From: Streptomyces sp. WMMC500
Lineage (GTDB): Bacteria > Actinomycetota > Actinomycetes > Streptomycetales > Streptomycetaceae
Direction: 5' to 3'
Length of the DNA: 64,000 bases
NCBI RefSeq assembly: GCF_027497195.1
Contig: NZ_CP114905.1
Coordinates: forward strand, 6,273,001 to 6,337,000
Positions 1-64,000 of the stretch are shown here, one piece after another. A program made the position numbers and the translations under genes. Under the pieces are notes generated by a model. That model saw only the letters and a program-made list of their open reading frames with translations, had not been told where the DNA came from and did no database searches. Position 1 is the stretch's first letter, and the number at the start of each line of letters is the position of its first letter.

Positions 1-138
1 TTCGCGCTCGGGCGGCTGCCGGGCTGGGTCGCCCAGTGGCACGAGATGATCAAGGAACCGGGCTCCCGCATCGGCCGCCCCCGGCAGATCTACACCGGTG
101 AGGTGGTGCGGGACTTCGTCCCGGTCGAGGAGCGCTGA
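1..138 (+). CDS. citrate synthase, C-terminal end (partial)
   Basis: Only the last 45 codons lie in the window; the gene enters from the left edge. The translated tail contains 'QWHEMIKEP', '[11 protein letters not shown]' and ends 'FVPVEER'. This is the usual C-terminus of actinobacterial type II citrate synthases, which condense acetyl-CoA and oxaloacetate as the first step of the TCA cycle. The TGA stop is at 136-138 and a strong hairpin follows at 182-224. With so little present I cannot tell which citrate or methylcitrate synthase paralogue this is. Confidence 0.85.
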
Positions 139-181
139 GCCGCCGGCCCGCACGCCGGAAACGAAGCGCAGGAACGCGAAG

Positions 182-224
182 GCGCCCCGTCTGCGATCCC
201 CCCACGGATCTGTCGACGGGGCGC
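182..224 (+). terminator. hairpin terminator after citrate synthase
   Basis: A 10-bp perfect stem (182-191 with 215-224) has a second GATCC/GGATC stem nested in its loop (195-199 with 206-210). It lies 44 bp after the citrate synthase stop. There is no T-tract, as is usual in Streptomyces. Confidence 0.7.
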
Positions 225-402
225 TTCGCTCTCCCGGCCCCGGTAGGGGCCGGGCGCCTTCGTACCGCCGGGACACCGCCGCGGGAGGGGCCGCTCAATG
301 CTCCTCGCACGTGCCGTCCCGGCCTCGTGCACGCCGACTCCGCCGGGTGTCGACGTCACTCGAATAGACACCCGACCGGCGCCGATGGTTACCCCCCGAT
401 CG

Positions 403-420
403 GTGTGATCTGAGTCACAC
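403..420. promoter_or_regulatory. Crp-like palindrome without an obvious target gene
   Basis: Perfect inverted repeat GTGTGA-N6-TCACAC. It satisfies both the enteric consensus TGTGA-N6-TCACA and the actinobacterial Crp consensus GTG-N6-G-N-CAC. It sits between the 3' ends of citrate synthase (+) and copZ (-), so no annotated start lies directly downstream on either strand. The rest of 225-448 shows no credible gene. Confidence 0.45.
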
Positions 421-448
421 GGCATGGGTCGCGCAACCACCGCGCGAC

Positions 449-485
449 GGCGCCGCCCCCGCGCGGTGTGTGCGGGGGCGGCGCC
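449..485 (-). terminator. hairpin terminator after copZ
   Basis: A 14-bp perfect stem (449-462 with 472-485) with a 9-nt loop begins 18 bp beyond the copZ stop on the minus strand. Confidence 0.75.
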
Positions 486-503
486 GGTCGTCCGTGGTAC
501 GGG

Positions 504-731
504 TCAGGCCCGGCCGACCAGTTCGTACCCGGCCTCGTCGACCGCGGCGCGCACCTTCTCCTCGTCGAGCGGGGCGACGGAGGTGACGGTCACCTCGCCG
601 GCGGCCGCCGAGGCCTTGGCCGAGGAGACCCCGTCGAGCCCGGAGACCTCGGCGCTCACGGCGCCCTCGCAGTGGCCGCAGGTCATGCCGGAGACCTTGT
701 AGACGGTGGTGACGGAGGTCTGAGCGCTCAT
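504..731 (-). CDS. copper chaperone CopZ-like heavy-metal-associated domain protein
   Basis: A 75-residue single HMA domain. The metal-binding loop is 'GMTCGHC' (MxCxxC), followed by the usual ferredoxin-like fold ending '...EAGYELVG'. Proteins of this family bind Cu(I) in the cytoplasm and hand it to a copper P-type ATPase or to the repressor CsoR. The start was chosen at 731 because AGGGAG lies about 7 bases upstream; the frame stays open to 812 but that part looks non-coding. The CsoR-like box and a -10 element lie just upstream (786-805), so copper induction is likely. No copA or csoR gene is seen in this window, so the chaperone is transcribed apart from its usual partners. Confidence 0.85.
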   Translation of the reverse strand: MSAQTSVTTVYKVSGMTCGHCEGAVSAEVSGLDGVSSAKASAAAGEVTVTSVAPLDEEKVRAAVDEAGYELVGRA

Positions 732-785
732 ACGTGTCTCCCTTGTCGACGGTGGGCGCAGCCGTGTCCTGCTCCCTGCGCTGAC

Positions 786-805
786 ACTATACCCCCTAGG
801 GGTAT
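786..805 (-). promoter_or_regulatory. CsoR-like copper operator overlapping the copZ promoter
   Basis: On the plus strand 789-805 reads ATACCCCCTAGGGGTAT, a near-perfect palindrome of the TACCC...GGGTA type bound by CsoR repressors. On the minus strand a -10 hexamer TATAGT (786-791) overlaps its edge, about 55 bp upstream of the copZ start. The position fits direct repression relieved by Cu(I). CsoR binding is inferred from the motif only. Confidence 0.65.
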
Positions 806-845
806 TTTGCATCCCCGCTGATCGCGCGGTCGGCCCGCCGGAGTG

Positions 846-1517
846 TCAGTCCCCGCGGGGTACGGCGGCGGTGCCGACGATGGGGGCGAGGTAGCCGAAC
901 AGGGCCCGCTTGATCTCCTTGCGGTACGCCTTCCGTTCGGCGGCGTCGGCGGTCATGTACAGCTCCAGGCCCCCCTTGAAGATGCCCAGCGACATGGTGG
1001 CGCTGAGGGAGACTTCGGCGGGTGAGAGCTCCGGGGCGCGGTGGGTGAGCATGTCCTCGACGGCTGCCACGGCCGCCGCGTGCACCGGCTCGCGCTCCTC
1101 CGCGACCAGGTCCGGGGCGTCCGTGCTCTGCAGCAGCACCGCGAAGCCGGGGTTGGCGGTGCAGAAGTCGATCACCGGGTCGACGGCGGCGTCGAGCATC
1201 GCGGCGAGCGGAAGCGCGACGTTGGCGGGGGTGAAGGCCGCGCTGTGCTTCTCCTGGAGCGCGCGGTTGTAGCGGCGGCCCAACTCGACGGCCAGCGCCG
1301 CCTTGTTCGGAAAGAACTGGTACAGCGTGCCGGGGGAGACGCCGGCCTCGCGGGCGATGGCGTTCGTGGACGTGGCGGCGTATCCGCTGCGTGCGAACAC
1401 GGCGTCCGCGGCGTCGAGCAACTGCTGCGCGCGCCGCTCGCCGCGTGCCTGCCTGCGACGGGGCGGCCGGTCGGCGGGATGCCCGCCGGCGGCCGGCGCT
1501 GGGTTCGCCACGGCCAT
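846..1517 (-). CDS. TetR/AcrR-family transcriptional repressor
   Basis: A 223-residue protein with an N-terminal TetR helix-turn-helix: 'QLLDAADAVFARSGYAATS' leads to 'AIAREAGVSPGTLYQFFPNK', the hallmark recognition helix. The C-terminal ligand-binding half ('DPVIDFCTANPGFAVLL...FKGGLELYM') resembles the TetR C33-type. The start at 1517 has GGAGG 6 bases upstream; the open frame to 1565 runs through the operator and is rejected. An inverted repeat at 1546-1565 overlapping its own -10 implies autorepression. No transporter or enzyme is transcribed divergently, unless the uncertain ORF 1644-2213 is real, so the regulated target is unknown. Confidence 0.85.
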   Translation of the reverse strand: MAVANPAPAAGGHPADRPPRRRQARGERRAQQLLDAADAVFARSGYAATSTNAIAREAGVSPGTLYQFFPNKAALAVELGRRYNRALQEKHSAAFTPANVALPLAAMLDAAVDPVIDFCTANPGFAVLLQSTDAPDLVAEEREPVHAAAVAAVEDMLTHRAPELSPAEVSLSATMSLGIFKGGLELYMTADAAERKAYRKEIKRALFGYLAPIVGTAAVPRGD

Positions 1518-1545
1518 CCACAGCCTCCGGGGTGGGAGGTGACAC

Positions 1546-1569
1546 ATGCGAGCGCTCACTCGCATTCTA
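1546..1569 (-). promoter_or_regulatory. probable TetR operator and promoter
   Basis: Inverted repeat ATGCGAG-N6-CTCGCAT at 1546-1565. It overlaps a minus-strand -10 hexamer TAGAAT at 1564-1569 and lies 29 bp upstream of the TetR-family start. An embedded GAGCGCTC palindrome is at 1550-1557. Confidence 0.6.
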
Positions 1570-1643
1570 GGAGAACGCGAGCGGGGACTCGTATTTTGGT
1601 TCGTGTCTCATTCTATTGCGTGCGCAGTGAGAGGGCGGGGTCG

Positions 1644-2213
1644 ATGTCGGGAGGCGCAAGGGGGGCAACCGCCGGGGCAGGCCGCTGGACGAGGCGGGTC
1701 GCGGCGCGTCCCGGGCCGGCCTTGCTGCCGGCGCCGGTCGACACCGAGCCGGCCGGGGTTGCCGCGAGCGGGGTGGCGGACGGCGTGCGCGGACGCGGGT
1801 GGCAGGACCTGGCCTCGGCGTATGCCGCGGAGGCGCTGGACGAGCAGTCCCCCGGCGCCCGGCCGAACCTGCTGCTGCTCGCGGGCGGCGGCTGCCGGCC
1901 GGACGGGGTGGCCGATGCCGATGCCGACGCCGAGGCGGAGCGGCCGGCCGTGCGGCTCGCGGCGGTGGACGCGGCCGGCACGGTGACGTCGTGCGGGGCG
2001 GCGGCCCAGGCCGCCCGGCAGACGGGCCCCGGTCCGGCCGAGGGCGCGGAAAGCGCCGGGCAGGCAACCGGGGAGACACGGGGCGCGGCATCCGCCGCCG
2101 GGCTGCGGCCCGAGGGCGGCGGCGAGGCGCTCACAGCCCCGCGGATACGGCGGCCGGCGGACAGGCCCGCCGGCCTCCCGCCTGTCGGGGGACCGGTGAT
2201 TCCGGCGGGGTAG
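1644..2213 (+). CDS. hypothetical Ala/Gly-rich protein (uncertain gene)
   Basis: A 189-codon frame starting at ATG 1644 with a weak purine-rich element (GGGCGGGG) upstream. Third positions are almost all G or C across the whole length, which in this genome favours a real gene. A strong bidirectional hairpin follows at 2257-2300. The product has no domain I recognise. It is Ala/Gly/Asp-rich, with 'GRGWQDLASAYAAEALDEQ' and a short Asp-Ala run ('DADADAEAE') in the middle. No signal peptide or membrane segment is evident. The other strand also has a long open frame here, so the gene could be an artefact of high GC. Confidence 0.4.
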   Translation: MSGGARGATAGAGRWTRRVAARPGPALLPAPVDTEPAGVAASGVADGVRGRGWQDLASAYAAEALDEQSPGARPNLLLLAGGGCRPDGVADADADAEAERPAVRLAAVDAAGTVTSCGAAAQAARQTGPGPAEGAESAGQATGETRGAASAAGLRPEGGGEALTAPRIRRPADRPAGLPPVGGPVIPAG

Positions 2214-2256
2214 GTGGCCTGGCGCGGGGGCGGTAGTGCGGGGTCCGCCCCCCAGG

Positions 2257-2300
2257 GCGTGCGGTTCCTCCCGGCCCGGTGGTCGGGAGGAACCGCACGC
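2257..2300. terminator. bidirectional hairpin terminator
   Basis: A 17-bp perfect stem (2257-2273 with 2284-2300) with a 10-nt loop, placed between the convergent ends of 1644-2213 (+) and 2349-2540 (-). Confidence 0.75.
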
Positions 2301-2348
2301 GGACCGGCCAAGGGTGTCCGCTGGGCCGCGGGGGGCGCGGTCCAGCGG

Positions 2349-2540
2349 TCAACGGCGGCCGCGGCTGCTAGGCCTCTGGGCGACCCATGCGCGCACCGTG
2401 TCGGGGTACCAGTAGGGCTTGCCGTGCTCGACGAGGTCGGGCGCAGGCAGCATCCCGTGCTTCCGGTACGACCGCACGGTCTCGGTCTGAACGCCGATGT
2501 GCGCGGCGATCTCCTTGTACGACCACAGGCTGTCCGTCAT
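2349..2540 (-). CDS. small MerR/AlpA-type helix-turn-helix protein
   Basis: A 63-residue protein made of a single winged HTH: 'SLWSYKEIAAHIGVQTETVRSYRKHGMLPAPD' gives the recognition helix and 'YWYPDTVRAWVAQRP' the wing. This resembles excisionase/MerR-like DNA-binding domains that are common as small Streptomyces regulators. GGAGG lies 7 bases before ATG 2540. It is divergent from mmsA across a 231-bp gap, so it might regulate mmsA or itself. No phage genes are nearby, so an excisionase role is unsupported. Confidence 0.75.
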   Translation of the reverse strand: MTDSLWSYKEIAAHIGVQTETVRSYRKHGMLPAPDLVEHGKPYWYPDTVRAWVAQRPSSRGRR

Positions 2541-2712
2541 CTCTGTACCTCCCGCCGGGGCGCCGGGGCGGCGCCCCTGGTGATCAGTGACCCTGTGCCC
2601 GGGAGTCGCCCCGGCCGACCGTCGCCGCGGGGTTGTCGAGCAGATGGGGTGAAGAACCGACGTATTCGTGACATTGGTGACGGGACACGCATGCAGCGTG
2701 ATCGACGCATGA

Positions 2713-2742
2713 TTGACACGGCTCCGCGGTGGCGGTTAGACC
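2713..2742 (+). promoter_or_regulatory. probable housekeeping sigma promoter for mmsA
   Basis: TTGACA at 2713-2718 and TAGACC at 2737-2742 are separated by 18 bp and end about 30 bp before the mmsA start. Just upstream, ACGCATG occurs twice (2687-2693 and 2705-2711), 18 bp apart, and may be an activator or repressor site. Confidence 0.5.
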
Positions 2743-2771
2743 GAGACGGTTGCTGGACGAAGGGATTGCCC

Positions 2772-4265
<1,494 letters not shown>

Positions 4266-4525
4266 GACCGGTGCCGGCATTGGGGAGGCAGATCGTGCGA
4301 CCGGGGGGTACTTTGCGGGTAACGGTGCGACATGTCTGCGGCATCGGGATCCGGACGGTTCCGGTGTTCCGCACCGCCTCCACCATCAACCGTCGTGTGT
4401 GCGAGGAGCTGATGCCGTGTCATTGATGGCCCGGGCCGGGATCCGCGAGTCGACGGAGTAACGGCACCGAATCGCCCCCTCCTTCGTCACAGTCCCGACG
4501 AAGGACGGCACGAGGGAGGGGCGCG

Positions 4526-6181
4526 ATGAGACGCGCGGTGCTCACGGGACTGGCAGGACTGGTGACGGTGCCGCTGCTGCTGACGGGCTGCAGCGGCGGG
4601 GGAGACGAATCGAGTACGGAACAGGCGTCCCTGGACGCAGGGGGCGGGGGAGGTGCGCCCCCGCCGGCCCCGGCGGCGCCCGCCCCGGCGGCCCCGGAGG
4701 GCGGGTACGACGCCGCCCCGGAGGCCGCGGGCAAGGAGCTGGCGGACTCCTTCGCACCCGCGCCCGACATGGTCTCCACCTTCGCGCTCGACGTGGACAC
4801 CGCCTCGTACAGCTACGCCCGGCGGACCATCGACTCCGGCTCGCTGCCGCAGCCGGACACCGTGCGCCACGAGGAGTTCATCAACAGCTTCCGCCAGGAC
4901 TACCCCGCGCCCGAGGACGACGGCTTCTCCGTCACCACCGACGGCGCCCGTGCGGCGGACGGCGGCTGGTCGCTGATGCGCGTGGGCCTGGCGACCCGCC
5001 CGGAGAGCAACGAGTACGGCACGCAGGCGCGCCGGCCGGCCGCGCTCACCTTCGTGGTGGACGTCTCCGGCTCGATGGCGGAGCCCGGCCGGCTCAGCCT
5101 CGTGCGGGAGGCCCTGCACACGGCGGTCGACGAGCTGCGCGACGACGACGCGCTGGCGCTCGTCGCGTTCAGCGGCGAGGCCCGTACCGTGCTGCCGATG
5201 ACGGCGGTCGGCGGGGCGGAGGACCGCATCCACGACGCGGTCGAGGAACTGCAGCCCACCGACAGCACGAACGTCGAGGCCGGCATGACCCGCGGCTACG
5301 ACGAGGCGGTCGCCGGCCACCGCGAGGGCGCCACGAACCGCGTCGTCCTCCTCTCCGACGCCCTCGCCAACACCGGCGCCACCGACGCCGACACGATCCT
5401 CGACCGCATCACCGCGGCCCGGGAGGACTACGGCATCACGCTGTTCGGCGTCGGCGTCGGCAGCGAGTACGGCGACGCGCTGATGGAGCGGCTGACCAAC
5501 CAGGGCGACGGACACACCACCTACGTGTCCGAGACCGACGAGGCCCGCAAGGTCTTCGTCGAGGACCTGCCGCGCAACGTCGACCTGCGCGCCCGCGACG
5601 CCAAGGCGCAGGTCGTCTTCGACGCGGACGCCGTCGCCGACTACCGGCTGATCGGGTACGACAACCGCCAGGTCGCCGACGAGGACTTCCGCAACGACGC
5701 CGTCGACGGCGGCGAGGTCGGCCCCGGCCACACCGTCACCGCGCTGTACGCCGTCCGGCTCGCCGAAGGCGCCTCGGGCAGCGTCGCGACGGCCACCGTG
5801 CGCTGGCTCGACCCCGACACCCGCGCCCCGCACGAGGAGTCCAGCTCGGTCGACGCGGGCGCCCTGACCGGCGACCTGTGGGGGGCCGCCTCGCCCCGGC
5901 TGCAGCTCACCGCGCTGACCGCCTACTTCGCCGACGCCCTGCGCGGCGGCTCCGACGCCGGCACCACCCCCGAGCCGCGCATCGACGGCAGCGCTGACGG
6001 CAGCGCCGGCCGCGAGGAGGGCGGCGGTACCACCGGCGGCGCCGGGTACATGCCGCTGCCGGGGGCGCCGACGGTCGACGAACTCGCCGGTCACGCCGAG
6101 GACCTGGCCGCCGAGACCGAGGACCCGGCGGTGGGCGACCTGGCCGAGACCGTCCGGCAGGCGGTCGAGCTGACGGCCTGA
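4526..6181 (+). CDS. von Willebrand factor A domain lipoprotein (YfbK-like)
   Basis: A 551-residue secreted lipoprotein. The N-terminus is a lipoprotein signal ending in the lipobox 'LLLTGC', then a Pro/Ala/Gly-rich linker (about 35-75). Next come the von Willebrand N-terminal domain ('FALDVDTASYSYARRTI'), a VWA domain with the MIDAS motif DVSGSM near residue 178, and a DUF3520-type C-terminal region. This order is that of the 'Ca-activated chloride channel homolog' YfbK group. Its function is unknown; metal-dependent protein-protein contacts at the membrane surface are presumed. It is monocistronic; 4266-4525 upstream holds nothing recognisable. Confidence 0.85.
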   Translation: MRRAVLTGLAGLVTVPLLLTGCSGGGDESSTEQASLDAGGGGGAPPPAPAAPAPAAPEGGYDAAPEAAGKELADSFAPAPDMVSTFALDVDTASYSYARRTIDSGSLPQPDTVRHEEFINSFRQDYPAPEDDGFSVTTDGARAADGGWSLMRVGLATRPESNEYGTQARRPAALTFVVDVSGSMAEPGRLSLVREALHTAVDELRDDDALALVAFSGEARTVLPMTAVGGAEDRIHDAVEELQPTDSTNVEAGMTRGYDEAVAGHREGATNRVVLLSDALANTGATDADTILDRITAAREDYGITLFGVGVGSEYGDALMERLTNQGDGHTTYVSETDEARKVFVEDLPRNVDLRARDAKAQVVFDADAVADYRLIGYDNRQVADEDFRNDAVDGGEVGPGHTVTALYAVRLAEGASGSVATATVRWLDPDTRAPHEESSSVDAGALTGDLWGAASPRLQLTALTAYFADALRGGSDAGTTPEPRIDGSADGSAGREEGGGTTGGAGYMPLPGAPTVDELAGHAEDLAAETEDPAVGDLAETVRQAVELTA

Positions 6182-6436
6182 TCCCGGGGGCCCGTGCGCG
6201 TCGAAGGAGGCGCCGGGCGACCGGCGGCACCGACGGGACTGATGGGCCGCGGGACCGATGGGACCGACGGGCGGGGGCGGTGGGACGGCGCGGGGAGACG
6301 CCGCTCCCGCCGCCCCCGCCCGTACGGGCCGCGCTTTCCCGCCCGAACGGCCGTGCCGTACCCTTGGCGCCACATTTCCGGGACCCGGCAGCCAGGGCGG
6401 TGTCCCGTCTCCAGGATCCGGCAACCGGGAGCGGTG

Positions 6437-7552
6437 GTGGCGCGAACGCGCACAGCGGGGGCACTCCCCGACGTCCTCGACGGCTATGCGGAGCTGCTGG
6501 CCGACGTGTCCGCCACCGGCAGGCTGCTGCGCCGCCCCGAATTGGACGCGCTGCGCGAGCTGGGCGAGCAGGCCGCCGAGGCCGGCCGCAGCCTGCGTGA
6601 GCTGGTCGCGGGCCACCTCGCCGAGACCCGCCGCACCTGGGCCACCCTGCCCGGCGTGGCCAGGGCCGCGAGCGCCGCCGAGCGGGCCCGCAGCGGTGAC
6701 GCCGTGCTGGCCGCGGTCGAGGCGGCCGTCTCCGCGCTCGGCGAGGGCCACGAGCGCGCCCAGCGGCTCGCGGTGCGGCAGGAGGAGGCCGAGCGCCGCG
6801 AATTCGTCGATGACCTGCTCTACGGCCGCAGCGACCTCGGCCGGCTCGCCGAGCGCGCGGAGCGCTTCGGCCTGCGCCTGGCCCGCGCGCACGCCGTCGC
6901 GGTCGCGGCCGGCGAGGAGCCCTTCGCCGACGTCCACCCGCTGGTGCGGCGCATCGAGCGGGAGCTGCTGGGCCGCTTCGGCGAGCGCGACGTGCTGCTG
7001 ACCACCAAGGAGGGCCAGCTCGTCTGCGTCGCCGGCAGCAGCGAGCGGGCGCTGCTCGACGCCTTCGCCACGGTGGCCCTGGAGCCGGGCAGCGGATACG
7101 GCAGCGCCACCCGCGTCGCCATGGGCCGCGAGCACGCGGGCCCCGGCGGGGTCGTACGCAGCTACGAGGAGGCGCTCGGGGCGCTCGGCATGGCCGCCGC
7201 GCTCGGCCTCGGGCAGCCCGTGCTGCACGCCGCGGAGCTGCTGGTCTTCCCGGTGCTGCTGCGCGACAGGGCGGCGATGGCCGATCTGGTACGCACCGTC
7301 CTCGGCCCGCTGACGCAGGCCCGCGGCGGCGCCGAGCCGCTGCTCGCCACGCTGCAGACCTGCGCCGCCGCCGGCTACGTCAACGCCGAGGCGGCCCGGC
7401 GGCTGGGCGTGAGCGTGCGGACGCTGTCGTACCGGCTGGACCGGATACGTACCCTCACCGGCTACGACGTCGCGGACTCCCTGCACCGCTACACCCTGGA
7501 GACCGCCGCCATGGGAGCCCGTCTGCTGGGCTGGCCGGAGCAGCAGGTCTAG
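6437..7552 (+). CDS. PucR-family transcriptional regulator
   Basis: A regulator of about 371 residues. The C-terminus 'TLQTCAAAGYVNAEAARRLGVSVRTLSYRLDRI' followed by 'LTGYDVADSLHRYTLE' is the PucR C-terminal helix-turn-helix. The middle is a GGDEF-like/CdaR-type region. Members of this family control purine, polyol or amino-acid catabolism in response to unknown ligands. The GTG at 6437 was chosen because GGGAG lies 5 bases before it; GTG 6434 is also possible. The frame is open back to 6194 but that part is low-complexity and Gly-rich. No obvious target operon is adjacent. Confidence 0.8.
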   Translation: MARTRTAGALPDVLDGYAELLADVSATGRLLRRPELDALRELGEQAAEAGRSLRELVAGHLAETRRTWATLPGVARAASAAERARSGDAVLAAVEAAVSALGEGHERAQRLAVRQEEAERREFVDDLLYGRSDLGRLAERAERFGLRLARAHAVAVAAGEEPFADVHPLVRRIERELLGRFGERDVLLTTKEGQLVCVAGSSERALLDAFATVALEPGSGYGSATRVAMGREHAGPGGVVRSYEEALGALGMAAALGLGQPVLHAAELLVFPVLLRDRAAMADLVRTVLGPLTQARGGAEPLLATLQTCAAAGYVNAEAARRLGVSVRTLSYRLDRIRTLTGYDVADSLHRYTLETAAMGARLLGWPEQQV

Positions 7553-7699
7553 TCACGCGCCACCCCCGGCACCCCCGCCGCGGCACCGCCGCCCGCTCGC
7601 GGGGGCGTCCGGAACCGCACACACCCGGCTTGCGTTTCCCCGGTAGGTGGCCCACTCTTCTCCCTGCCGCCCGTCCCGGATGTCTGGAGTCCCGAACCC

Positions 7700-8443
7700 A
7701 TGAACACGCTCGCGCTCGGACCGGGATGGCTGGATCCCGACTTCCTGATCGACAAGTTCGGCGTGGTCGGCGTGCTCGTGATCGTCTTCGCCGAGTCCGG
7801 GCTCCTCATCGGGTTCTTCCTGCCGGGCGACTCGCTGCTGTTCACCACCGGTCTGCTGATCACCTCGGACGTGCTCGACTTCCCGCTGTGGCTGATGTGC
7901 GTGCTCATCGCCCTCGCGGCCATCGTCGGCGACCAGGTCGGCTATCTCTTCGGCCGCAAGGTCGGCCCCGCCCTCTTCAAACGCCCCGACTCCAGGCTGT
8001 TCAAACAGGAGAACGTGCAGAAGGCGCACGAGTTCTTCGAGAAGCACGGCCCGAAGTCGCTGGTGCTGGCCCGTTTCGTGCCCATCGTGCGCACCTTCAC
8101 CCCGATCATCGCCGGGGTCAGCCGGATGAACTACCGGCAGTTCGTCATCTTCAACGTCATCGGCGGCATCCTGTGGGGCGTCGGGGTCACTCTCCTGGGT
8201 GCCGCCCTGGGCCAGATCGACTTCGTGCACAAGAACATCGAGGCGATCCTCATCGGCATCGTGCTGCTGTCGGTGCTGCCGATCGTCATCGAGTACCTGC
8301 GCGCCCGCAGCCGCGCCAAGAACGGGCCCCCGGCGCCTCCTCCCGCGGGGGACGAACCGGCCGGCCACCCGGCCGATCCGGCGGCCCCCACCGCCGACGG
8401 CGGCGACGGCGACCCGCGGCGCGGCCGGCACGCCCGGCGTTAG
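7700..8443 (+). CDS. DedA-family membrane protein
   Basis: A 247-residue integral membrane protein of the DedA/SNARE-associated superfamily. Features are 'FAESGLLIGFFLPGDSLLFTTG', 'GDQVGYLFGRKVG', and the conserved 'LVLARFVPIVRTFTPIIAGVSRMNYRQFVIFNVIGG'. Recent work links DedA proteins to flipping undecaprenyl phosphate or phospholipids across the membrane; which lipid this one moves is not shown. The C-terminal 30 residues are a Pro/Ala/Asp-rich cytoplasmic tail. The gene lies 84 bp upstream of the potassium importer and may share its transcript. Confidence 0.9.
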   Translation: MNTLALGPGWLDPDFLIDKFGVVGVLVIVFAESGLLIGFFLPGDSLLFTTGLLITSDVLDFPLWLMCVLIALAAIVGDQVGYLFGRKVGPALFKRPDSRLFKQENVQKAHEFFEKHGPKSLVLARFVPIVRTFTPIIAGVSRMNYRQFVIFNVIGGILWGVGVTLLGAALGQIDFVHKNIEAILIGIVLLSVLPIVIEYLRARSRAKNGPPAPPPAGDEPAGHPADPAAPTADGGDGDPRRGRHARR

Positions 8444-8527
8444 GGTCGCGTCAAAACCTCGGCGTAGTCCTGGACAAAGCGCACTTCGCTGCGCAGAGCG
8501 GTATTTCGGATCACTTACGATCGCCCC

Positions 8528-10609
8528 GTGTCCAAGCTGACCGAACTGCCGAAGCGCATACTGATCGGCCGTGCGCTTCGCAGCGACCGGCTGGGCGAGA
8601 CGCTGCTCCCCAAGCGCGTCGCGCTTCCCGTCTTCGCCTCCGACCCGCTCTCCTCGGTCGCGTACGCCCCGGGCGAGGTGCTGATCGTCCTGTCGGTCGC
8701 CGGCGTCGGCGCGTACACGTACAGCCCCTGGATCACCGCGGCCATCGTGGTGCTGATGGTGGTCGTCGTCGCCTCGTACCGCAAGACGGTGCACGCCTAC
8801 CCCAGCGGCGGCGGCGACTACGAGGTCGCCACCACCAACCTCGGCCGCCGCGCCGGCCAGGTGGTGGCCAGCGCGCTCCTCGTCGACTACGTGCTCACCG
8901 TCGCGGTGTCCGTCTCCGCGGGCGTGGAGAACCTCGGCTCGGCCTGGGGGTTCGTCGCCGAGAACAAGGTGCTGTGCGCGCTGATCGTCATCGGCCTGCT
9001 GACCACCATGAACCTGCGCGGCGTGAAGGAGTCGGGGACCCTCTTCGCCATCCCCACCTACGTCTTCGTCGGCAGCGTGCTGATCATGATCGCCTGGGGG
9101 GCCTTCCGCGGCCTCGCGCTCGGCGACACGATGCGCGCGCCCACCGCCGACCTGGAGATCCACAGCGAGCACGCGGGCGGCATCGCCGGCTTCGCCCTGG
9201 TCTTCCTGCTGCTACGGGCCTTCTCCTCCGGCTGCGCCGCGCTGACCGGCGTCGAGGCGATCAGCAACGGCGTACCCGCCTTCCGCAAGCCCAAGAGCCG
9301 CAACGCGGCGACGACGCTGGCGATGATGGGCCTGCTGGCGATCGTCATGTTCGTCGGCATCATCGTCCTCGCGCTGCAGACCGACGTGCGGATGGCCGAG
9401 CGACCGGCCGAGGAGCTGCTGCGCAACGGCGAGGAGGTCGGCTCGGGCTTCGTCCAGAACCCGGTGATCGCCCAGGTCGGCGCGGCGGTCTTCGGCGACG
9501 GCTCGGTGCCGTTCGTCATCCTGGCGGCGGCCACGGCGCTGGTGCTGTTCCTGGCCGCCAACACCGCGTACAACGGCTTCCCCGTGCTCGGCTCGATCCT
9601 CGCGCACGACCGCTTCCTGCCGCGCCAGTTGCACACCCGCGGCGACCGGCTGGCCTTCAGCAACGGCATCCTCTTCCTCGCGCTGCTCGCCGGCGCCCTC
9701 GTCTACGCCTTCCGGGCCGACTCCACCCGGCTGATCCAGCTCTACATCGTCGGCGTCTTCGTCTCCTTCACCTTCAGCCAGACCGGCATGGTCCGGCACT
9801 GGAACCGCGCGCTGGCCACGGAGCACCGGACCGACGTGCGCCGCCGCATCCTGCGGTCGCGGGCGATGAACGGCTTCGGCGCGGTGTTCTGCGCGCTGGT
9901 GCTGGTGGTCGTGCTGATCACCAAGTTCAGCCACGGCGCGTGGATCGCGGTGGCCGGCATGCTCTTCTTCTACGGCGTGATGGCCGCCATCCGCCGCCAC
10001 TACGACCGGGTCGCGCAGGAGGTCGCGGCCGCCGAGGCCGCCGAGGGCGAGGAGGACGACGCGATGCCGCGCCCCGGGCACGTGCACTCCATCGTGCTGG
10101 TCTCCCAGTTGCACCGGCCGACGCTCCGCGCGCTGGCGTACGCGAAGCTCGTACGTTCCGACAAGCTGGAGGCGCTGACTATCGGGGTCGACGCCGAGGA
10201 AACCAGGCAACTGCAGCAGCAGTGGGTGGACAGCGAGCTGGACGTGCCGCTGACGGTGATCGAGTCGCCGTACCGTGAGATCACCAGGCCGCTCATCGAC
10301 TATGTCAAGCGGCTGCGCCAGGAGAAGCCGGACACGGTGATCAGTGTCTACATCCCGGAGTACGTCGTCGGGCACTGGTACGAGCACCTGCTGCACAACC
10401 AGAGCGCGCTGCGGCTGAAGGCGCGGCTGCTGTTCACGCCGGGGGTGATGGTGACGTCGGTGCCGTACCAGCTCGGCTCCAGCGAGCGCGCCAAGCGGCG
10501 GGCGCGGCGGGGCGCGGAGTGGCAGGCGCCGGGTGCGGTCCGGGGCCCGGCCCCGGCGGGCGCGCGGAAGCGGCGGGAGACGGCGGGGAGGGAGACGGCG
10601 GGGAGGTAG
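8528..10609 (+). CDS. KimA-type high-affinity potassium importer (APC superfamily)
   Basis: A 693-residue transporter matching the KimA/YdaO family of proton-coupled K+ symporters along its whole length. Conserved stretches include 'ASDPLSSVAYAPGE', 'HAYPSGGGDYEVA', 'FSSGCAALTGVEAISNGVPAFRKP', 'RGDRLAFSNGILFL' and, in the C-terminal cytosolic domain, 'LLHNQSALRLKARLLF'. About 12 membrane segments precede a soluble C-terminal domain (from about residue 500) that binds c-di-AMP in the Bacillus protein. The start is the GTG at 8528. No c-di-AMP riboswitch is visible in the 84-bp leader. An Arg/Ala-rich tail of about 45 residues is added at the C-terminus. Confidence 0.88.
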   Translation: MSKLTELPKRILIGRALRSDRLGETLLPKRVALPVFASDPLSSVAYAPGEVLIVLSVAGVGAYTYSPWITAAIVVLMVVVVASYRKTVHAYPSGGGDYEVATTNLGRRAGQVVASALLVDYVLTVAVSVSAGVENLGSAWGFVAENKVLCALIVIGLLTTMNLRGVKESGTLFAIPTYVFVGSVLIMIAWGAFRGLALGDTMRAPTADLEIHSEHAGGIAGFALVFLLLRAFSSGCAALTGVEAISNGVPAFRKPKSRNAATTLAMMGLLAIVMFVGIIVLALQTDVRMAERPAEELLRNGEEVGSGFVQNPVIAQVGAAVFGDGSVPFVILAAATALVLFLAANTAYNGFPVLGSILAHDRFLPRQLHTRGDRLAFSNGILFLALLAGALVYAFRADSTRLIQLYIVGVFVSFTFSQTGMVRHWNRALATEHRTDVRRRILRSRAMNGFGAVFCALVLVVVLITKFSHGAWIAVAGMLFFYGVMAAIRRHYDRVAQEVAAAEAAEGEEDDAMPRPGHVHSIVLVSQLHRPTLRALAYAKLVRSDKLEALTIGVDAEETRQLQQQWVDSELDVPLTVIESPYREITRPLIDYVKRLRQEKPDTVISVYIPEYVVGHWYEHLLHNQSALRLKARLLFTPGVMVTSVPYQLGSSERAKRRARRGAEWQAPGAVRGPAPAGARKRRETAGRETAGR

Positions 10610-10663
10610 CGGCGGGGTGCGTGGCCGTTCGCCGGTTTCGGGTACGGGCGGACGCGCCCGCAC

Positions 10664-11998
10664 TCATCCGAAGCCGCCGAAGCCGCCGCCGTCCCCGAAG
10701 CCTCCGCCGTCCCCGCCACCGCCACCGCCGAAGTCGCCCCCGCCGAAGCCGCCGCCGAAGTCGTCGGAGTCGAAGTCGGCCCCCGTCTGGTCGCCGCCCT
10801 CGCCCATGCCGTCCGTCGCCCAGCCGCCGGGCGCGTACAACGTCGACCCCAGCAGCGTGCCCGCCAGGAACCCGGGGAGGAGGCCGCCGCCGAAGTAGCC
10901 GCCCGCCCACGGGGCGTAGACCGGGCCGGCGTTCCAGTACGGCTGCGGGCCGCGCGCCGTGTCGACCGTGCGGGTCATCGGCTCCTCGCCCGCGGCCAGC
11001 AGATTCGCGTCCGCGGTGCACGCCGGCACGGTGCGGGGTGCACCGCCCGGCGGGTGCCACTCGACGTCGGAAGTCGACGGGCCGTGCCGGGGGTCGAAGA
11101 AGCACGGGGGGCGGTGTTCGGGCAGCGGCGCGCCGGTGCGGCGCGCCTCCAGCGTCGTCAGCGCGAACCGCCCCTCCTCCAGCGCCTGTGTCACCCCGCG
11201 GACGTCGCCGGGGACGCTCGCCGCCTCCATCCGGGACTTGGCCTTCTCGTACGCGTCGAGCGCCTTCTGGTAGTCCTCGCGCATCGCGTCGTCCGCGGCC
11301 GGCTCTGTGGGGTCGAAGGCGATGCGCGTCATCTCCTCGCCGAAGGCGGTGATGTCCTCGTCGACGACGGTACGCAGCCGCGCCAGCTCCGCCCTGCCCT
11401 GCTCCGCGCGGCGCCGCTTGCCGCGCCGCCGGACGAACAGGACGCAGCCGGCGATCAGCACGACCAGCACGCCGAGCGTGATGGCCCCGGTGCCACCGAT
11501 GTCGGTGCTGTCGCGCCAGCCGGAGGGCGCGCTCCCGTCGGCCTGTCCCGCGGCCTCGTCCGCGAAGGTGACGAGCTGGTCGGTGGCGTCGTCGGGGTGG
11601 GCGCCGACCGCGGCGCGGCGGAGGTTGTCGACCGCCCGGCCGGACAGCACGCCGGAGTCGGCGGCGGCGCCGAAGCCGTCGCCGAGGCGGACGGCGTAGA
11701 CGCCGGCGATGCCGGTACGGGAGCGGAGGTTCGGCAGGACGTCGCGGGCGGCGACGCCGGGTCCTGCGGGGAGGACGGCGACGAAGACGGGGGCGTCTTC
11801 GTCCTTGATCCGGGCGGCGAGTGCGTTGGCCCGGGAGACGGACATCTGGCGCCGGACGTCGGGGTGGACGTAGACGGGGCGCTCGCGCAGCGCCTCGGCG
11901 GCGTCGCCGACGGGGTCCTGGGCGTGCGCGGGGGACGCCGTGAGGAACGCGGCGAGGAGGGCGAGGAGCGAGGCCAGGAACCGGTGCATACCTGACAT
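10664..11998 (-). CDS. secreted, membrane-anchored TPM-like protein with Gly-rich tail
   Basis: A protein of about 444 residues. It has an N-terminal signal peptide ('FLASLLALLAAFLTASPAHAQ'), then an extracellular domain resembling TPM-like domains ('ALRERPVYVHPDVRRQMS', 'DGFGAAADSGVLSG'). One transmembrane helix lies near residue 170 ('GAITLGVLVVLIAGCVLFV'), followed by a basic stretch and a charged cytoplasmic region. The last 40 residues are a Gly/Phe/Asp repeat ('GGGFGGGDFGGGGGG'), apparently expanded by codon repeats. Starts at 11998 (GAGAAG close by) or 11989 are both possible. The role is unknown; related proteins are annotated only as membrane proteins. It ends convergent with the K+ importer. 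Confidence 0.7.
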   Translation of the reverse strand: MSGMHRFLASLLALLAAFLTASPAHAQDPVGDAAEALRERPVYVHPDVRRQMSVSRANALAARIKDEDAPVFVAVLPAGPGVAARDVLPNLRSRTGIAGVYAVRLGDGFGAAADSGVLSGRAVDNLRRAAVGAHPDDATDQLVTFADEAAGQADGSAPSGWRDSTDIGGTGAITLGVLVVLIAGCVLFVRRRGKRRRAEQGRAELARLRTVVDEDITAFGEEMTRIAFDPTEPAADDAMREDYQKALDAYEKAKSRMEAASVPGDVRGVTQALEEGRFALTTLEARRTGAPLPEHRPPCFFDPRHGPSTSDVEWHPPGGAPRTVPACTADANLLAAGEEPMTRTVDTARGPQPYWNAGPVYAPWAGGYFGGGLLPGFLAGTLLGSTLYAPGGWATDGMGEGGDQTGADFDSDDFGGGFGGGDFGGGGGGDGGGFGDGGGFGGFG

Positions 11999-12096
11999 TC
12001 TTCTCGCGCGAGGGGCGGGCGCCACCCGGGCGGCAGGATGCGGTAGGGCAGGGGGCGTTGCGGCGGCGGTGGGGCGGCGTCGTCAGAGGCGCCGCA

Positions 12097-12114
12097 TACC
12101 CTTGGGCGGGTGTG
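12097..12114. repeat. 18-bp direct repeat, copy 1 (downstream of cupin gene)
   Basis: TACCCTTGGGCGGGTGTG, identical to 13020-13037. The two copies bracket the cupin gene, and both are preceded by GGTGGGGCGGC within 30 bp. Each lies in the gap between two minus-strand genes. Confidence 0.7.
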
Positions 12115-12154
12115 AGGGGGTGCTGGGCCGGTGGCGTCCGGGGTTGGGTCTCCC

Positions 12155-12883
12155 TTACGCGCCGACCGTCACCGCGCCGTCCAGGTCGCACGCCTGCAGC
12201 CGGCCGCACATCCCGAACCTCGGCTCCGCCCCCGTCCGCTGCACCGACGCCGCCCGCAGGTGGCCGCCGTCGCCGCGCAGCGCGTCCAGGTGGGCGTCCG
12301 TCGCCGCCGCGGCCGCCGCCGGACCCCGTTCCCAGCGTTGCCGCCAGTCGTCCAGGCGCGGACGTGCGAACTCCACCGCACGCGCGTGGAACGCCTCCAG
12401 CGGCCCCGTGTCGCCCGCCCGCGCGGCCCGGGCCAGTTCGGCGAAGCCGGCCAGCGCCAGGTCGCGGCGCGCCTGCGCGGACTTCTCCGGCTCCGCCGGG
12501 TCGAGCGCGGCGGCGCGGGCGTAGGCGTCGTCGTCGTTGAGGACGTCGGGCGGGAAGGGGAAGGCGGCGTCGCCGGCCTCGGGCAGGCCCGCGTTCTGCA
12601 TCAGGACGAGGATGTCGAGCCGGCCGTCGGTGTTGACGAGCCGGTGGATGGTGCCGGGGGTGAACCAGACGACGGCGTCCTCGACGAGCTCGGATTCGGC
12701 GTACCCGGAGGTGGTCAGGGTCTGCACGGCGCCGTGGCCGCCGAGGACGACGTACGCCTCGGTGCAGGCGAGGTGCAGGTGCGGGGTGCCGCCGCGGAGG
12801 CCGTCGGGGGCCTGCCAGTCGTAGACGCGGAGCCGGGAGACGCTGACGCCGCCGGGAAGGGGCGGGAGTGCGGGATCGGCCAT
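12155..12883 (-). CDS. cupin-domain protein
   Basis: A 242-residue protein whose first half is a cupin barrel. Cupin motif 1 is visible as 'HLHLACTEAYVVLGGHG' (HxH...E) and motif 2 as 'WFTPGTIHRLVN', so a metal site with His, His, Glu and His is expected. The second half is an Ala-rich helical region. Related proteins are sugar-phosphate isomerase-like or regulatory; the substrate cannot be inferred. ATG 12883 lacks a clear Shine-Dalgarno, so the start is not certain. It is bracketed by an 18-bp direct repeat. Confidence 0.75.
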   Translation of the reverse strand: MADPALPPLPGGVSVSRLRVYDWQAPDGLRGGTPHLHLACTEAYVVLGGHGAVQTLTTSGYAESELVEDAVVWFTPGTIHRLVNTDGRLDILVLMQNAGLPEAGDAAFPFPPDVLNDDDAYARAAALDPAEPEKSAQARRDLALAGFAELARAARAGDTGPLEAFHARAVEFARPRLDDWRQRWERGPAAAAAATDAHLDALRGDGGHLRAASVQRTGAEPRFGMCGRLQACDLDGAVTVGA

Positions 12884-13019
12884 GACACCAGCATGACGCA
12901 AGCGCTTTCTACGGACCAGCCCCCGAACCACCCGATCTCCTGCCCCGCCACGGCGCGGCCCGCGGGGCGGCCGGCCGGCGGGCGGTTCTGCCGTGGGCGG
13001 TTCTGTCGGTGGGGCGGCC

Positions 13020-13037
13020 TACCCTTGGGCGGGTGTG
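13020..13037. repeat. 18-bp direct repeat, copy 2 (upstream of cupin gene)
   Basis: Identical to 12097-12114. The following 13038-13166 continues as a G-rich, simple stretch with GCGGG/GGGGAT words up to the end of the deacetylase gene. Confidence 0.7.
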
Positions 13038-13166
13038 CGGGGGATGTAGGGGATGCGGGGATTGCGGGTTTGGGGGTCCGGGATTCCGGGAGCTCGTTGA
13101 AGCGAGGGCTGTGGGGAACGGCGAGGTGCCGGGGCGGGTGAGGTGCGGGCGGCGGGTGTGCGGGGG

Positions 13167-14021
13167 TTACGCCGGTTGCACCAGCGTGTACCCCTCGTCC
13201 AGCAGCCGCGGCAGGTAGTACTCCAGCGCCCGCACCGTGGCCCACCGGTTCCCCCCGCCGTCGTGCGCCAGCACGATCGCCCCCGGGTGCGCATTCCCCA
13301 GCACGGTGCTCTCGATGAACCCCTGGTCGCGATTGTCCCAGTCGAGGGTGTCGATGTCCCACTGGAAGGGCTCCATCTGCAGTTGTGCGCAGACCTCCAG
13401 GCTCGGCCCGTGCCACATCCCGTACGGCGCCCGCGCCAGCCGCGGCGGCGCACCCAGCTCCCGCGCCACCAGTTCGCAGGTCCGCTCCAGTTCCTCGCGC
13501 ACCCGCGGGGTGCTGATCAGGTCGAGCTGCGGGTGGGTGTAGGAGTGGTTGCCGACGACGTGGCCGTCGGCGGCGATCCGGCGCAGCACGTCGCGGTTCC
13601 AGCGGATGTTCTCGCCGATGACGAAGAACGTCGCACGCGCCCCGTGGCGCCGCAGGATCCGCAGGATCTCCGGCGTCTGCGTCGCGTGCGGGCCGTCGTC
13701 GAAGGTGAGCGCGATCTTCCTGCCCGTCTCCCGGAGCGTGGTGTGCGGCGTGGCGCGTACGGTCACGGGCCGGGTCGGTCCGGCGATACGGGCCATGCCC
13801 CCGGACGTCGTCATCGGCACGGCGCCGGTGCGCCCGGCGGCCGGGCGCGGCCCGTACGGCGCGCGGCCGAGCGGCTTGCCGTCCACGGACGCCCCCGCGG
13901 CCGCCCGCGGCCGGGGGGCGTGCGCGTCGGGCGCGATGGCGAGCTGGTACGCGCCCAGCAGGCCCAGGCAGAGCGCGGTGCGGCGCGGCAGTGCCCCCAT
14001 CGGGTATTTGTCATATTTCAT
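13167..14021 (-). CDS. secreted polysaccharide deacetylase (NodB-like, CE4)
   Basis: A 284-residue protein with an N-terminal signal/anchor ('ALCLGLLGAYQLAIAPDAHA') and a variable linker (about 35-90). A NodB homology domain follows with motif 1 'ALTFDDGPH' (catalytic base and metal-binding Asp), motif 2 'GNHSYTHP' (metal His residues) and later 'RAPYG' and 'IVLAHDGGG'. It removes N- or O-acetyl groups from a polymer such as peptidoglycan, chitin or xylan outside the membrane. The ATG at 14021 directly abuts the inverted repeat GACCA-AC-TGGTC (14022-14033) and has no Shine-Dalgarno, so translation may be leaderless. Confidence 0.88.
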   Translation of the reverse strand: MKYDKYPMGALPRRTALCLGLLGAYQLAIAPDAHAPRPRAAAGASVDGKPLGRAPYGPRPAAGRTGAVPMTTSGGMARIAGPTRPVTVRATPHTTLRETGRKIALTFDDGPHATQTPEILRILRRHGARATFFVIGENIRWNRDVLRRIAADGHVVGNHSYTHPQLDLISTPRVREELERTCELVARELGAPPRLARAPYGMWHGPSLEVCAQLQMEPFQWDIDTLDWDNRDQGFIESTVLGNAHPGAIVLAHDGGGNRWATVRALEYYLPRLLDEGYTLVQPA

Positions 14022-14319
14022 GACCAACTGGTCTCACGGGGCTGAGGCCGGGCAGGTCAGCGACACGAGACGCCGGAGGGAAGCACCGGATCGGGCCCCG
14101 GCGAGTGGCGGGCCGGTCCGGAACGGGGTAGGAGCGGGGGCGCCTTGTGTGATTCGTCCCCGGGAGGGCCGGGCACGCGGGGGACGTTCCGCAAGCGCCG
14201 GCGGGGCCTGCCGAGCGCCGGCCGCCCCCTGCTCACCGCGGGGAACGCCGTACGCCGGCTACGCCGAACGGCCCAGGCGAGGCCCGTTCGACAGCGTGCC
14301 GGGGCCGGGACCGGGCTTC

Positions 14320-14349
14320 ACTGGAATCGACTGGAATCGACTGGAATCG
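14320..14349. repeat. three tandem 10-bp units (ACTGGAATCG)
   Basis: Three exact head-to-tail copies at 14320-14329, 14330-14339 and 14340-14349. They end 77 bp before the site-2 protease start. The rest of 14034-14426 shows no gene; it contains an imperfect inverted repeat CGAACGG.../...CCGTTCG at 14265-14290. Units of one helical turn could serve as a stacked protein-binding site. Confidence 0.85.
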
Positions 14350-14426
14350 TCGAGGACCGAGCCGTGAGCGCGGCCGGGGAGCGGGCACCGCCGGTCTGTC
14401 CCGGGTGCGAGCGGAGGAGTGACGCT

Positions 14427-15566
14427 GTGCGGGCGACGTTCACGCTGGGGCGCATCGCCGGGGTCCGGGTCGGGGTCCACTGGAGCGTGGTCCTGATCTT
14501 CGGCATCATCGCGGTCAGCCTCGCGCAGGGCGAGCTCCCGGACGCCGATCCGGGCCGGGCCCGGGTGCTGTACTGGGTCGCGGGTCTGGCCGCCGCCGTG
14601 GTCTTCTTCGTCTCGCTGCTCGCCCACGAACTCGCGCACGCGGTGGTGGCGCGGCGTAACGGCGTCTCCGTGGACGACATCGTGCTCTGGCTGCTGGGCG
14701 GGGTGGCGCGGCTGAAGGCGGAGGCGTCGAACCCGGGGGCCGAACTGCGGATCGCGGGGGTCGGTCCGCTGGTCAGCCTCCTGCTGGGCGGACTCTTCGT
14801 GCTGGGCACCTGGCTCCTCCACCTGGCGTCCGCGCCCGATCTCCTGGTCCAGGTGATGGCGTGGCTGGCGGGCATCAACGTGCTGCTCGCCGTCTTCAAC
14901 TCCCTGCCGGCCGCGCCACTGGATGGCGGGCGGCTGCTGCGCGCGCTGCTGTGGTGGCGTACGGGAGACCGGCTGCGGGCGACCGCCGGGGCCACCGTGG
15001 CGGGGCGCGCCCTGGGCTGGCTGCTCCTCGTGCTGGGGTTCGTCCTGTTCCTGCGGGGCGGCGGGTTCGGCGGACTCTGGCTTGCGCTGATCGGCTGGTT
15101 CCTCGTCGGCGCCGCCACCGCCGAGGGACGGCAGGCGCAGGTGCGCGGGATGCTCGCCGGTGTGCCCGTACGGAACGCCATGACGCGCGATCCGGTCGTG
15201 GTGCCCGAGGACCTCGACGTCGCGCACCTGCTGGACAACCCGTTCTACCGGCACGCGGCGTTCCCGGTGACGGGCGGGGACAGGGAGCCGGTCGGTCTGG
15301 TGACGCTGCGCGGCGTCAGAAACGCGCGGCCCGAGAGCGGCGGGACCGTGACCGCGGGCGAGGTGATGGTGCCGCTGGCGCAGCTCACCGTCGCCGGCCC
15401 GGACGACTCCCTCGCCGATCTGCTGCCCCGCATGGAGCCGGGCCCCGAGCACCGCGTCCTGGTGACCGAGGAGGGCAGGCTCGTCGGGATCCTGTCGCTG
15501 TCGGACGTCAGCCGGACGGTGACGTACCTGGCGGAGACCTCTCCCCGCGCGCGCCGGGGTCCCTGA
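14427..15566 (+). CDS. site-2 protease family (M50) membrane protein with CBS domains
   Basis: A 379-residue intramembrane metalloprotease homologue. The zinc motif HExxH is in 'LAHELAHAVVARR', and the second zinc ligand is the Asp of 'LPAAPLDGGRLLRALLWW'. Five or six membrane helices are followed by a cytoplasmic pair of CBS domains (from about residue 245, 'RNAMTRDPVVVPEDL...' and 'AGEVMVPLAQLTV...'), which bind adenine nucleotides in other proteins. Members cleave membrane-embedded anti-sigma factors or similar substrates; the target here is unknown. GTG 14427 was chosen for its GGAGGAG and for the conserved start 'RATFTLGRIAGVRVGVHW'. Confidence 0.9.
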   Translation: MRATFTLGRIAGVRVGVHWSVVLIFGIIAVSLAQGELPDADPGRARVLYWVAGLAAAVVFFVSLLAHELAHAVVARRNGVSVDDIVLWLLGGVARLKAEASNPGAELRIAGVGPLVSLLLGGLFVLGTWLLHLASAPDLLVQVMAWLAGINVLLAVFNSLPAAPLDGGRLLRALLWWRTGDRLRATAGATVAGRALGWLLLVLGFVLFLRGGGFGGLWLALIGWFLVGAATAEGRQAQVRGMLAGVPVRNAMTRDPVVVPEDLDVAHLLDNPFYRHAAFPVTGGDREPVGLVTLRGVRNARPESGGTVTAGEVMVPLAQLTVAGPDDSLADLLPRMEPGPEHRVLVTEEGRLVGILSLSDVSRTVTYLAETSPRARRGP

Positions 15567-15701
15567 CCCCGAACCCGGCACCGCCGCCGCCCCCGGGCGG
15601 TGTCGTCGCTCACAGTTGGCCGCTCGCGGGGCGGGTGCGGAGCGGCGGCGTGGTTACCCTGGCGTCGCTCCCGTACCCCCTGACCGCAGGCGAGGCCGCA
15701 C

Positions 15702-16121
15702 GTGTTCCGGACGATGCTGAAGTCCAAGATCCACCGCGCCACCGTGACGCAGGCCGACCTGCACTACGTCGGGTCGATCACCATCGACGAGGGGCTCATG
15801 GAGGCGGCCGACCTGCTGGCCGGCGAGCAGGTCGACGTCGTCGACATCGACAACGGAGCCCGGCTCACCACCTACGTCATCCCCGGCCCGCGGGGCAGCG
15901 GCGTGATCGGCATCAACGGCGCGGCGGCCCGGCTGGTCAGCCCGGGCGACCTGGTGATCGTCATCAGCTACGCGACCGTGGCCGACGCGGACGCGAAGGC
16001 GCTGCTGCCCCGGATCGTGTTCGTGGACGGCGACAACCGCCCCGTCCGGCACGGCTCGGATCCGGCCGAGGCGCTCCCCGGCACGGGAACGGTGCGGGGC
16101 GACACCGTGGCCGGCGACTGA
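15702..16121 (+). CDS. panD: aspartate 1-decarboxylase
   Basis: A 139-residue pyruvoyl enzyme that makes beta-alanine for pantothenate and CoA. The self-cleavage site Gly24-Ser25 is in '[14 protein letters not shown]'. The N-terminal '[16 protein letters not shown]' and '[13 protein letters not shown]' are diagnostic. Cleavage turns Ser25 into the pyruvoyl cofactor. The start is GTG 15702. The C-terminal 20 residues extend beyond the usual E. coli length, as is common in actinobacteria. It stands alone; panB and panC are not in this window. A 16-bp hairpin follows. Confidence 0.95.
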
Positions 16122-16157
16122 GCGGTCGTCACCGGCGGGGCCGCCCCGCACCGTGGT

Positions 16158-16195
16158 CACGACAGCGGGCGGCGCGCTGGCCGCCCGCTGTCGTG
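16158..16195. terminator. bidirectional terminator between panD and the YceI gene
   Basis: A 16-bp perfect stem (16158-16173 with 16180-16195) with a 6-nt loop, lying between two convergent genes. Confidence 0.85.
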
Positions 16196-16205
16196 CGTAC
16201 GGGCG

Positions 16206-16748
16206 TCAGGAGCGGCCCGCCTCGATGTCCAGCGTGATCTTGATCGCGTCGCTCACCGTCGCGCCGGCCGGGCCGCCGGTCACGCCGAAGTCGGAGCGGC
16301 TGATCTCGGTGCTCGCGGAGAACCCGACGACCGTGCTGTCCCCGGGGCCCGGCGCGAAGCCGCCGACCTCGGTCTCCAGCGTCACGGGGCGGGTGACGCC
16401 GCGCAGCGACAGGTCGCCGTCGATCAGGTAGACGCCCTCCTTCTCGCGGATGCCGGTGGACGTGAAGATCATCTCGGGGTGGGTCTCGACATCCAGGAAG
16501 TCCGCCGTGCGTACGTGGTTGTCGCGCGTCTCGTTGCGCGTGTTGACCGAGGCGGTCTTGATCACCGCTTTGACCTCGGACTGCAGCGGGTCCTCGTGGG
16601 TCACGATGGTGCCCTCGACCTCGTCGAACGTGCCGCGGACCTTCGAGACGCCCAGGTGCCGGACGACGAAGGAGACATCGGAGTGCACGGGGTCGATGGT
16701 CCAGGTGCCGGTCTCGTAAGCGGGGATCCGGTCGGCGGGAATAGTCAT
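16206..16748 (-). CDS. YceI-family lipid-binding protein
   Basis: A 180-residue lipocalin-like protein with the YceI signature: 'GTWTIDPVHSDVSFVVRHLGVSKVRGTF' at the start, 'TPEMIFTSTGI'-like and 'GDLSLRGVTRPVTLE' in the middle. Family members bind polyisoprenoids or amides in a beta-barrel. No signal peptide is present, so it is cytoplasmic. AGAGG lies about 10 bases before ATG 16748. It is divergent from the MarR regulator over a 110-bp gap containing a palindrome, so it is the probable regulatory target. Confidence 0.9.
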   Translation of the reverse strand: MTIPADRIPAYETGTWTIDPVHSDVSFVVRHLGVSKVRGTFDEVEGTIVTHEDPLQSEVKAVIKTASVNTRNETRDNHVRTADFLDVETHPEMIFTSTGIREKEGVYLIDGDLSLRGVTRPVTLETEVGGFAPGPGDSTVVGFSASTEISRSDFGVTGGPAGATVSDAIKITLDIEAGRS

Positions 16749-16823
16749 GGGAATGTGCCTCTTCCGTAGCGGTGCCCACCACTGGGGCGAGTGGTTGAAC
16801 TCTAATCCAAAACCTAACACGCT

Positions 16824-16852
16824 CTGGTTGAGGACTCAACTACAGGTATGCT
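16824..16852 (+). promoter_or_regulatory. MarR operator overlapping a leaderless promoter
   Basis: The perfect palindrome GTTGAG-GA-CTCAAC is at 16827-16840. A half copy (GTTGAACTC) occurs near 16794. A -10 hexamer TATGCT at 16847-16852 lies 7 bp before the marR ATG, with CTGGTT 17 bp further upstream. Binding would block both divergent genes. Confidence 0.65.
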
Positions 16853-16858
16853 GGACAC

Positions 16859-17431
16859 ATGACCGACGTGCGCTGGCTCACCGAGGACGAACAGCAGATA
16901 TGGCGCCTCTTCATGGACGCCGTCCGTGACTTCAACGCGCATCTGGACCGCCAGTTGCGGCGCGACTCCGGGATGCCCGTGGCGTACTACGAGATCCTCG
17001 TCCACCTCTCCGAGGCCCCCGAGCGCAGCCTGCGCATGAGCCAGCTCGCCGAGCTGGCCCGCTCCTCGCGCAGCCGGCTGTCCCACGCGGTGGCGGCGCT
17101 GGAGAAGGCGGGGTACGTGTCCCGGTGTGCCACGGACGCCGACCGGCGCGGGTCGGTGGCGCAGCTCACCGACGCCGGGTTCGCCGTGCTGGAGGCGGCG
17201 GCGCCGGGGCATGTGACGGAGGTGCGCAAGCACCTGTTCGACGTGCTGACGCCCGAGCAGCAGAAGAAGCTCGGCGAGATCAGCGGTGCGGTGAAGGAAG
17301 GGCTGCGGCCGGTCTGCGCGAAGGAGCTCGCCGAGGACGCGGAGGCTGCCGAGGACGCCCCGGACGCCGCCGGGGCCGGCGCGGAGGCCGTCGGCGGGGC
17401 CGCTGCCCGCGAAGCCGTCACCGAAGTCTGA
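16859..17431 (+). CDS. MarR-family transcriptional regulator
   Basis: A 190-residue winged-helix repressor: 'YYEILVHLSEAPERSLRMSQLAELARSSRSRLSHAVAALEKAGYV' is the DNA-binding domain and 'CATDADRRGSVAQLTDAG' the wing. The dimer helix follows, then an Ala/Glu-rich tail from about residue 155. There is no Shine-Dalgarno; the -10 element ends 6 bases before the ATG, so a leaderless mRNA is likely. The palindrome at 16827-16840 implies that it represses itself and the divergent yceI-like gene. The inducer is unknown. Confidence 0.88.
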   Translation: MTDVRWLTEDEQQIWRLFMDAVRDFNAHLDRQLRRDSGMPVAYYEILVHLSEAPERSLRMSQLAELARSSRSRLSHAVAALEKAGYVSRCATDADRRGSVAQLTDAGFAVLEAAAPGHVTEVRKHLFDVLTPEQQKKLGEISGAVKEGLRPVCAKELAEDAEAAEDAPDAAGAGAEAVGGAAAREAVTEV

Positions 17432-17567
17432 CGCCCCTCGCCGCGTCCCCGGCTCCGGCCCTCCGCGGCGCCGCCGAGCCGCCGCGCGGGTGCCCGCCCC
17501 GCCGCCGGGGAGCGTGTCCGCCGGAGCGGAGCGGGCAGGCTGCGTAGGTGTTACTCGGCCGGCCGTG

Positions 17568-21382
<3,815 letters not shown>

Positions 21383-21474
21383 GGACGCGCCGCGCCGGCC
21401 GCCGGGGTCCACCGGTCGGTGGACCCCCGGTTCCACCGGTCGCCGCTGCCGGCGGCGGGGCCGCGCTCGCGAGC

Positions 21475-23739
21475 ATGGCGGACATGAGAAATCTCCCCGT
21501 TCGCACAGCCCGCTGGAGCGCCCGGCACCCGTGGCGCGCGATCGCCGGCTGGTTCGTCTTCGTCGCCCTCTGCCTGGGCACCGGCATATCCGTCGGCGGC
21601 AACCCCGCCACCACCGAGGACTTCTGGGTCGGCGAGGCCGGCCGCGCGGAGCGGATGGCGACCGAGGGCGGCCTGGAGCGCAAGCCCACGGAACACGTCC
21701 TCATCCGCGCCGAGTCCGGCCGCCCGCTCGACCTCCCCGCCGCCCGCGCGGCGGCGCGCGACGTCACCGACCGGATGGAGCGGCTGCCCGAAGTGGCGTC
21801 CGTCGCCGCGCCCGTACGCTCCGGGGACGGCGCCGCGCTGCGCGTACCGGTCGTGCTGAAGGGCGCCGAGCTGGACGGCAAGAAGAACGTCGGGCCGCTG
21901 CTGGAGCAGACCCGGGAGGTGGCCGCGGCGCACCCCGGCCTCGTCGTCGAGGAGACCGGGTCGCCCGCGATCAGCAAGGGCGTCAACGAGCAGCGCGGCG
22001 AGGACCTGGCGCTCTCCGAGCGCATCTCGCTGCCCGTCACGCTCGTCACGCTGCTCGTCGTCTTCGGGTCGGTCGTGATGGCCGGCGTGCCGCTGCTGCT
22101 CGCGCTGACGTCGATCGCCGCGGCGCTCGGCCTGTCCATGCTGGCCTCGCACCTGCTGCCCGACCCCGGCGTCGGCACCAACCTGATCCTGCTCATCGGC
22201 CTGGCGGTCGGCGTCGACTACACGCTCTTCTACCTCAAGCGCGAGCGCGAGGAGCGCGCCCGCGCGGACGGCCGGCTGTCGTCCGCGGCCCTCGTCGAGC
22301 TGGCGGCGGCGACCGCGGGGCGGGCCATCGTCGTCTCCGGCCTCGCCGTCATCGTCTCGACCGCCACGCTCTACCTCGCCACCGACGTCATCTTCTCCTC
22401 CCTCGCCACCGGCACGATCCTCGTCGTGGCCGTCGCCGTCGCCAGCTCCCTGACGGCGCTGCCCGCGCTGCTCGTGACGATCGGCCGCCGCACCGAACGC
22501 CGTGCCGCCCGCCGGGCGGCACGCCGGGCCGGCCGCCCGGCAGAGGGCCGCGCCGCCCCGCGCCCGCGGCGGCAGCGCCCCGAGCACGGGCGGGTCCTCT
22601 CCGCCCTGCTGCGGCCCGCGCAGCGCCGCCCCGTCGCCACCCTGGTCGTCTCCGTGCTGGCCATGCTCGCGCTCGCCGCGCCCGCGCTCGGCATGAAGCT
22701 CGTGGACCCCGGCAAGGACACCTTCTCCCGCGACATCCCGGCCATGCAGACCTACGACCGGCTGACCGCCGCCTTCCCCGAGCTGAAGGTGCAGCACGAG
22801 GTCGTCGCCCGGGCCGCCCCCGAGCGCGCCCCCGAGGTGCGCCGCGCGCTGGCCGAGCTGGGCCGGCGGGCGTCGGCCGACCCGCTGTTCCTCCCGGACG
22901 CCGGGTCCGCGGTACGCACCTCACCGGACGGCAGGACCAGCGTGCTCGTGCTCTCCGTACCGCACTTCGCCAACTCCCAGCCCGCCCGGGACTCCCTGCG
23001 GCACCTGCGCGACGACCACATCCCGGCCACCGTCGGGCAGACGGCCGGCGTCGAGACCGCCGTCAGCGGCGACGTCGCCCGCGGCGCCGACTACGTCGCG
23101 CACGAGCGCGGCAAGCTGCCGCTGGTCATCGGCGCCCTGCTGCTGCTCACCTTCGTGATGACGGTGGTCGCGTTCCGCTCGGTGGTCATCGGGCTGCTCG
23201 GCGTCGGACTGAACCTGCTCTCCGCCGCCGCCGCGCTCGGCGCGCTCGTCGCCGTCTTCCAGGGCACCTGGGCCGAGGGGCTGCTCGACTTCGACTCGAT
23301 GGGCGCCATCGCCTCCCGGGTCCCGCTGTTCCTCTTCGTGATCCTCTTCGGGCTGTCGATGGACTACCAGGTGTTCGTGGTCAGCCGGATCAAGGAGGCC
23401 AGGGACGCGGGGATGCCGGCGCGGGAGGCGGTCGTCGCGGGCATCGGCGCGTCGGCGAAGGTCGTGACCAGTGCGGCGGTCGTCATGGTCACCGTCTTCG
23501 CCGGGTTCGTCGCGCTGCACCTGACCGAGATGAAGCAGATGGGCTTCTGCCTGGCGCTCGCCGTGCTCCTCGACGCGGTCGTGATCCGGCTGCTCGTGCT
23601 GCCCGCGGCCCTGCTGCTCCTCGGCGAGCGGGCCTGGCCGCGGGCGCGGCCCAGGACCGCCCCGCCACGGCCGCCGGCACCCGCCGTGACCGGCGCCGGA
23701 ACCGCACCGCCGGCGCGTACGGCCGGGAACGTACGCTGA
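21475..23739 (+). CDS. MMPL-family (RND superfamily) transporter
   Basis: A 754-residue protein with two halves, each with a large external loop and a sterol-sensing-like bundle. The first bundle has 'LLIGLAVGVDYTLFYLKREREERARA' and the second 'FVILFGLSMDYQVFVVSRIKEARDAG'; the paired Asp-Tyr residues are the proton-relay position. An Arg-rich cytosolic linker (about residue 340) joins the halves. MMPL proteins export lipids or small molecules, and in Streptomyces some confer drug resistance; the cargo here is unknown. ATG 21475 or 21484 could be the start. Just before the stop lies the -10 element of the next gene. Confidence 0.88.
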   Translation: MADMRNLPVRTARWSARHPWRAIAGWFVFVALCLGTGISVGGNPATTEDFWVGEAGRAERMATEGGLERKPTEHVLIRAESGRPLDLPAARAAARDVTDRMERLPEVASVAAPVRSGDGAALRVPVVLKGAELDGKKNVGPLLEQTREVAAAHPGLVVEETGSPAISKGVNEQRGEDLALSERISLPVTLVTLLVVFGSVVMAGVPLLLALTSIAAALGLSMLASHLLPDPGVGTNLILLIGLAVGVDYTLFYLKREREERARADGRLSSAALVELAAATAGRAIVVSGLAVIVSTATLYLATDVIFSSLATGTILVVAVAVASSLTALPALLVTIGRRTERRAARRAARRAGRPAEGRAAPRPRRQRPEHGRVLSALLRPAQRRPVATLVVSVLAMLALAAPALGMKLVDPGKDTFSRDIPAMQTYDRLTAAFPELKVQHEVVARAAPERAPEVRRALAELGRRASADPLFLPDAGSAVRTSPDGRTSVLVLSVPHFANSQPARDSLRHLRDDHIPATVGQTAGVETAVSGDVARGADYVAHERGKLPLVIGALLLLTFVMTVVAFRSVVIGLLGVGLNLLSAAAALGALVAVFQGTWAEGLLDFDSMGAIASRVPLFLFVILFGLSMDYQVFVVSRIKEARDAGMPAREAVVAGIGASAKVVTSAAVVMVTVFAGFVALHLTEMKQMGFCLALAVLLDAVVIRLLVLPAALLLLGERAWPRARPRTAPPRPPAPAVTGAGTAPPARTAGNVR

Positions 23740-23744
23740 CCGGC

Positions 23745-25100
23745 ATGCTCCCTCGGCCACGGCGCGGCGACCCCCTCTGGATCTGGATGCTCCACGGCTG
23801 GGACGTCTTCTCCTGGGCGATCATCGGTCTGCTGACCCTGATCACCATCCTGGGCGACGTCCCGGCCGCGGACCGGTACGGGTCGCTCGCGCTCGTGGCC
23901 GGGCTCGGCGTCGGCTACGCGGTCGTCCGCACCCGCCCCGGGAACCCGGTGCGGCTCGCGTACGGCTACCTCGTCCTGCTGATCCTGGTACTGGGCGTAC
24001 TGTCGTGGCTCCGCGACGGGTTCGGCGCCCTCTACACGGTGACGCTGGCACAGTTCGTGATCTTCGTGGACAGCCTGCGGGGCGCCGTCCTCCTCAGCGG
24101 CCTCGGCGCCGTCGCCATCACGGTGGGCGGCGCCGCGCGCGAGGGCTGGAGCGCCGGCACCCTCACCACGAACGCCGTCTCGTCCGTCGCCGTCTACGCG
24201 GTCAGCGTCGTCATCGCGCTGCTGACGCCCCGGGCGCTGGCGCTCCGCGACGAGCGCGCCCGGCTGCGCAGCCGGCTGGCCGACGCAGAACAGCGGCTCG
24301 CGGAGGCGCAGAAGCGGCAGGGTGCCGCCGAGGAGCGGGAGCGCATCGCGCGGGAGATCCACGACACCCTCGCGCAGGGCTTCGCGTCGATCGTCGTACT
24401 CGCCGAGGCGGCGCGCGCCGGGATGGCGGACGAGCCCGGCAGGAGCGCGCAGCAACTGCAGTCCATCGAACGCACCGCCCGCGAGAACCTCGCCGAAGCC
24501 CGCGTCCTGGTCGGCTCCGCCCCGCGCGACGGCGTCGCCGCCGGCTCCGTCGCCGCCACGCTGCGGCGCACGCTGGACCGGTTCGCCGAGGACACCGGGC
24601 TCGCGGTCGACGCCGAGCTGCCGGACGTCGACTGCGACCAGCCGACCCGGATCGCGCTGCTGCGCTGCACGCAGGAGTCGCTGGCCAACGTGCGCAAGCA
24701 CGCGGCGGCGTCGACGGTCGGGGTGGTGCTGGCGGCGGGTCCCGAGGGCATCGAGCTGGAGATCACCGACGACGGGAAGGGGTTCGTGCCGGGGGCGGGG
24801 GAGAGCCCGCCCGGCGGCGGTGCCGACGGCGCGCGGGACGGCGCCGTGCCCGCCGGGGGCTTCGGGCTCGACGGGATGCGCCGGCGGCTCGCCGAGTTCG
24901 GCGGCGAGCTGACCGTCACCAGCTCACCCGGCGACGGCACCCGCATACTCGTCACCGTGCCCGCGACCGGAACCCCCGCGGACGGCCCACTCGCGGAGGC
25001 GCACCTCCCGGCCGGGCACCTCCCGGCCGGGCACCTCCCGGCCGGGCCTCCTGTGGACCCGTCGCGAACGCCCGGAACCGCCACGGACGGACAGGTCTGA
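23745..25100 (+). CDS. NarL-type sensor histidine kinase
   Basis: A 451-residue membrane kinase. Five or six N-terminal helices (about 15-165) are followed by a coiled coil and a HisKA_3 domain with phospho-acceptor His in 'EERERIAREIHDTLAQGFASIV'. The HATPase domain has 'ESLANVRKHAAAS' (N box), 'EITDDGKGF' (G1) and 'GGFGLDGMRRRL' (G2). The C-terminus carries three exact copies of HLPAG encoded by a 15-bp tandem repeat. TACGCT at 23732-23737 ends 7 bases before the ATG, so the mRNA is probably leaderless. The cognate response regulator starts one base after its stop. Confidence 0.92.
   Translation: MLPRPRRGDPLWIWMLHGWDVFSWAIIGLLTLITILGDVPAADRYGSLALVAGLGVGYAVVRTRPGNPVRLAYGYLVLLILVLGVLSWLRDGFGALYTVTLAQFVIFVDSLRGAVLLSGLGAVAITVGGAAREGWSAGTLTTNAVSSVAVYAVSVVIALLTPRALALRDERARLRSRLADAEQRLAEAQKRQGAAEERERIAREIHDTLAQGFASIVVLAEAARAGMADEPGRSAQQLQSIERTARENLAEARVLVGSAPRDGVAAGSVAATLRRTLDRFAEDTGLAVDAELPDVDCDQPTRIALLRCTQESLANVRKHAAASTVGVVLAAGPEGIELEITDDGKGFVPGAGESPPGGGADGARDGAVPAGGFGLDGMRRRLAEFGGELTVTSSPGDGTRILVTVPATGTPADGPLAEAHLPAGHLPAGHLPAGPPVDPSRTPGTATDGQV
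25001..25045 (+). repeat. three tandem 15-bp units inside the histidine kinase gene
   Basis: Three exact 15-bp copies (25001, 25016, 25031) encode HLPAG three times in the C-terminal tail beyond the ATPase domain. Exact DNA identity suggests recent slippage. Confidence 0.9.
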
Positions 25101-25101
25101 C

Positions 25102-25755
25102 ATGACGACGACACCCGCCCCCGCCGCGCCGCTGCGCGTCATCGTGGCCGACGACCACACCGTGATGCGCGCCGGCCTCGTCGCACTCCTCGCCGCGGAG
25201 TCCACCATCGAGGTCGTCGGCGAGGCCGGCGACGGCCACGAGGCCGCCGCCCTCGTCGCCCGCCTCGACCCGGACGTCGCCCTGCTCGACCTGCGGATGC
25301 CGCTCCTCGACGGCGTCGGCGCCACCGCCGCGATCGTCGCGGCTGCCGCGCGTACCCGGGTGCTGATCCTCACCACGTACGACACGGACGGCGAGATCGA
25401 GCGCGCGGTCGAGGCCGGCGCCACCGGCTACCTGCTCAAGGACGCCACCCGCGCCCAGCTCGTCGACGCCATCCACGCCGCCTCCCGCGGCGAGACGGTG
25501 CTCGCGCCCCGCGTCGCCCAGCGCCTGGTCGCGAAGATGCGCCGCCCGGCTCCGGTGACGCTCACGCCGCGCGAGTCCGAGGTGCTGGCGGGCGTGGCCG
25601 AGGGGCTGTCGAACGCGGAGATCGGCAAGCGCCTGTTCATCGGCGAGGCCACCGTGAAGACGCACCTGCTGCGCATCTTCGCCAAGCTCGACGTCGGCGA
25701 CCGCACCCGCGCGGTGGTCGTCGCGCTGGAGAACGGCCTGCTGCCGGGCCGTTGA
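25102..25755 (+). CDS. NarL/LuxR-type response regulator
   Basis: A 217-residue two-domain regulator. The receiver has the acidic pair in 'VIVADDHTVMRAGL', the phosphorylated Asp in 'VALLDLRMPLLDGV', Thr in 'ILTTYD' and Lys in 'GYLLKDATR'. The LuxR HTH is 'LTPRESEVLAGVAEGLSNAEIGKRLFIGEATVKTHLLRIFAKL'. It starts 1 bp after the kinase stop, so the pair is co-transcribed and probably coupled. The regulon is unknown; the upstream BCCT and MMPL transporters are candidates. Confidence 0.95.
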   Translation: MTTTPAPAAPLRVIVADDHTVMRAGLVALLAAESTIEVVGEAGDGHEAAALVARLDPDVALLDLRMPLLDGVGATAAIVAAAARTRVLILTTYDTDGEIERAVEAGATGYLLKDATRAQLVDAIHAASRGETVLAPRVAQRLVAKMRRPAPVTLTPRESEVLAGVAEGLSNAEIGKRLFIGEATVKTHLLRIFAKLDVGDRTRAVVVALENGLLPGR

Positions 25756-25852
25756 CGCCCGGCGCGCCCGACCCGCCCCCGACCCCTTCCTGCTTCCGTG
25801 CGCCGCGAGCACAATGCGGTCGAGACCGCCGCCACCCGGAAGGCAGGGACCC

Positions 25853-26554
25853 GTGAGCCGACGCCGTACCGCTCCTCCGTTACGCACCTTCGCCACCGCC
25901 GCCGTGCTCGCGTTGCTCGGCGCGCTGCTGACCGTGCTCGCCCCGCCCGCCGCGGCGCAGCCCGCCGCCGCGGGCGAACTGCGCGGCGGCGACGCGCTGT
26001 ACGGGGCCGGGTTCTCCTGCACGCTGGGCTTCAACGCCGTGGGGGGCGGCGACGCCTCGTACGGCATCATCCCCGGCCACTGCGCCAACGTCGGCACCTC
26101 CTGGGCCGCCGACGTCGGGGGCAGCCGCGTGACCGTCGGCGTGACCGCGGGGTCGAGTTTCCCCAGCAACGACTACGGCGTCGTCCGCTACACCAACGGC
26201 TCCGTCTCGTACCCCGGCGAGGTCAAGGGCAGCGGCGGCGCACCGGTCGACATCACCGGCGCCATCGACCCGTCCCCCGGCCTGGCGCTGTGCCACTACG
26301 GGAGGGTCGGCGGCTTCCGCTGCGGCACGCTGACGCAGGTCGGCGTCACGGTGAACTTCCCCGAGGGCCCGGTCTCCGGCCTCTTCCGCTCCAACATCTG
26401 CTCCGAGCCCGGCGACACCGGCGGCCCGGCGTTCTCCGGCGGCAAGGCGGTCGGCTTCATCGTCGGCAGCAGCGGCAACTGCACCACCGGCGGGTCGACG
26501 TTCTACCAGCCGATCAAGGAGGTCCTGTCGGCCTACGGGCTCACGCTGTCGTAG
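25853..26554 (+). CDS. secreted S1-family (streptogrisin-like) protein with Thr in place of catalytic Ser
   Basis: A 233-residue secreted protein with a long signal peptide ('FATAAVLALLGALLTVLAPPAAAQP') and a chymotrypsin-fold domain. His76 in 'IPGHCAN' and the Asp of 'SNDYGVVRY' are in place, but the nucleophile motif is 'EPGDTGGPAF': Thr189 (codon ACC) instead of the Ser of GDSGGP. Cysteines typical of streptogrisins ('FSCTLGF...GHC', 'CHYGRVGGFRCG', 'NICSEPG...GNCTTGG') are kept. The propeptide of about 70 residues seen in streptogrisins is missing. It may be a weak Thr protease or a catalytically dead binding protein. AGGGAC precedes GTG 25853. Its 3' end overlaps the convergent hydrolase gene by 14 bp. 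Confidence 0.8.
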   Translation: MSRRRTAPPLRTFATAAVLALLGALLTVLAPPAAAQPAAAGELRGGDALYGAGFSCTLGFNAVGGGDASYGIIPGHCANVGTSWAADVGGSRVTVGVTAGSSFPSNDYGVVRYTNGSVSYPGEVKGSGGAPVDITGAIDPSPGLALCHYGRVGGFRCGTLTQVGVTVNFPEGPVSGLFRSNICSEPGDTGGPAFSGGKAVGFIVGSSGNCTTGGSTFYQPIKEVLSAYGLTLS

Positions 26555-27458
26555 CGGCGGGCGTACGGGCGAGGAGGTCGCGCAGCGCCGCGGCCACCTC
26601 GTCCGGCGCCTCCTCGGCCATGAAGTGGCCGCAGTCCACGGTGGTGTGCCGCAGGTCGGGGGCCCAGGCGCGCCACCGTGCGGCGGCGTCGAAGCCGAGC
26701 GCGGCGCCCCAGTCCTGCTGCAGGACGGTGACCGGCATGCGCAGCCGGTTGCCGGCGTCGCGGTCGGCGCTGTCGTGCTCGACGTCGACGCCCGCCGACG
26801 CCCGGTAGTCCGCCACGATCGACGGCACCGCGGCCCGGGACGCCGCCAGGTAGGCGGCGCGCACGTCCGCGGGGATGGCGTCCGCGTCGCCGGACCAGAC
26901 GTCGAGGAAGTGGCCGAAGAACGCGTCCGGGGCAGCGGCGATCATCTCCTCGGGCAGGCCGGGCGGTTGCGCCATGAGGTACAGGTGGAAGCCGACCGCC
27001 GCCGACACCCCGTGCATCACGTCCCACATGTCGAGCGTCGGCAGCACGTCCAGGCAGGCCAGGTGGGTGATCGCGGCGGGGTGGTCGAGCCCGGCGCGGA
27101 ACGCCACCAGCGCGCCCCGGTCGTGCCCGGCCAGCGCGAAGCGCTCGTACCCGAGCGCGCGGGCGAGCGTCACGACGTCGCCGGCCATCGTGCGCTTCGC
27201 GTACGCGCCGCCGCCGGGCCCGCCGGCCGACTCCGCGGGTTTGTCGCTGGCGCCGTAGCCGCGCAGGTCGGGGCAGATGACGGTGTGGTCGGCGGCGAGC
27301 CGGGCGGCGACGTGCCGCCACATGAGGTGGGTCTGCGGGAAGCCGTGCAGCAGCACGACCGGGCTGCCGTCGGGGTTGCCGCCGACGGCGGCGCTGAGGG
27401 CGACGCCGTCGGCGACGGGGACGCGGCGTTGGTCGAAGCCGGGGATGCGGGGGGACAT
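26541..27458 (-). CDS. alpha/beta hydrolase, haloacetate dehalogenase-like
   Basis: A 305-residue alpha/beta-hydrolase. The nucleophile elbow is 'FALAGHDRGALVAF', with Asp rather than Ser, as in haloacetate/fluoroacetate dehalogenases and epoxide hydrolases. 'VVLLHGFPQTHLMWRHVA' carries the oxyanion HG, 'CPDLRGYGASDKP' the cap-side Arg, and 'DCGHFMAEEAP' the catalytic His. These residues agree with C-halogen bond hydrolysis, but the substrate is inferred from family resemblance only. GAAGGGA lies 9 bases before ATG 27458. It is divergent from the SARP regulator, whose direct-repeat site lies in the shared 127-bp region. Confidence 0.83.
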   Translation of the reverse strand: MSPRIPGFDQRRVPVADGVALSAAVGGNPDGSPVVLLHGFPQTHLMWRHVAARLAADHTVICPDLRGYGASDKPAESAGGPGGGAYAKRTMAGDVVTLARALGYERFALAGHDRGALVAFRAGLDHPAAITHLACLDVLPTLDMWDVMHGVSAAVGFHLYLMAQPPGLPEEMIAAAPDAFFGHFLDVWSGDADAIPADVRAAYLAASRAAVPSIVADYRASAGVDVEHDSADRDAGNRLRMPVTVLQQDWGAALGFDAAARWRAWAPDLRHTTVDCGHFMAEEAPDEVAAALRDLLARTPAATTA

Positions 27459-27505
27459 CGGGGTTTTTCCCTTCGTAGGCGAACGTCGTCCCCAGCGTGC
27501 GCGGC

Positions 27506-27538
27506 GCGGATGAGCGGCGGATGAGCGCGCTGTACGGT
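27506..27538 (+). promoter_or_regulatory. SARP-type direct repeat and -10 element
   Basis: Two exact 11-bp units, GCGGATGAGCG, at 27506-27516 and 27517-27527. The heptamers GGATGAG (27508-27514 and 27519-27525) recur at 11-bp spacing, and the second ends 7 bp before TACGGT (27533-27538). That is the geometry of SARP activator sites: heptamers one turn apart with the 3' one about 8 bp from the -10. Autoactivation of the SARP gene starting at 27586 is the simplest reading. Confidence 0.55.
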
Positions 27539-27585
27539 GGCGCCCGGCGGGCCCCGGGCGGGGCCGGCGTCGGGAGAGGTGGTCG

Positions 27586-29805
27586 GTGGTGCGGGTCCGG
27601 TTCGGCGTGCTGGGGCCGGTGACCGCCTGGGACGACGACGCCGGGGGGGACGACGAGCGGGGCGGCGACGGAGACGGCGCCCCGATCGCGCTGAAGGGGC
27701 CGCGGCACCGGGCCGTGCTCGCCCGCCTGATCGTCGCCCGCCGCCGCGTCGTCCCGGTCGGCGTGCTGGTCGAGGACCTGTGGAGCGACCCGCCCGCGGA
27801 CGCCGTGGGGACGGTCCGCACCTTCGTCGCGGCGCTGCGCCGCGCCCTCGAACCCGAGCGCCCGCCCCGTGCGCCCGCGCGGCTGCTGGTCACCCAGGGC
27901 CCGGGGTACGCGCTGCGCGCCGGGCCGGACGCCGTCGACGCCTGGCGCTTCGAGACGGCGGTGGCCGACGCGCGGGCCCTGCCGCCGCGGGCCGCGGCGG
28001 CGCGGCTGGCGGCGGCCCTGGGCTGGTGGCGCGGCCCCGCGTACGCGGAGTTCGCGGACCTGTCGTGGGCCCGCACCGAGCGCTCCCGCCTCGCGGAACT
28101 GCGCCTGCACGCCGCCGAGATGCACGCGGAGGCCCGGCTGTCCCTGGGTCTCGCTGCCGAGACGGCGGCGGACCTGGACGCCCACGTGGCCGAGCACCCC
28201 TGGCGCGAGGACGCCTGGCGGCTGCTGGCGCTGGCTCTGTACCGCGCGGGCCGCCAGGCCGACGCGCTGGCGGTGCTGCGCCGGGCGCGCACGATGCTCG
28301 GCGAGCAGTTGGGCGTGGACCCGGGCCCGGCGCTGCGCAGGCTGGAGACGGACATCCTGGCGCAGGCGGAACACCTGGAAGCGCCGGGCCCGGCCGCGGG
28401 TGGGGCCGGAGGCGGTGCGGCCGGAGCGGCGCGGGCGCCGGGATCCGGCGCCGGCGGCGGTCCCGGTGGTGGTGCGCCGGACGACGGCGGCGGTTCCGGT
28501 CGTGACGGGCAGGCCGGGGCCGGGCGGGACGGCGGGGAGCCCGGTGCGGGCGCCGCCGCCGGCGACGGGGTGCGGCGCGTGTGGGCGGAGGCCGCGGCCG
28601 CGTACGACCGGGCCGTCGCCGGCGGTGCGCGGGCCCGGCTGGAGTCCACCGTCGGGCTGCTCCGCAGCCTCGCCGTCACCGGCGGCGGCGGGCTGCAGGC
28701 CGCCCGGCGGCACCGCGTCGCGGCCGTCGAGGCGGCCGAGGAGTCGGGCGACCCGGAGCTGACCGCGCGGGTCATCGGCGCCTACGACGTCCCCGCCGTC
28801 TGGACCCGCGTCGACGACCCGGAGCAGGCGGCGCGCGTCGTGGCCGCGGCGGAGCGCGCCCTCGCCGCGCTGCCGCCCGCCGAGCACCCCGCGGTCCGGG
28901 CCCGGCTGCTGGCCACCGTCGCCGTCGAGTCCCGCGGCACCCGGTCCGCGCGCGGGCCGGAGGCCGCCCGGGAGGCCGAGCGGCTGGCCCGCGGCCTGGA
29001 CGATCCGGCGCTCCTGGCGTTCGCGCTCAACGGCGTGTTCATGCAGACCTTCGAGCGCACCGGCCTGGCCGCGGAACGGGACGGGACAGGCGCCGAGTTG
29101 GTCGGGCTCGCGGCCCGGCACGGCCTCGTGACGTACGAGGTGCTGGGCCACCTCATCCGGCTGCAGGCCCGCGCCGCGCTGGCGGACTTCCCCGGCGCCG
29201 ACGCGCACGCCGCCGCGGCGGACCGGCTCGCCGAGCGCCACGAACTGCCGCTCGTCGCGGTCTTCACCGGCTGGTACGCGGCTCTCCGTCTCGCCGAGAC
29301 CGGCACCCCGCCCCCGTACGCCGAGACCCCCGCCGACGCCGAAGCCGCCTACCGCGCCGCCGCCCGGCGGCTCGACGGGGCCGGCATGCCCGGCGTGGAG
29401 CGCGGGCTGCTGCCGCTGGCGCTGCTCTGCCTGCGGCTGCGCCGCGGGCTCGCCGTGTCCGCCACCCCGGCCACCCGCGACGTTCCCGGCGCCGACTTCG
29501 GCCCGTACGAGCCGTGGGTGCGGCCCCTCGTGCTGCTGGCCGGCGGACGCCGCGCCGAGGCCGCGACGGCGCTGCGCGCGGTGCCCGAGCCGCCGCGCGA
29601 CCTGATGCAGGAGGCCGCGTGGTGCCTCGTCGCACGGGCGGCCGTCGCCCTCGGCGACCGTGCGACCATGGCGCACGCGCGCGACCGCCTCGCCCCGGCG
29701 GCGGCCGAGATCGCCGGCGCCGGGACCGGGCTGCTGACCCTCGGGCCCGTCGCCGACCACCTCGCCGCGCTCGGCGCCGCCCTGGGCGCCCCGCGGCCCG
29801 GGTAG
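27586..29805 (+). CDS. SARP/BTAD-family transcriptional activator with TPR-like C-terminus
   Basis: A 739-residue regulator. Residues 1-110 form the OmpR-like DNA-binding domain ('VRVRFGVLGPVTAWDD...LLVTQGPGYALRAG'). Residues 110-265 are the bacterial transcriptional activation domain ('AELRLHAAEMHAEARLSLGLA...HPWREDAWRLLALALYRAGRQADALAVLRRARTML'). A Gly/Ala linker (265-335) leads to a helical TPR-like region to the end. There is no NB-ARC ATPase, unlike AfsR. Such proteins usually switch on antibiotic clusters, but none adjoins it, so the neighbouring hydrolase or a distant pathway may be the target. The GTG start at 27586 follows GGGAGAGG. Confidence 0.85.
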   Translation: MVRVRFGVLGPVTAWDDDAGGDDERGGDGDGAPIALKGPRHRAVLARLIVARRRVVPVGVLVEDLWSDPPADAVGTVRTFVAALRRALEPERPPRAPARLLVTQGPGYALRAGPDAVDAWRFETAVADARALPPRAAAARLAAALGWWRGPAYAEFADLSWARTERSRLAELRLHAAEMHAEARLSLGLAAETAADLDAHVAEHPWREDAWRLLALALYRAGRQADALAVLRRARTMLGEQLGVDPGPALRRLETDILAQAEHLEAPGPAAGGAGGGAAGAARAPGSGAGGGPGGGAPDDGGGSGRDGQAGAGRDGGEPGAGAAAGDGVRRVWAEAAAAYDRAVAGGARARLESTVGLLRSLAVTGGGGLQAARRHRVAAVEAAEESGDPELTARVIGAYDVPAVWTRVDDPEQAARVVAAAERALAALPPAEHPAVRARLLATVAVESRGTRSARGPEAAREAERLARGLDDPALLAFALNGVFMQTFERTGLAAERDGTGAELVGLAARHGLVTYEVLGHLIRLQARAALADFPGADAHAAAADRLAERHELPLVAVFTGWYAALRLAETGTPPPYAETPADAEAAYRAAARRLDGAGMPGVERGLLPLALLCLRLRRGLAVSATPATRDVPGADFGPYEPWVRPLVLLAGGRRAEAATALRAVPEPPRDLMQEAAWCLVARAAVALGDRATMAHARDRLAPAAAEIAGAGTGLLTLGPVADHLAALGAALGAPRPG

Positions 29806-29812
29806 CCGGCCG

Positions 29813-30298
29813 TCAGAGGCGTATCTCGCGGCGGGTGTCGATACCCGTGCCGTACACCGGGTCGCGGCCGGGGACGTGGACCTCGTAGCTCGTGGCCCGG
29901 GCCCGGAACAGCCGCAGCCCGGCGTCGCCGCTCACGTCCGCCGGCCGGAACTGCCGCACCCCGTCCTCGGCGGTGTCGGCGAACGCCTCGTCGCAGGCCG
30001 CCGGGAGCTGCACCGCCGGCACCTCCTCCGCGGTCGCGCCGACGTAGACCGCGCGGCCGGCGCCGACCGGCACGCCGGAGTCGTAGACGACGAACTCGAC
30101 GCCGGGGCGGGCGGCGATGTTGGCGGAGTGCCGGGCGCGGGGTGAGGAGACCCAGTAGAAGACGCGGTAGCCGGCGTGGCTGAAGTACACGGGCGAGACC
30201 CGCGGGCGCCCGTCGGGCTCCGCCGTGCCCAGGGTCAGGTACCGGTTCGCGTCGATCACGCCGCGCGCCATCCCGGCCAGGTCGTCGGGAAGTGCCAT
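29813..30298 (-). CDS. pyridoxamine 5'-phosphate oxidase-like flavin/F420-binding protein
   Basis: A 161-residue split-barrel protein: 'NRYLTLGTAEPDGRPRVSPVYFSHAGYRVFYWVSSPRARHSANIAARP' is the PPOX-like core. Family members use FMN, F420 or heme to reduce or detoxify small molecules. It is the last gene of the minus-strand operon that starts at 33829, 47 bp after the MmgE/PrpD stop. It has its own strong Shine-Dalgarno (GAGGGGG). It ends 7 bp from the convergent SARP gene. Confidence 0.85.
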   Translation of the reverse strand: MALPDDLAGMARGVIDANRYLTLGTAEPDGRPRVSPVYFSHAGYRVFYWVSSPRARHSANIAARPGVEFVVYDSGVPVGAGRAVYVGATAEEVPAVQLPAACDEAFADTAEDGVRQFRPADVSGDAGLRLFRARATSYEVHVPGRDPVYGTGIDTRREIRL

Positions 30299-30345
30299 GG
30301 TGTTCCCCCTCGGTGGACGCGGTCGCCGCCGGCCGCCGGCCGAGG

Positions 30346-31770
30346 CTATCGGACGGGACTGACAACGGCCCCGCGCCGCGCGCCCGCGGGGTCCGGCTCC
30401 AGCAGCGACGTGAGCGCGGCGACGTCCGCGGCCGTGTCCAGGCCGTCCACCGCCGCCTTGATGTCCTGCGCCCGCCGGGCGCCCAGCACGTCCGCCGTCA
30501 GCGCCGCGAACTTGCGCTCCAGGTCCGCCTCCGACAGCGGGTTCTCCGCCGCGCCCAGCGGGTGTTCGACGTCGCGCACGTACGTCTCGCCCGAGCGCGC
30601 GGTGACTTCCGTGACCGACGCCACCGACTGCCGCAGCGCGCCCGCCCGTTCGTCCAGGGCGGCGTCGCCCGTGACGGTGATACGGGCGGACAGCCCGGCG
30701 ATCGCGGGGTCGGCGGCCCGGAGGTCGGTCATGATGTCGGCGAAGCCGACGTGGCCGCGGTGGGCGGCGACCGCCAGGACGTACTGCATGCAGTGGGAGC
30801 GCAGCGGGTTGGCGTCCACCACGTGGTACGACGATCGCGGGGCGCGGACGGCGACGCGGTCGATGTCGTCGGCGCGCAGGTCGTGCGCCCGCATGATGTC
30901 CAGCAGCCCGTCGAGGGCGGCCGGGATGAACACGCAGCAGGAGTTGCGCTTGAAGAACAGCTCCGAGACCGCGTACCGCTCACCGATCCCGGCGAGCAGC
31001 GCCTCCTGGTCCCACTGCCCCGTAAACGCCATCCCGACGGGGTACTTGCCGCCGAAGACGTCCGCGGGCCCGCGCAGGCCGAGCGACGCGAGCGTGGCCG
31101 CCTGCACGCCGGCCTGGGCGGCGAGGCCGATGTTGAGGGGGCGGGACTGCTCCGTGGGATCGTCCACCCACGACAGCAGCCCGGACGCGCTCGTGCCCGC
31201 AAGACCCAGCGCGTCCGCGAACCGCTCCTCGTCCAGGCCCAGCAGCAGCCCCGCGGCGACCGTGCTGCCGAACGTGCCCGCGACCGTCGTCGGGTGGAAG
31301 CCCCGCGCGTACTGGACGGCGGGGCCGAGGGCGTAGCTGACGCGGGCGGCGACGTCGATGCCCGCGACCGTGGCGGCCAGCACGTCGGCGCCGCGGGAGC
31401 GCTGCCCTTCGGCCACGGCGAGGGCGGCGGGGGCGACGACGGCGATGGCGTGGACGTTGGCCGACGGGTGGTGGCTCTCGATGTCGCAGTAGTAGGCGAG
31501 GGTGCCGTTGGCGAGGGCGGCGGTGGTGGCGTTGGTGCGCAGGGTGGAGCCGAAGAGGCGGCAGTCGCCGGTGCCGGCCTCGGCGGCGGTCCGCTCCAGC
31601 AGGTCCATCACCGGGTAGCGGCGGGAGGTGGCGGCCATGAGGGCGCCGAGGCAGTCGTAGAGGGCGTTCTTCGCCTGGCGGACGACGGGGTCGGGGAGGC
31701 GGTCGTACGCGAAGACGCCGAGGTGGTCGACGAGTTGCCGGGTGCGGGTGCGGGGGCGGGTACGGGGCAC
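30346..31770 (-). CDS. MmgE/PrpD-family dehydratase
   Basis: A 474-residue protein of the 2-methylcitrate dehydratase (PrpD)/MmgE/cis-aconitate decarboxylase family. Landmarks are 'AKNALYDCLGALMAATS', 'NGTLAYYCDIESHHPSANVHAIAVVAPAALAVAE', 'FHPTTVAGTFGSTVAAG' and 'KRNSCCVFIPAALDGLLDI'. Length is normal. These enzymes dehydrate or isomerise hydroxy-tricarboxylates without a metal cluster. No methylcitrate synthase or lyase is near, so the propionate pathway is unlikely; the operon context points to an unknown carboxylic substrate. GTG 31770 is preceded by GGAGGAG 6 bases upstream. Confidence 0.85.
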   Translation of the reverse strand: MPRTRPRTRTRQLVDHLGVFAYDRLPDPVVRQAKNALYDCLGALMAATSRRYPVMDLLERTAAEAGTGDCRLFGSTLRTNATTAALANGTLAYYCDIESHHPSANVHAIAVVAPAALAVAEGQRSRGADVLAATVAGIDVAARVSYALGPAVQYARGFHPTTVAGTFGSTVAAGLLLGLDEERFADALGLAGTSASGLLSWVDDPTEQSRPLNIGLAAQAGVQAATLASLGLRGPADVFGGKYPVGMAFTGQWDQEALLAGIGERYAVSELFFKRNSCCVFIPAALDGLLDIMRAHDLRADDIDRVAVRAPRSSYHVVDANPLRSHCMQYVLAVAAHRGHVGFADIMTDLRAADPAIAGLSARITVTGDAALDERAGALRQSVASVTEVTARSGETYVRDVEHPLGAAENPLSEADLERKFAALTADVLGARRAQDIKAAVDGLDTAADVAALTSLLEPDPAGARRGAVVSPVR

Positions 31771-31814
31771 GGCGGTCTCCTCCGGGTGCGGTGGCGGTAC
31801 GGCGATCGGCGGGG

Positions 31815-33098
31815 TCAGTGCGCCAGCGCGCGCAGCACCGCGGTCATCCGGCCGAGGGCGGCGTCCCACACCGCCTCGTCGCGGGCGTAGCAGACGCGGA
31901 AGGAGCCGATGCCGCGCGGGCCGAACTGGTAGCCGGGCGAGACCAGGACGCCGGCCTCGCGCACGAGGCGGTCGGCGAGGACGTGGTCGGGCACGCCGAG
32001 CGCGGCGGCGTCGACGAAGACGTACGCGGTGCCCGGCGGCCGGGGTCCGCCGTGGGCCCGCAGCCCGAGATCCGCGACGTCCGCCAGCCACGCCGCGGTC
32101 CGCTCGCGCAGGCCGCGCAGCGCGGCCAGCCGGTCCCGTACGAAGTCCTCGTCGTCGCGGAGCCACCGCGTCAGCAGGTGCTGCGCGTACGCGGGCGCCC
32201 GCAGCGACATCGCGGCGAGCACGTCCTCCGCGCCGTCCACGACGTCGCCCGGCGCGACGACCACGCCGACGCGGTAGCCCGACAGGGACTCGGTCTTGGA
32301 CGGTCCCGTGACGGTGGCGCAGCGCCCGCGCATGCCGGGCTCGGCCGCGAGGCGGGGGAGCGGGGCGTCGTAGACGAGCCGGGCGTACAGCTCGTCGACG
32401 ACGGCGAAGGCGTCGTGCTCGCGCACGAGCGCGGCGATCCGGGCGAGGACGCCGGGCGGGTAGACGGCGCCGGTGGGGTTGTTGGGGTGTGAGAACAGCA
32501 CCGTGGAGGCGCCGCCGCGCAGCGCCGCGGCCAGCTCGTCCAGGTCGGGTACGAGGCCGTCGTCCGGGCCGCCGCCGGCGGGCGGCGGGACCGGCGGGAC
32601 CAGAGGGACGTGGTGGACGTGCACGCCGAGCAGCCGCAGGATGCGCTCGCTGAACAGGTAGTCGGGATCGAGGAGGGCGACCGTGTCGCCGGGGGAGACG
32701 AGCGCGGCGAGGGTGGCGAAGAGCCCCGCCTGCGAGCCGGGGGTGAGGAGCAGTTCGCGGTCCGGGTCGACGGCGGTGCCGAGGCGGCGGCCCAGCTCCT
32801 CGGCCACCGGCCGCCGCACGGCCGCGGCGCCGCGGTACGGGGTGTAGGCGCGGGCGCCGTCGGCCGCGGCGGCGGCGAAGGTCTCGGCGGCCCAGGGCGG
32901 GGGCGGGAAGCGGGCGGTGTCGAAGTGCGTGGTGTCCAGCACCTCGTCGGTCACGCCGGCGGCCACGAAGCGGTCGGCCTCGCGGACGGACAGGCCGAGG
33001 CGCTCGGCGCGTTCGGGCAGGTGGAGGCGGCGGACGGCGGTGGCGCGGCCGCGGGCCGGCTTCCGGTCCGTACCCGGGACTTCGGGCTCGCGGCTCAT
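31815..33098 (-). CDS. PLP-dependent class I/II aminotransferase
   Basis: A 427-residue fold-type I aminotransferase. 'LLLTPGSQAGLFATLAALVSPGD' binds the cofactor phosphate, 'FSHPNNPTGAVYPPG' has the conserved Asn, and 'AVVDELYARLVYD' the Asp/Tyr pair. The PLP lysine is in 'GPSKTESLSGYRVGVV', and Arg in 'SFRVCYARDE' would bind the substrate carboxylate. The ATG (33098) overlaps the TGA of the upstream HAD gene as ATGA, with GGAGG upstream, so translation is coupled. The substrate is unknown; the operon suggests catabolism of an unusual amino or halo acid. Confidence 0.88.
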   Translation of the reverse strand: MSREPEVPGTDRKPARGRATAVRRLHLPERAERLGLSVREADRFVAAGVTDEVLDTTHFDTARFPPPPWAAETFAAAAADGARAYTPYRGAAAVRRPVAEELGRRLGTAVDPDRELLLTPGSQAGLFATLAALVSPGDTVALLDPDYLFSERILRLLGVHVHHVPLVPPVPPPAGGGPDDGLVPDLDELAAALRGGASTVLFSHPNNPTGAVYPPGVLARIAALVREHDAFAVVDELYARLVYDAPLPRLAAEPGMRGRCATVTGPSKTESLSGYRVGVVVAPGDVVDGAEDVLAAMSLRAPAYAQHLLTRWLRDDEDFVRDRLAALRGLRERTAAWLADVADLGLRAHGGPRPPGTAYVFVDAAALGVPDHVLADRLVREAGVLVSPGYQFGPRGIGSFRVCYARDEAVWDAALGRMTAVLRALAH

Positions 33099-33829
33099 CG
33101 CGCCGCCTCCCCGGCCTCCGGGACTCCCGGCACCTCCGGCAGTCCGAGCAGCTCCGGCAGCCCGCGCAGCCCGGGCAGCACGGCCGTGGGCGCGGGAGTG
33201 GTGGGGCGCAGCTCCTGGCCCTGCCGGTTGATCCACACGGTCGGGATGCCCATCGGCACGGAGCGGGGCAGGTCGACGTACTGCGACTGCGCCACATGCA
33301 CCGCCTCGTGCGGCTCCACCCCCGCCCGGCCGAGGACCAGCTCGAAGAGCGCCCGGTGCGGCTTGTACGCGCCGACCGCCTCGCCGGTGAAGACGTACGT
33401 GAACGGGTCGCCCAGCCTCCGCGCGCTGACGTCGATGATGTCGCGCTCGCTGTTGGAGATCGTCGCCAGCGGCGCGTGCGCGCCCAGCAGGCGCAGGATC
33501 CCGACGCTGTCCTCGAACGGGTCCGCTTCGGCCATCACGTCGCCGAGCGCGGCCAGTTCCGCGGGGTCGGCGGTGATCCCGGCCTCCGCGGCCAGGGCCT
33601 CGGCCATGGTCGTGGCGAGCAGGTCCCGGTAGGGCAGGAAGCGGCCGTGGACGGCGGGCAGGGCGTAGCCGTGGTACCAGCGGCGGTGGAAGGCGGCGAC
33701 GTCCACGTCCGGCGCCCGGTCGGCGAACAGCGCGCGTAGGTGGGCGCGGAGGGCGCCGTCCCAGTCGATGAGCGTGCCGTAGGTGTCGAAGGTGATGAGC
33801 CGGGGGCGGGTCGGCAGCGGAGTGGGCAT
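33095..33829 (-). CDS. HAD-family hydrolase, type II haloacid dehalogenase-like
   Basis: A 244-residue HAD protein. Motif I is 'LITFDTYGTLIDWDGALR' with the nucleophilic Asp, motif II 'ATISNSERD', motif III Lys in 'GAYKPHRALFELVL', and 'VAQSQYVDLPRSVPMGIPTVWINRQG' is typical of L-2-haloacid dehalogenases. The C-terminus is an unusual Pro/Leu/Gly repeat ('LPGLRGLPELLGLPEVPGVPEAG'). The start at 33829 is preferred over 33865 because a TTGACT-N18-TACGGT promoter ends 6 bases before it, giving a leaderless mRNA. First gene of a four-gene operon. Confidence 0.82.
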   Translation of the reverse strand: MPTPLPTRPRLITFDTYGTLIDWDGALRAHLRALFADRAPDVDVAAFHRRWYHGYALPAVHGRFLPYRDLLATTMAEALAAEAGITADPAELAALGDVMAEADPFEDSVGILRLLGAHAPLATISNSERDIIDVSARRLGDPFTYVFTGEAVGAYKPHRALFELVLGRAGVEPHEAVHVAQSQYVDLPRSVPMGIPTVWINRQGQELRPTTPAPTAVLPGLRGLPELLGLPEVPGVPEAGEAAR

Positions 33830-33835
33830 GCGCCG

Positions 33836-33865
33836 ACCGTAGGCCGCCCCGATGTCATCAGTCAA
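33836..33865 (-). promoter_or_regulatory. promoter of the HAD-aminotransferase-PrpD-PPOX operon
   Basis: On the minus strand TTGACT (33860-33865) and TACGGT (33836-33841) are separated by 18 bp. The -10 ends 6 bases before ATG 33829. Confidence 0.6.
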
Positions 33866-33902
33866 GAGCTAATAACTCATGTACGCGCCCGGGCGTCGCC
33901 GC

Positions 33903-34460
33903 TCAGCCCGCGCTGCCGGTGCGCCTGCGCTCCCGGTAGGCGGTGACGTGCGCGCGGTTGCCGCAGCTCCTGGTGTCGCAGTAGCGGCGCAGACCGGGGC
34001 GGGAGGCGTCGACGAAGACGTTCGCGCAGTCGGCACCCGCGCAGATCCGCAGCCGCCCCGCGCCGCCGTCGGCGATCGCGGTCAGCAGCGCGACCACGCA
34101 CGACGTCGCCACCCGCTCGCCCAGCGGCGCCTTCGGGCGGGCGTAGTGCCAGTGCCAGGCGCCGTCGTGGTCGGTGAGGTGGGGCTGCGCGCGCAGGTCG
34201 CTCAGCAGCGCGTTGAGGTCGGTGACGGACTTGTGCACCGGCGTGCCCCCGAAGACGAACCGCAGCCGCGGGCGCAGCGCCCGCAGCCGCTCCAGGTCGG
34301 CGGCGGACACGGCGCGGCCGATGTCCCAGCCGTGCCCGGTGAGGAGCCCGGCCGCGTCCTCGGGGGTGCGCAGCCGGTCCGTACCGGTGAGGACGTCCAG
34401 GCTGTTGACCAGGTCGACGGCCGTGAGCGCGGCCCGTCCCGTGTAATCACTTACCGCCAT
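33903..34460 (-). CDS. CGNR zinc-finger (ABATE-type) regulator
   Basis: A 185-residue protein. The N-terminal two thirds is the ABATE-like ligand domain; the C-terminus holds the CGNR zinc finger, 'RICAGADCANVFVDASRPGLRRYCDTRSCGNRAHVTAYRERRR' in shortened view, with four metal-binding Cys. This family is thought to be stress-linked DNA-binding regulators. GGAAG lies 6 bases before ATG 34460. It ends 74 bp before the HAD gene start, so it is the obvious candidate regulator of that operon. Confidence 0.87.
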   Translation of the reverse strand: MAVSDYTGRAALTAVDLVNSLDVLTGTDRLRTPEDAAGLLTGHGWDIGRAVSAADLERLRALRPRLRFVFGGTPVHKSVTDLNALLSDLRAQPHLTDHDGAWHWHYARPKAPLGERVATSCVVALLTAIADGGAGRLRICAGADCANVFVDASRPGLRRYCDTRSCGNRAHVTAYRERRRTGSAG

Positions 34461-34477
34461 GGTGTCTTCCGCTCGTA

Positions 34478-34507
34478 GCCATTACTTAAGGCAAAGATAC
34501 CAATGGC
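34478..34507 (-). promoter_or_regulatory. inverted repeat in the AT-rich CGNR promoter region
   Basis: GCCATT (34478-34483) and AATGGC (34502-34507) flank 18 bp that include the palindrome CTTAAG. This is the most AT-rich stretch nearby and lies just upstream of the CGNR gene. It could be an autoregulatory site. Confidence 0.35.
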
Positions 34508-34523
34508 AGCAGGTGCCGGTTCT

Positions 34524-35120
34524 TCAGGCGATGCCCAGCGCCGCCCGCCCCGCGAGGACCACGGCGGTGTGCCGCGCGACCCGTCCGCCGAGGTGCTCGG
34601 CGGTCCCGATGTCGGCCTTGTGCACGGCGTCGGTGCCCAGGTCGCCCATCGTGCTCGCGGCGGCGCCGTCGAAGTAGCCGAGGCGGTTGAGGTCGTCCTC
34701 GCTCTCGTGGCTGACGTGCCAGCCCGCGGGGAGGCCGAGGTTGACCCAGTGCATCTGGTGCTGGGCGGCGAGCGTCGCGAAGTACCCGAGGGTGGAGTGC
34801 TTGTCGCCGGCCTTGCACGACGAGTGCGTGAACCCCGCCCCGATCTTGTCCTTCCAGGACTGCGTGCGCCAGCGCGAGCCGGTCGACTCGGCGAAGGTGT
34901 GGAACGCCCCCGAGGCCGAGCCCATGAACGTCGGCGAGCCGAACACGATGGCGTCCGCGGCGTCCAGCGTCTCCCAGTCGCTCTCCTGCATCTCCTCGAC
35001 GAGCACCATGGTCACCCGCGCACCCGCGGCCTCGGCGCCGGCCCTGACGGCCTGGGCCAGGACGTGGGTGTGGCCGCGGCGCGAGTGGTAGGCGATCGCT
35101 ATGCCGGGTGAGCTGTCCAT
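34524..35120 (-). CDS. flavodoxin-family (WrbA-like) NAD(P)H-dependent reductase
   Basis: A 198-residue flavodoxin-fold protein. The FMN phosphate loop is 'IAYHSRRGHTHVLAQAV', followed by 'AIVFGSPTFMGSASGAFHTF', 'AGFTHSSCKAGDKHSTLGYFATLAAQHQMHWVNLG' and 'GGRVARHTAVVLAGRAALG'. This group reduces quinones or FMN in the cytoplasm. GGAGG lies 7 bases before ATG 35120. Upstream palindromes (35308-35389) shared with the mannanase gene may control it. Confidence 0.87.
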   Translation of the reverse strand: MDSSPGIAIAYHSRRGHTHVLAQAVRAGAEAAGARVTMVLVEEMQESDWETLDAADAIVFGSPTFMGSASGAFHTFAESTGSRWRTQSWKDKIGAGFTHSSCKAGDKHSTLGYFATLAAQHQMHWVNLGLPAGWHVSHESEDDLNRLGYFDGAAASTMGDLGTDAVHKADIGTAEHLGGRVARHTAVVLAGRAALGIA

Positions 35121-35307
35121 CGAGTCGCCTCCTGGGGTGGACCCGCCCCCCGGCATCGTGACGACGCCCCGTTGCCGGTCCCTGGCCGATGCTCCGGGCG
35201 CCAGGATGGGACAGCGAGGTTGGCCGAGACTAACCGGTGACTTGCCGCCCACTTGGCGCCGTGCGCGCCGGCGTGCGCTTCCGTCCGCCGCTCGCGCCTC
35301 CACCGTT

Positions 35308-35325
35308 TACTAGAACGGTTTAGTA
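35308..35325. promoter_or_regulatory. TetR-like palindrome in the flavodoxin/mannanase intergenic region
   Basis: TACTAGAACGGTTTAGTA is an 18-bp imperfect palindrome. Its GTTTAGT half (35318-35324) recurs inverted as ACTAAAC at 35372-35378, within a second dyad GAACC-N14-GGTTC (35366-35389). The region 35121-35450 holds no gene, so these are probable operators between the divergent flavodoxin and GH26 genes. Confidence 0.45.
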
Positions 35326-35450
35326 TTGCCGTGATGATTCGACCTTCGCGAGGCCAAGAGCCACTGAACCAACTAAACTTGACCGGTTCATGGACATGTC
35401 CACGGCGGGGCGCTAGCTTGCGCCGAAACCCCCACACGAAGGAGAGAGCG

Positions 35451-36473
35451 ATGGACATCGTCCGACCCCGCCGCAGACTCGGCGCGGTGCTCGCCGCGTG
35501 CGCGGCCGCCCTCACCACGGCGGCGGCGCTCCTCGCCGTTCCCGGTGAGGAGGCGGAGGCGTTCCCGCCCGGCTCCCGGCAGCAGGTGCTCGACTACCTG
35601 CGGTCCGTCACCGGCACCTCGGTCGTCTCCGGCCAGCACAACAAGGAACCCGCCTCCCAGCCCGGCCAGTACACCCGGCAGGTGTACGACGTCACCGGGC
35701 AGTGGCCCGGCCTGTGGGGCGGCGACCTGATGTTCCGCGCCGAGGACATCGCCGACCGCCAGCGCGTCGTCGACCAGGCGCGTACCGAGTGGAACAACGG
35801 GTCGCTCGTCACCCTGACCTGGCACGCCTGCCCGCCCACCGGGCCCGAGTCCTGCGAGTTCGAGGGCGGCGTCAAGTCGAACATCTCCGGCCCGCAGTTC
35901 CGGGAGCTGGTCACCGACGGCACCCCGCTGAACACCACGTGGAAACGGCGGCTCGACTCCGTCGTCCCGTATCTGCGCCAGCTCCGGGACGCGGGCGTGC
36001 CCGTGCTGTTCCGCCCCTTCCACGAGATGAACGAGTCCTGGAACTGGTGGGGCAACCGCCCCGGCGCGGACGGCAGCTCCCGGCTGTTCCGCCTCACCCG
36101 GGACCACCTGGCCGGCACCCACGGCCTGGACAACCTGGTCTGGGTCTGGAACGTGCAGGACAACCCGGCCGGCAACTGGGGCGACTACTACCCGGGCGAC
36201 GACTACGCCGACGTCGTGTCCCTCGACGTCTGGTACAAGAACCACCCCAGCGCGGCCGACTACGGGCGGATGCAGGACATCGCCGGCGGCAAGCCGATGG
36301 CCATCGGCGAGATGGGGAAGGTGCCCAGCCCCTCGCTGCTGGACGGGCAGCCGCGCTGGAGCTACTTCATGATCTGGTCGGAGCAGTTGCGCGGCAACAA
36401 CTCCAACGCCGAGATCCAGGCCGCGTACTTCCACCCGCGCACGCTCAACCAGGGAGAGGTCCGGCTTCCCTGA
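35451..36473 (+). CDS. secreted GH26 endo-beta-mannanase
   Basis: A 340-residue secreted glycoside hydrolase. The signal peptide ends near 'AALLAVPGEEAEAF'. The GH26 acid/base Glu is in 'LFRPFHEMNESWNWWGNRP', and the nucleophile Glu in 'GGKPMAIGEMGKV'. 'WYKNHPS' and 'VVSGQHNKE' also fit. It would cut beta-1,4-mannan or galactomannan outside the cell. There is no carbohydrate-binding module. GAAGGAG precedes ATG 35451. A second secreted carbohydrase (GH30) lies 1.1 kb away. Confidence 0.9.
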   Translation: MDIVRPRRRLGAVLAACAAALTTAAALLAVPGEEAEAFPPGSRQQVLDYLRSVTGTSVVSGQHNKEPASQPGQYTRQVYDVTGQWPGLWGGDLMFRAEDIADRQRVVDQARTEWNNGSLVTLTWHACPPTGPESCEFEGGVKSNISGPQFRELVTDGTPLNTTWKRRLDSVVPYLRQLRDAGVPVLFRPFHEMNESWNWWGNRPGADGSSRLFRLTRDHLAGTHGLDNLVWVWNVQDNPAGNWGDYYPGDDYADVVSLDVWYKNHPSAADYGRMQDIAGGKPMAIGEMGKVPSPSLLDGQPRWSYFMIWSEQLRGNNSNAEIQAAYFHPRTLNQGEVRLP

Positions 36474-36489
36474 CCCCCGCGCGGTGACC

Positions 36490-36535
36490 CGCCGGCCGGC
36501 ACGGCGCCCGCACCCCGGGCCCGCGCCGGCCGGCG
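36490..36535 (+). terminator. hairpin terminator after the mannanase gene
   Basis: An 11-bp stem (36490-36500 with 36525-36535) with a GC-rich, further structured 24-nt loop, starting 17 bp after the stop and lying between convergent genes. Confidence 0.6.
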
Positions 36536-36544
36536 GCACGTTCC

Positions 36545-37531
36545 CTAGCCGTGCCCGGTCTCGTAGTGGGCGCGGAGGAGGTCCAGGCCCCAGTCGTGGC
36601 GGACGTGGCGCCATACGGAGTGGGCGTGGTTGCCGTCGTCCTGGGTGTTGTCGTACTCGATGAGGAAGTCCGGGGCGCGCACGCAGTAGTAGTGCCGGTC
36701 GCCCGGGGCCAGGCCGCCCGCCCAGGCGAAGGAGAGCCGGTCCAGGCCCCCGGCCACCGCGTCCGCCCAGCACTCCCGCGCGTACGCCTCGGGCGCCCGG
36801 GCCAGGTAGCGGCGCACCAGACGCTCCAGCAGCCCGCGCTGGGCGGCGGTCATCGCCCCGTACGACAGGCCCGCGGGCAGCAGGTCCGGGTCGGCGAAGG
36901 GGTCGGCGCGGGTGAGGATGTCGTCCGGGGGGTCCGCGGCGTAGACGGCCGTGCCGCGGGCGGCGGTGCCCAGGTCCGTGACCAGCTCGCGGGCCAGGTC
37001 CTCCTCCGGCCCCAGTAGCCGGCCGGCGCGTGGGCCCGAGGCGACGAGCGCGGGCTCGGAGCCGACGAAGTGCGGGGTGACCCGCAGCCCGGCGGGCGTG
37101 ATCAGCACGTGTACGGCCAGGTGGTGGCCGTTCATCCGCCAGCCCCACGGACCCTCGCCGTCCGGGTCGCCGAGCAGCCGCAGCCAGTAGCGGTCGGGCC
37201 CCGGGCGGCCGACCAGCTCGCGGCGGTGGCGCTCGACCTCGATCGCCCCGGCCGCCAGCCGCCCGCCGTGCGCGCTGTGCGCCGCGGCGAGCAGCGCGTC
37301 GACGGCCGCACGCTGGTCGTCGTCCAGCTCCTCGGTGGACAGGCCGGGGCGGGGGCCCGGCAGGTAGGTCCACTCGCGCAGCTCGGGCGCGTCCAGCCGG
37401 GCGGGCACGTCGCGCAACTCGCGGACCTGCGCCGGCTCCAGCACGGCCAGCAGCGCCCGCGCGGCCTCCCGCATCCGCGCCGCGGTCGCCGCGGTCCCGG
37501 CCGCCGCCGTTGGTTCGTCGGACCCGTCCAC
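36545..37531 (-). CDS. DUF3500-family protein
   Basis: A 328-residue protein whose second half has the DUF3500 look: 'GPWGWRMNGHHLAVHVLITPAGLRVTPHFVGSEPALV', 'LSYGAMTAAQRGLLERLVRRYL', 'LSFAWAGGLAPGDRHYYCVRAPDFLIEYDNTQDDGNHAHSVWR' in shortened view. Conserved His and Trp residues suggest a metal-dependent or enzymatic role, but the function is unknown. There is no signal peptide. AGGAGGAACGG precedes GTG 37531, and a 19-bp hairpin lies immediately upstream. Confidence 0.82.
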   Translation of the reverse strand: MDGSDEPTAAAGTAATAARMREAARALLAVLEPAQVRELRDVPARLDAPELREWTYLPGPRPGLSTEELDDDQRAAVDALLAAAHSAHGGRLAAGAIEVERHRRELVGRPGPDRYWLRLLGDPDGEGPWGWRMNGHHLAVHVLITPAGLRVTPHFVGSEPALVASGPRAGRLLGPEEDLARELVTDLGTAARGTAVYAADPPDDILTRADPFADPDLLPAGLSYGAMTAAQRGLLERLVRRYLARAPEAYARECWADAVAGGLDRLSFAWAGGLAPGDRHYYCVRAPDFLIEYDNTQDDGNHAHSVWRHVRHDWGLDLLRAHYETGHG

Positions 37532-37547
37532 CCGTTCCTCCTGCTGT

Positions 37548-37590
37548 CACCATGGATCACCGGGGGTGTCGCCCCCGGTGATCCATGGTG
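37548..37590. terminator. 19-bp perfect hairpin between GH30 and DUF3500 genes
   Basis: Arms 37548-37566 and 37572-37590 pair over 19 bp with a 5-nt loop. It follows the GH30 stop by 27 bp on the minus strand and is 17-59 bp upstream of the DUF3500 start, so it probably insulates the two. The near-perfect symmetry is striking. Confidence 0.75.
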
Positions 37591-37617
37591 CAGTACGCGC
37601 GCTGCGCGCGAGCGGGC

Positions 37618-39549
37618 TCACGTCGTGTTGAGCGTCCACTTCTGGTTGGCGCCGCCCGTACACGACCAGATCTGCGTCTTGGTGCCGTCCGCGGAGGCGT
37701 TGCCCGTGACGTCGAGGCACTTGCCGGAGCCCGCGCCGACGACGTCGTGGGTCACGGGATCGTACGTCCACTGCTGCGCCGCGGTGCCGTTGCAGGAGTA
37801 GAGCTGGACGACGGTGCCGTTCGCCGTGCCGGCGCCGGCGACGTCCAGGCACTTGCCGAGCGCCCGCACGGTGCCGTCCGCGCCCACGGTCCAGTGCTGC
37901 GCGGTGCTGCCGTTGCAGCCGTGGATCTGGACGGGGGTGCCGTCGGCGGTGGCGCCGCCGGCGACGTCGAGGCACTTGCCGGCGATGCCGGTCAGGGTGC
38001 CCGTACCGGTGCCGGGGACGGTGCCGGAGGGGGTGCCGGTCCAGGTGAAGGTGGCGCTGGTGCGGGCGGGCAGGCTGTAGGTGAAGGACTGGCTGCCCCA
38101 GTCGACGCGCACGGAGCGCGCCGACGTGCCGCCGTTGTGGGCGATCAGGGCCTTGGAGCCGTCCGGGTTGCGCCAGGCCACGTTCGGCACCGTGCCGCTC
38201 GCCGTCGAGGCGATGCGCTGGGCGCCGGGCTTGACGAACTTGGTGAGGTGGCCGGTGGTGTAGTACTCGACGGTGTTGTCGACCTGACCGGCCCGCGGGC
38301 CGCCCTCCTGCACGGTGATCAGGCCCGTGCAGGTGCCGCAGCCGCCGTTGTGCGGACCCATGTTCTGGTTGAGCGCGAGGCTCCACTTCACCACGCTGCC
38401 GCTCCAGTTGCGGGTGTAGTTGACGATGTCGGCCATGTCCTCGTTGTGCTGGTTGCCGACCCAGGTGCCGCCGGAGTGCTCGGTGCTGAACTGCGGGACG
38501 CTCGGGTACTGCTGGTGCACCTGGCTGCCGACCGCCGGGTCGCCGAAGTAGCCGTGCCAGGCGATGCCGCCGAAGAGCGGGTCGTCCCGCACCCCGGCGT
38601 CGGCGAGGATGGCCTGCCCGATCTGGCCGTAGTCGCCGTAGTTCCAGTCGTGCACGAGGACCTTGGTGGTGAGGCCCGCGGCGCGGAACGCCGGGTAGAC
38701 GTGGTTCTTGGTGAACTCGATCAGGCCGGAGGAGTTCCAGCTCATGCCGGGGTAGTTCATGGCCGTGGGGTTGCCGGCCTGGCAGCAGTTGGGCTCGTTC
38801 TGCACCGATACGTAGTCGACCTTCACCCCGGCGGCCTGGTAGCTCTGCACGTACTTGACCAGGTACTGGGCGTACATGGGGTAGTACTCCCACTTCAGCC
38901 AGCCCATCTGGTCCATCCGGCCGTTGTCCTTCATCCACCCCGGCGCGCTCCACGGCACGCCCTTGACGCGCAGCGCGGGGTTGAGCTGCTTGGCCTGCTG
39001 GGTGAGCAGCCGGACGTTCGTGTCGTAGCCGTTGGCGCCGAAGTCGTCCAGGGTGCAGCAGGTGTCGTCGAGCGAGACGTGCCCGGGCCGGGACAGGTCG
39101 GAGGCGCCGATCGGGTTGCGGACGAAGGACAGCCCGATGCCGTCGGTCGGCGAGAACAGCCGGCGCATGACGGCGTCGCGGGTGGCGGCGCTGACGGGAC
39201 CGCCGCGCAGCAGGTACGCGGTGGTGTCGGTGATCGACGCGCCGCCGCCCTCGAAGCGCTGGTACGTCGTGCCCTCGTCGACGCGGATCGTCGTCTCGGC
39301 GCCGCCGCCGGGCGGGCCGAAGGCGAGCGGGGCCTGCTGCTGCAGGCCGCGGGTGACGTTGCGGCCGCCGGAGTCCGAGGTGGTGGTGAGCCACACGTCG
39401 ACGCGCTCGCCGGCGGCGGCGGCCTTCGGCGCGAGCCCGGGGGCGGCGACGAGGGCGGTGGCCACCAGCAGGACGACGGCGAGCAGCGCCGGCAGGCGGT
39501 GGCCGGGGGAGTGGGATCTGAGCGGGTGGAGCCTGTGTGACGGGGTCAT
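37618..39549 (-). CDS. secreted GH30 glycoside hydrolase with C-terminal ricin-type (CBM13) lectin domain
   Basis: A 643-residue secreted enzyme. After the signal peptide ('PALLAVVLLVATALVAAPGLAPKAAAAG') comes a GH30 (beta/alpha)8 barrel with a side beta-sandwich: 'RFEGGGASITDTTAYLL', acid/base Glu in 'DYVSVQNEPNCCQ', nucleophile Glu in 'PQFSTEHSGGTW'. A beta-trefoil follows (from about residue 515) with three repeats, each with 'GKCLDV...' and the QxW motifs 'QHW', 'QQW', 'QKW'. The family includes endo-1,6-galactanases, glucanases and xylanases; the exact linkage is unclear. GAGAGG precedes ATG 39549. Confidence 0.88.
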   Translation of the reverse strand: MTPSHRLHPLRSHSPGHRLPALLAVVLLVATALVAAPGLAPKAAAAGERVDVWLTTTSDSGGRNVTRGLQQQAPLAFGPPGGGAETTIRVDEGTTYQRFEGGGASITDTTAYLLRGGPVSAATRDAVMRRLFSPTDGIGLSFVRNPIGASDLSRPGHVSLDDTCCTLDDFGANGYDTNVRLLTQQAKQLNPALRVKGVPWSAPGWMKDNGRMDQMGWLKWEYYPMYAQYLVKYVQSYQAAGVKVDYVSVQNEPNCCQAGNPTAMNYPGMSWNSSGLIEFTKNHVYPAFRAAGLTTKVLVHDWNYGDYGQIGQAILADAGVRDDPLFGGIAWHGYFGDPAVGSQVHQQYPSVPQFSTEHSGGTWVGNQHNEDMADIVNYTRNWSGSVVKWSLALNQNMGPHNGGCGTCTGLITVQEGGPRAGQVDNTVEYYTTGHLTKFVKPGAQRIASTASGTVPNVAWRNPDGSKALIAHNGGTSARSVRVDWGSQSFTYSLPARTSATFTWTGTPSGTVPGTGTGTLTGIAGKCLDVAGGATADGTPVQIHGCNGSTAQHWTVGADGTVRALGKCLDVAGAGTANGTVVQLYSCNGTAAQQWTYDPVTHDVVGAGSGKCLDVTGNASADGTKTQIWSCTGGANQKWTLNTT

Positions 39550-39850
39550 GGTGTGCCTCTCGTGGAGGGGTGCCCGTGCCTTCGGGAGATGAAGGGGCTT
39601 GCGGCTCAACAGGCTTATTTCACGGCGTGATTAAACTGTTATGCCATGCTCGCGTCAAGAGGTCGGAATGCGTCCGTCCAGAAGTCGACGGCGCCCGCGC
39701 CGCCGCCGGGGGCGGATTGTCAGAGGTGGGTTCTAGGGTGGGCGAAGACGGGTTCCCTTGCGCGTGACGTTCCCGCGCGAGCGCGACCCCCCGCCCGGAG
39801 ACCGCCGGCCCCACCGGCCGCGCGACCGCCCGACACACGGAGAGACGAGC
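39550..39850. other. divergent intergenic region between GH30 and the UvrA-like gene
   Basis: No gene is visible in these 301 bp. An AT-rich core at about 39610-39650 contains a CACGGCGTG palindrome and TTAAACTG and is likely to hold the GH30 promoter and a sugar-responsive operator. The rest is GC-rich leader for the UvrA-like gene. Confidence 0.4.
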
Positions 39851-42232
<2,382 letters not shown>

Positions 42233-42284
42233 CCGGCGGGGCGTACGCGGCCGTGCGCCGCGAGCGCTGTGGCATGGTGGTGGG

Positions 42285-42704
42285 GTGAGGCTGGAGGATC
42301 TTGTCCGGCTGCGCCGGGCCCGGGACGCGATGGACCGCGACTACGCGCTGCCGCTGGACGTGCCGGAGCTGGCGCGGGTCGCGCTCATGTCGCCGGGACA
42401 CTTCTCCCGCAGCTTCCGCGCCGCCTACGGAGAGACGCCGTACAGCTACCTGATGACGCGCCGGATCGAGCGCGCCAAGGCACTGCTGCGGCGCGGCGAC
42501 CTGACGGTGACCGAGGTGTGCTTCGCGGTCGGCTGCTCCTCGCTGGGCTCGTTCAGCTCCCGCTTCACCGAGCTGGTCGGCGAGAGCCCGAGCGCCTACC
42601 GGGCCCGTACCCACGACGACGGGGCGGCCATCCCGGCGTGCGTCGCCAAGATCCACACGCGGCCGGCGCGGAGGCCGGGCTCCCGGGACCCCGTCCTCGG
42701 GTAG
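42285..42704 (+). CDS. AraC-family regulator (DNA-binding domain only)
   Basis: A 139-residue protein consisting of the two AraC helix-turn-helices near the N-terminus: 'LDVPELARVALMSPGHFSRSFRAAYGETPYSYLMTRRIERAKALLR' and 'TVTEVCFAVGCSSLGSFSSRFTELVGESPSAYR' in shortened view. It has no sensory domain. The GTG 42285 lacks a Shine-Dalgarno, and CATGGT ends 6 bases upstream, so it may be leaderless. It is paired with the VOC protein 10 bp downstream, a recurrent actinobacterial arrangement. Confidence 0.9.
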   Translation: MRLEDLVRLRRARDAMDRDYALPLDVPELARVALMSPGHFSRSFRAAYGETPYSYLMTRRIERAKALLRRGDLTVTEVCFAVGCSSLGSFSSRFTELVGESPSAYRARTHDDGAAIPACVAKIHTRPARRPGSRDPVLG

Positions 42705-42714
42705 CGTGAGCCGC

Positions 42715-43131
42715 ATGGGAATCGTGCTCTCCGAGTGCTTCATCGCCGTCGCCGACCACGACGAAGCCCTCGCCTTCTACCGCGACGCCCTCGGTCTGGA
42801 AGTCCGCAACGACGTCGAGTTCGAGGGCATGCGCTGGGTGACCGTGGGGTCGCCCGCGCAGCCCGAGGTGAACATCGTCCTCGAACCGCCGCTGGCCGAC
42901 CCCAACGCCTCGCCCGCGGACCGGGAGGCCATGGCGCAGTTGCTGGCGAAGGGGCTGCTGCGCGGGGTCATCTTCGCCACCGACGACTGCGACGCGACCT
43001 TCGAGCGGGTCGCCGCCTCCGGCGCGGAGGTGCTGCAGGAGCCGGTGGACCAGCCCTACGGGGTACGGGACTGCGCGTTCCGCGACCCGTCGGGCAACCT
43101 GCTCCGGTTCAGCCAGCCGCGCCGTTCCTGA
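42715..43131 (+). CDS. VOC-family (glyoxalase/bleomycin-resistance fold) protein
   Basis: A 138-residue protein with paired beta-alpha-beta-beta-beta units: 'ECFIAVADHDEALAFYRDALGLEVRND' and 'GVIFATDDCDATFERVAASGAEVLQEP...RDCAFRDPSGNLLRF'. VOC proteins are metal-dependent isomerases, dioxygenases or drug-binding proteins; this one is not assignable. ATG 42715 lies 7 bases after TAGCGT (42702-42707), so the message may be leaderless even though the AraC gene is just upstream. Confidence 0.88.
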   Translation: MGIVLSECFIAVADHDEALAFYRDALGLEVRNDVEFEGMRWVTVGSPAQPEVNIVLEPPLADPNASPADREAMAQLLAKGLLRGVIFATDDCDATFERVAASGAEVLQEPVDQPYGVRDCAFRDPSGNLLRFSQPRRS

Positions 43132-43172
43132 CCCGCCGCTCTCGGCCCCGCCGATTCCGGCCCCGGCGGCTC

Positions 43173-43814
43173 CTACCGCGCCCCCTCCAGCCGGGCCGAG
43201 CGGGCCGACGCGGCCTCCGCGACCCGGCGGCTCTCCCGCGCGGTGCGCTCGGTGTCCGCCACCCGCTCGCGGGCCTTCTCCACCTGCCACTGCGCCGCGT
43301 CCCGCGCCGCGCTCGCCGCCTCCATCTCCCGCTCCAGCACGGCGATGTACTCCTGCGCCTGGCACAGCCCGGCCTCGGCCCTGGCCTGCTGCTGCTCGGC
43401 CTGCCGCAGCTCGCCGTCCAGCCGCACGGCCTGCCACTGCGCCTCCTCCGCCTCCTGGCGCGCGCTGAGCATCTCCAGGAAGCCGGCCAGGTTCCGCACC
43501 GCGCCCGCCATCTGCTGGAGCATGTACGCGGCGGCGGCCACGTCGTGCACCTCGAAGTGGTTGGCGCTCCCGGTCTCGTCCGACACCCGCAGGAACGGCC
43601 GCCCGGGGCGGCCGTCGGTCAACGAGTACGCGCACAGATCCACGTCGAACCCCACTGTCTGGCGCGGGTCGCCCCGCCCCTGGAACATCGCCCCGGCATT
43701 CCAGCCCAGGTGCAGCACCCGGGTCAGGTCGTCACCGAGAGCCCCGAAATGGTCTTCCGGTGAGTCGGCCAGGTTGCACCATGGCGGACAGACGAATTGG
43801 AGGCACTCATCCAT
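43173..43814 (-). CDS. DUF6907-like protein with long C-terminal coiled coil
   Basis: A 213-residue hypothetical protein. The N-terminus 'CLQFVCPPWCNLADSPEDHFGALGDDL' matches the CPxWC...H pattern of a Streptomyces-specific family (DUF6907 as I recall it). The C-terminal half, from about residue 120, is a charged, Gln/Glu/Ala-rich coiled coil. Function is unknown; relatives are often near accessory or plasmid genes. ATG 43814 is the likely start; the open frame upstream to 43964 looks non-coding. It is the last minus-strand gene after the lyase but separated from it by 199 bp. Confidence 0.65.
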   Translation of the reverse strand: MDECLQFVCPPWCNLADSPEDHFGALGDDLTRVLHLGWNAGAMFQGRGDPRQTVGFDVDLCAYSLTDGRPGRPFLRVSDETGSANHFEVHDVAAAAYMLQQMAGAVRNLAGFLEMLSARQEAEEAQWQAVRLDGELRQAEQQQARAEAGLCQAQEYIAVLEREMEAASAARDAAQWQVEKARERVADTERTARESRRVAEAASARSARLEGAR

Positions 43815-44013
43815 GACGGTCACGCACTTCCTATCGTCACGAGCCGCCCCGGACTGGAGGGTTGTCGCCCGCAGGGGGTACACGGGGCGGAGTGACGACG
43901 ACGGAAGGTGCCGAACTCGTCGCGCACGCACCGGTGATGACGGCGCCGGCGGCCCGGGACGCACCTGCGTGCACGCGGGTGCGCGGCGGCAAGTCCCCTG
44001 CCCGCACCTGGAG

Positions 44014-45465
44014 TTACGAGTCCGCGAGCGCCCGGTCCACCAGTGCGCCGGCCGCGCCGGTGTACGAGGCGGGGTCGAGCAGGGCCGTCAGGGCCCGTTC
44101 GTCGAAGTGTTCGGCGATCGCGGGCACGGCCGCGAGGATCGCCGGCAACCCCCGTCCCGTACGCTCCGACTCCGCCGCGGCCTCGGTGAGCAACTGCTTC
44201 GCCCGCGCCTTGCCGAGCCGCGGGGCGAGCACCGCGGCGAGGCGCTCGGAGGTGACCAGGTTCTCCGTCAGCCGCATGTTCGCGCGCATGCGCTCCGGCC
44301 TGACCTGAAGGCCCTCGGCGAGTTCGACGGCGGTGTGCGCCGCGCCCCCCGCCAGCCGCAGGCACTCGCGCAGCAGGTGCCACTCGGCGTGCCACGCGCC
44401 GGCGGAGCGCTCGTCCTCGGTGACCATGCACTGGGTCACCGCGGCGGCCAGCGCCGGGACCTGGAGGGACGCGCTGCGGATGAGGGTGGCGAGCACCGGG
44501 TTCCGCTTGTGCGGCATCGCCGAGGAGCCGCCGCGGCCGGCCACCGCGGGCTCCGCCACCTCGCCGACCTCGGTCCTGCCGAGGCCCTGCACGTCGACGG
44601 CGATCTTGCCGAGCGCCCCGGCGACGACGGCGGTGACGGCGGCGACGTCGGCGACGGGCGTGCGCAGGACGTGCCACGGCAGGGTGGCGGGCGCGAGCCC
44701 GGTCTCGTCGGCGAACGCGGCGGTCAGCCGCTCGACGTACGCACCGGAGTCCCCCGTTCCGGCGCCGTCCAGCGCCGCGTACTCCAGGTACCCGGCCAGC
44801 GTCCCGGCCGCCCCGCCGAGCGACACGGGCAGCCCGCCGTCCAGCACCCGCCCCACCCGCTCGGCGGCGTCCACGACCAGCGCCCGCCACCCGGCGGCCT
44901 TCAGGCCGAACGTCGTCGGCACCGCGTGCAGCGTCAGCGTCCGCCCGGCCATCAGCGTGTCGCGGTGCTCCGCCGCCAGCCCCGCCAGGGCGCGCGCGGT
45001 GCGCAGCAGGTCGGCGTGGACGAGGCGCAGCGCCCGGTCGCACACCAGCATCGCGCCGGTGTCGAAGACGTCCTGGCTGGTCGAGCCCCGGTGCACGTAC
45101 TCCGCGGCGGCGGGGTCGCGTGCGGCCACGACCCCCGTGAGCGCCTTGACCAGCCCGACGACGGGGTTGGCCGTCTCCCGCGCGGCGCGGGCGAGCGCGC
45201 GCAGGTCGAGCAGCTCGGCGCGGCCCGCGGCGGTGATCGCGGCGGCGACGGACTCGGGCACGGTGCCCGTACGGGCCTGGGCGCGCGCCAGCGCCGCTTC
45301 GGCGTCCAGCATCGCCTGCAGCCACGCCCGGTCCGACACGGCGGCTTCGACGGGCGTGCCGGCCCGTACGGGGGAGAGGAGGCCGGCGTCGAGGTCGGCG
45401 TCGGCCTTGGCGTCTGTGTCGGTATCGGTGCCGGTGTCGGTGCCGGCGTCGGGGGACGGGGTCAC
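44014..45465 (-). CDS. aspartase/fumarase-superfamily lyase, probable nitrosuccinate lyase (CreD-like)
   Basis: A 483-residue member of the fumarase/adenylosuccinate lyase/CMLE superfamily. The family signature 'RGGSSAMPHKRNPVLATLI' carries the flexible catalytic-Ser loop, and 'EYVHRGSTSQDVFDTGAML' and 'AGRTLTLHAVPTTFGLKAAG' complete the active site. It resembles PcaB (3-carboxymuconate cycloisomerase) most, but no protocatechuate genes adjoin. Its coupling to a CreE-like flavoenzyme (GTGA overlap, start GTG 45465 with GAGGAG) points to nitrosuccinate lyase, which splits nitrosuccinate to nitrite and fumarate. The N-terminal 25 residues are an Asp/Thr repeat ('TDTGTDTDTD') not typical of the family. 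Confidence 0.65.
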   Translation of the reverse strand: MTPSPDAGTDTGTDTDTDAKADADLDAGLLSPVRAGTPVEAAVSDRAWLQAMLDAEAALARAQARTGTVPESVAAAITAAGRAELLDLRALARAARETANPVVGLVKALTGVVAARDPAAAEYVHRGSTSQDVFDTGAMLVCDRALRLVHADLLRTARALAGLAAEHRDTLMAGRTLTLHAVPTTFGLKAAGWRALVVDAAERVGRVLDGGLPVSLGGAAGTLAGYLEYAALDGAGTGDSGAYVERLTAAFADETGLAPATLPWHVLRTPVADVAAVTAVVAGALGKIAVDVQGLGRTEVGEVAEPAVAGRGGSSAMPHKRNPVLATLIRSASLQVPALAAAVTQCMVTEDERSAGAWHAEWHLLRECLRLAGGAAHTAVELAEGLQVRPERMRANMRLTENLVTSERLAAVLAPRLGKARAKQLLTEAAAESERTGRGLPAILAAVPAIAEHFDERALTALLDPASYTGAAGALVDRALADS

Positions 45466-47417
45466 GAAGGCTCCTCGGTGGCGTGGGGGCGTGGACCGCT
45501 CGCGGCGGTGAGCGCGAGAACGGCGCGGGCGATGGCGTCGGAGTCGCCGAGCGTCACGGAGTTCACCCCGGGGCGTATGCCCGCGGCGGTCACCCAGTGC
45601 ACGGCCTCGGTCGGCACGCCGTAGGCGAAGCGGCGGGGGTGGCGCCGCCCGGCGGCGTCGATCAGAGGGTACGGGCGCTCGCCGACGGCCAGTCCGCCGG
45701 TCACCACGTCGGCGCCCGAGTCGCTGGGGAGGCGGTAGGGGCGGCACTGGCCGGTGGCGAGGAGGTGGGTGAGCAGAGGGTCGGCGGTGCGCCGGATGTC
45801 GGGCTCGGGCAGCCGCGCCTCGATCAGCGCCGCGGCCCGCACCGGCGGGCCCTGCACCCGGCTGGACTCGGCGACGAACGCCGGTTCCTCGCCCGTGCGG
45901 TCGATGCGTACGCGCAGCTCCGGGCCCATGAACTCCAGGATGCCCGCGTTGGCCAGCGCGATGGTCTCCTCGATCCGGGAGGCGGGCGGGCCGATGGACA
46001 GGTAGGCGTTCAGCGGCGTGTACCAGTTCTGCAGGTCGTCGCGGTACGAGATGCCCTCCAGGCCGCCGTGGTCGACGACGAGGCGGATCTCGTTGCGCAG
46101 GTCGCGCAGCACGTCGAGCGCCGCCTTGAGCGGCCCGCTGACATTGCCCTCGCGGGCTTCGCGCACGTCGTCGGCCAGGTGGCCCAGCAGCCAGTCGCGG
46201 AACTCCGCGCGGCTGTGGAAGTCGCGGGTGGCGTACGGGCGGTCGATGCGCGCCCAGTCCCAGCGGTCCGCCGCGGGGATCCCGTGCTCGTCGAGCAGCG
46301 CGGCCTCCACCTCGGCCGTGGGCGAGGCCAGGTACCGCGCGACGAACGCCTCCCGCTCCGCCTCCCGGCCGTTCGCGGCGAGGAGGGCGCCGTAGTAGAC
46401 GCTCGCGACCTCCTTGGCGATCAGCGGCCACAGGTCGACGGCGAAGTACACGCGCCGGCCCTCGGCGGTGCGCTCGCGCAGCTTGGCGATGACCTCGGGG
46501 GTGAGCAGCCGCGGCTCGTAACGGCCGTGCGCGCCCTTCTCGTTGTGGCCGCGGGCGTGGTACGGAACGCCGCGCCGGGAGCCGGCGTACAGCAGGGGCT
46601 CGCGGCCGGACGGCCGGTACACCAGCCGGTCGCCGCTGCGCTCGAACCGGCCGCCGCGGCCGGTGGTGAGCAGGGCGAGGTGGTCGAAGAAGTTCAGCCC
46701 GAGCCCGCGCAGCACCACGGGCTGGCCGGGCCGGATCGCCGAGAGGTCGGCGTCGGCGGGGTTGACGGGCGTGACGAGCACCAGCCCGCACTCCGCCGCC
46801 TCCCGCGCCAGCTCCTTCTCGCGCTCGGTGGCCCGCGCCGGCAGGTGCCCCTGCGCGAGGACGACGGCGTCGAGGTGGCGTAACCGGGTGCCGTCGGCGA
46901 GGGTGAGGCACTGGCCGGCCGCGCCCTCCTCCTCGTCCAGCGCGACCGCCGTGGTCCGGTGCACGTGCACCGTCACGTGCTCCGGGGCGCCGGCGACCAC
47001 CCGGCGGAAGGTGTCCCCCAGGTAGTGCCCGTAGAACGCCCGGGTCGGGTAGTCGTCCGGCCCCAACTGCCGCGCCTCGGCCAGCGCACCGCCCGGCAGC
47101 GCGGGCCCGGCGTCGTCGCCCCGTACGACGGACTGCGCCCACTCGTACAGGCTGGGTCCGGCCTCGATCGGGCCGTCCATCTCCACGCTGGTGTCGGTGT
47201 AGACGGTGACCTGGGAGGCGACGGTGTTCATCAGCAACAGGTCCGGCTGGTCCGTCCGCCACACCCGGCCCGCCCCCGGCGGATGCGGATCGATGACGTG
47301 GATGCGCAGCTCCTCGTGGGCGGGGGACTTGCGCTCGTTGGCGCAGATCCGCTCCAGGACCGACAGACCGCGCGGCCCGGCGCCGACGACGCAGACGTTC
47401 AACTGCCCGTGGGACAT
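45462..47417 (-). CDS. FAD/NAD(P)-binding monooxygenase, probable aspartate N-oxygenase (CreE-like)
   Basis: A flavoenzyme of about 651 residues. The FAD site is 'VCVVGAGPRGLSVLERICANE' in shortened view (GxGPxG), followed by 'HVIDPHPPGAGRVWRTDQPDLLLMNT', 'VVLAQGHLP' and 'VVLRGLGLNFFDHLALLTTGRGG'. This large NAD_binding_9-type architecture is that of CreE/FzmM-type enzymes, which oxidise the amino group of aspartate to nitrosuccinate. The next gene starts within its stop codon and is a CreD-like lyase, which strongly supports that pathway. ATG 47417 fits the GAGGAG best; GTG 47423 is an alternative. An 8-bp dyad lies upstream at 47479-47509. Broader family members have other roles, so substrate is inference. 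Confidence 0.65.
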   Translation of the reverse strand: MSHGQLNVCVVGAGPRGLSVLERICANERKSPAHEELRIHVIDPHPPGAGRVWRTDQPDLLLMNTVASQVTVYTDTSVEMDGPIEAGPSLYEWAQSVVRGDDAGPALPGGALAEARQLGPDDYPTRAFYGHYLGDTFRRVVAGAPEHVTVHVHRTTAVALDEEEGAAGQCLTLADGTRLRHLDAVVLAQGHLPARATEREKELAREAAECGLVLVTPVNPADADLSAIRPGQPVVLRGLGLNFFDHLALLTTGRGGRFERSGDRLVYRPSGREPLLYAGSRRGVPYHARGHNEKGAHGRYEPRLLTPEVIAKLRERTAEGRRVYFAVDLWPLIAKEVASVYYGALLAANGREAEREAFVARYLASPTAEVEAALLDEHGIPAADRWDWARIDRPYATRDFHSRAEFRDWLLGHLADDVREAREGNVSGPLKAALDVLRDLRNEIRLVVDHGGLEGISYRDDLQNWYTPLNAYLSIGPPASRIEETIALANAGILEFMGPELRVRIDRTGEEPAFVAESSRVQGPPVRAAALIEARLPEPDIRRTADPLLTHLLATGQCRPYRLPSDSGADVVTGGLAVGERPYPLIDAAGRRHPRRFAYGVPTEAVHWVTAAGIRPGVNSVTLGDSDAIARAVLALTAASGPRPHATEEPS

Positions 47418-47478
47418 GGACACCTACTCCTCGGAGGGGACGTACAGGACCCTTGCGAGGAGAATTCCACAATGCCCG

Positions 47479-47509
47479 ACCTCACAACGATGACAAGTTC
47501 CTGTGAGGT
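47479..47509. promoter_or_regulatory. 8-bp inverted repeat between the CreE-like gene and the divergent membrane protein
   Basis: ACCTCACA (47479-47486) and TGTGAGGT (47502-47509) are exact inverted copies with a 15-bp AT-richer spacer, 62 bp upstream of the CreE-like start. It is a likely operator for the pair or for both directions. The regulator is not encoded adjacent. Confidence 0.5.
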
Positions 47510-47613
47510 ACGCGCGGATGGCGCCACGAGACGGCGCTGACCTGCGGATTGCCGTCCGTACGCGGCGATGCGGTAGGAAGATCCGGGCGGTCGGAGCTCG
47601 GGAGGTGGCGCGG

Positions 47614-48060
47614 ATGGAGAACGTCTTGCCCGGCGTGGTGGGGGCGCTCATCGGACTGGCGGGCGTGCTGCTCGGCGCCTCGGCGACGGGTCGCAGCGAG
47701 GACCGGCGGTGGCTGCGGGAACAGAAACTGAAGAGCGCGGCCGACATGATCACGGCCGGGCTGCACCTGTACGAGGCGCAGGTGGACGGCAGCGACCAGC
47801 GCCGGCTGACCACGGCGGACCGGGTGGAGTGGCAGGACCGGCTGCAGACGGGCAGGTCGCACATCCACCTGCTGTGCGGCGCGGAGACGCGCGCGGCGGC
47901 GGACGGCTTCGCGGGGCTGGCGTGGCGGAAAGAGGGGAGCCGGAACGTGCCGGACCAGGCGGACGTCGTACGGGCCCTGCGGGAGTTCAACCGGCATCTG
48001 CGGCGGGAGATCCGGTCGGACGGGCCGGAGCGCCGGCGGTGGGGCGCGGCCCGGCGCTGA
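47614..48060 (+). CDS. conserved small membrane-anchored hypothetical protein
   Basis: A 148-residue protein with one N-terminal transmembrane helix ('VLPGVVGALIGLAGVLLGASATG') followed by a basic cytoplasmic domain ('RSEDRRWLREQKLKSAADMITAGLHLYE') with predicted helices. I recognise it as the kind of uncharacterised Streptomyces protein that has one membrane helix and a soluble helical region. GGAGG lies 8 bases before ATG 47614. It is divergent from the CreE-like gene; a functional link is unproven. Confidence 0.7.
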   Translation: MENVLPGVVGALIGLAGVLLGASATGRSEDRRWLREQKLKSAADMITAGLHLYEAQVDGSDQRRLTTADRVEWQDRLQTGRSHIHLLCGAETRAAADGFAGLAWRKEGSRNVPDQADVVRALREFNRHLRREIRSDGPERRRWGAARR

Positions 48061-48147
48061 CGTGCGCCGCGTCAGCGTGGCCCGCGGCGCGTCACGCGGT
48101 AGCGTCGGCCGTGTGCTCTACGTGACCACCGCCGCGGTGCCGCGGCC

Positions 48148-49158
48148 GTGACCTCGGGCGGTACGGACCGGCGTACCCGCTGGGCGCGCCTGGGCCACCT
48201 GTGGTGGCTGCTGGCGGCGGCGCTGATCACGGCGGGGCTGCTGGTGGCGATCTCGCGGCGCGGCGAACTGCGCCGGGCGCTCGACCTGCTGGCCCACGTC
48301 AGCCCGGCCAAAGCGCTGGTCGCGCTGGTGTGCCAGGCGGCCTGCCTGGCGTGCCTGGCCGGGTTGCAGCGGTGGCTGCTCGCGGTCGGCGGGGTGCGGC
48401 TGACGTGGCCCGCCATGAGCAAGCTGGTGCTGGCGGCGAACGCGGTGGCCGGTGCGCTGCCGGGCGGCGCGGCCTTCGCCACGGCCTGGCTCTTTCGCGA
48501 GTTCCGACGCCGGGGGGCCGACCGGGCGCTGACGGCGGGGGTCCTGGCGGCCTCGGGGGTGATGTCGGCGCTGGCGCTCGTGGTCGTGCTCCTGCTGGGG
48601 GTGCTCCTAGCCGGTACCCGCGGTCCCGGCATGCCGCTGCTGTGGCTCTTCGCGGCGCTGGCGCTGGCCGCCGTGGCGGGCCTGGTCGTACGGCGCTCAC
48701 CGGCCCTGCGGAAGGCGGTCCGCCGGCGCTGGGAGCGGACGGAGGCCCGGCACGAACACCTCCGTACGGCCCGCGAGGAGACGCGCCAACTGATCGCGCA
48801 CGCCCGCCGCGTCCGGCCCGGTGTCCGGCCCTGGTTGACGCCGGCCGCGCTGGCCCTGCTGAACTGGCTGCTCGACGCCGCCTGCCTGCTGGCCTGCCTC
48901 TGGGCGCTGGACGTCCCGGTGCCCTGGGGCGGCCTCCTGCTCGCCTTCGCACTGGTGCAGATCCCGGTCAGCGCGCGCATCACCCCGGGCGGTCTCGGCA
49001 TCGCCGAGGCCGGCATGACGGGCCTGCTGGTCGTCTACGGCCTGCAACCCGGCCAGGCGTTCGCGGCCACCCTGCTGTACCGGATCTTCAGCTACTGGCT
49101 GCCGCAGCCGGTCGGCTGGGCATGCTGGCTGGCGACGGGGCTGAAACGCGGGCGGTGA
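48148..49158 (+). CDS. lysylphosphatidylglycerol synthase TM region-like (flippase-like) membrane protein
   Basis: A 336-residue integral membrane protein of the UPF0104/LPG synthase transmembrane family, with about eight helices. Typical motifs are 'AANAVAGALPGGAAFATAWLFREFRRRGADRALTAGVLAASG' and 'VQIPVSARITPGGLGIAEAGMTGLLVVYGL' and 'ATLLYRIFSYWLPQPVGW'. It lacks the catalytic domain of MprF, so a lipid-flipping role is presumed. GTG 48148 is the best start in frame. It runs toward the convergent MpaB-like gene; two 10-bp repeats (CGGAGTGCCC) lie between. Confidence 0.88.
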   Translation: MTSGGTDRRTRWARLGHLWWLLAAALITAGLLVAISRRGELRRALDLLAHVSPAKALVALVCQAACLACLAGLQRWLLAVGGVRLTWPAMSKLVLAANAVAGALPGGAAFATAWLFREFRRRGADRALTAGVLAASGVMSALALVVVLLLGVLLAGTRGPGMPLLWLFAALALAAVAGLVVRRSPALRKAVRRRWERTEARHEHLRTAREETRQLIAHARRVRPGVRPWLTPAALALLNWLLDAACLLACLWALDVPVPWGGLLLAFALVQIPVSARITPGGLGIAEAGMTGLLVVYGLQPGQAFAATLLYRIFSYWLPQPVGWACWLATGLKRGR

Positions 49159-49199
49159 CCGGCCCGGAGTGCCCCGGAGTGCCCCGGCCAGGGTGTGCG

Positions 49200-50663
49200 T
49201 CAGGCGTCGGCGAGGAGGGGGTCGTACGGGGTGCTCGTGCGGCGGCCCGCCATGAAGGAGAGGAAGTCGCCCACGAAGGCGCTCCGGCCGTAGGTGCCGT
49301 CGGTGGTGGTGAGGTCGAGGTGGAAGGCGGTGCGGAAGAGGGTTCGGTACTCGTTCGCGTCGATGCTCCCGTTGCCGTCCTTGTCGATGGCGTCGAAGAG
49401 GACCTCGGCCACGCGGATGAGCGCGGGTCCGGCGAGGGAGGGGACGGCGGCGGCGTACTCCTCGGCGCTGACGCGGCCGTCGCCGTCCGTGTCGAGGGCG
49501 GACTGGAGCTCGCGCCACCAGGCGGCGAAGGCGTCGTAGAGCCGGGCCTCCTCGGGTTCGTCCAGGTCGAGGCGGGTGGAGAGTTCGCGTGCCATGGCGG
49601 CGAGGTCGGGCCAGTCGAGGTGGCCGTCGCCGGTCTGGTCCAGCACCCGGCGGAAGAACTCCTCCGCCGAGCGCCGGTTGCCTTCCGTGGCCGCCGAAGG
49701 TGCCGTCTCGGGGCCGGTGGCGCCGCTCAGCGGTGTGAGGAGGCGGAGCAGGGCCGATGCCCGTGTGAGGCGGGCGCGCAGGGCGGACACGGCGCGGGCG
49801 CGGGGGTCGTCGCTGCCGGACGGGAGTGAGAGGGCTTCGACGATGCTGTCGGCGTTCAGCCAGCCCTCGGGCAGGAACCGGGTGAGCCCGGCGGCGAGGT
49901 AGGCGCCCTGCATGAGGGTGGGGGCGCCGGGCATCTCGGGCAGGCCGGCCCGGCGCCGGTAGGGCTCGGGGAGCGAGGCGACGGTGATCGCGCCGAGGAG
50001 CGGACCGGCGAGAGCGCGGCCGGCCGCCCACAGTGTCGGCGCGCCGTCGAGGAGCGCGGGGGCGGGCAGGTGGTCGAAGAGCCGGTAGAGGATGATCCGG
50101 GCGGCCTCGGTGTTCTCCAACTCGTTCTCGACGACCTGGTCGAAGTACGGCCAGAAGTCGCCCAGGTCCTCGGGGAGTTCCGCGGCGTCGCCGTCGAGCG
50201 CGGCGAGGAACGCGCGGTACTTGGCGTACATCCGCTCCATCGTGTCCTGGTCGAGCGGCTGGCCGCTCAGCCGGAACATGGTGACGGCGCTCTCGAAGAG
50301 GGTGGCGACGACCCAGGCGCGGGTGGCGCGGTCCCTCGCGTCGTAGGCGCGTCCGCGGTGGTCGGCGCCGCTCATGCGGGCGTGCAGCCGGTTGAGCCGG
50401 GCGGCCTCCCGTTCGCGCACCGCCGGGTCGGTGCCGAACATGCGCCGCATGCTGACGAACGTGTTGCGCAGTCGGCGCCAGGGGTGGGCGACGAAGACGG
50501 AGTTGTCGACGAGGGCGGCGCCGATCTGCGGGTGAGCGGCCTCCAGCACGGTGGCGCGGATGATGGCCAGGGCCCAGCGCGGGTCGTCGAAGAAGCCCTT
50601 GAACTGAGATTCCGAGTCGAACGGGGATGCGCCGTCGGCCGTTCCCGTGGTTTCGGTGGTCAT
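49200..50663 (-). CDS. MpaB-family (DUF2236) oxygenase fused to a C-terminal EF-hand domain
   Basis: A 487-residue fusion. Residues 1 to about 300 are a DUF2236/MpaB-type oxygenase-like domain ('ATVLEAAHPQIGAALVDNSVFVAHPWRRLRNTFVSM', 'DFWPYFDQVVENEL'). About 320-450 is a calerythrin-like calcium domain with three canonical loops: 'DQTGDGHLDWPDL', 'DTDGDGRVSAEEY', 'DKDGNGSIDANEY'. In the MpaB signature that usually reads W-V-H-A-T, this protein has 'AWVVATLFESA', so one expected heme-region His is absent. The ATG overlaps the prenyltransferase stop as ATGA, so they are co-translated. Calcium control of an oxygenase is an inference. Confidence 0.75.
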   Translation of the reverse strand: MTTETTGTADGASPFDSESQFKGFFDDPRWALAIIRATVLEAAHPQIGAALVDNSVFVAHPWRRLRNTFVSMRRMFGTDPAVREREAARLNRLHARMSGADHRGRAYDARDRATRAWVVATLFESAVTMFRLSGQPLDQDTMERMYAKYRAFLAALDGDAAELPEDLGDFWPYFDQVVENELENTEAARIILYRLFDHLPAPALLDGAPTLWAAGRALAGPLLGAITVASLPEPYRRRAGLPEMPGAPTLMQGAYLAAGLTRFLPEGWLNADSIVEALSLPSGSDDPRARAVSALRARLTRASALLRLLTPLSGATGPETAPSAATEGNRRSAEEFFRRVLDQTGDGHLDWPDLAAMARELSTRLDLDEPEEARLYDAFAAWWRELQSALDTDGDGRVSAEEYAAAVPSLAGPALIRVAEVLFDAIDKDGNGSIDANEYRTLFRTAFHLDLTTTDGTYGRSAFVGDFLSFMAGRRTSTPYDPLLADA

Positions 50664-51430
50664 GAGGGGTCTCCGTTCGTCCGGACGGGCACGCCGCCGA
50701 AGCGGCGGTCGCGGCGCCGATAGGTGTGCAGGCAGGCGAGGAGATCGGGAGCCCGGAAGTCCGGCCAGAGCACCTCGGGGAAGACCCACTCGGCGTAGGC
50801 GACCTGCCAGAGCATGAAGTTGGAGATGCGCTGCTCACCGGAGGTGCGGATGACGAGATCCACGTCGGGGGCGTCGGGGAAGGGCAGGTGGTCCGCGAAG
50901 AGCCGCTCGGTCACCTTCTCGGCGGGCGTCCCGCTGCGGATCAGCGACCTTGCGGCCTCGACGATGTCCCGGCGCCCGCCGTGGTCGAAGGCGACGGTCA
51001 GCGTCATCCCCCGGTTGCCGGCGGTGAGCGCCGCCAGGTCGTGGAAGTCCTGCGCCAGCTCGCGGGGAATGCGCGGGTCGGCGACCCCGAGGAAGCGGCA
51101 GCGGATGCCGCGCGCGAGCAGCAGCGGCGCATGCTTGCGCACCACCCTGCGCACCAGCCGCATCAGGAACTCGACCTCGGTGCCGGGGCGGTTCCAGTTC
51201 TCGGTGGAGAAGGCGTACAGGCTGAGCCACTCCACGCCGGTGGTCCTGGCCGCCTCGACGACGTCGATGACGGCGGTCACCGCGGCCCGGTGACCCGCCG
51301 TACGCGGAAGCGAACGCCGCTGCGCCCAGCGGCCGTTGCCATCCGTCACGCAGGCCACGTGCCGCGGCCCCGCACGCGCCGCCCCGTCCGGAGCGGCACG
51401 GCCGGCCGTACCGCGCTCGGTCACGCCCAC
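50660..51430 (-). CDS. cis-prenyltransferase (undecaprenyl diphosphate synthase-like)
   Basis: A 256-residue enzyme of the UppS family. The pyrophosphate site is 'VACVTDGNGRWAQRRSLPRTAGHRAAV', and 'WLSLYAFSTENWNRP', 'TVAFDHGGRRDIVEAA', 'DLVIRTSGEQRISNFMLWQVAYAEWVF' and 'RRRDRRFGGV' follow the family pattern. It condenses isopentenyl diphosphate onto an allylic diphosphate. Streptomyces carry a housekeeping copy near recO/era; this copy sits in an accessory set, so it may make a short or unusual prenyl chain. Start GTG 51430 or 51424; coupled to the MpaB-like gene. Confidence 0.88.
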   Translation of the reverse strand: MGVTERGTAGRAAPDGAARAGPRHVACVTDGNGRWAQRRSLPRTAGHRAAVTAVIDVVEAARTTGVEWLSLYAFSTENWNRPGTEVEFLMRLVRRVVRKHAPLLLARGIRCRFLGVADPRIPRELAQDFHDLAALTAGNRGMTLTVAFDHGGRRDIVEAARSLIRSGTPAEKVTERLFADHLPFPDAPDVDLVIRTSGEQRISNFMLWQVAYAEWVFPEVLWPDFRAPDLLACLHTYRRRDRRFGGVPVRTNGDPS

Positions 51431-51628
51431 CCCGCCTCGCCGCCCCCGCCTCGCTCACGCCCCACCGACGCGTTCTCACCTGGGAGTCTGACAGCGCGAA
51501 CGGGCCGTCCACGGCCGAACGAGTGGCCGTCACCCTCCATATGTGCGTGCGAATCCGTCCCGGTGCCGGGGCGGCGAACTCGCGCGCCGGTCCTTTCACA
51601 GCCCGGTCGGCTGAAGTGTCGGCTGAAG

Positions 51629-51658
51629 GGCGGGGCCGCTTCGGTGGGCGGCCCCGCC
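51629..51658 (-). terminator. hairpin terminator after the ABC transporter gene
   Basis: An 11-bp perfect stem (51629-51639 with 51648-51658) and 8-nt loop, 18 bp beyond the ABC gene stop. It suggests that the downstream prenyltransferase/MpaB pair has its own promoter in 51431-51628. Confidence 0.7.
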
Positions 51659-51675
51659 GAGGGCGGCGAGTCGGC

Positions 51676-53625
51676 TCAGCGGTCCCGGGCGAGCGCGTAC
51701 AGCTCGCGCAGGAGGCTTCCCTCCGTGGCGACCAAGGAGTCGAAGGTGCCCTCCTCGCGGATGCGTCCCTGGTCGAGGACGATGACGCGGTCGGCCATCC
51801 GCACGTTGTCCAGGCGGTGCGTGACCACCACGGTGATCCGGTCGGGGGCCATCTCGCGGAGCCGGCGGAAGACCAGGTGCTCGCCGCGGGCGTCCATCTC
51901 GCTGGTCGGCTCGTCCAGGACGAGTACGGCCGGCTCCCGGTACATCGCCCGCGCGCAGGCCAGACGCTGCCACTGCCCGCCGGACAGCTCGTGCCCGCCC
52001 CACACCGAGCGGGCCAGCAGGGTGTCGAGTCGGTCGGGGAGCGTGTGGAGCTTCTCGGCCATGCCGACGCGTTCCGCGGCGTCCCAGACGCGGTCGTCGG
52101 TGTGCTCGCGGGGCTGGCCGAGGGTGATGTTCTCCCGGGCGGCCAGCGGCCAGTGCCCGTTGTCCTGGGGGACGAGGCCGACGTGCCGCCAGACCGACTC
52201 CGCGTCGGCGGTGGCGAGATCGGTGCCGTCCCAGCAGACGGTCCCGCCGGTCGGCACCGTCAGTCCCGTGAGCATGCGGATCAGGGTGGACTTGCCGGCG
52301 CCGTTCTCGCCGACCAGGGCGACGACCTCACCGCGGTTCAGGGTGAGGGTGACCGGGTGCAGCGCGGGGGCGTCCTTGCCCGGGTAGGTGAACTCGGCCT
52401 CGCACAGGCGGATCTGCTGCGGCGCCCTTGCCCGGGTGGTGCCGCGGGCCGTGGCCATCGAGCGGACTTCGTCGACGAAGTCGTAGTAGTCGCCGAGGTA
52501 GAGCCCGTGGTGGAACATCACCGCCCCGTACCGGACGATCGAGTTCAGAGCCCGTCCCGCGGTCTGCGAGGCGACGACGGCGGTGCCGGCGATCGCGGTG
52601 GACATGGCTCCCGAGAGGGCGAGCGCGGCCAGCGCCGCCCACATGCCGAGCGTGAACACGCCCGCCAGGGAGGCCGCGAGAAGCGTCACGAGCAGGTACG
52701 GGCGCGCGCCCTGCAGTTCGCGGCCTTCGACCCGGTCGCACATCACCCGGTACCAGGAGTACAGGTAGGGGCGCATGGAGTTGGCGCGCAGCTCGTCGGC
52801 GAGATCGGGGGTGGTCAGCCACCAGCGCATCATGCCGCGCACGGTCCGGGCGGAGATGGTGCGGTCGTGGACGCGGTAGTCGATGCGCGCGGCGATCACG
52901 CCGCCCATGCCCCGGGGGATGACCGACAGCAGCAGCACGCCCAGGAGCAGGGGGTGGAGGGAGGTGAGGACGGTCGCGGCGGACACGAGCTGGACGAGGC
53001 CGTTGGTCAGGGTCTTGGCGTCGTCCGCGAGGTCGACCGCCCGGAGGGCGCCGATCTCCGCGGCCCGGCTGCGGTCGGTGAAGCCCTCGGTGTCGTAGGC
53101 GGACAGCTCGGCCTTCATGTGGAGGTCGACCAGGGTGAGATCGACCGCGGAGGCGATCTTCGGGTTCAGCCTTCGGGTGGCCCAGTCCGCGAGGATCCAC
53201 ATCCCGGCGCCCGCCGCCATCGCGACGACCGCGACGGTCAACGCGGGCCATGCCGCCGTCAGCCCGGTACGGGCGTCGGAGGTGGCGAGGTGGGGCATCG
53301 CCCGGGAGACCGCGGTGAGCATGACGGCGGTGCCGATGCCGGACAGCACCTGGCACACGAGGATCGTGAGGGTCATGCGGCGGTCGACGGACCAGGCCAG
53401 CCGGGCCGACTGGGCGAGCGCGGCCGGGATGCGGCGGGCCATGTCCCGCAGCGTCGCGTCGTCCATGGCCCGGCGGTGCTTGCGGCCGTGGTAGTCCAGC
53501 TCGGGGGGAGCCGAGGGCTGCGGACCCGCCGGTCGTGCCGCGGGAACGGCCGCCGTGTCCCGGGCCCCGGCGCCGGCCGTCGGCGCGACGCTGGACGCGC
53601 GCAGAGGGGACTTCCTGTCGCTCAT
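51676..53625 (-). CDS. ABC transporter, fused permease and ATPase (exporter type)
   Basis: A 649-residue half-transporter. An N-terminal Pro/Ala-rich 50 residues leads to a six-helix exporter bundle (about 75-370) and an ATPase. Walker A is 'ALVGENGAGKSTLIRML', signature 'HELSGGQWQRLACARAMYR', Walker B 'AVLVLDEPTSEMD', switch His in 'VVVTHRLDNVRMADR'. The membrane part resembles exporters seen in lanthipeptide and other peptide clusters, although no peptidase domain is present. Its ATG overlaps the stop of a 53-codon gene as ATGA, so that peptide is a plausible cargo. Confidence 0.85.
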   Translation of the reverse strand: MSDRKSPLRASSVAPTAGAGARDTAAVPAARPAGPQPSAPPELDYHGRKHRRAMDDATLRDMARRIPAALAQSARLAWSVDRRMTLTILVCQVLSGIGTAVMLTAVSRAMPHLATSDARTGLTAAWPALTVAVVAMAAGAGMWILADWATRRLNPKIASAVDLTLVDLHMKAELSAYDTEGFTDRSRAAEIGALRAVDLADDAKTLTNGLVQLVSAATVLTSLHPLLLGVLLLSVIPRGMGGVIAARIDYRVHDRTISARTVRGMMRWWLTTPDLADELRANSMRPYLYSWYRVMCDRVEGRELQGARPYLLVTLLAASLAGVFTLGMWAALAALALSGAMSTAIAGTAVVASQTAGRALNSIVRYGAVMFHHGLYLGDYYDFVDEVRSMATARGTTRARAPQQIRLCEAEFTYPGKDAPALHPVTLTLNRGEVVALVGENGAGKSTLIRMLTGLTVPTGGTVCWDGTDLATADAESVWRHVGLVPQDNGHWPLAARENITLGQPREHTDDRVWDAAERVGMAEKLHTLPDRLDTLLARSVWGGHELSGGQWQRLACARAMYREPAVLVLDEPTSEMDARGEHLVFRRLREMAPDRITVVVTHRLDNVRMADRVIVLDQGRIREEGTFDSLVATEGSLLRELYALARDR

Positions 53626-53783
53626 GCCCCCCACCTCGGTGACGGTCGTGATGCCGATGCGAACGGAGCGCGGCGCGCGGCGGCCGGACGCTGGAGAACC
53701 GCGGGCTTGGCGGGCCGGGAGGGCTGGGCGGGAGGATTCTCGAAGGCGGGGTGGGCGGCGGGAAGGGGACGTACGGGATTCAC
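53622..53783 (-). CDS. 53-residue Pro/Ala-rich peptide, possible precursor
   Basis: A short frame starting at GTG 53783 with an excellent Shine-Dalgarno (GAGGAG, 6-7 bases before) and ending in ATGA overlap with the ABC exporter. The peptide starts 'MNPVRPLPAAHPAFENPP' and ends 'ASASRPSPRWGA'. It has 13 Pro, one Trp and no Cys, so lanthionine or disulfide chemistry is ruled out. GC at third positions is about 71 percent, lower than neighbours but common for short peptide genes. The product could be an exported peptide, a RiPP precursor with leader at 'PLPAAHPAFENPP', or only a translational-coupling leader. I do not recognise the family. Confidence 0.5.
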   Translation of the reverse strand: MNPVRPLPAAHPAFENPPAQPSRPAKPAVLQRPAAARRAPFASASRPSPRWGA

Positions 53784-54323
53784 GGATTTCTCCTCGGTGG
53801 GGATCGGGCAGAGCACCCCGGACAACGTGACTGCTCACGCGCCCGATACGGGGCGTACCGGGCGACGGGTCGAGCGCAGGTTCGAGGTGGGGTGCGGGGC
53901 GCAGGCACGGTCGGCACCCGCGCCCGCTGGATTCACCCGGCAAGCGGACAGCGGCGATGGCATGACCCGGGCGGGGGATTGCGTGCAGGCGTCGAGAGCA
54001 CCGGTCTCCTCGAGGGGCGTGAGGGATCTGCGGGAGGAAACCGTCGGTCACGCCACTGACAACCGCGCGGATGCGGTGCCGTGATCCGGACATTTCCAGC
54101 GCCTCCGCCGGCGCAGCGCAACGCTCCTGCAAGCGGCCGGGTGGCCTGGGACGGAGTCGGGAGAAAGGATTCTTGAACCGGGTGGTGGATCCCCGAAGCC
54201 GAGCGGTCGGCGAGATGGCCGGAACTGCCCGGACGGCGGTGTCCGGCTGGTCGGATTACGTGACGGCAGACCGCTCGCGGGGCAGACCGGCGGCGGACGG
54301 CCCCCGGCCGCGGCGGGAGCAGC
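53784..54323. other. gene-poor accessory region
   Basis: About 540 bp with no credible gene. Open frames on both strands have mixed third-position composition. It holds the promoter of the small peptide gene, with an inverted repeat of CGCCC/GGGCG around 53840-53855, and the scrambled upstream flank of the NUDIX remnant. Confidence 0.4.
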
Positions 54324-54491
54324 GGCATCACCGCCCTGACCCCGCTGTGCGGCGGCAAGCCGATCCACATCGACCTCCACCCGACCCGGGCACGCCCCGA
54401 ACCAGGCGTACCGGCGCACCAGCACATCGACGTCCGCTACGTCTTCCGCACCCGGGGCGCCCCCGAGGTGACTCTGCCGGCTGAGAAGGCG
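54324..54491 (+). pseudogene. NUDIX hydrolase remnant (internal fragment)
   Basis: Frame 54324-54491 reads 'GITALTPLCGGKPIHIDLHP' followed by 'TRARPEPGVPAHQHIDVRYVF' and 'RTRGAPEVTLPAEKA'. This is the region just after the Nudix box in Streptomyces MutT-like proteins. The start codon, the N-terminal half and the Nudix box itself are missing, and after residue 56 the frame loses homology and stops. It is a deletion scar, placed 150 bp from the 3' end of tRNA-Arg. Confidence 0.7.
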
Positions 54492-54611
54492 CGGCGCCGA
54501 ATGCCCGGTTTCAGGCCGCGTCAGCCGGAAAGAGATCATGATGGTCGGCCGGCGTCGAGTGACCCGTCGGAGAGTGGGGAGTGAGTCTCTGATCCGCGAT
54601 CCGCAGGTTGG

Positions 54612-54633
54612 GCCCTCCCTGGGGGAGGAGGGC
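54612..54633 (-). terminator. short hairpin after tRNA-Arg
   Basis: A 7-bp stem GCCCTCC (54612-54618) with GGAGGGC (54627-54633), starting 8 bp beyond the tRNA 3' end. Confidence 0.55.
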
Positions 54634-54640
54634 AGCCCTG

Positions 54641-54713
54641 CGCCCCCGGCAGGACTCGAACCTGCGACCAAGCGCTTAGAAGGCGCCTGCTCTATCCGCT
54701 GAGCTACGGGGGC
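54641..54713 (-). tRNA. tRNA-Arg (anticodon TCT)
   Basis: A 73-nt cloverleaf. The acceptor GCCCCCG pairs with CGGGGGC plus discriminator G. The D arm is TAGCTCAGCGGATAGAGCA, the anticodon stem GCGC/GCGC has loop CTTCTAA (anticodon TCT, reading AGA/AGG), and the T arm is GCAGGTTCGAGTCCTGC. CCA is not encoded. AGA is very rare in this genome. tRNA 3' ends are frequent integration sites, and the gene-poor accessory stretch begins right at this 3' end, but no integrase is present. Confidence 0.96.
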
Positions 54714-54777
54714 CGGTGTGGCGTGGAACGGTGGCCGGGCTCGGCGGATCCGTGACCTTGCCAGTGGACAAGGATAG

Positions 54778-54884
54778 GGCTCCGTTGAGCCACACCCGGT
54801 AGCTTCACTCCGGCACCACCTTGTGGAGGTTCAGTGAAGCCTCCCGATAATCGCAGGCGAGTGCGATTCGCGCATCGCTTTTTT
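54778..54884 (+). ncRNA. candidate small RNA with three hairpins and a U6 terminator
   Basis: Three consecutive stems are visible on the plus strand. GGCTC-CGTT-GAGCC is at 54778-54791. GCTTCACT/AGTGAAGC is at 54802-54809 and 54833-54840, enclosing CCAC-CTT-GTGG. GCGAT-N6-ATCGC is at 54863-54878, directly followed by six T residues (54879-54884). No protein is encoded. T-tract terminators are rare in this genome. The minus strand of the same DNA may carry the tRNA promoter. No known RNA family is recognised. Confidence 0.4.
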
Positions 54885-55007
54885 CCGCGTGGCGCCGGTG
54901 GTGTTGTGCAGTCGTTATGCCCGCGTGGCGGGAGCTTCTGGGTTGAAGAACGCGCGCTGCGGGGCTAAACGCTTTCAAATTCGGATGGAAGCGGGCATTC
55001 TTCGCAT

Positions 55008-56846
55008 GTGGCGACCTCGGACGTACGGCCTGACCTGCTGAACGCACTCTCCGCCCTCCGCGAGTGCGTCGCCGCCGCGCGCTTTCCGCTCCCCCTGCCC
55101 GGGGCGGACGGAGCGCGGCGGAGCAGGGCGGAACTGCTGGCCCAGCTCGACGACTACCTGGTGCCCCGGCTGGACCGGCCGGACGCGCCGCTGCTCGCGG
55201 TGGTCGGCGGATCGACGGGGGCGGGGAAGTCCACGCTGGTCAACTCGCTCGTCGGCAGATGCGTCAGCGAGTCCGGCGTGTTGCGGCCCACGACCCGCAT
55301 GCCCGTGCTCGTCTGCCACCCCGACGACCAGTCCTGGTTCGCCGGGCAGCGGGTCCTGCCGCGGCTGACGCGGGTGTGGATGCCGCGCCAGGACGGCGCG
55401 CACGGGCGTGTCGAGGCGTATGAGTCGTACGGCGCGTACGAGGCCCAGGAGATCGCGGAGCCGTACGGGGACGGCGGTCTGTCCGGTGCGGCGTACGGGG
55501 CGAGCAGGGGTGCCTCCGGGGCGTACGGCGTGCGTGATCCGTACGGCACCCGGGACGGCCTGGCGCCGGACGGACTGATGCCGGACGGTCCGGTGCGCGG
55601 TGGTCCGGCGCGACGCGGTCCGGTGCGGGGGCCCGCGACCTTCGGCGAGGGCGGTGGCGGGCCCGACGGGACCCTGCTGCGGATCGAGGTCGACGAGAAC
55701 ATGCCGAGCGGCCTCGCCCTCCTCGACGCCCCCGACATCGACTCCCTCGCCGGGCACGCCCGCGAGCTGGCCGCCGAGCTGGTGTGCGCCGCGGACGTGT
55801 GGGTGCTGGTGACGACCGCCTCGCGGTACGCCGACGCGGTGCCCTGGCACCTGCTGCGTACGGCGAAGGAGTACGACGTCAGCCTGGTCACCGTGCTCGA
55901 CCGCGTGCCGCACCAGGTCGCCGGCGAGATCTCCCTGCAGTACGCGACGCTGCTGCGCAGGGCCGGGCTCGGCGACGTGCCGCGCTTCACCGTCCCCGAA
56001 CTCCCCGAGTCCGCCGGCGGCGGCAGCGGGCTGCTGCCCGCCACGGCGGTGCAGCAGTTGCGCGACTGGCTCGCCCACCGCGCCCGGGACCCGCGGGCCC
56101 GCGCGGACGCGGCCGTGCGGACCGCGAACGGCGTGCTCGCGTCGCTGCGTTCCCGGGTCACGTCGCTGGCCGGGGCGTGCGCCGCGCAGCACGCGGCGGC
56201 GACGCGGATGACGCACCGCGTGGAGCGGGCGTACGAGGAGGCCGCGGAGCAGGCGCACGCCGACCTCGTCGGGGGCACCGCGTTCGGCGGCGACGCCCTC
56301 GCGCACTACCGCAACCGTGCCCTCACCGGCACCTCCGCCGCCCTCCTCGACGCCCTGACCGGCAGCGTCGCCGCCGTCCTGTACTGCGCCGTGGCCGCCG
56401 CCGACGAACGGTTCGCCGCCGAGCTGCGCCGCGAGCCGGCCGCGGCGGCGGTGCCCTTCGGCGAGGCGGGCGCGGGGGCGCAGGAGCGGGTGGGCGTGCT
56501 CGTACGGCGCTGGCAGCGCTGCCTGGAGGAACTGGCCGACGAGGCGTTGCGGGCGGCGGAGCCGCCGGCGGACGCGGAGCCGGAGGAGGTCGCTGCGCTG
56601 CTGGCGGTGGCGCTGCTCGGCGGCGCGAACGGGCAGGGCGCGGCGGACGAACTGGCCGCGCTGCTGGGCGCGAAGGGCGGGTTGCGGCTGCGGAGCCGGG
56701 GCGGGCGGCTGCTCGGCACGTACTTCGACCGGGTGCTCGACGGAGAGCGGGATCGCCGGCTGGCGGCGGTCGAAGCCCTGGAGGCGCAGTCGGGTCAGCA
56801 GGCTCAGTTGATCGCGGCCATGTCAGTGCTGCAGCGGGAGAAGTGA
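55008..56846 (+). CDS. dynamin-like GTPase, probable DynA
   Basis: A 612-residue GTPase. The P-loop '[22 protein letters not shown]' is at about residues 62-83, switch region '[15 protein letters not shown]', G3 '[13 protein letters not shown]', and G4-like '[14 protein letters not shown]'. Between G2 and G3 lies an insert rich in Tyr-Gly repeats (about 135-225: '[11 protein letters not shown]', '[15 protein letters not shown]'). No membrane helix is evident. In Streptomyces two such genes in tandem encode DynA and DynB, which stabilise FtsZ rings during sporulation septation; the tandem arrangement fits. The next gene overlaps by GTGA. Confidence 0.78.
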
Positions 56847-59518
56847 CGGGAGAGGTGGGCGAGGTGCGCGCGGAGGAGACGCCGGGACGCGGCGAGTCGG
56901 CGGAGGTTCCGCTTCCGATTGGGGAGGCGGCGGAGCGGGTGACGGCGGTCGGCAGGGCGGACGGGGTGGGCGAGGTGGCCGAGTTTCATGGGGTCGCGGG
57001 GGAGATCGGGGAGGGAGAACCGGCCGGACTCGGCGGAGACGGGGCCGAGGGGACGCTGCTCGGTGCGGCCTCGGCTTCGGTGCCCGCGCCCGCCGGGATG
57101 TGGGACGACGGGCTGATCGCGCGGCGCGCGGCGCGCTGGGGCGAGCGGCGGGGGCTGCGGCAGGCGGTAGGGGCGGAGGGCGGTGCGGGGGTCGGCGCGG
57201 GGGTCGGCGCATCCGTGCCGGGAGCGGAGGGCGACGGGGAGCCGGAGGACGGGGGTGCCGATCCCGCCGGCCGCGCGGTGGCGACCGCCTCGGGGGACGG
57301 GGTGGAGGCCGCGAACCGGGTGGATGCGGGGGACGGCGTGGACGCGGGGTGCGGGGTGGACGCGGAGGGCGGTTCGGGCGCTGGTGTGGGTGCTGGTGCT
57401 GGTGCCGCGGTCGGTGCCGGTGCCGGCGCCGGTGCGGAGTGCATGGCTCGGGCGGATGACGGCGGGCGAGAGGGCGGTGTCGCGGAGATGGGTGCGGACG
57501 GCGGGCCGGACGGAGCGGCGGCGCGGGTGCCGGAACCGCCGGGTGACGCGGCGGGGTCGGGTGGCCTCGGTGATGGCGCGGGCGCGGGCGCCGGCTCCGG
57601 TGCGGGGCCGGGTGACGACGCCTTCGGCGACGGCACGGCCCCCGCGGCGGGCCCGGTCGGCGGGGACTCCGTGGACGCCGGTGGGCGCGGTGGTGGCTAC
57701 GGCGGTGACGCTCACGTGCCGGTTGCCGCGGAGCGGGGTCGCGGCGGGGCCGGTGCGGAGTACGGGGCGGACGCGGGGGTGCCGGGAGGATCCGTACCGC
57801 GTGCCGAAGGCCCTCTGCGCGGGCGGCTCGACGCGCTGCGCGAACTCGTCGGCCTCTCCCGTACGCGCCTCGACGGGCGCACGCTCGCCGAGGCCGGCCG
57901 CGTACTCGACGAGGCCGCCGACCGGCAGCGGCTCTCTCTCGACCACGCCGTCGTCGCCATCGCGGGCGCCACCGGCAGCGGCAAGTCCAGCCTCTTCAAC
58001 GCTCTCGCCGGCGCGCCCCTCTCCGACGTCGGCGTGCGCAGGCCCACCACCTCCCTGCCCACCGCGTGCGCCTGGCGCGGCGCCCGCGACCACGTGCCGA
58101 CCCTGCTCCTCGAACGCCTCGGGCTCCCGCCGCGCGCCGCCCGGCCGCTCCGCGACGACCTGGGACTGCGCGGGCTCGTCCTCGTCGACCTGCCCGACCA
58201 CGACTCTGCGGTGGAGGAGCACCGCCGGCAGGTGGAGGAACTGCTGCGCCGGGTGGACGCGGTGATCTGGGTGGTCGACCCGGAGAAGTACGCGGACGCG
58301 GCGCTGCACGAGCGCTACCTCCAACCGCTGGCCGGCTACGCCGAGGTGATGTTCGTCGTCCTCAACCAGGTCGACCGGCTGCCCGCGAACGCCGTCGGGC
58401 AGGTGCTCGACGACCTGCGCCGGCTTCTCGACGAGGACGGCCTCGCGCTCGGCGAGCACGGCGAGCCCGGCGCGTGCGTGCTGGCGCTGTCCGCGCTCAC
58501 CGGCGAGGGCGTGGGCGATCTGCGTGCGGAGCTGGTGTCGTTCGTCGCGGAGCGCCGCGCGGCCGAGCTCCGGCTGACCGCGGACGTGGACGAGGCGACG
58601 GCGCGGCTGCGCGAGGTGTACGTCGGTGCGGGCGGCGGGGCCGGGCTGGACGAGCGGATCAGGGCCGAGTTCGAGGACCGGCTCGCGGAGGCGGTGGGGG
58701 CGGCGGCCACGGGGCAGGCGGCGGAGCAGTTGTGGCTGCGGGAGGCGGAACAGGCGTGCGGGGCACGGCTGGTGGAGCTGTGGCGGCGCTGGCGGGCGGG
58801 GGCCGCCGGCGGCTTCGCCGACGTCGCGGCGGACCGGCCGCCCGCGGACGTGAGCGCGCTGATGCCGGACCCGCGGGACGGCGACCAGGGGCTGGTCCCG
58901 GCGCGGGCGGTGGTGGAGCAGGCCGTACGGACCGTCGCCGACGAGGCGGGCGCCGGGTTGCCGGCGCCGTGGGCGAAGGCGGTGCGCGAGGCGGGGGTGC
59001 GCGGTGCGGAGGGGCTCGCGGACGGGCTGACGCGGCAGTCGGCGGACCCGGGAGCGGGCACGCGGGCGCCGGAGGAGTCCGGCGCCGACGAGCCGGCCGT
59101 GGCCGGTCCGGGGGTCCCCGGGCCCGGTGCGGGCGACGGGGTCCGGCCGGGCGGTGTGCCGCGGCCGCGGTGGTGGTCGGTCGTGGGCGCGGTGCAGCGC
59201 GGGCTGCTCGGCGTGCAGGCGCTGGCCGTGCTGTGGCTGGTCGCGGCGGTGTTCGGCGGCACCGGCGTGCCGTGGCCGCTGCCGCTGACCCTCGCGGCGG
59301 TGTCCGCCGCGGCCGGCCCCGGGCTGGCGCTGGCCTGCCGGTTCGCGGCCCGCGGGCCGGCCCGGCGGTACGGCGAGGAGGCGGAGCGCCGGCTGCGCGA
59401 GTCGGCGGCGGCGCGGGGGCGGGCGCGGGTGCTGGAGCCGATGGCGGCGGAACTGCTGCGCTACCGCGAGGTGCGGGAGCAGTACGCCGCGGCGGTGGGC
59501 GGCGGCACACGTCCCTGA
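56843..59518 (+). CDS. dynamin-like GTPase with long disordered N-terminus, probable DynB
   Basis: An 891-residue protein. Residues 1-325 are a low-complexity Gly/Ala/Asp/Glu region with short tandem runs ('[19 protein letters not shown]', '[15 protein letters not shown]'). The GTPase domain follows: P-loop '[20 protein letters not shown]' near 370, switch '[12 protein letters not shown]', G3 '[11 protein letters not shown]', G4 'VLNQVDRLP'. Two adjacent membrane helices lie near 783-835 ('[17 protein letters not shown]', '[20 protein letters not shown]'). Membrane anchoring plus tandem position suggests DynB. The start GTG 56843 overlaps the previous stop; GTGs at 56855 and 56864 are alternatives. 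Confidence 0.75.
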
Positions 59519-59637
59519 CCTGCTGGGACGCCGCCGGTGCCGGAGTTATCCACAGGGGTCGCGCGTTCGGCGCCGGGCGGGCAGCATGGGAGATCGGCGG
59601 GCAGGTGAAGTGCCCGGACGGGGGAGGTGCGTTGGAG

Positions 59638-60138
59638 ATGAACGAGACGATGGTGACCGTGGTGGGGAACGCCGCGACGAGCGCGGACTACCGCACGACG
59701 CAGTCGGGGGTGGCGGCGGTGCGGTTCCGCCTGGCGGCCACGGCGCGGCGGTTCGACCAGGCGAGCGGTAGCTGGACCGATGCGTACACGAACTTCTTCA
59801 CGGTCTGGGCCTGGCGCCAGTTGGCGGACAACGTGGCGGCTTCCGTGGCCATCGGCGAACCGCTGCTGGTGCGGGGCCGGTTGCGGGTCAGGGAGTACGA
59901 GAAGGACGGCGTGCGCTGCACGGACCCGACGATCGACGCGACCGCGGTGGGGCACGACCTCGGCTGGGGCACGGCGGCCTTCCGCCGGGTGTCGCGCGTG
60001 CGGCAGCCCTTCGCGGACCCGTCCGGCACGGACCTGGCCGTCGCGGTACGGGACGCCCTGGCACCGGCGTCGGAGAACGGGGTTCCGGGTACGGCGGAAG
60101 CAGAGCGCCGACCGGTGCTGACACCGGACCCGGGCTGA
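59638..60138 (+). CDS. single-stranded DNA-binding protein (SsbB-like)
   Basis: A 166-residue OB-fold protein: 'MVTVVGNAATSADYRTTQSGVAAVRFRLAATARRFDQASGSW', 'TNFFTVWAWRQLADNVAASVAIGEPLLVRGRLRVREYEKDG'. The C-terminus lacks the acidic 'DDIPF' tip of housekeeping SSB, as expected for the SsbB paralogue, which acts in chromosome segregation during sporulation in S. coelicolor. ATG 59638 has GGAGG 10 bases upstream; TTG 59632 is an alternative. It is downstream of the dynamin pair by 119 bp, again fitting sporulation. Confidence 0.88.
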   Translation: MNETMVTVVGNAATSADYRTTQSGVAAVRFRLAATARRFDQASGSWTDAYTNFFTVWAWRQLADNVAASVAIGEPLLVRGRLRVREYEKDGVRCTDPTIDATAVGHDLGWGTAAFRRVSRVRQPFADPSGTDLAVAVRDALAPASENGVPGTAEAERRPVLTPDPG

Positions 60139-60200
60139 CGCGGAACGCCGTCGGGCCGGCCAGGAACCGGAACCGGGCGGCCCCCGGACCGGCCCCCGGG

Positions 60201-60240
60201 CGGCCCAAGGCGGCCCAAGGCGGCCCAAGGCGGCCCGGGG
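60201..60240. repeat. tandem 10-bp repeats (CGGCCCAAGG)
   Basis: Three exact copies (60201, 60211, 60221) and a fourth variant (60231-60240, CGGCCCGGGG), beginning 62 bp after the ssb stop. It resembles in unit length the ACTGGAATCG triplet at 14320. Confidence 0.9.
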
Positions 60241-60578
60241 CAGCCCGAGGCGGGCCGGGTCGGGCCCGGGAACCGTCGCCGGCCCGCGGCTCACGTGGCC
60301 GCCGGCGGGCCTGGCGTTGGCCGCGCGGTGACAGTTCCGAGACGATCAGTTCGAGTGGGGCGCGAGAACTTCTGCCGGTCCGCTGGGGTCTGCCCGAAAT
60401 AGTCGTTGCCCCATGTAACGATTGCGTTCTAAAACCCCGTTCCCTTGGGGCATTTGAGGTTCGCGGGACGAGGGGAGTCCATAGGATTCCGAGCGGCTCG
60501 TCGAGCCCGGAGCGAAGGCGTTCTTACGGCGGGGGCAATCCGAGCCTTGACCAACCCGCCCGGAGGGGATTTTCGACC
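60241..60578 (+). other. long intergenic leader of the surface-protein gene
   Basis: No coding sequence is seen. Inverted repeats include TGCCCCA (about 60409-60415) with TGGGGCA (about 60455), flanking an AT-rich stretch, and GGCTCGTCGAGCC at about 60502-60514. The AT-rich part (60395-60440) likely holds the promoter, which would give an mRNA leader of about 130 nt with structure. It does not match the c-di-AMP (ydaO) consensus that I know. Confidence 0.35.
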
Positions 60579-61991
60579 ATGACTTCTGTTCGGAGGCCGT
60601 CACATCGGCGGTCTGCTCGGCTCACCGCGGCAGTGCTGGCCGCGGGCCTGGCCACCGCCGGTGCGATAGCCGGCGCCGGCCCCGCGGCGGCGCAGGACGT
60701 GCCGCCCGCCAACGGCGCCACCGCCACCCTGGGCGGGCTCACGATCAAGGACACCGCGATCGTCCACGGCGACGGCGGTGCCACGGAGATGGGTGCCGGT
60801 CTGTTCGAGATGGCCGTCGACCAGGGCGGCACCATCCAGACCTACTGCATCGACTTCGGCAACCCCACCCAGCCGGAGGCCAAGTACCAGGAGGTGCCCT
60901 GGAGCTCCTCCTCGCTGCAGAACAACCCCGACGCGGGGAAGATCAACTGGATTCTGCAGAACTCCTACCCGCAGGTGGACGACCTCTCCGCGCTCGCGCA
61001 GAAGGCCGGTGCGGGTGAGCTGACCGAGAACACCGCGGCGGCCGGCACCCAGATCGCGATCTGGCGCTTCTCCGACAAGGTGAACGTCGAGGCCAAGGAC
61101 CCCGAGGCGGAGAAGCTGGCCGACTACCTCGAGGCCGGTGCCCAGGCCATCGAGGAGCCCGCGCCCTCGCTGAACCTCGGTCCGACGGCGGTCTCCGGCA
61201 AGTCCGGTGAGAAGCTCGGCCCGGTGACGGTGAACACCGACGCCGCCAGCGCCAACCTCTCGCTGTCGCCGGAGGCGGAGTCCGCCGGCGTCAAGGTCGT
61301 GGACGCCAACGGCGAGGCCCTGACCAGCGCCGCCGACGGTGCCGAGGTCTTCCTCGACGTGCCCGCCGGTACCCCCGACGGCTCGGCGACCCTGACCGCC
61401 GAGGCCACCACGCAGGTCCCGGTCGGCCGTGCCTTCGCCGGCGTCGGTGAGCACGCGAAGAGCCAGACCCAGATCCTGGCCGGCTCCAGCGACACCACCG
61501 TCACCGCGCAGGCCACCGCCACGTGGGCGAGCAAGGGTCCGATCCCGGCCCTGTCCGCGGACAAGAACTGCGCCAAGGGCGGCGTGGACGTGACCGCCGA
61601 GAACAAGGGCGACCAGCCCTTCTCCTTCGAGCTGGCGGGCGAGTCCCACACCGTGGCGCCGGGCGAGTCCAAGACCGTGCTGGTCGAGGTCGCCGAGGAC
61701 CAGGCCTACGAGATCACCATCAACGGTGACAACGGCTTCAGCGAGAAGTTCACCGGCGTGCTCGACTGCGAGACCGCGGGCAACGACACTCCGGCCCCGA
61801 GCGAGCCGAGCCCGGCCTCCGCCGGCGGCTCCGCCGGCGGTGACGACTCCGACGACGGCGAGGACCTGGCGAACACCGGTGGCAGCAGCGCCACCCCGGT
61901 GATCGCGGGCGTGGCCATCGGCCTGGTCGTGGTCGGCGGTGCGACCGTCTTCCTGCTCCGCCGCCGCGGCAGCAGCGCCGACGCCGCCTGA
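60579..61991 (+). CDS. thioester-domain (TQXA) surface protein with class-E sortase signal
   Basis: A 470-residue cell-wall protein. After the signal peptide comes a thioester domain: Cys90 in 'QTYCIDFGNP' and Gln158 in 'AAGTQIAIWRFSD' form the predicted internal Cys-Gln thioester, which can bond covalently to surfaces. Ig-like or linker regions follow to about 400. The sorting signal is LANTG (430-434), then a hydrophobic helix ('TPVIAGVAIGLVVVGGATVFLL') and 'RRRG'. LAxTG is the motif of Streptomyces SrtE sortases. GGAGGGG precedes ATG 60579. It is probably displayed on aerial or vegetative hyphae. Confidence 0.9.
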   Translation: MTSVRRPSHRRSARLTAAVLAAGLATAGAIAGAGPAAAQDVPPANGATATLGGLTIKDTAIVHGDGGATEMGAGLFEMAVDQGGTIQTYCIDFGNPTQPEAKYQEVPWSSSSLQNNPDAGKINWILQNSYPQVDDLSALAQKAGAGELTENTAAAGTQIAIWRFSDKVNVEAKDPEAEKLADYLEAGAQAIEEPAPSLNLGPTAVSGKSGEKLGPVTVNTDAASANLSLSPEAESAGVKVVDANGEALTSAADGAEVFLDVPAGTPDGSATLTAEATTQVPVGRAFAGVGEHAKSQTQILAGSSDTTVTAQATATWASKGPIPALSADKNCAKGGVDVTAENKGDQPFSFELAGESHTVAPGESKTVLVEVAEDQAYEITINGDNGFSEKFTGVLDCETAGNDTPAPSEPSPASAGGSAGGDDSDDGEDLANTGGSSATPVIAGVAIGLVVVGGATVFLLRRRGSSADAA

Positions 61992-62086
61992 CGACGGCCC
62001 TCCGGCCGGCACCGGGAAGCGCGTAGCCGCGCCGAACGGTACCGGCCGGCGGACGTCGGCCGACGGCTGACGCTCTGCACGACACA

Positions 62087-62114
62087 GGGGCCGGGTCCTT
62101 CGGGACCCGGCCCC
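62087..62114 (+). terminator. strong hairpin terminator with TTCG tetraloop
   Basis: A 12-bp perfect GC stem (62087-62098 with 62103-62114) closed by TTCG, 96 bp after the surface-protein stop. The following 62115-62507 is very GC-rich and shows no gene, only the ettA promoter region. Confidence 0.9.
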
Positions 62115-62507
62115 TTCGCGTACCCGCGAGGCGGCTCCGCCGGCGCCGAAGGCCGCCTGGCACAGCACGACGCACGAGGTGGCCCCGGTAGGCCGCAGGC
62201 GGCGCCGCCCACGGCCCGCCCGCGCGGCGCGCGTACGGCCCGCGCCCGGGCCCGGCCGGCGTCCGCGCCGTGCGCGCCGGCGCCCGCGCCGAGAGCCGGC
62301 TCCGCGGCCCGTACCGCCTCCGCTCTGCGGCCCGTGCGTCTCCGCCCGGCGCGCTCCGTGCCTCGCCCGCCCGGTGGCCCGCGTTCCCCCGTCCCTCCGC
62401 GTCCCGCCCCGTCCCGCGCCGTCCCCGCCGGGGGCGTTTTCGTGCGAGGCGGCGCGTGCGGCAAGATGGGTGCATCTGCCCACCTCGGATCTGCCGGACG
62501 GTTTCTC

Positions 62508-64000
<1,493 letters not shown>

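What the first reader, a model, noticed from the sequence alone, without database searches (positions are those of the whole stretch)
49200..53783. Possible undescribed pathway: small Pro-rich peptide, ABC exporter, cis-prenyltransferase, EF-hand oxygenase
A 53-residue peptide gene with a very good ribosome-binding site is coupled (ATGA) to an exporter. A second coupled pair follows, encoding a cis-prenyltransferase and an MpaB oxygenase carrying three EF-hands. Peptide, prenyl transfer, oxidation and export together recall prenylated-Trp peptides such as ComX, and the peptide has one Trp near its C-terminus. I know of no described system with this gene set.
Basis: inference. Interest (0 to 1): 0.75.

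Follow-up and report, generated by a model that had tools for sequence, protein, structure and literature searches.

The report
Polyprenyl synthase paired with alkene-cleaving oxygenase
The four genes are two unrelated two-gene units that happen to sit side by side; the half worth following up is a tightly conserved Streptomyces gene pair that looks built to make a long isoprenoid chain and then cut it with a calcium-binding oxygenase.

Summary
The anatomy reported is real: the peptide gene (53622-53783) overlaps an ABC exporter; a cis-prenyltransferase (CPT) overlaps an MpaB/Lcp-type oxygenase with EF-hands. The four are not one pathway. CPT+oxygenase is a two-gene unit: in 246 Streptomyces genomes, all 48 with this CPT carry the oxygenase beside it, as do 80 of 80 named loci. 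Where enough upstream DNA is held, none has this exporter or peptide there (0 of 69 named, 0 of 45 unnamed). The peptide is a genuine gene but belongs to another unit, peptide-(APH-type kinase)-exporter, whose kinase is missing here. One genome holds both units 6.4 Mb apart. Both lie on the variable side of a tRNA-Arg. The oxygenase's fold matches t-anethole oxygenase and latex-clearing protein (alkene-cleaving) plus a CabD-like calcium-binding domain. Best reading: the CPT makes a cis-polyprenyl chain that the intracellular, calcium-responsive dioxygenase cleaves at a C=C bond. Chemistry and role are inferred. The listings I saw held no paper on this pair.

The parts
49200..50663 (-). MpaB/Lcp-family oxygenase with C-terminal EF-hands, 487 aa; D53, R64, N67, T68, H94 at the positions where haem-site residues are expected by comparison with Lcp/Nro1 (inferred)
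   Evidence: PF09995 + EF-hand; R64, N67, T68, H94 in 80 of 80 named orthologues, position 53 D in 70, E in 8, A in 2; fold match to 8s1j and 5o1l
49236..49682 (-). CabD-like EF-hand domain (residues 328-476), three canonical loops beginning at residues 342, 391, 427, fourth degenerate
50660..51430 (-). cis-prenyltransferase, 256 aa, TGA overlaps the oxygenase ATG (ATGA)
   Evidence: PF01255; best solved relatives 7cpn/7cpm and decaprenyl diphosphate synthase 2vg2
51629..51658 (-). 11-bp G+C-rich hairpin after the exporter stop, possible end of the peptide/exporter transcript
   Evidence: RNA fold, z -2.5, 4 of 200 shuffles as stable; no T tract, the terminator scan found nothing
51676..53625 (-). 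ABC exporter (permease+ATPase), part of the separate peptide unit
   Evidence: orthologues downstream of the peptide in 7 other genomes, 78-89% identical in six and 47% in one
53622..53783 (-). 53-residue peptide gene, conserved ends MNPVR... and ...SRPSxxWGA, coupled to the exporter
54640..54713 (-). tRNA-Arg(tct); its 3' side, where all four genes lie, looks like a variable site

Best explanation
Two independent modules lie side by side in a variable chromosomal site. The module that matters is CPT + oxygenase: (1) the CPT condenses isopentenyl diphosphate onto an allylic primer to give a cis-polyprenyl diphosphate (inferred from family; UppS-like motifs intact); (2) the co-translated, apparently cytoplasmic b-haem dioxygenase cleaves a C=C bond of that chain, or of the alcohol or a conjugate made from it, giving shorter aldehyde/ketone or acid products (inferred from family and fold); (3) the CabD-like EF-hand domain makes this step responsive to calcium (inferred). 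In effect a synthesise-then-cut route to a shortened polyprenoid, comparable in logic to carotenoid cleavage. Shown here: gene pairing, co-divergence, conserved candidate haem-site and calcium-loop residues, fold. Not shown: haem, substrate, chain length, product, calcium effect, biological role.
Confidence: 0.55

Rival explanations
1. One reading: one four-gene pathway that prenylates, oxidises and exports the peptide.
For: All four genes on one strand within 4.6 kb, two ATGA couplings; peptide Trp invariant in the close set.
Against: Units are separate in relatives: exporter or peptide upstream of the pair in 0 of 69 named and 0 of 45 unnamed loci with enough DNA held; CPT or oxygenase near the peptide in 0 of 20 other loci (one 47-residue CPT-like match at E 8e-4 in L112, 6.7 kb off, taken as chance). 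G047 has both units 6.4 Mb apart. Genomes with the peptide are not enriched for the pair: 2 of 8 against 48 of 246, P 0.48. Hairpin between the units.
Confidence: 0.03
2. The pair turns over or tunes the cell's own carrier lipid pool: CPT adds polyprenyl phosphate, the oxygenase removes excess under calcium signals, with no secreted product.
For: CPT resembles undecaprenyl/decaprenyl synthases; no exporter or tailoring gene recurs with the pair; both look cytoplasmic by eye.
Against: The genome has four other CPT-family genes, one of them 46% identical and UppS-like, so a carrier role is probably filled already; the pair is patchy (48 of 246 genomes).
Confidence: 0.2
3. The CPT attaches a prenyl chain to a non-isoprenoid acceptor (as O-prenylating CPTs do) and the oxygenase trims that chain, as fungal MpaB trims a farnesyl chain.
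For: O- and C-prenylating CPT from Methanosarcina (PMC8131916, title and start of abstract in the listing); MpaB precedent (PMC12724181, passages).
Against: No acceptor-making gene recurs nearby; UppS motifs are complete, as in chain-elongating CPTs.
Confidence: 0.15
4. Gene pairing reflects co-regulation or co-transfer only; the oxygenase acts on an unrelated alkene.
For: The distant oxygenase+EF-hand type has no CPT partner in 9 of 10 loci.
Against: 48 of 48 pairing, co-divergence r 0.85 and a diverged pair.
Confidence: 0.1

Closest known systems
t-anethole oxygenase / bacterial MpaB-type alkene-cleaving haem oxygenases
   Different: 8s1j is about 300 residues, too short to carry the EF-hand domain as well; no CPT partner known to me; 10% identity
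Latex clearing protein (LcpK30)
   Different: Lcp acts outside the cell on rubber (PMC5522427, abstract and passages); here no export signal by eye, Asn in place of Lys167, EF-hands, CPT partner
Fungal MpaB of mycophenolic acid biosynthesis
   Same: Same Pfam family by its name; oxidative cleavage of a prenyl C=C during biosynthesis (PMC12724181, passages)
   Different: Acts on a farnesylated phthalide; ER-bound per the Pfam description; no CPT or EF-hand known to me
CabD-like calcium-binding protein of Streptomyces coelicolor (3aka/3akb; the name CabD is recalled)
   Different: Stand-alone protein; here fused to an oxygenase, fourth loop degenerate
Undecaprenyl/decaprenyl diphosphate synthases
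   Same: Intact motifs; 46% and 37% identical to two of the genome's four other CPT-family proteins
   Different: Extra, patchily distributed paralogue tied to the oxygenase
ComQX prenylated peptide pheromone (recalled)
   Same: Small peptide with a Trp near the C-terminus
   Different: Prenyltransferase here is of another fold and is unlinked to the peptide in relatives

Membership tests
MpaB/Lcp-type alkene-cleaving haem oxygenase | PF09995 catalytic domain | tested here: met
   E 2.5e-44, 152.5 bits against cut-off 23
MpaB/Lcp-type alkene-cleaving haem oxygenase | Fold of Lcp/t-anethole oxygenase | tested here: met
MpaB/Lcp-type alkene-cleaving haem oxygenase | Proximal His and active-site Arg conserved | tested here: met
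   R64 and H94 in 44 of 44 and 80 of 80; equivalence to R164/H198 inferred from spacing and fold, not aligned residue by residue
MpaB/Lcp-type alkene-cleaving haem oxygenase | b-haem and C=C cleavage activity | not testable with these tools
   needs purified protein
Latex clearing protein (strict sense) | Distal Lys167 | tested here: not met
   Asn67 in 80 of 80; Lys is only 59% conserved in Lcps (PMC5522427)
Latex clearing protein (strict sense) | Secreted enzyme | tested here: inconclusive
   no hydrophobic or twin-Arg N-terminus seen by eye; no signal predictor available
cis-prenyltransferase | PF01255 domain and DGNGRW, STENW, RTSGEQR motifs | tested here: met
   DGNGRW 78 of 80 (2 unaligned), STENW 80 of 80, RTSGEQRISN 79 of 80
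cis-prenyltransferase | Product chain length and stereochemistry | not testable with these tools
   needs enzyme assay
EF-hand calcium-binding protein | Canonical loop acids | tested here: met
   three loops; acids at 342, 353, 391, 395, 402, 427, 438 in 80 of 80, those at 346, 393, 429 D or N
ComX-type prenylated peptide system | Precursor gene linked to its prenyltransferase in relatives | tested here: not met
RiPP cassette (peptide + modifying enzyme + exporter) | Conserved precursor beside modifying enzyme and exporter | tested here: inconclusive
   full-length APH-type kinase after the peptide in 9 of 20 other loci, ABC exporter near in 15 of 20; no such kinase in this genome at E 1e-50; no product known

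The most novel reading that the evidence does not exclude
A calcium-gated, intracellular synthesise-and-cut pathway in Streptomyces: a dedicated cis-polyprenyl synthase feeds a rubber-oxygenase-type dioxygenase that cleaves the chain to make a defined shortened polyprenoid (an 'apo-polyprenoid' signal or building block), the first biosynthetic rather than degradative use of this oxygenase family in bacteria that I know of.
Probability: 0.35. Interest if true: 0.75.

Novelty: new variant of a known kind. Interest (0 to 1): 0.5.

Why it matters
If right, Streptomyces hold an unrecognised class of isoprenoid metabolite made by cutting a cis-polyprene, possibly under calcium control, encoded by only two genes and therefore easy to rebuild in a laboratory host. 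It would also give part of the MpaB/DUF2236 family a native substrate, and it warns that gene neighbourhoods beside tRNA genes can suggest pathways that do not exist.

Tried and rejected
Four-gene pathway: rejected, see rivals. Export of the pair's product by the window's exporter: no exporter recurs with the pair. The convergent LPG_synthase_TM gene at 48148-49158 as a partner: no match at any of the 60 loci. Terminator scan found nothing; the hairpin was seen only by folding. A sequence-profile search of the PDB with the catalytic domain found no relative, so the relation rests on Pfam and fold. Foldseek alone ranked EF-hand proteins first; 8s1j came 19th, VIA-align put it first. Dropped peptide hits: G108 and G226 (loci L113, L114, which also lack CPT and oxygenase) as spurious. 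Of the 20 other peptide loci kept in the counts, L269 (G735) looks spurious too and L267 has a frame that does not end like the others. Tblastn peptide matches of about 28-40 bits in many loci are Pro/Ala-rich chance matches and were not counted. NG86 dN/dS in such GC-rich DNA is rough. In one search the L001 and L004 rows were read in a wrong frame and are ignored; replace L001 and L003, and L004 and L005 were not compared further. The Fisher value ignores relatedness; in that script the two oxygenase pieces of G082 were counted as one gene place, and second partial copies in G177 and G202 were left out. The ORF finder used is a simple GC3 filter and misses genes. A search for a published peptide+phosphotransferase+NUDIX+exporter system gave one unrelated paper. 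Searches for t-anethole oxygenase papers listed no structure paper.

Full report
What is there. The window is from a single-contig genome of 8.6 Mb, Streptomyces by the company it keeps. On the minus strand lie a 53-residue peptide gene (53783-53622), an ABC exporter whose ATG overlaps the peptide's stop (53625-51676), a cis-prenyltransferase (51430-50660) and, overlapping its stop, a 487-residue MpaB/Lcp-family oxygenase ending in EF-hands (50663-49200).

The four genes are not one set. The oxygenase was sought in 246 genomes of the genus: 61 match at E <= 1e-30; 50 hold the close orthologue (67-100% identity over the part matched; partial in G075 and G179, split in G082) and 11 a distant form at 35-39% (second partial copies in G177 and G202 not counted). 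The pair-type CPT is found in 48 of the same 246 (one, G070, with an internal stop). All 48 have the oxygenase next to it on the same strand, 0 to 153 bp away; the two genomes with oxygenase but no CPT are the partial ones, G075 and G179. Among 80 named loci (the best 80 of 277 relatives found; some are the same contigs as in the unnamed set, for example L159 and G159, so the two sets are not independent) the CPT is adjacent in 80 of 80, 0-216 bp away. At least 2.4 kb upstream of the CPT is held for 69 of these 80 and for 45 of the 48 CPT-bearing loci among 60 unnamed ones; none has the exporter or peptide there, the longest exporter match being 274 residues at 35% identity, an ATPase-domain likeness. 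Apart from CPT (40 loci) and oxygenase (36), a short antisense ORF inside the oxygenase (10) and the distant oxygenase type (8), no ORF cluster recurs in more than five of 60 loci. CPT and oxygenase distances rise together (Mantel r 0.85, 0 of 2000 permutations, 78 of 80 loci; not corrected for species relatedness). One diverged pair, CPT 48-49% and oxygenase 38-40% identical, is adjacent too (L094); the other 9 of 10 distant oxygenase loci have no CPT. In 396 genomes across the phylum, full-length matches came only from the same genus; three matches from other genera cover the catalytic part alone, and those lie in loci without a CPT match in the 1.5 kb flanks. Two named loci are Actinacidiphila (L168, L223), and one protein is labelled Kitasatospora.

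The peptide belongs elsewhere. It matches 10 of 246 genomes at E <= 1e-3 with the single sequence and 20 of 392 with the alignment, the window's genome included in both. In seven other genomes read first it is full length, keeps its start (M-N/S-P-V/M) and its end (SRPSxxWGA in five of the seven, variants in two) and is followed by ATGA, with the exporter downstream (78-89% identical in six, 47% in one). In four of these seven an APH-family phosphotransferase of 293-296 residues (PF01636 in the three tested) lies between peptide and exporter; in one it is truncated. Over the 20 non-window peptide loci counted, a full-length kinase follows in 9, an exporter related to this one lies near in 15 (34-89% identical), and CPT or oxygenase in none; some loci add a NUDIX or MFS gene (named by eye). 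This genome has no kinase of that kind at E 1e-50 (7 of 121 genomes of the family do), and the exporter's first residues (MSDRK) resemble the start MSDAK of the reading frame after the peptide in L106 and L107, so I infer that a deletion fused peptide and exporter here. G047 carries both units, 6.4 Mb apart. Peptide-bearing genomes are not enriched for the pair (2 of 8; P 0.48). A word-based search of 5.8 billion proteins returned 12 homologues, five with a Streptomyces name and seven unnamed. Whether the peptide is a secreted product or a translational leader is open: dN/dS is only moderate (median 0.46), and the conserved WGA codons also supply G-rich sequence before the next start.

Why they are neighbours here. 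All four genes lie on the 3' side of a tRNA-Arg(tct) (54640-54713). The gene on the tRNA's other side (55008-56846; GTPase-like by my reading of its P-loop, no family search run) was found in 8 of 12 other genomes. I fetched six of those eight; all six have the same tRNA beside it. On the far side of the tRNA the genes called differ: two of the six share one gene, none shares one with the window (by a simple ORF finder). This is the picture of a variable site. An 11-bp hairpin (51629-51658) shortly after the exporter stop may end the first transcript, though it lacks a T tract.

Literature. Six full-text searches of the open library showed no paper on a CPT-MpaB pair or on an MpaB enzyme with EF-hands. 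I saw listings only, and not all of them: 12 of 12, 15 of 39, 3 of 3, 0 of 0, 40 of 45 and 10 of 3,775. Subscription papers are not covered. Two papers were read by passages.

Verdict. Interest 0.5.

Noticed in passing
L109:8749-11722; L110, L111, L112, L257, L258, L262, L263, L265: A family of operons: conserved ~50-residue peptide (M-x-P-V ... mostly SRPxxxWGA), ATGA-coupled APH-family phosphotransferase, then in most an ABC or MFS exporter, sometimes NUDIX; could be an undescribed RiPP-like or leader-peptide-controlled unit.
   Followed up: partly
L126:5303-7753: A different short peptide (MYPVPAPVRVVGGHPAFE...) coupled by ATGA to a NUDIX-like gene (named by eye) and then an exporter 73% identical to the window's: same plan, other enzyme.
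   Followed up: no
L086-L093, L095: A second type of MpaB-oxygenase with EF-hands (about 33% identical; fourth loop intact in the three aligned, L086, L088, L095) that stands without a CPT.
   Followed up: partly
window 54640-56846 and L279-L284: tRNA-Arg(tct) next to the same GTPase-like gene in 6 of 6 fetched Streptomyces, with varying genes on the tRNA's 3' side: a likely insertion hot spot.
   Followed up: partly
L004, L005: Two low-scoring CPT-family genes (105 bits each) in the same genome, far from UppS; L005 has DGMRRW where ordinary CPTs have DGNGRW.
   Followed up: no
   Followed up: no
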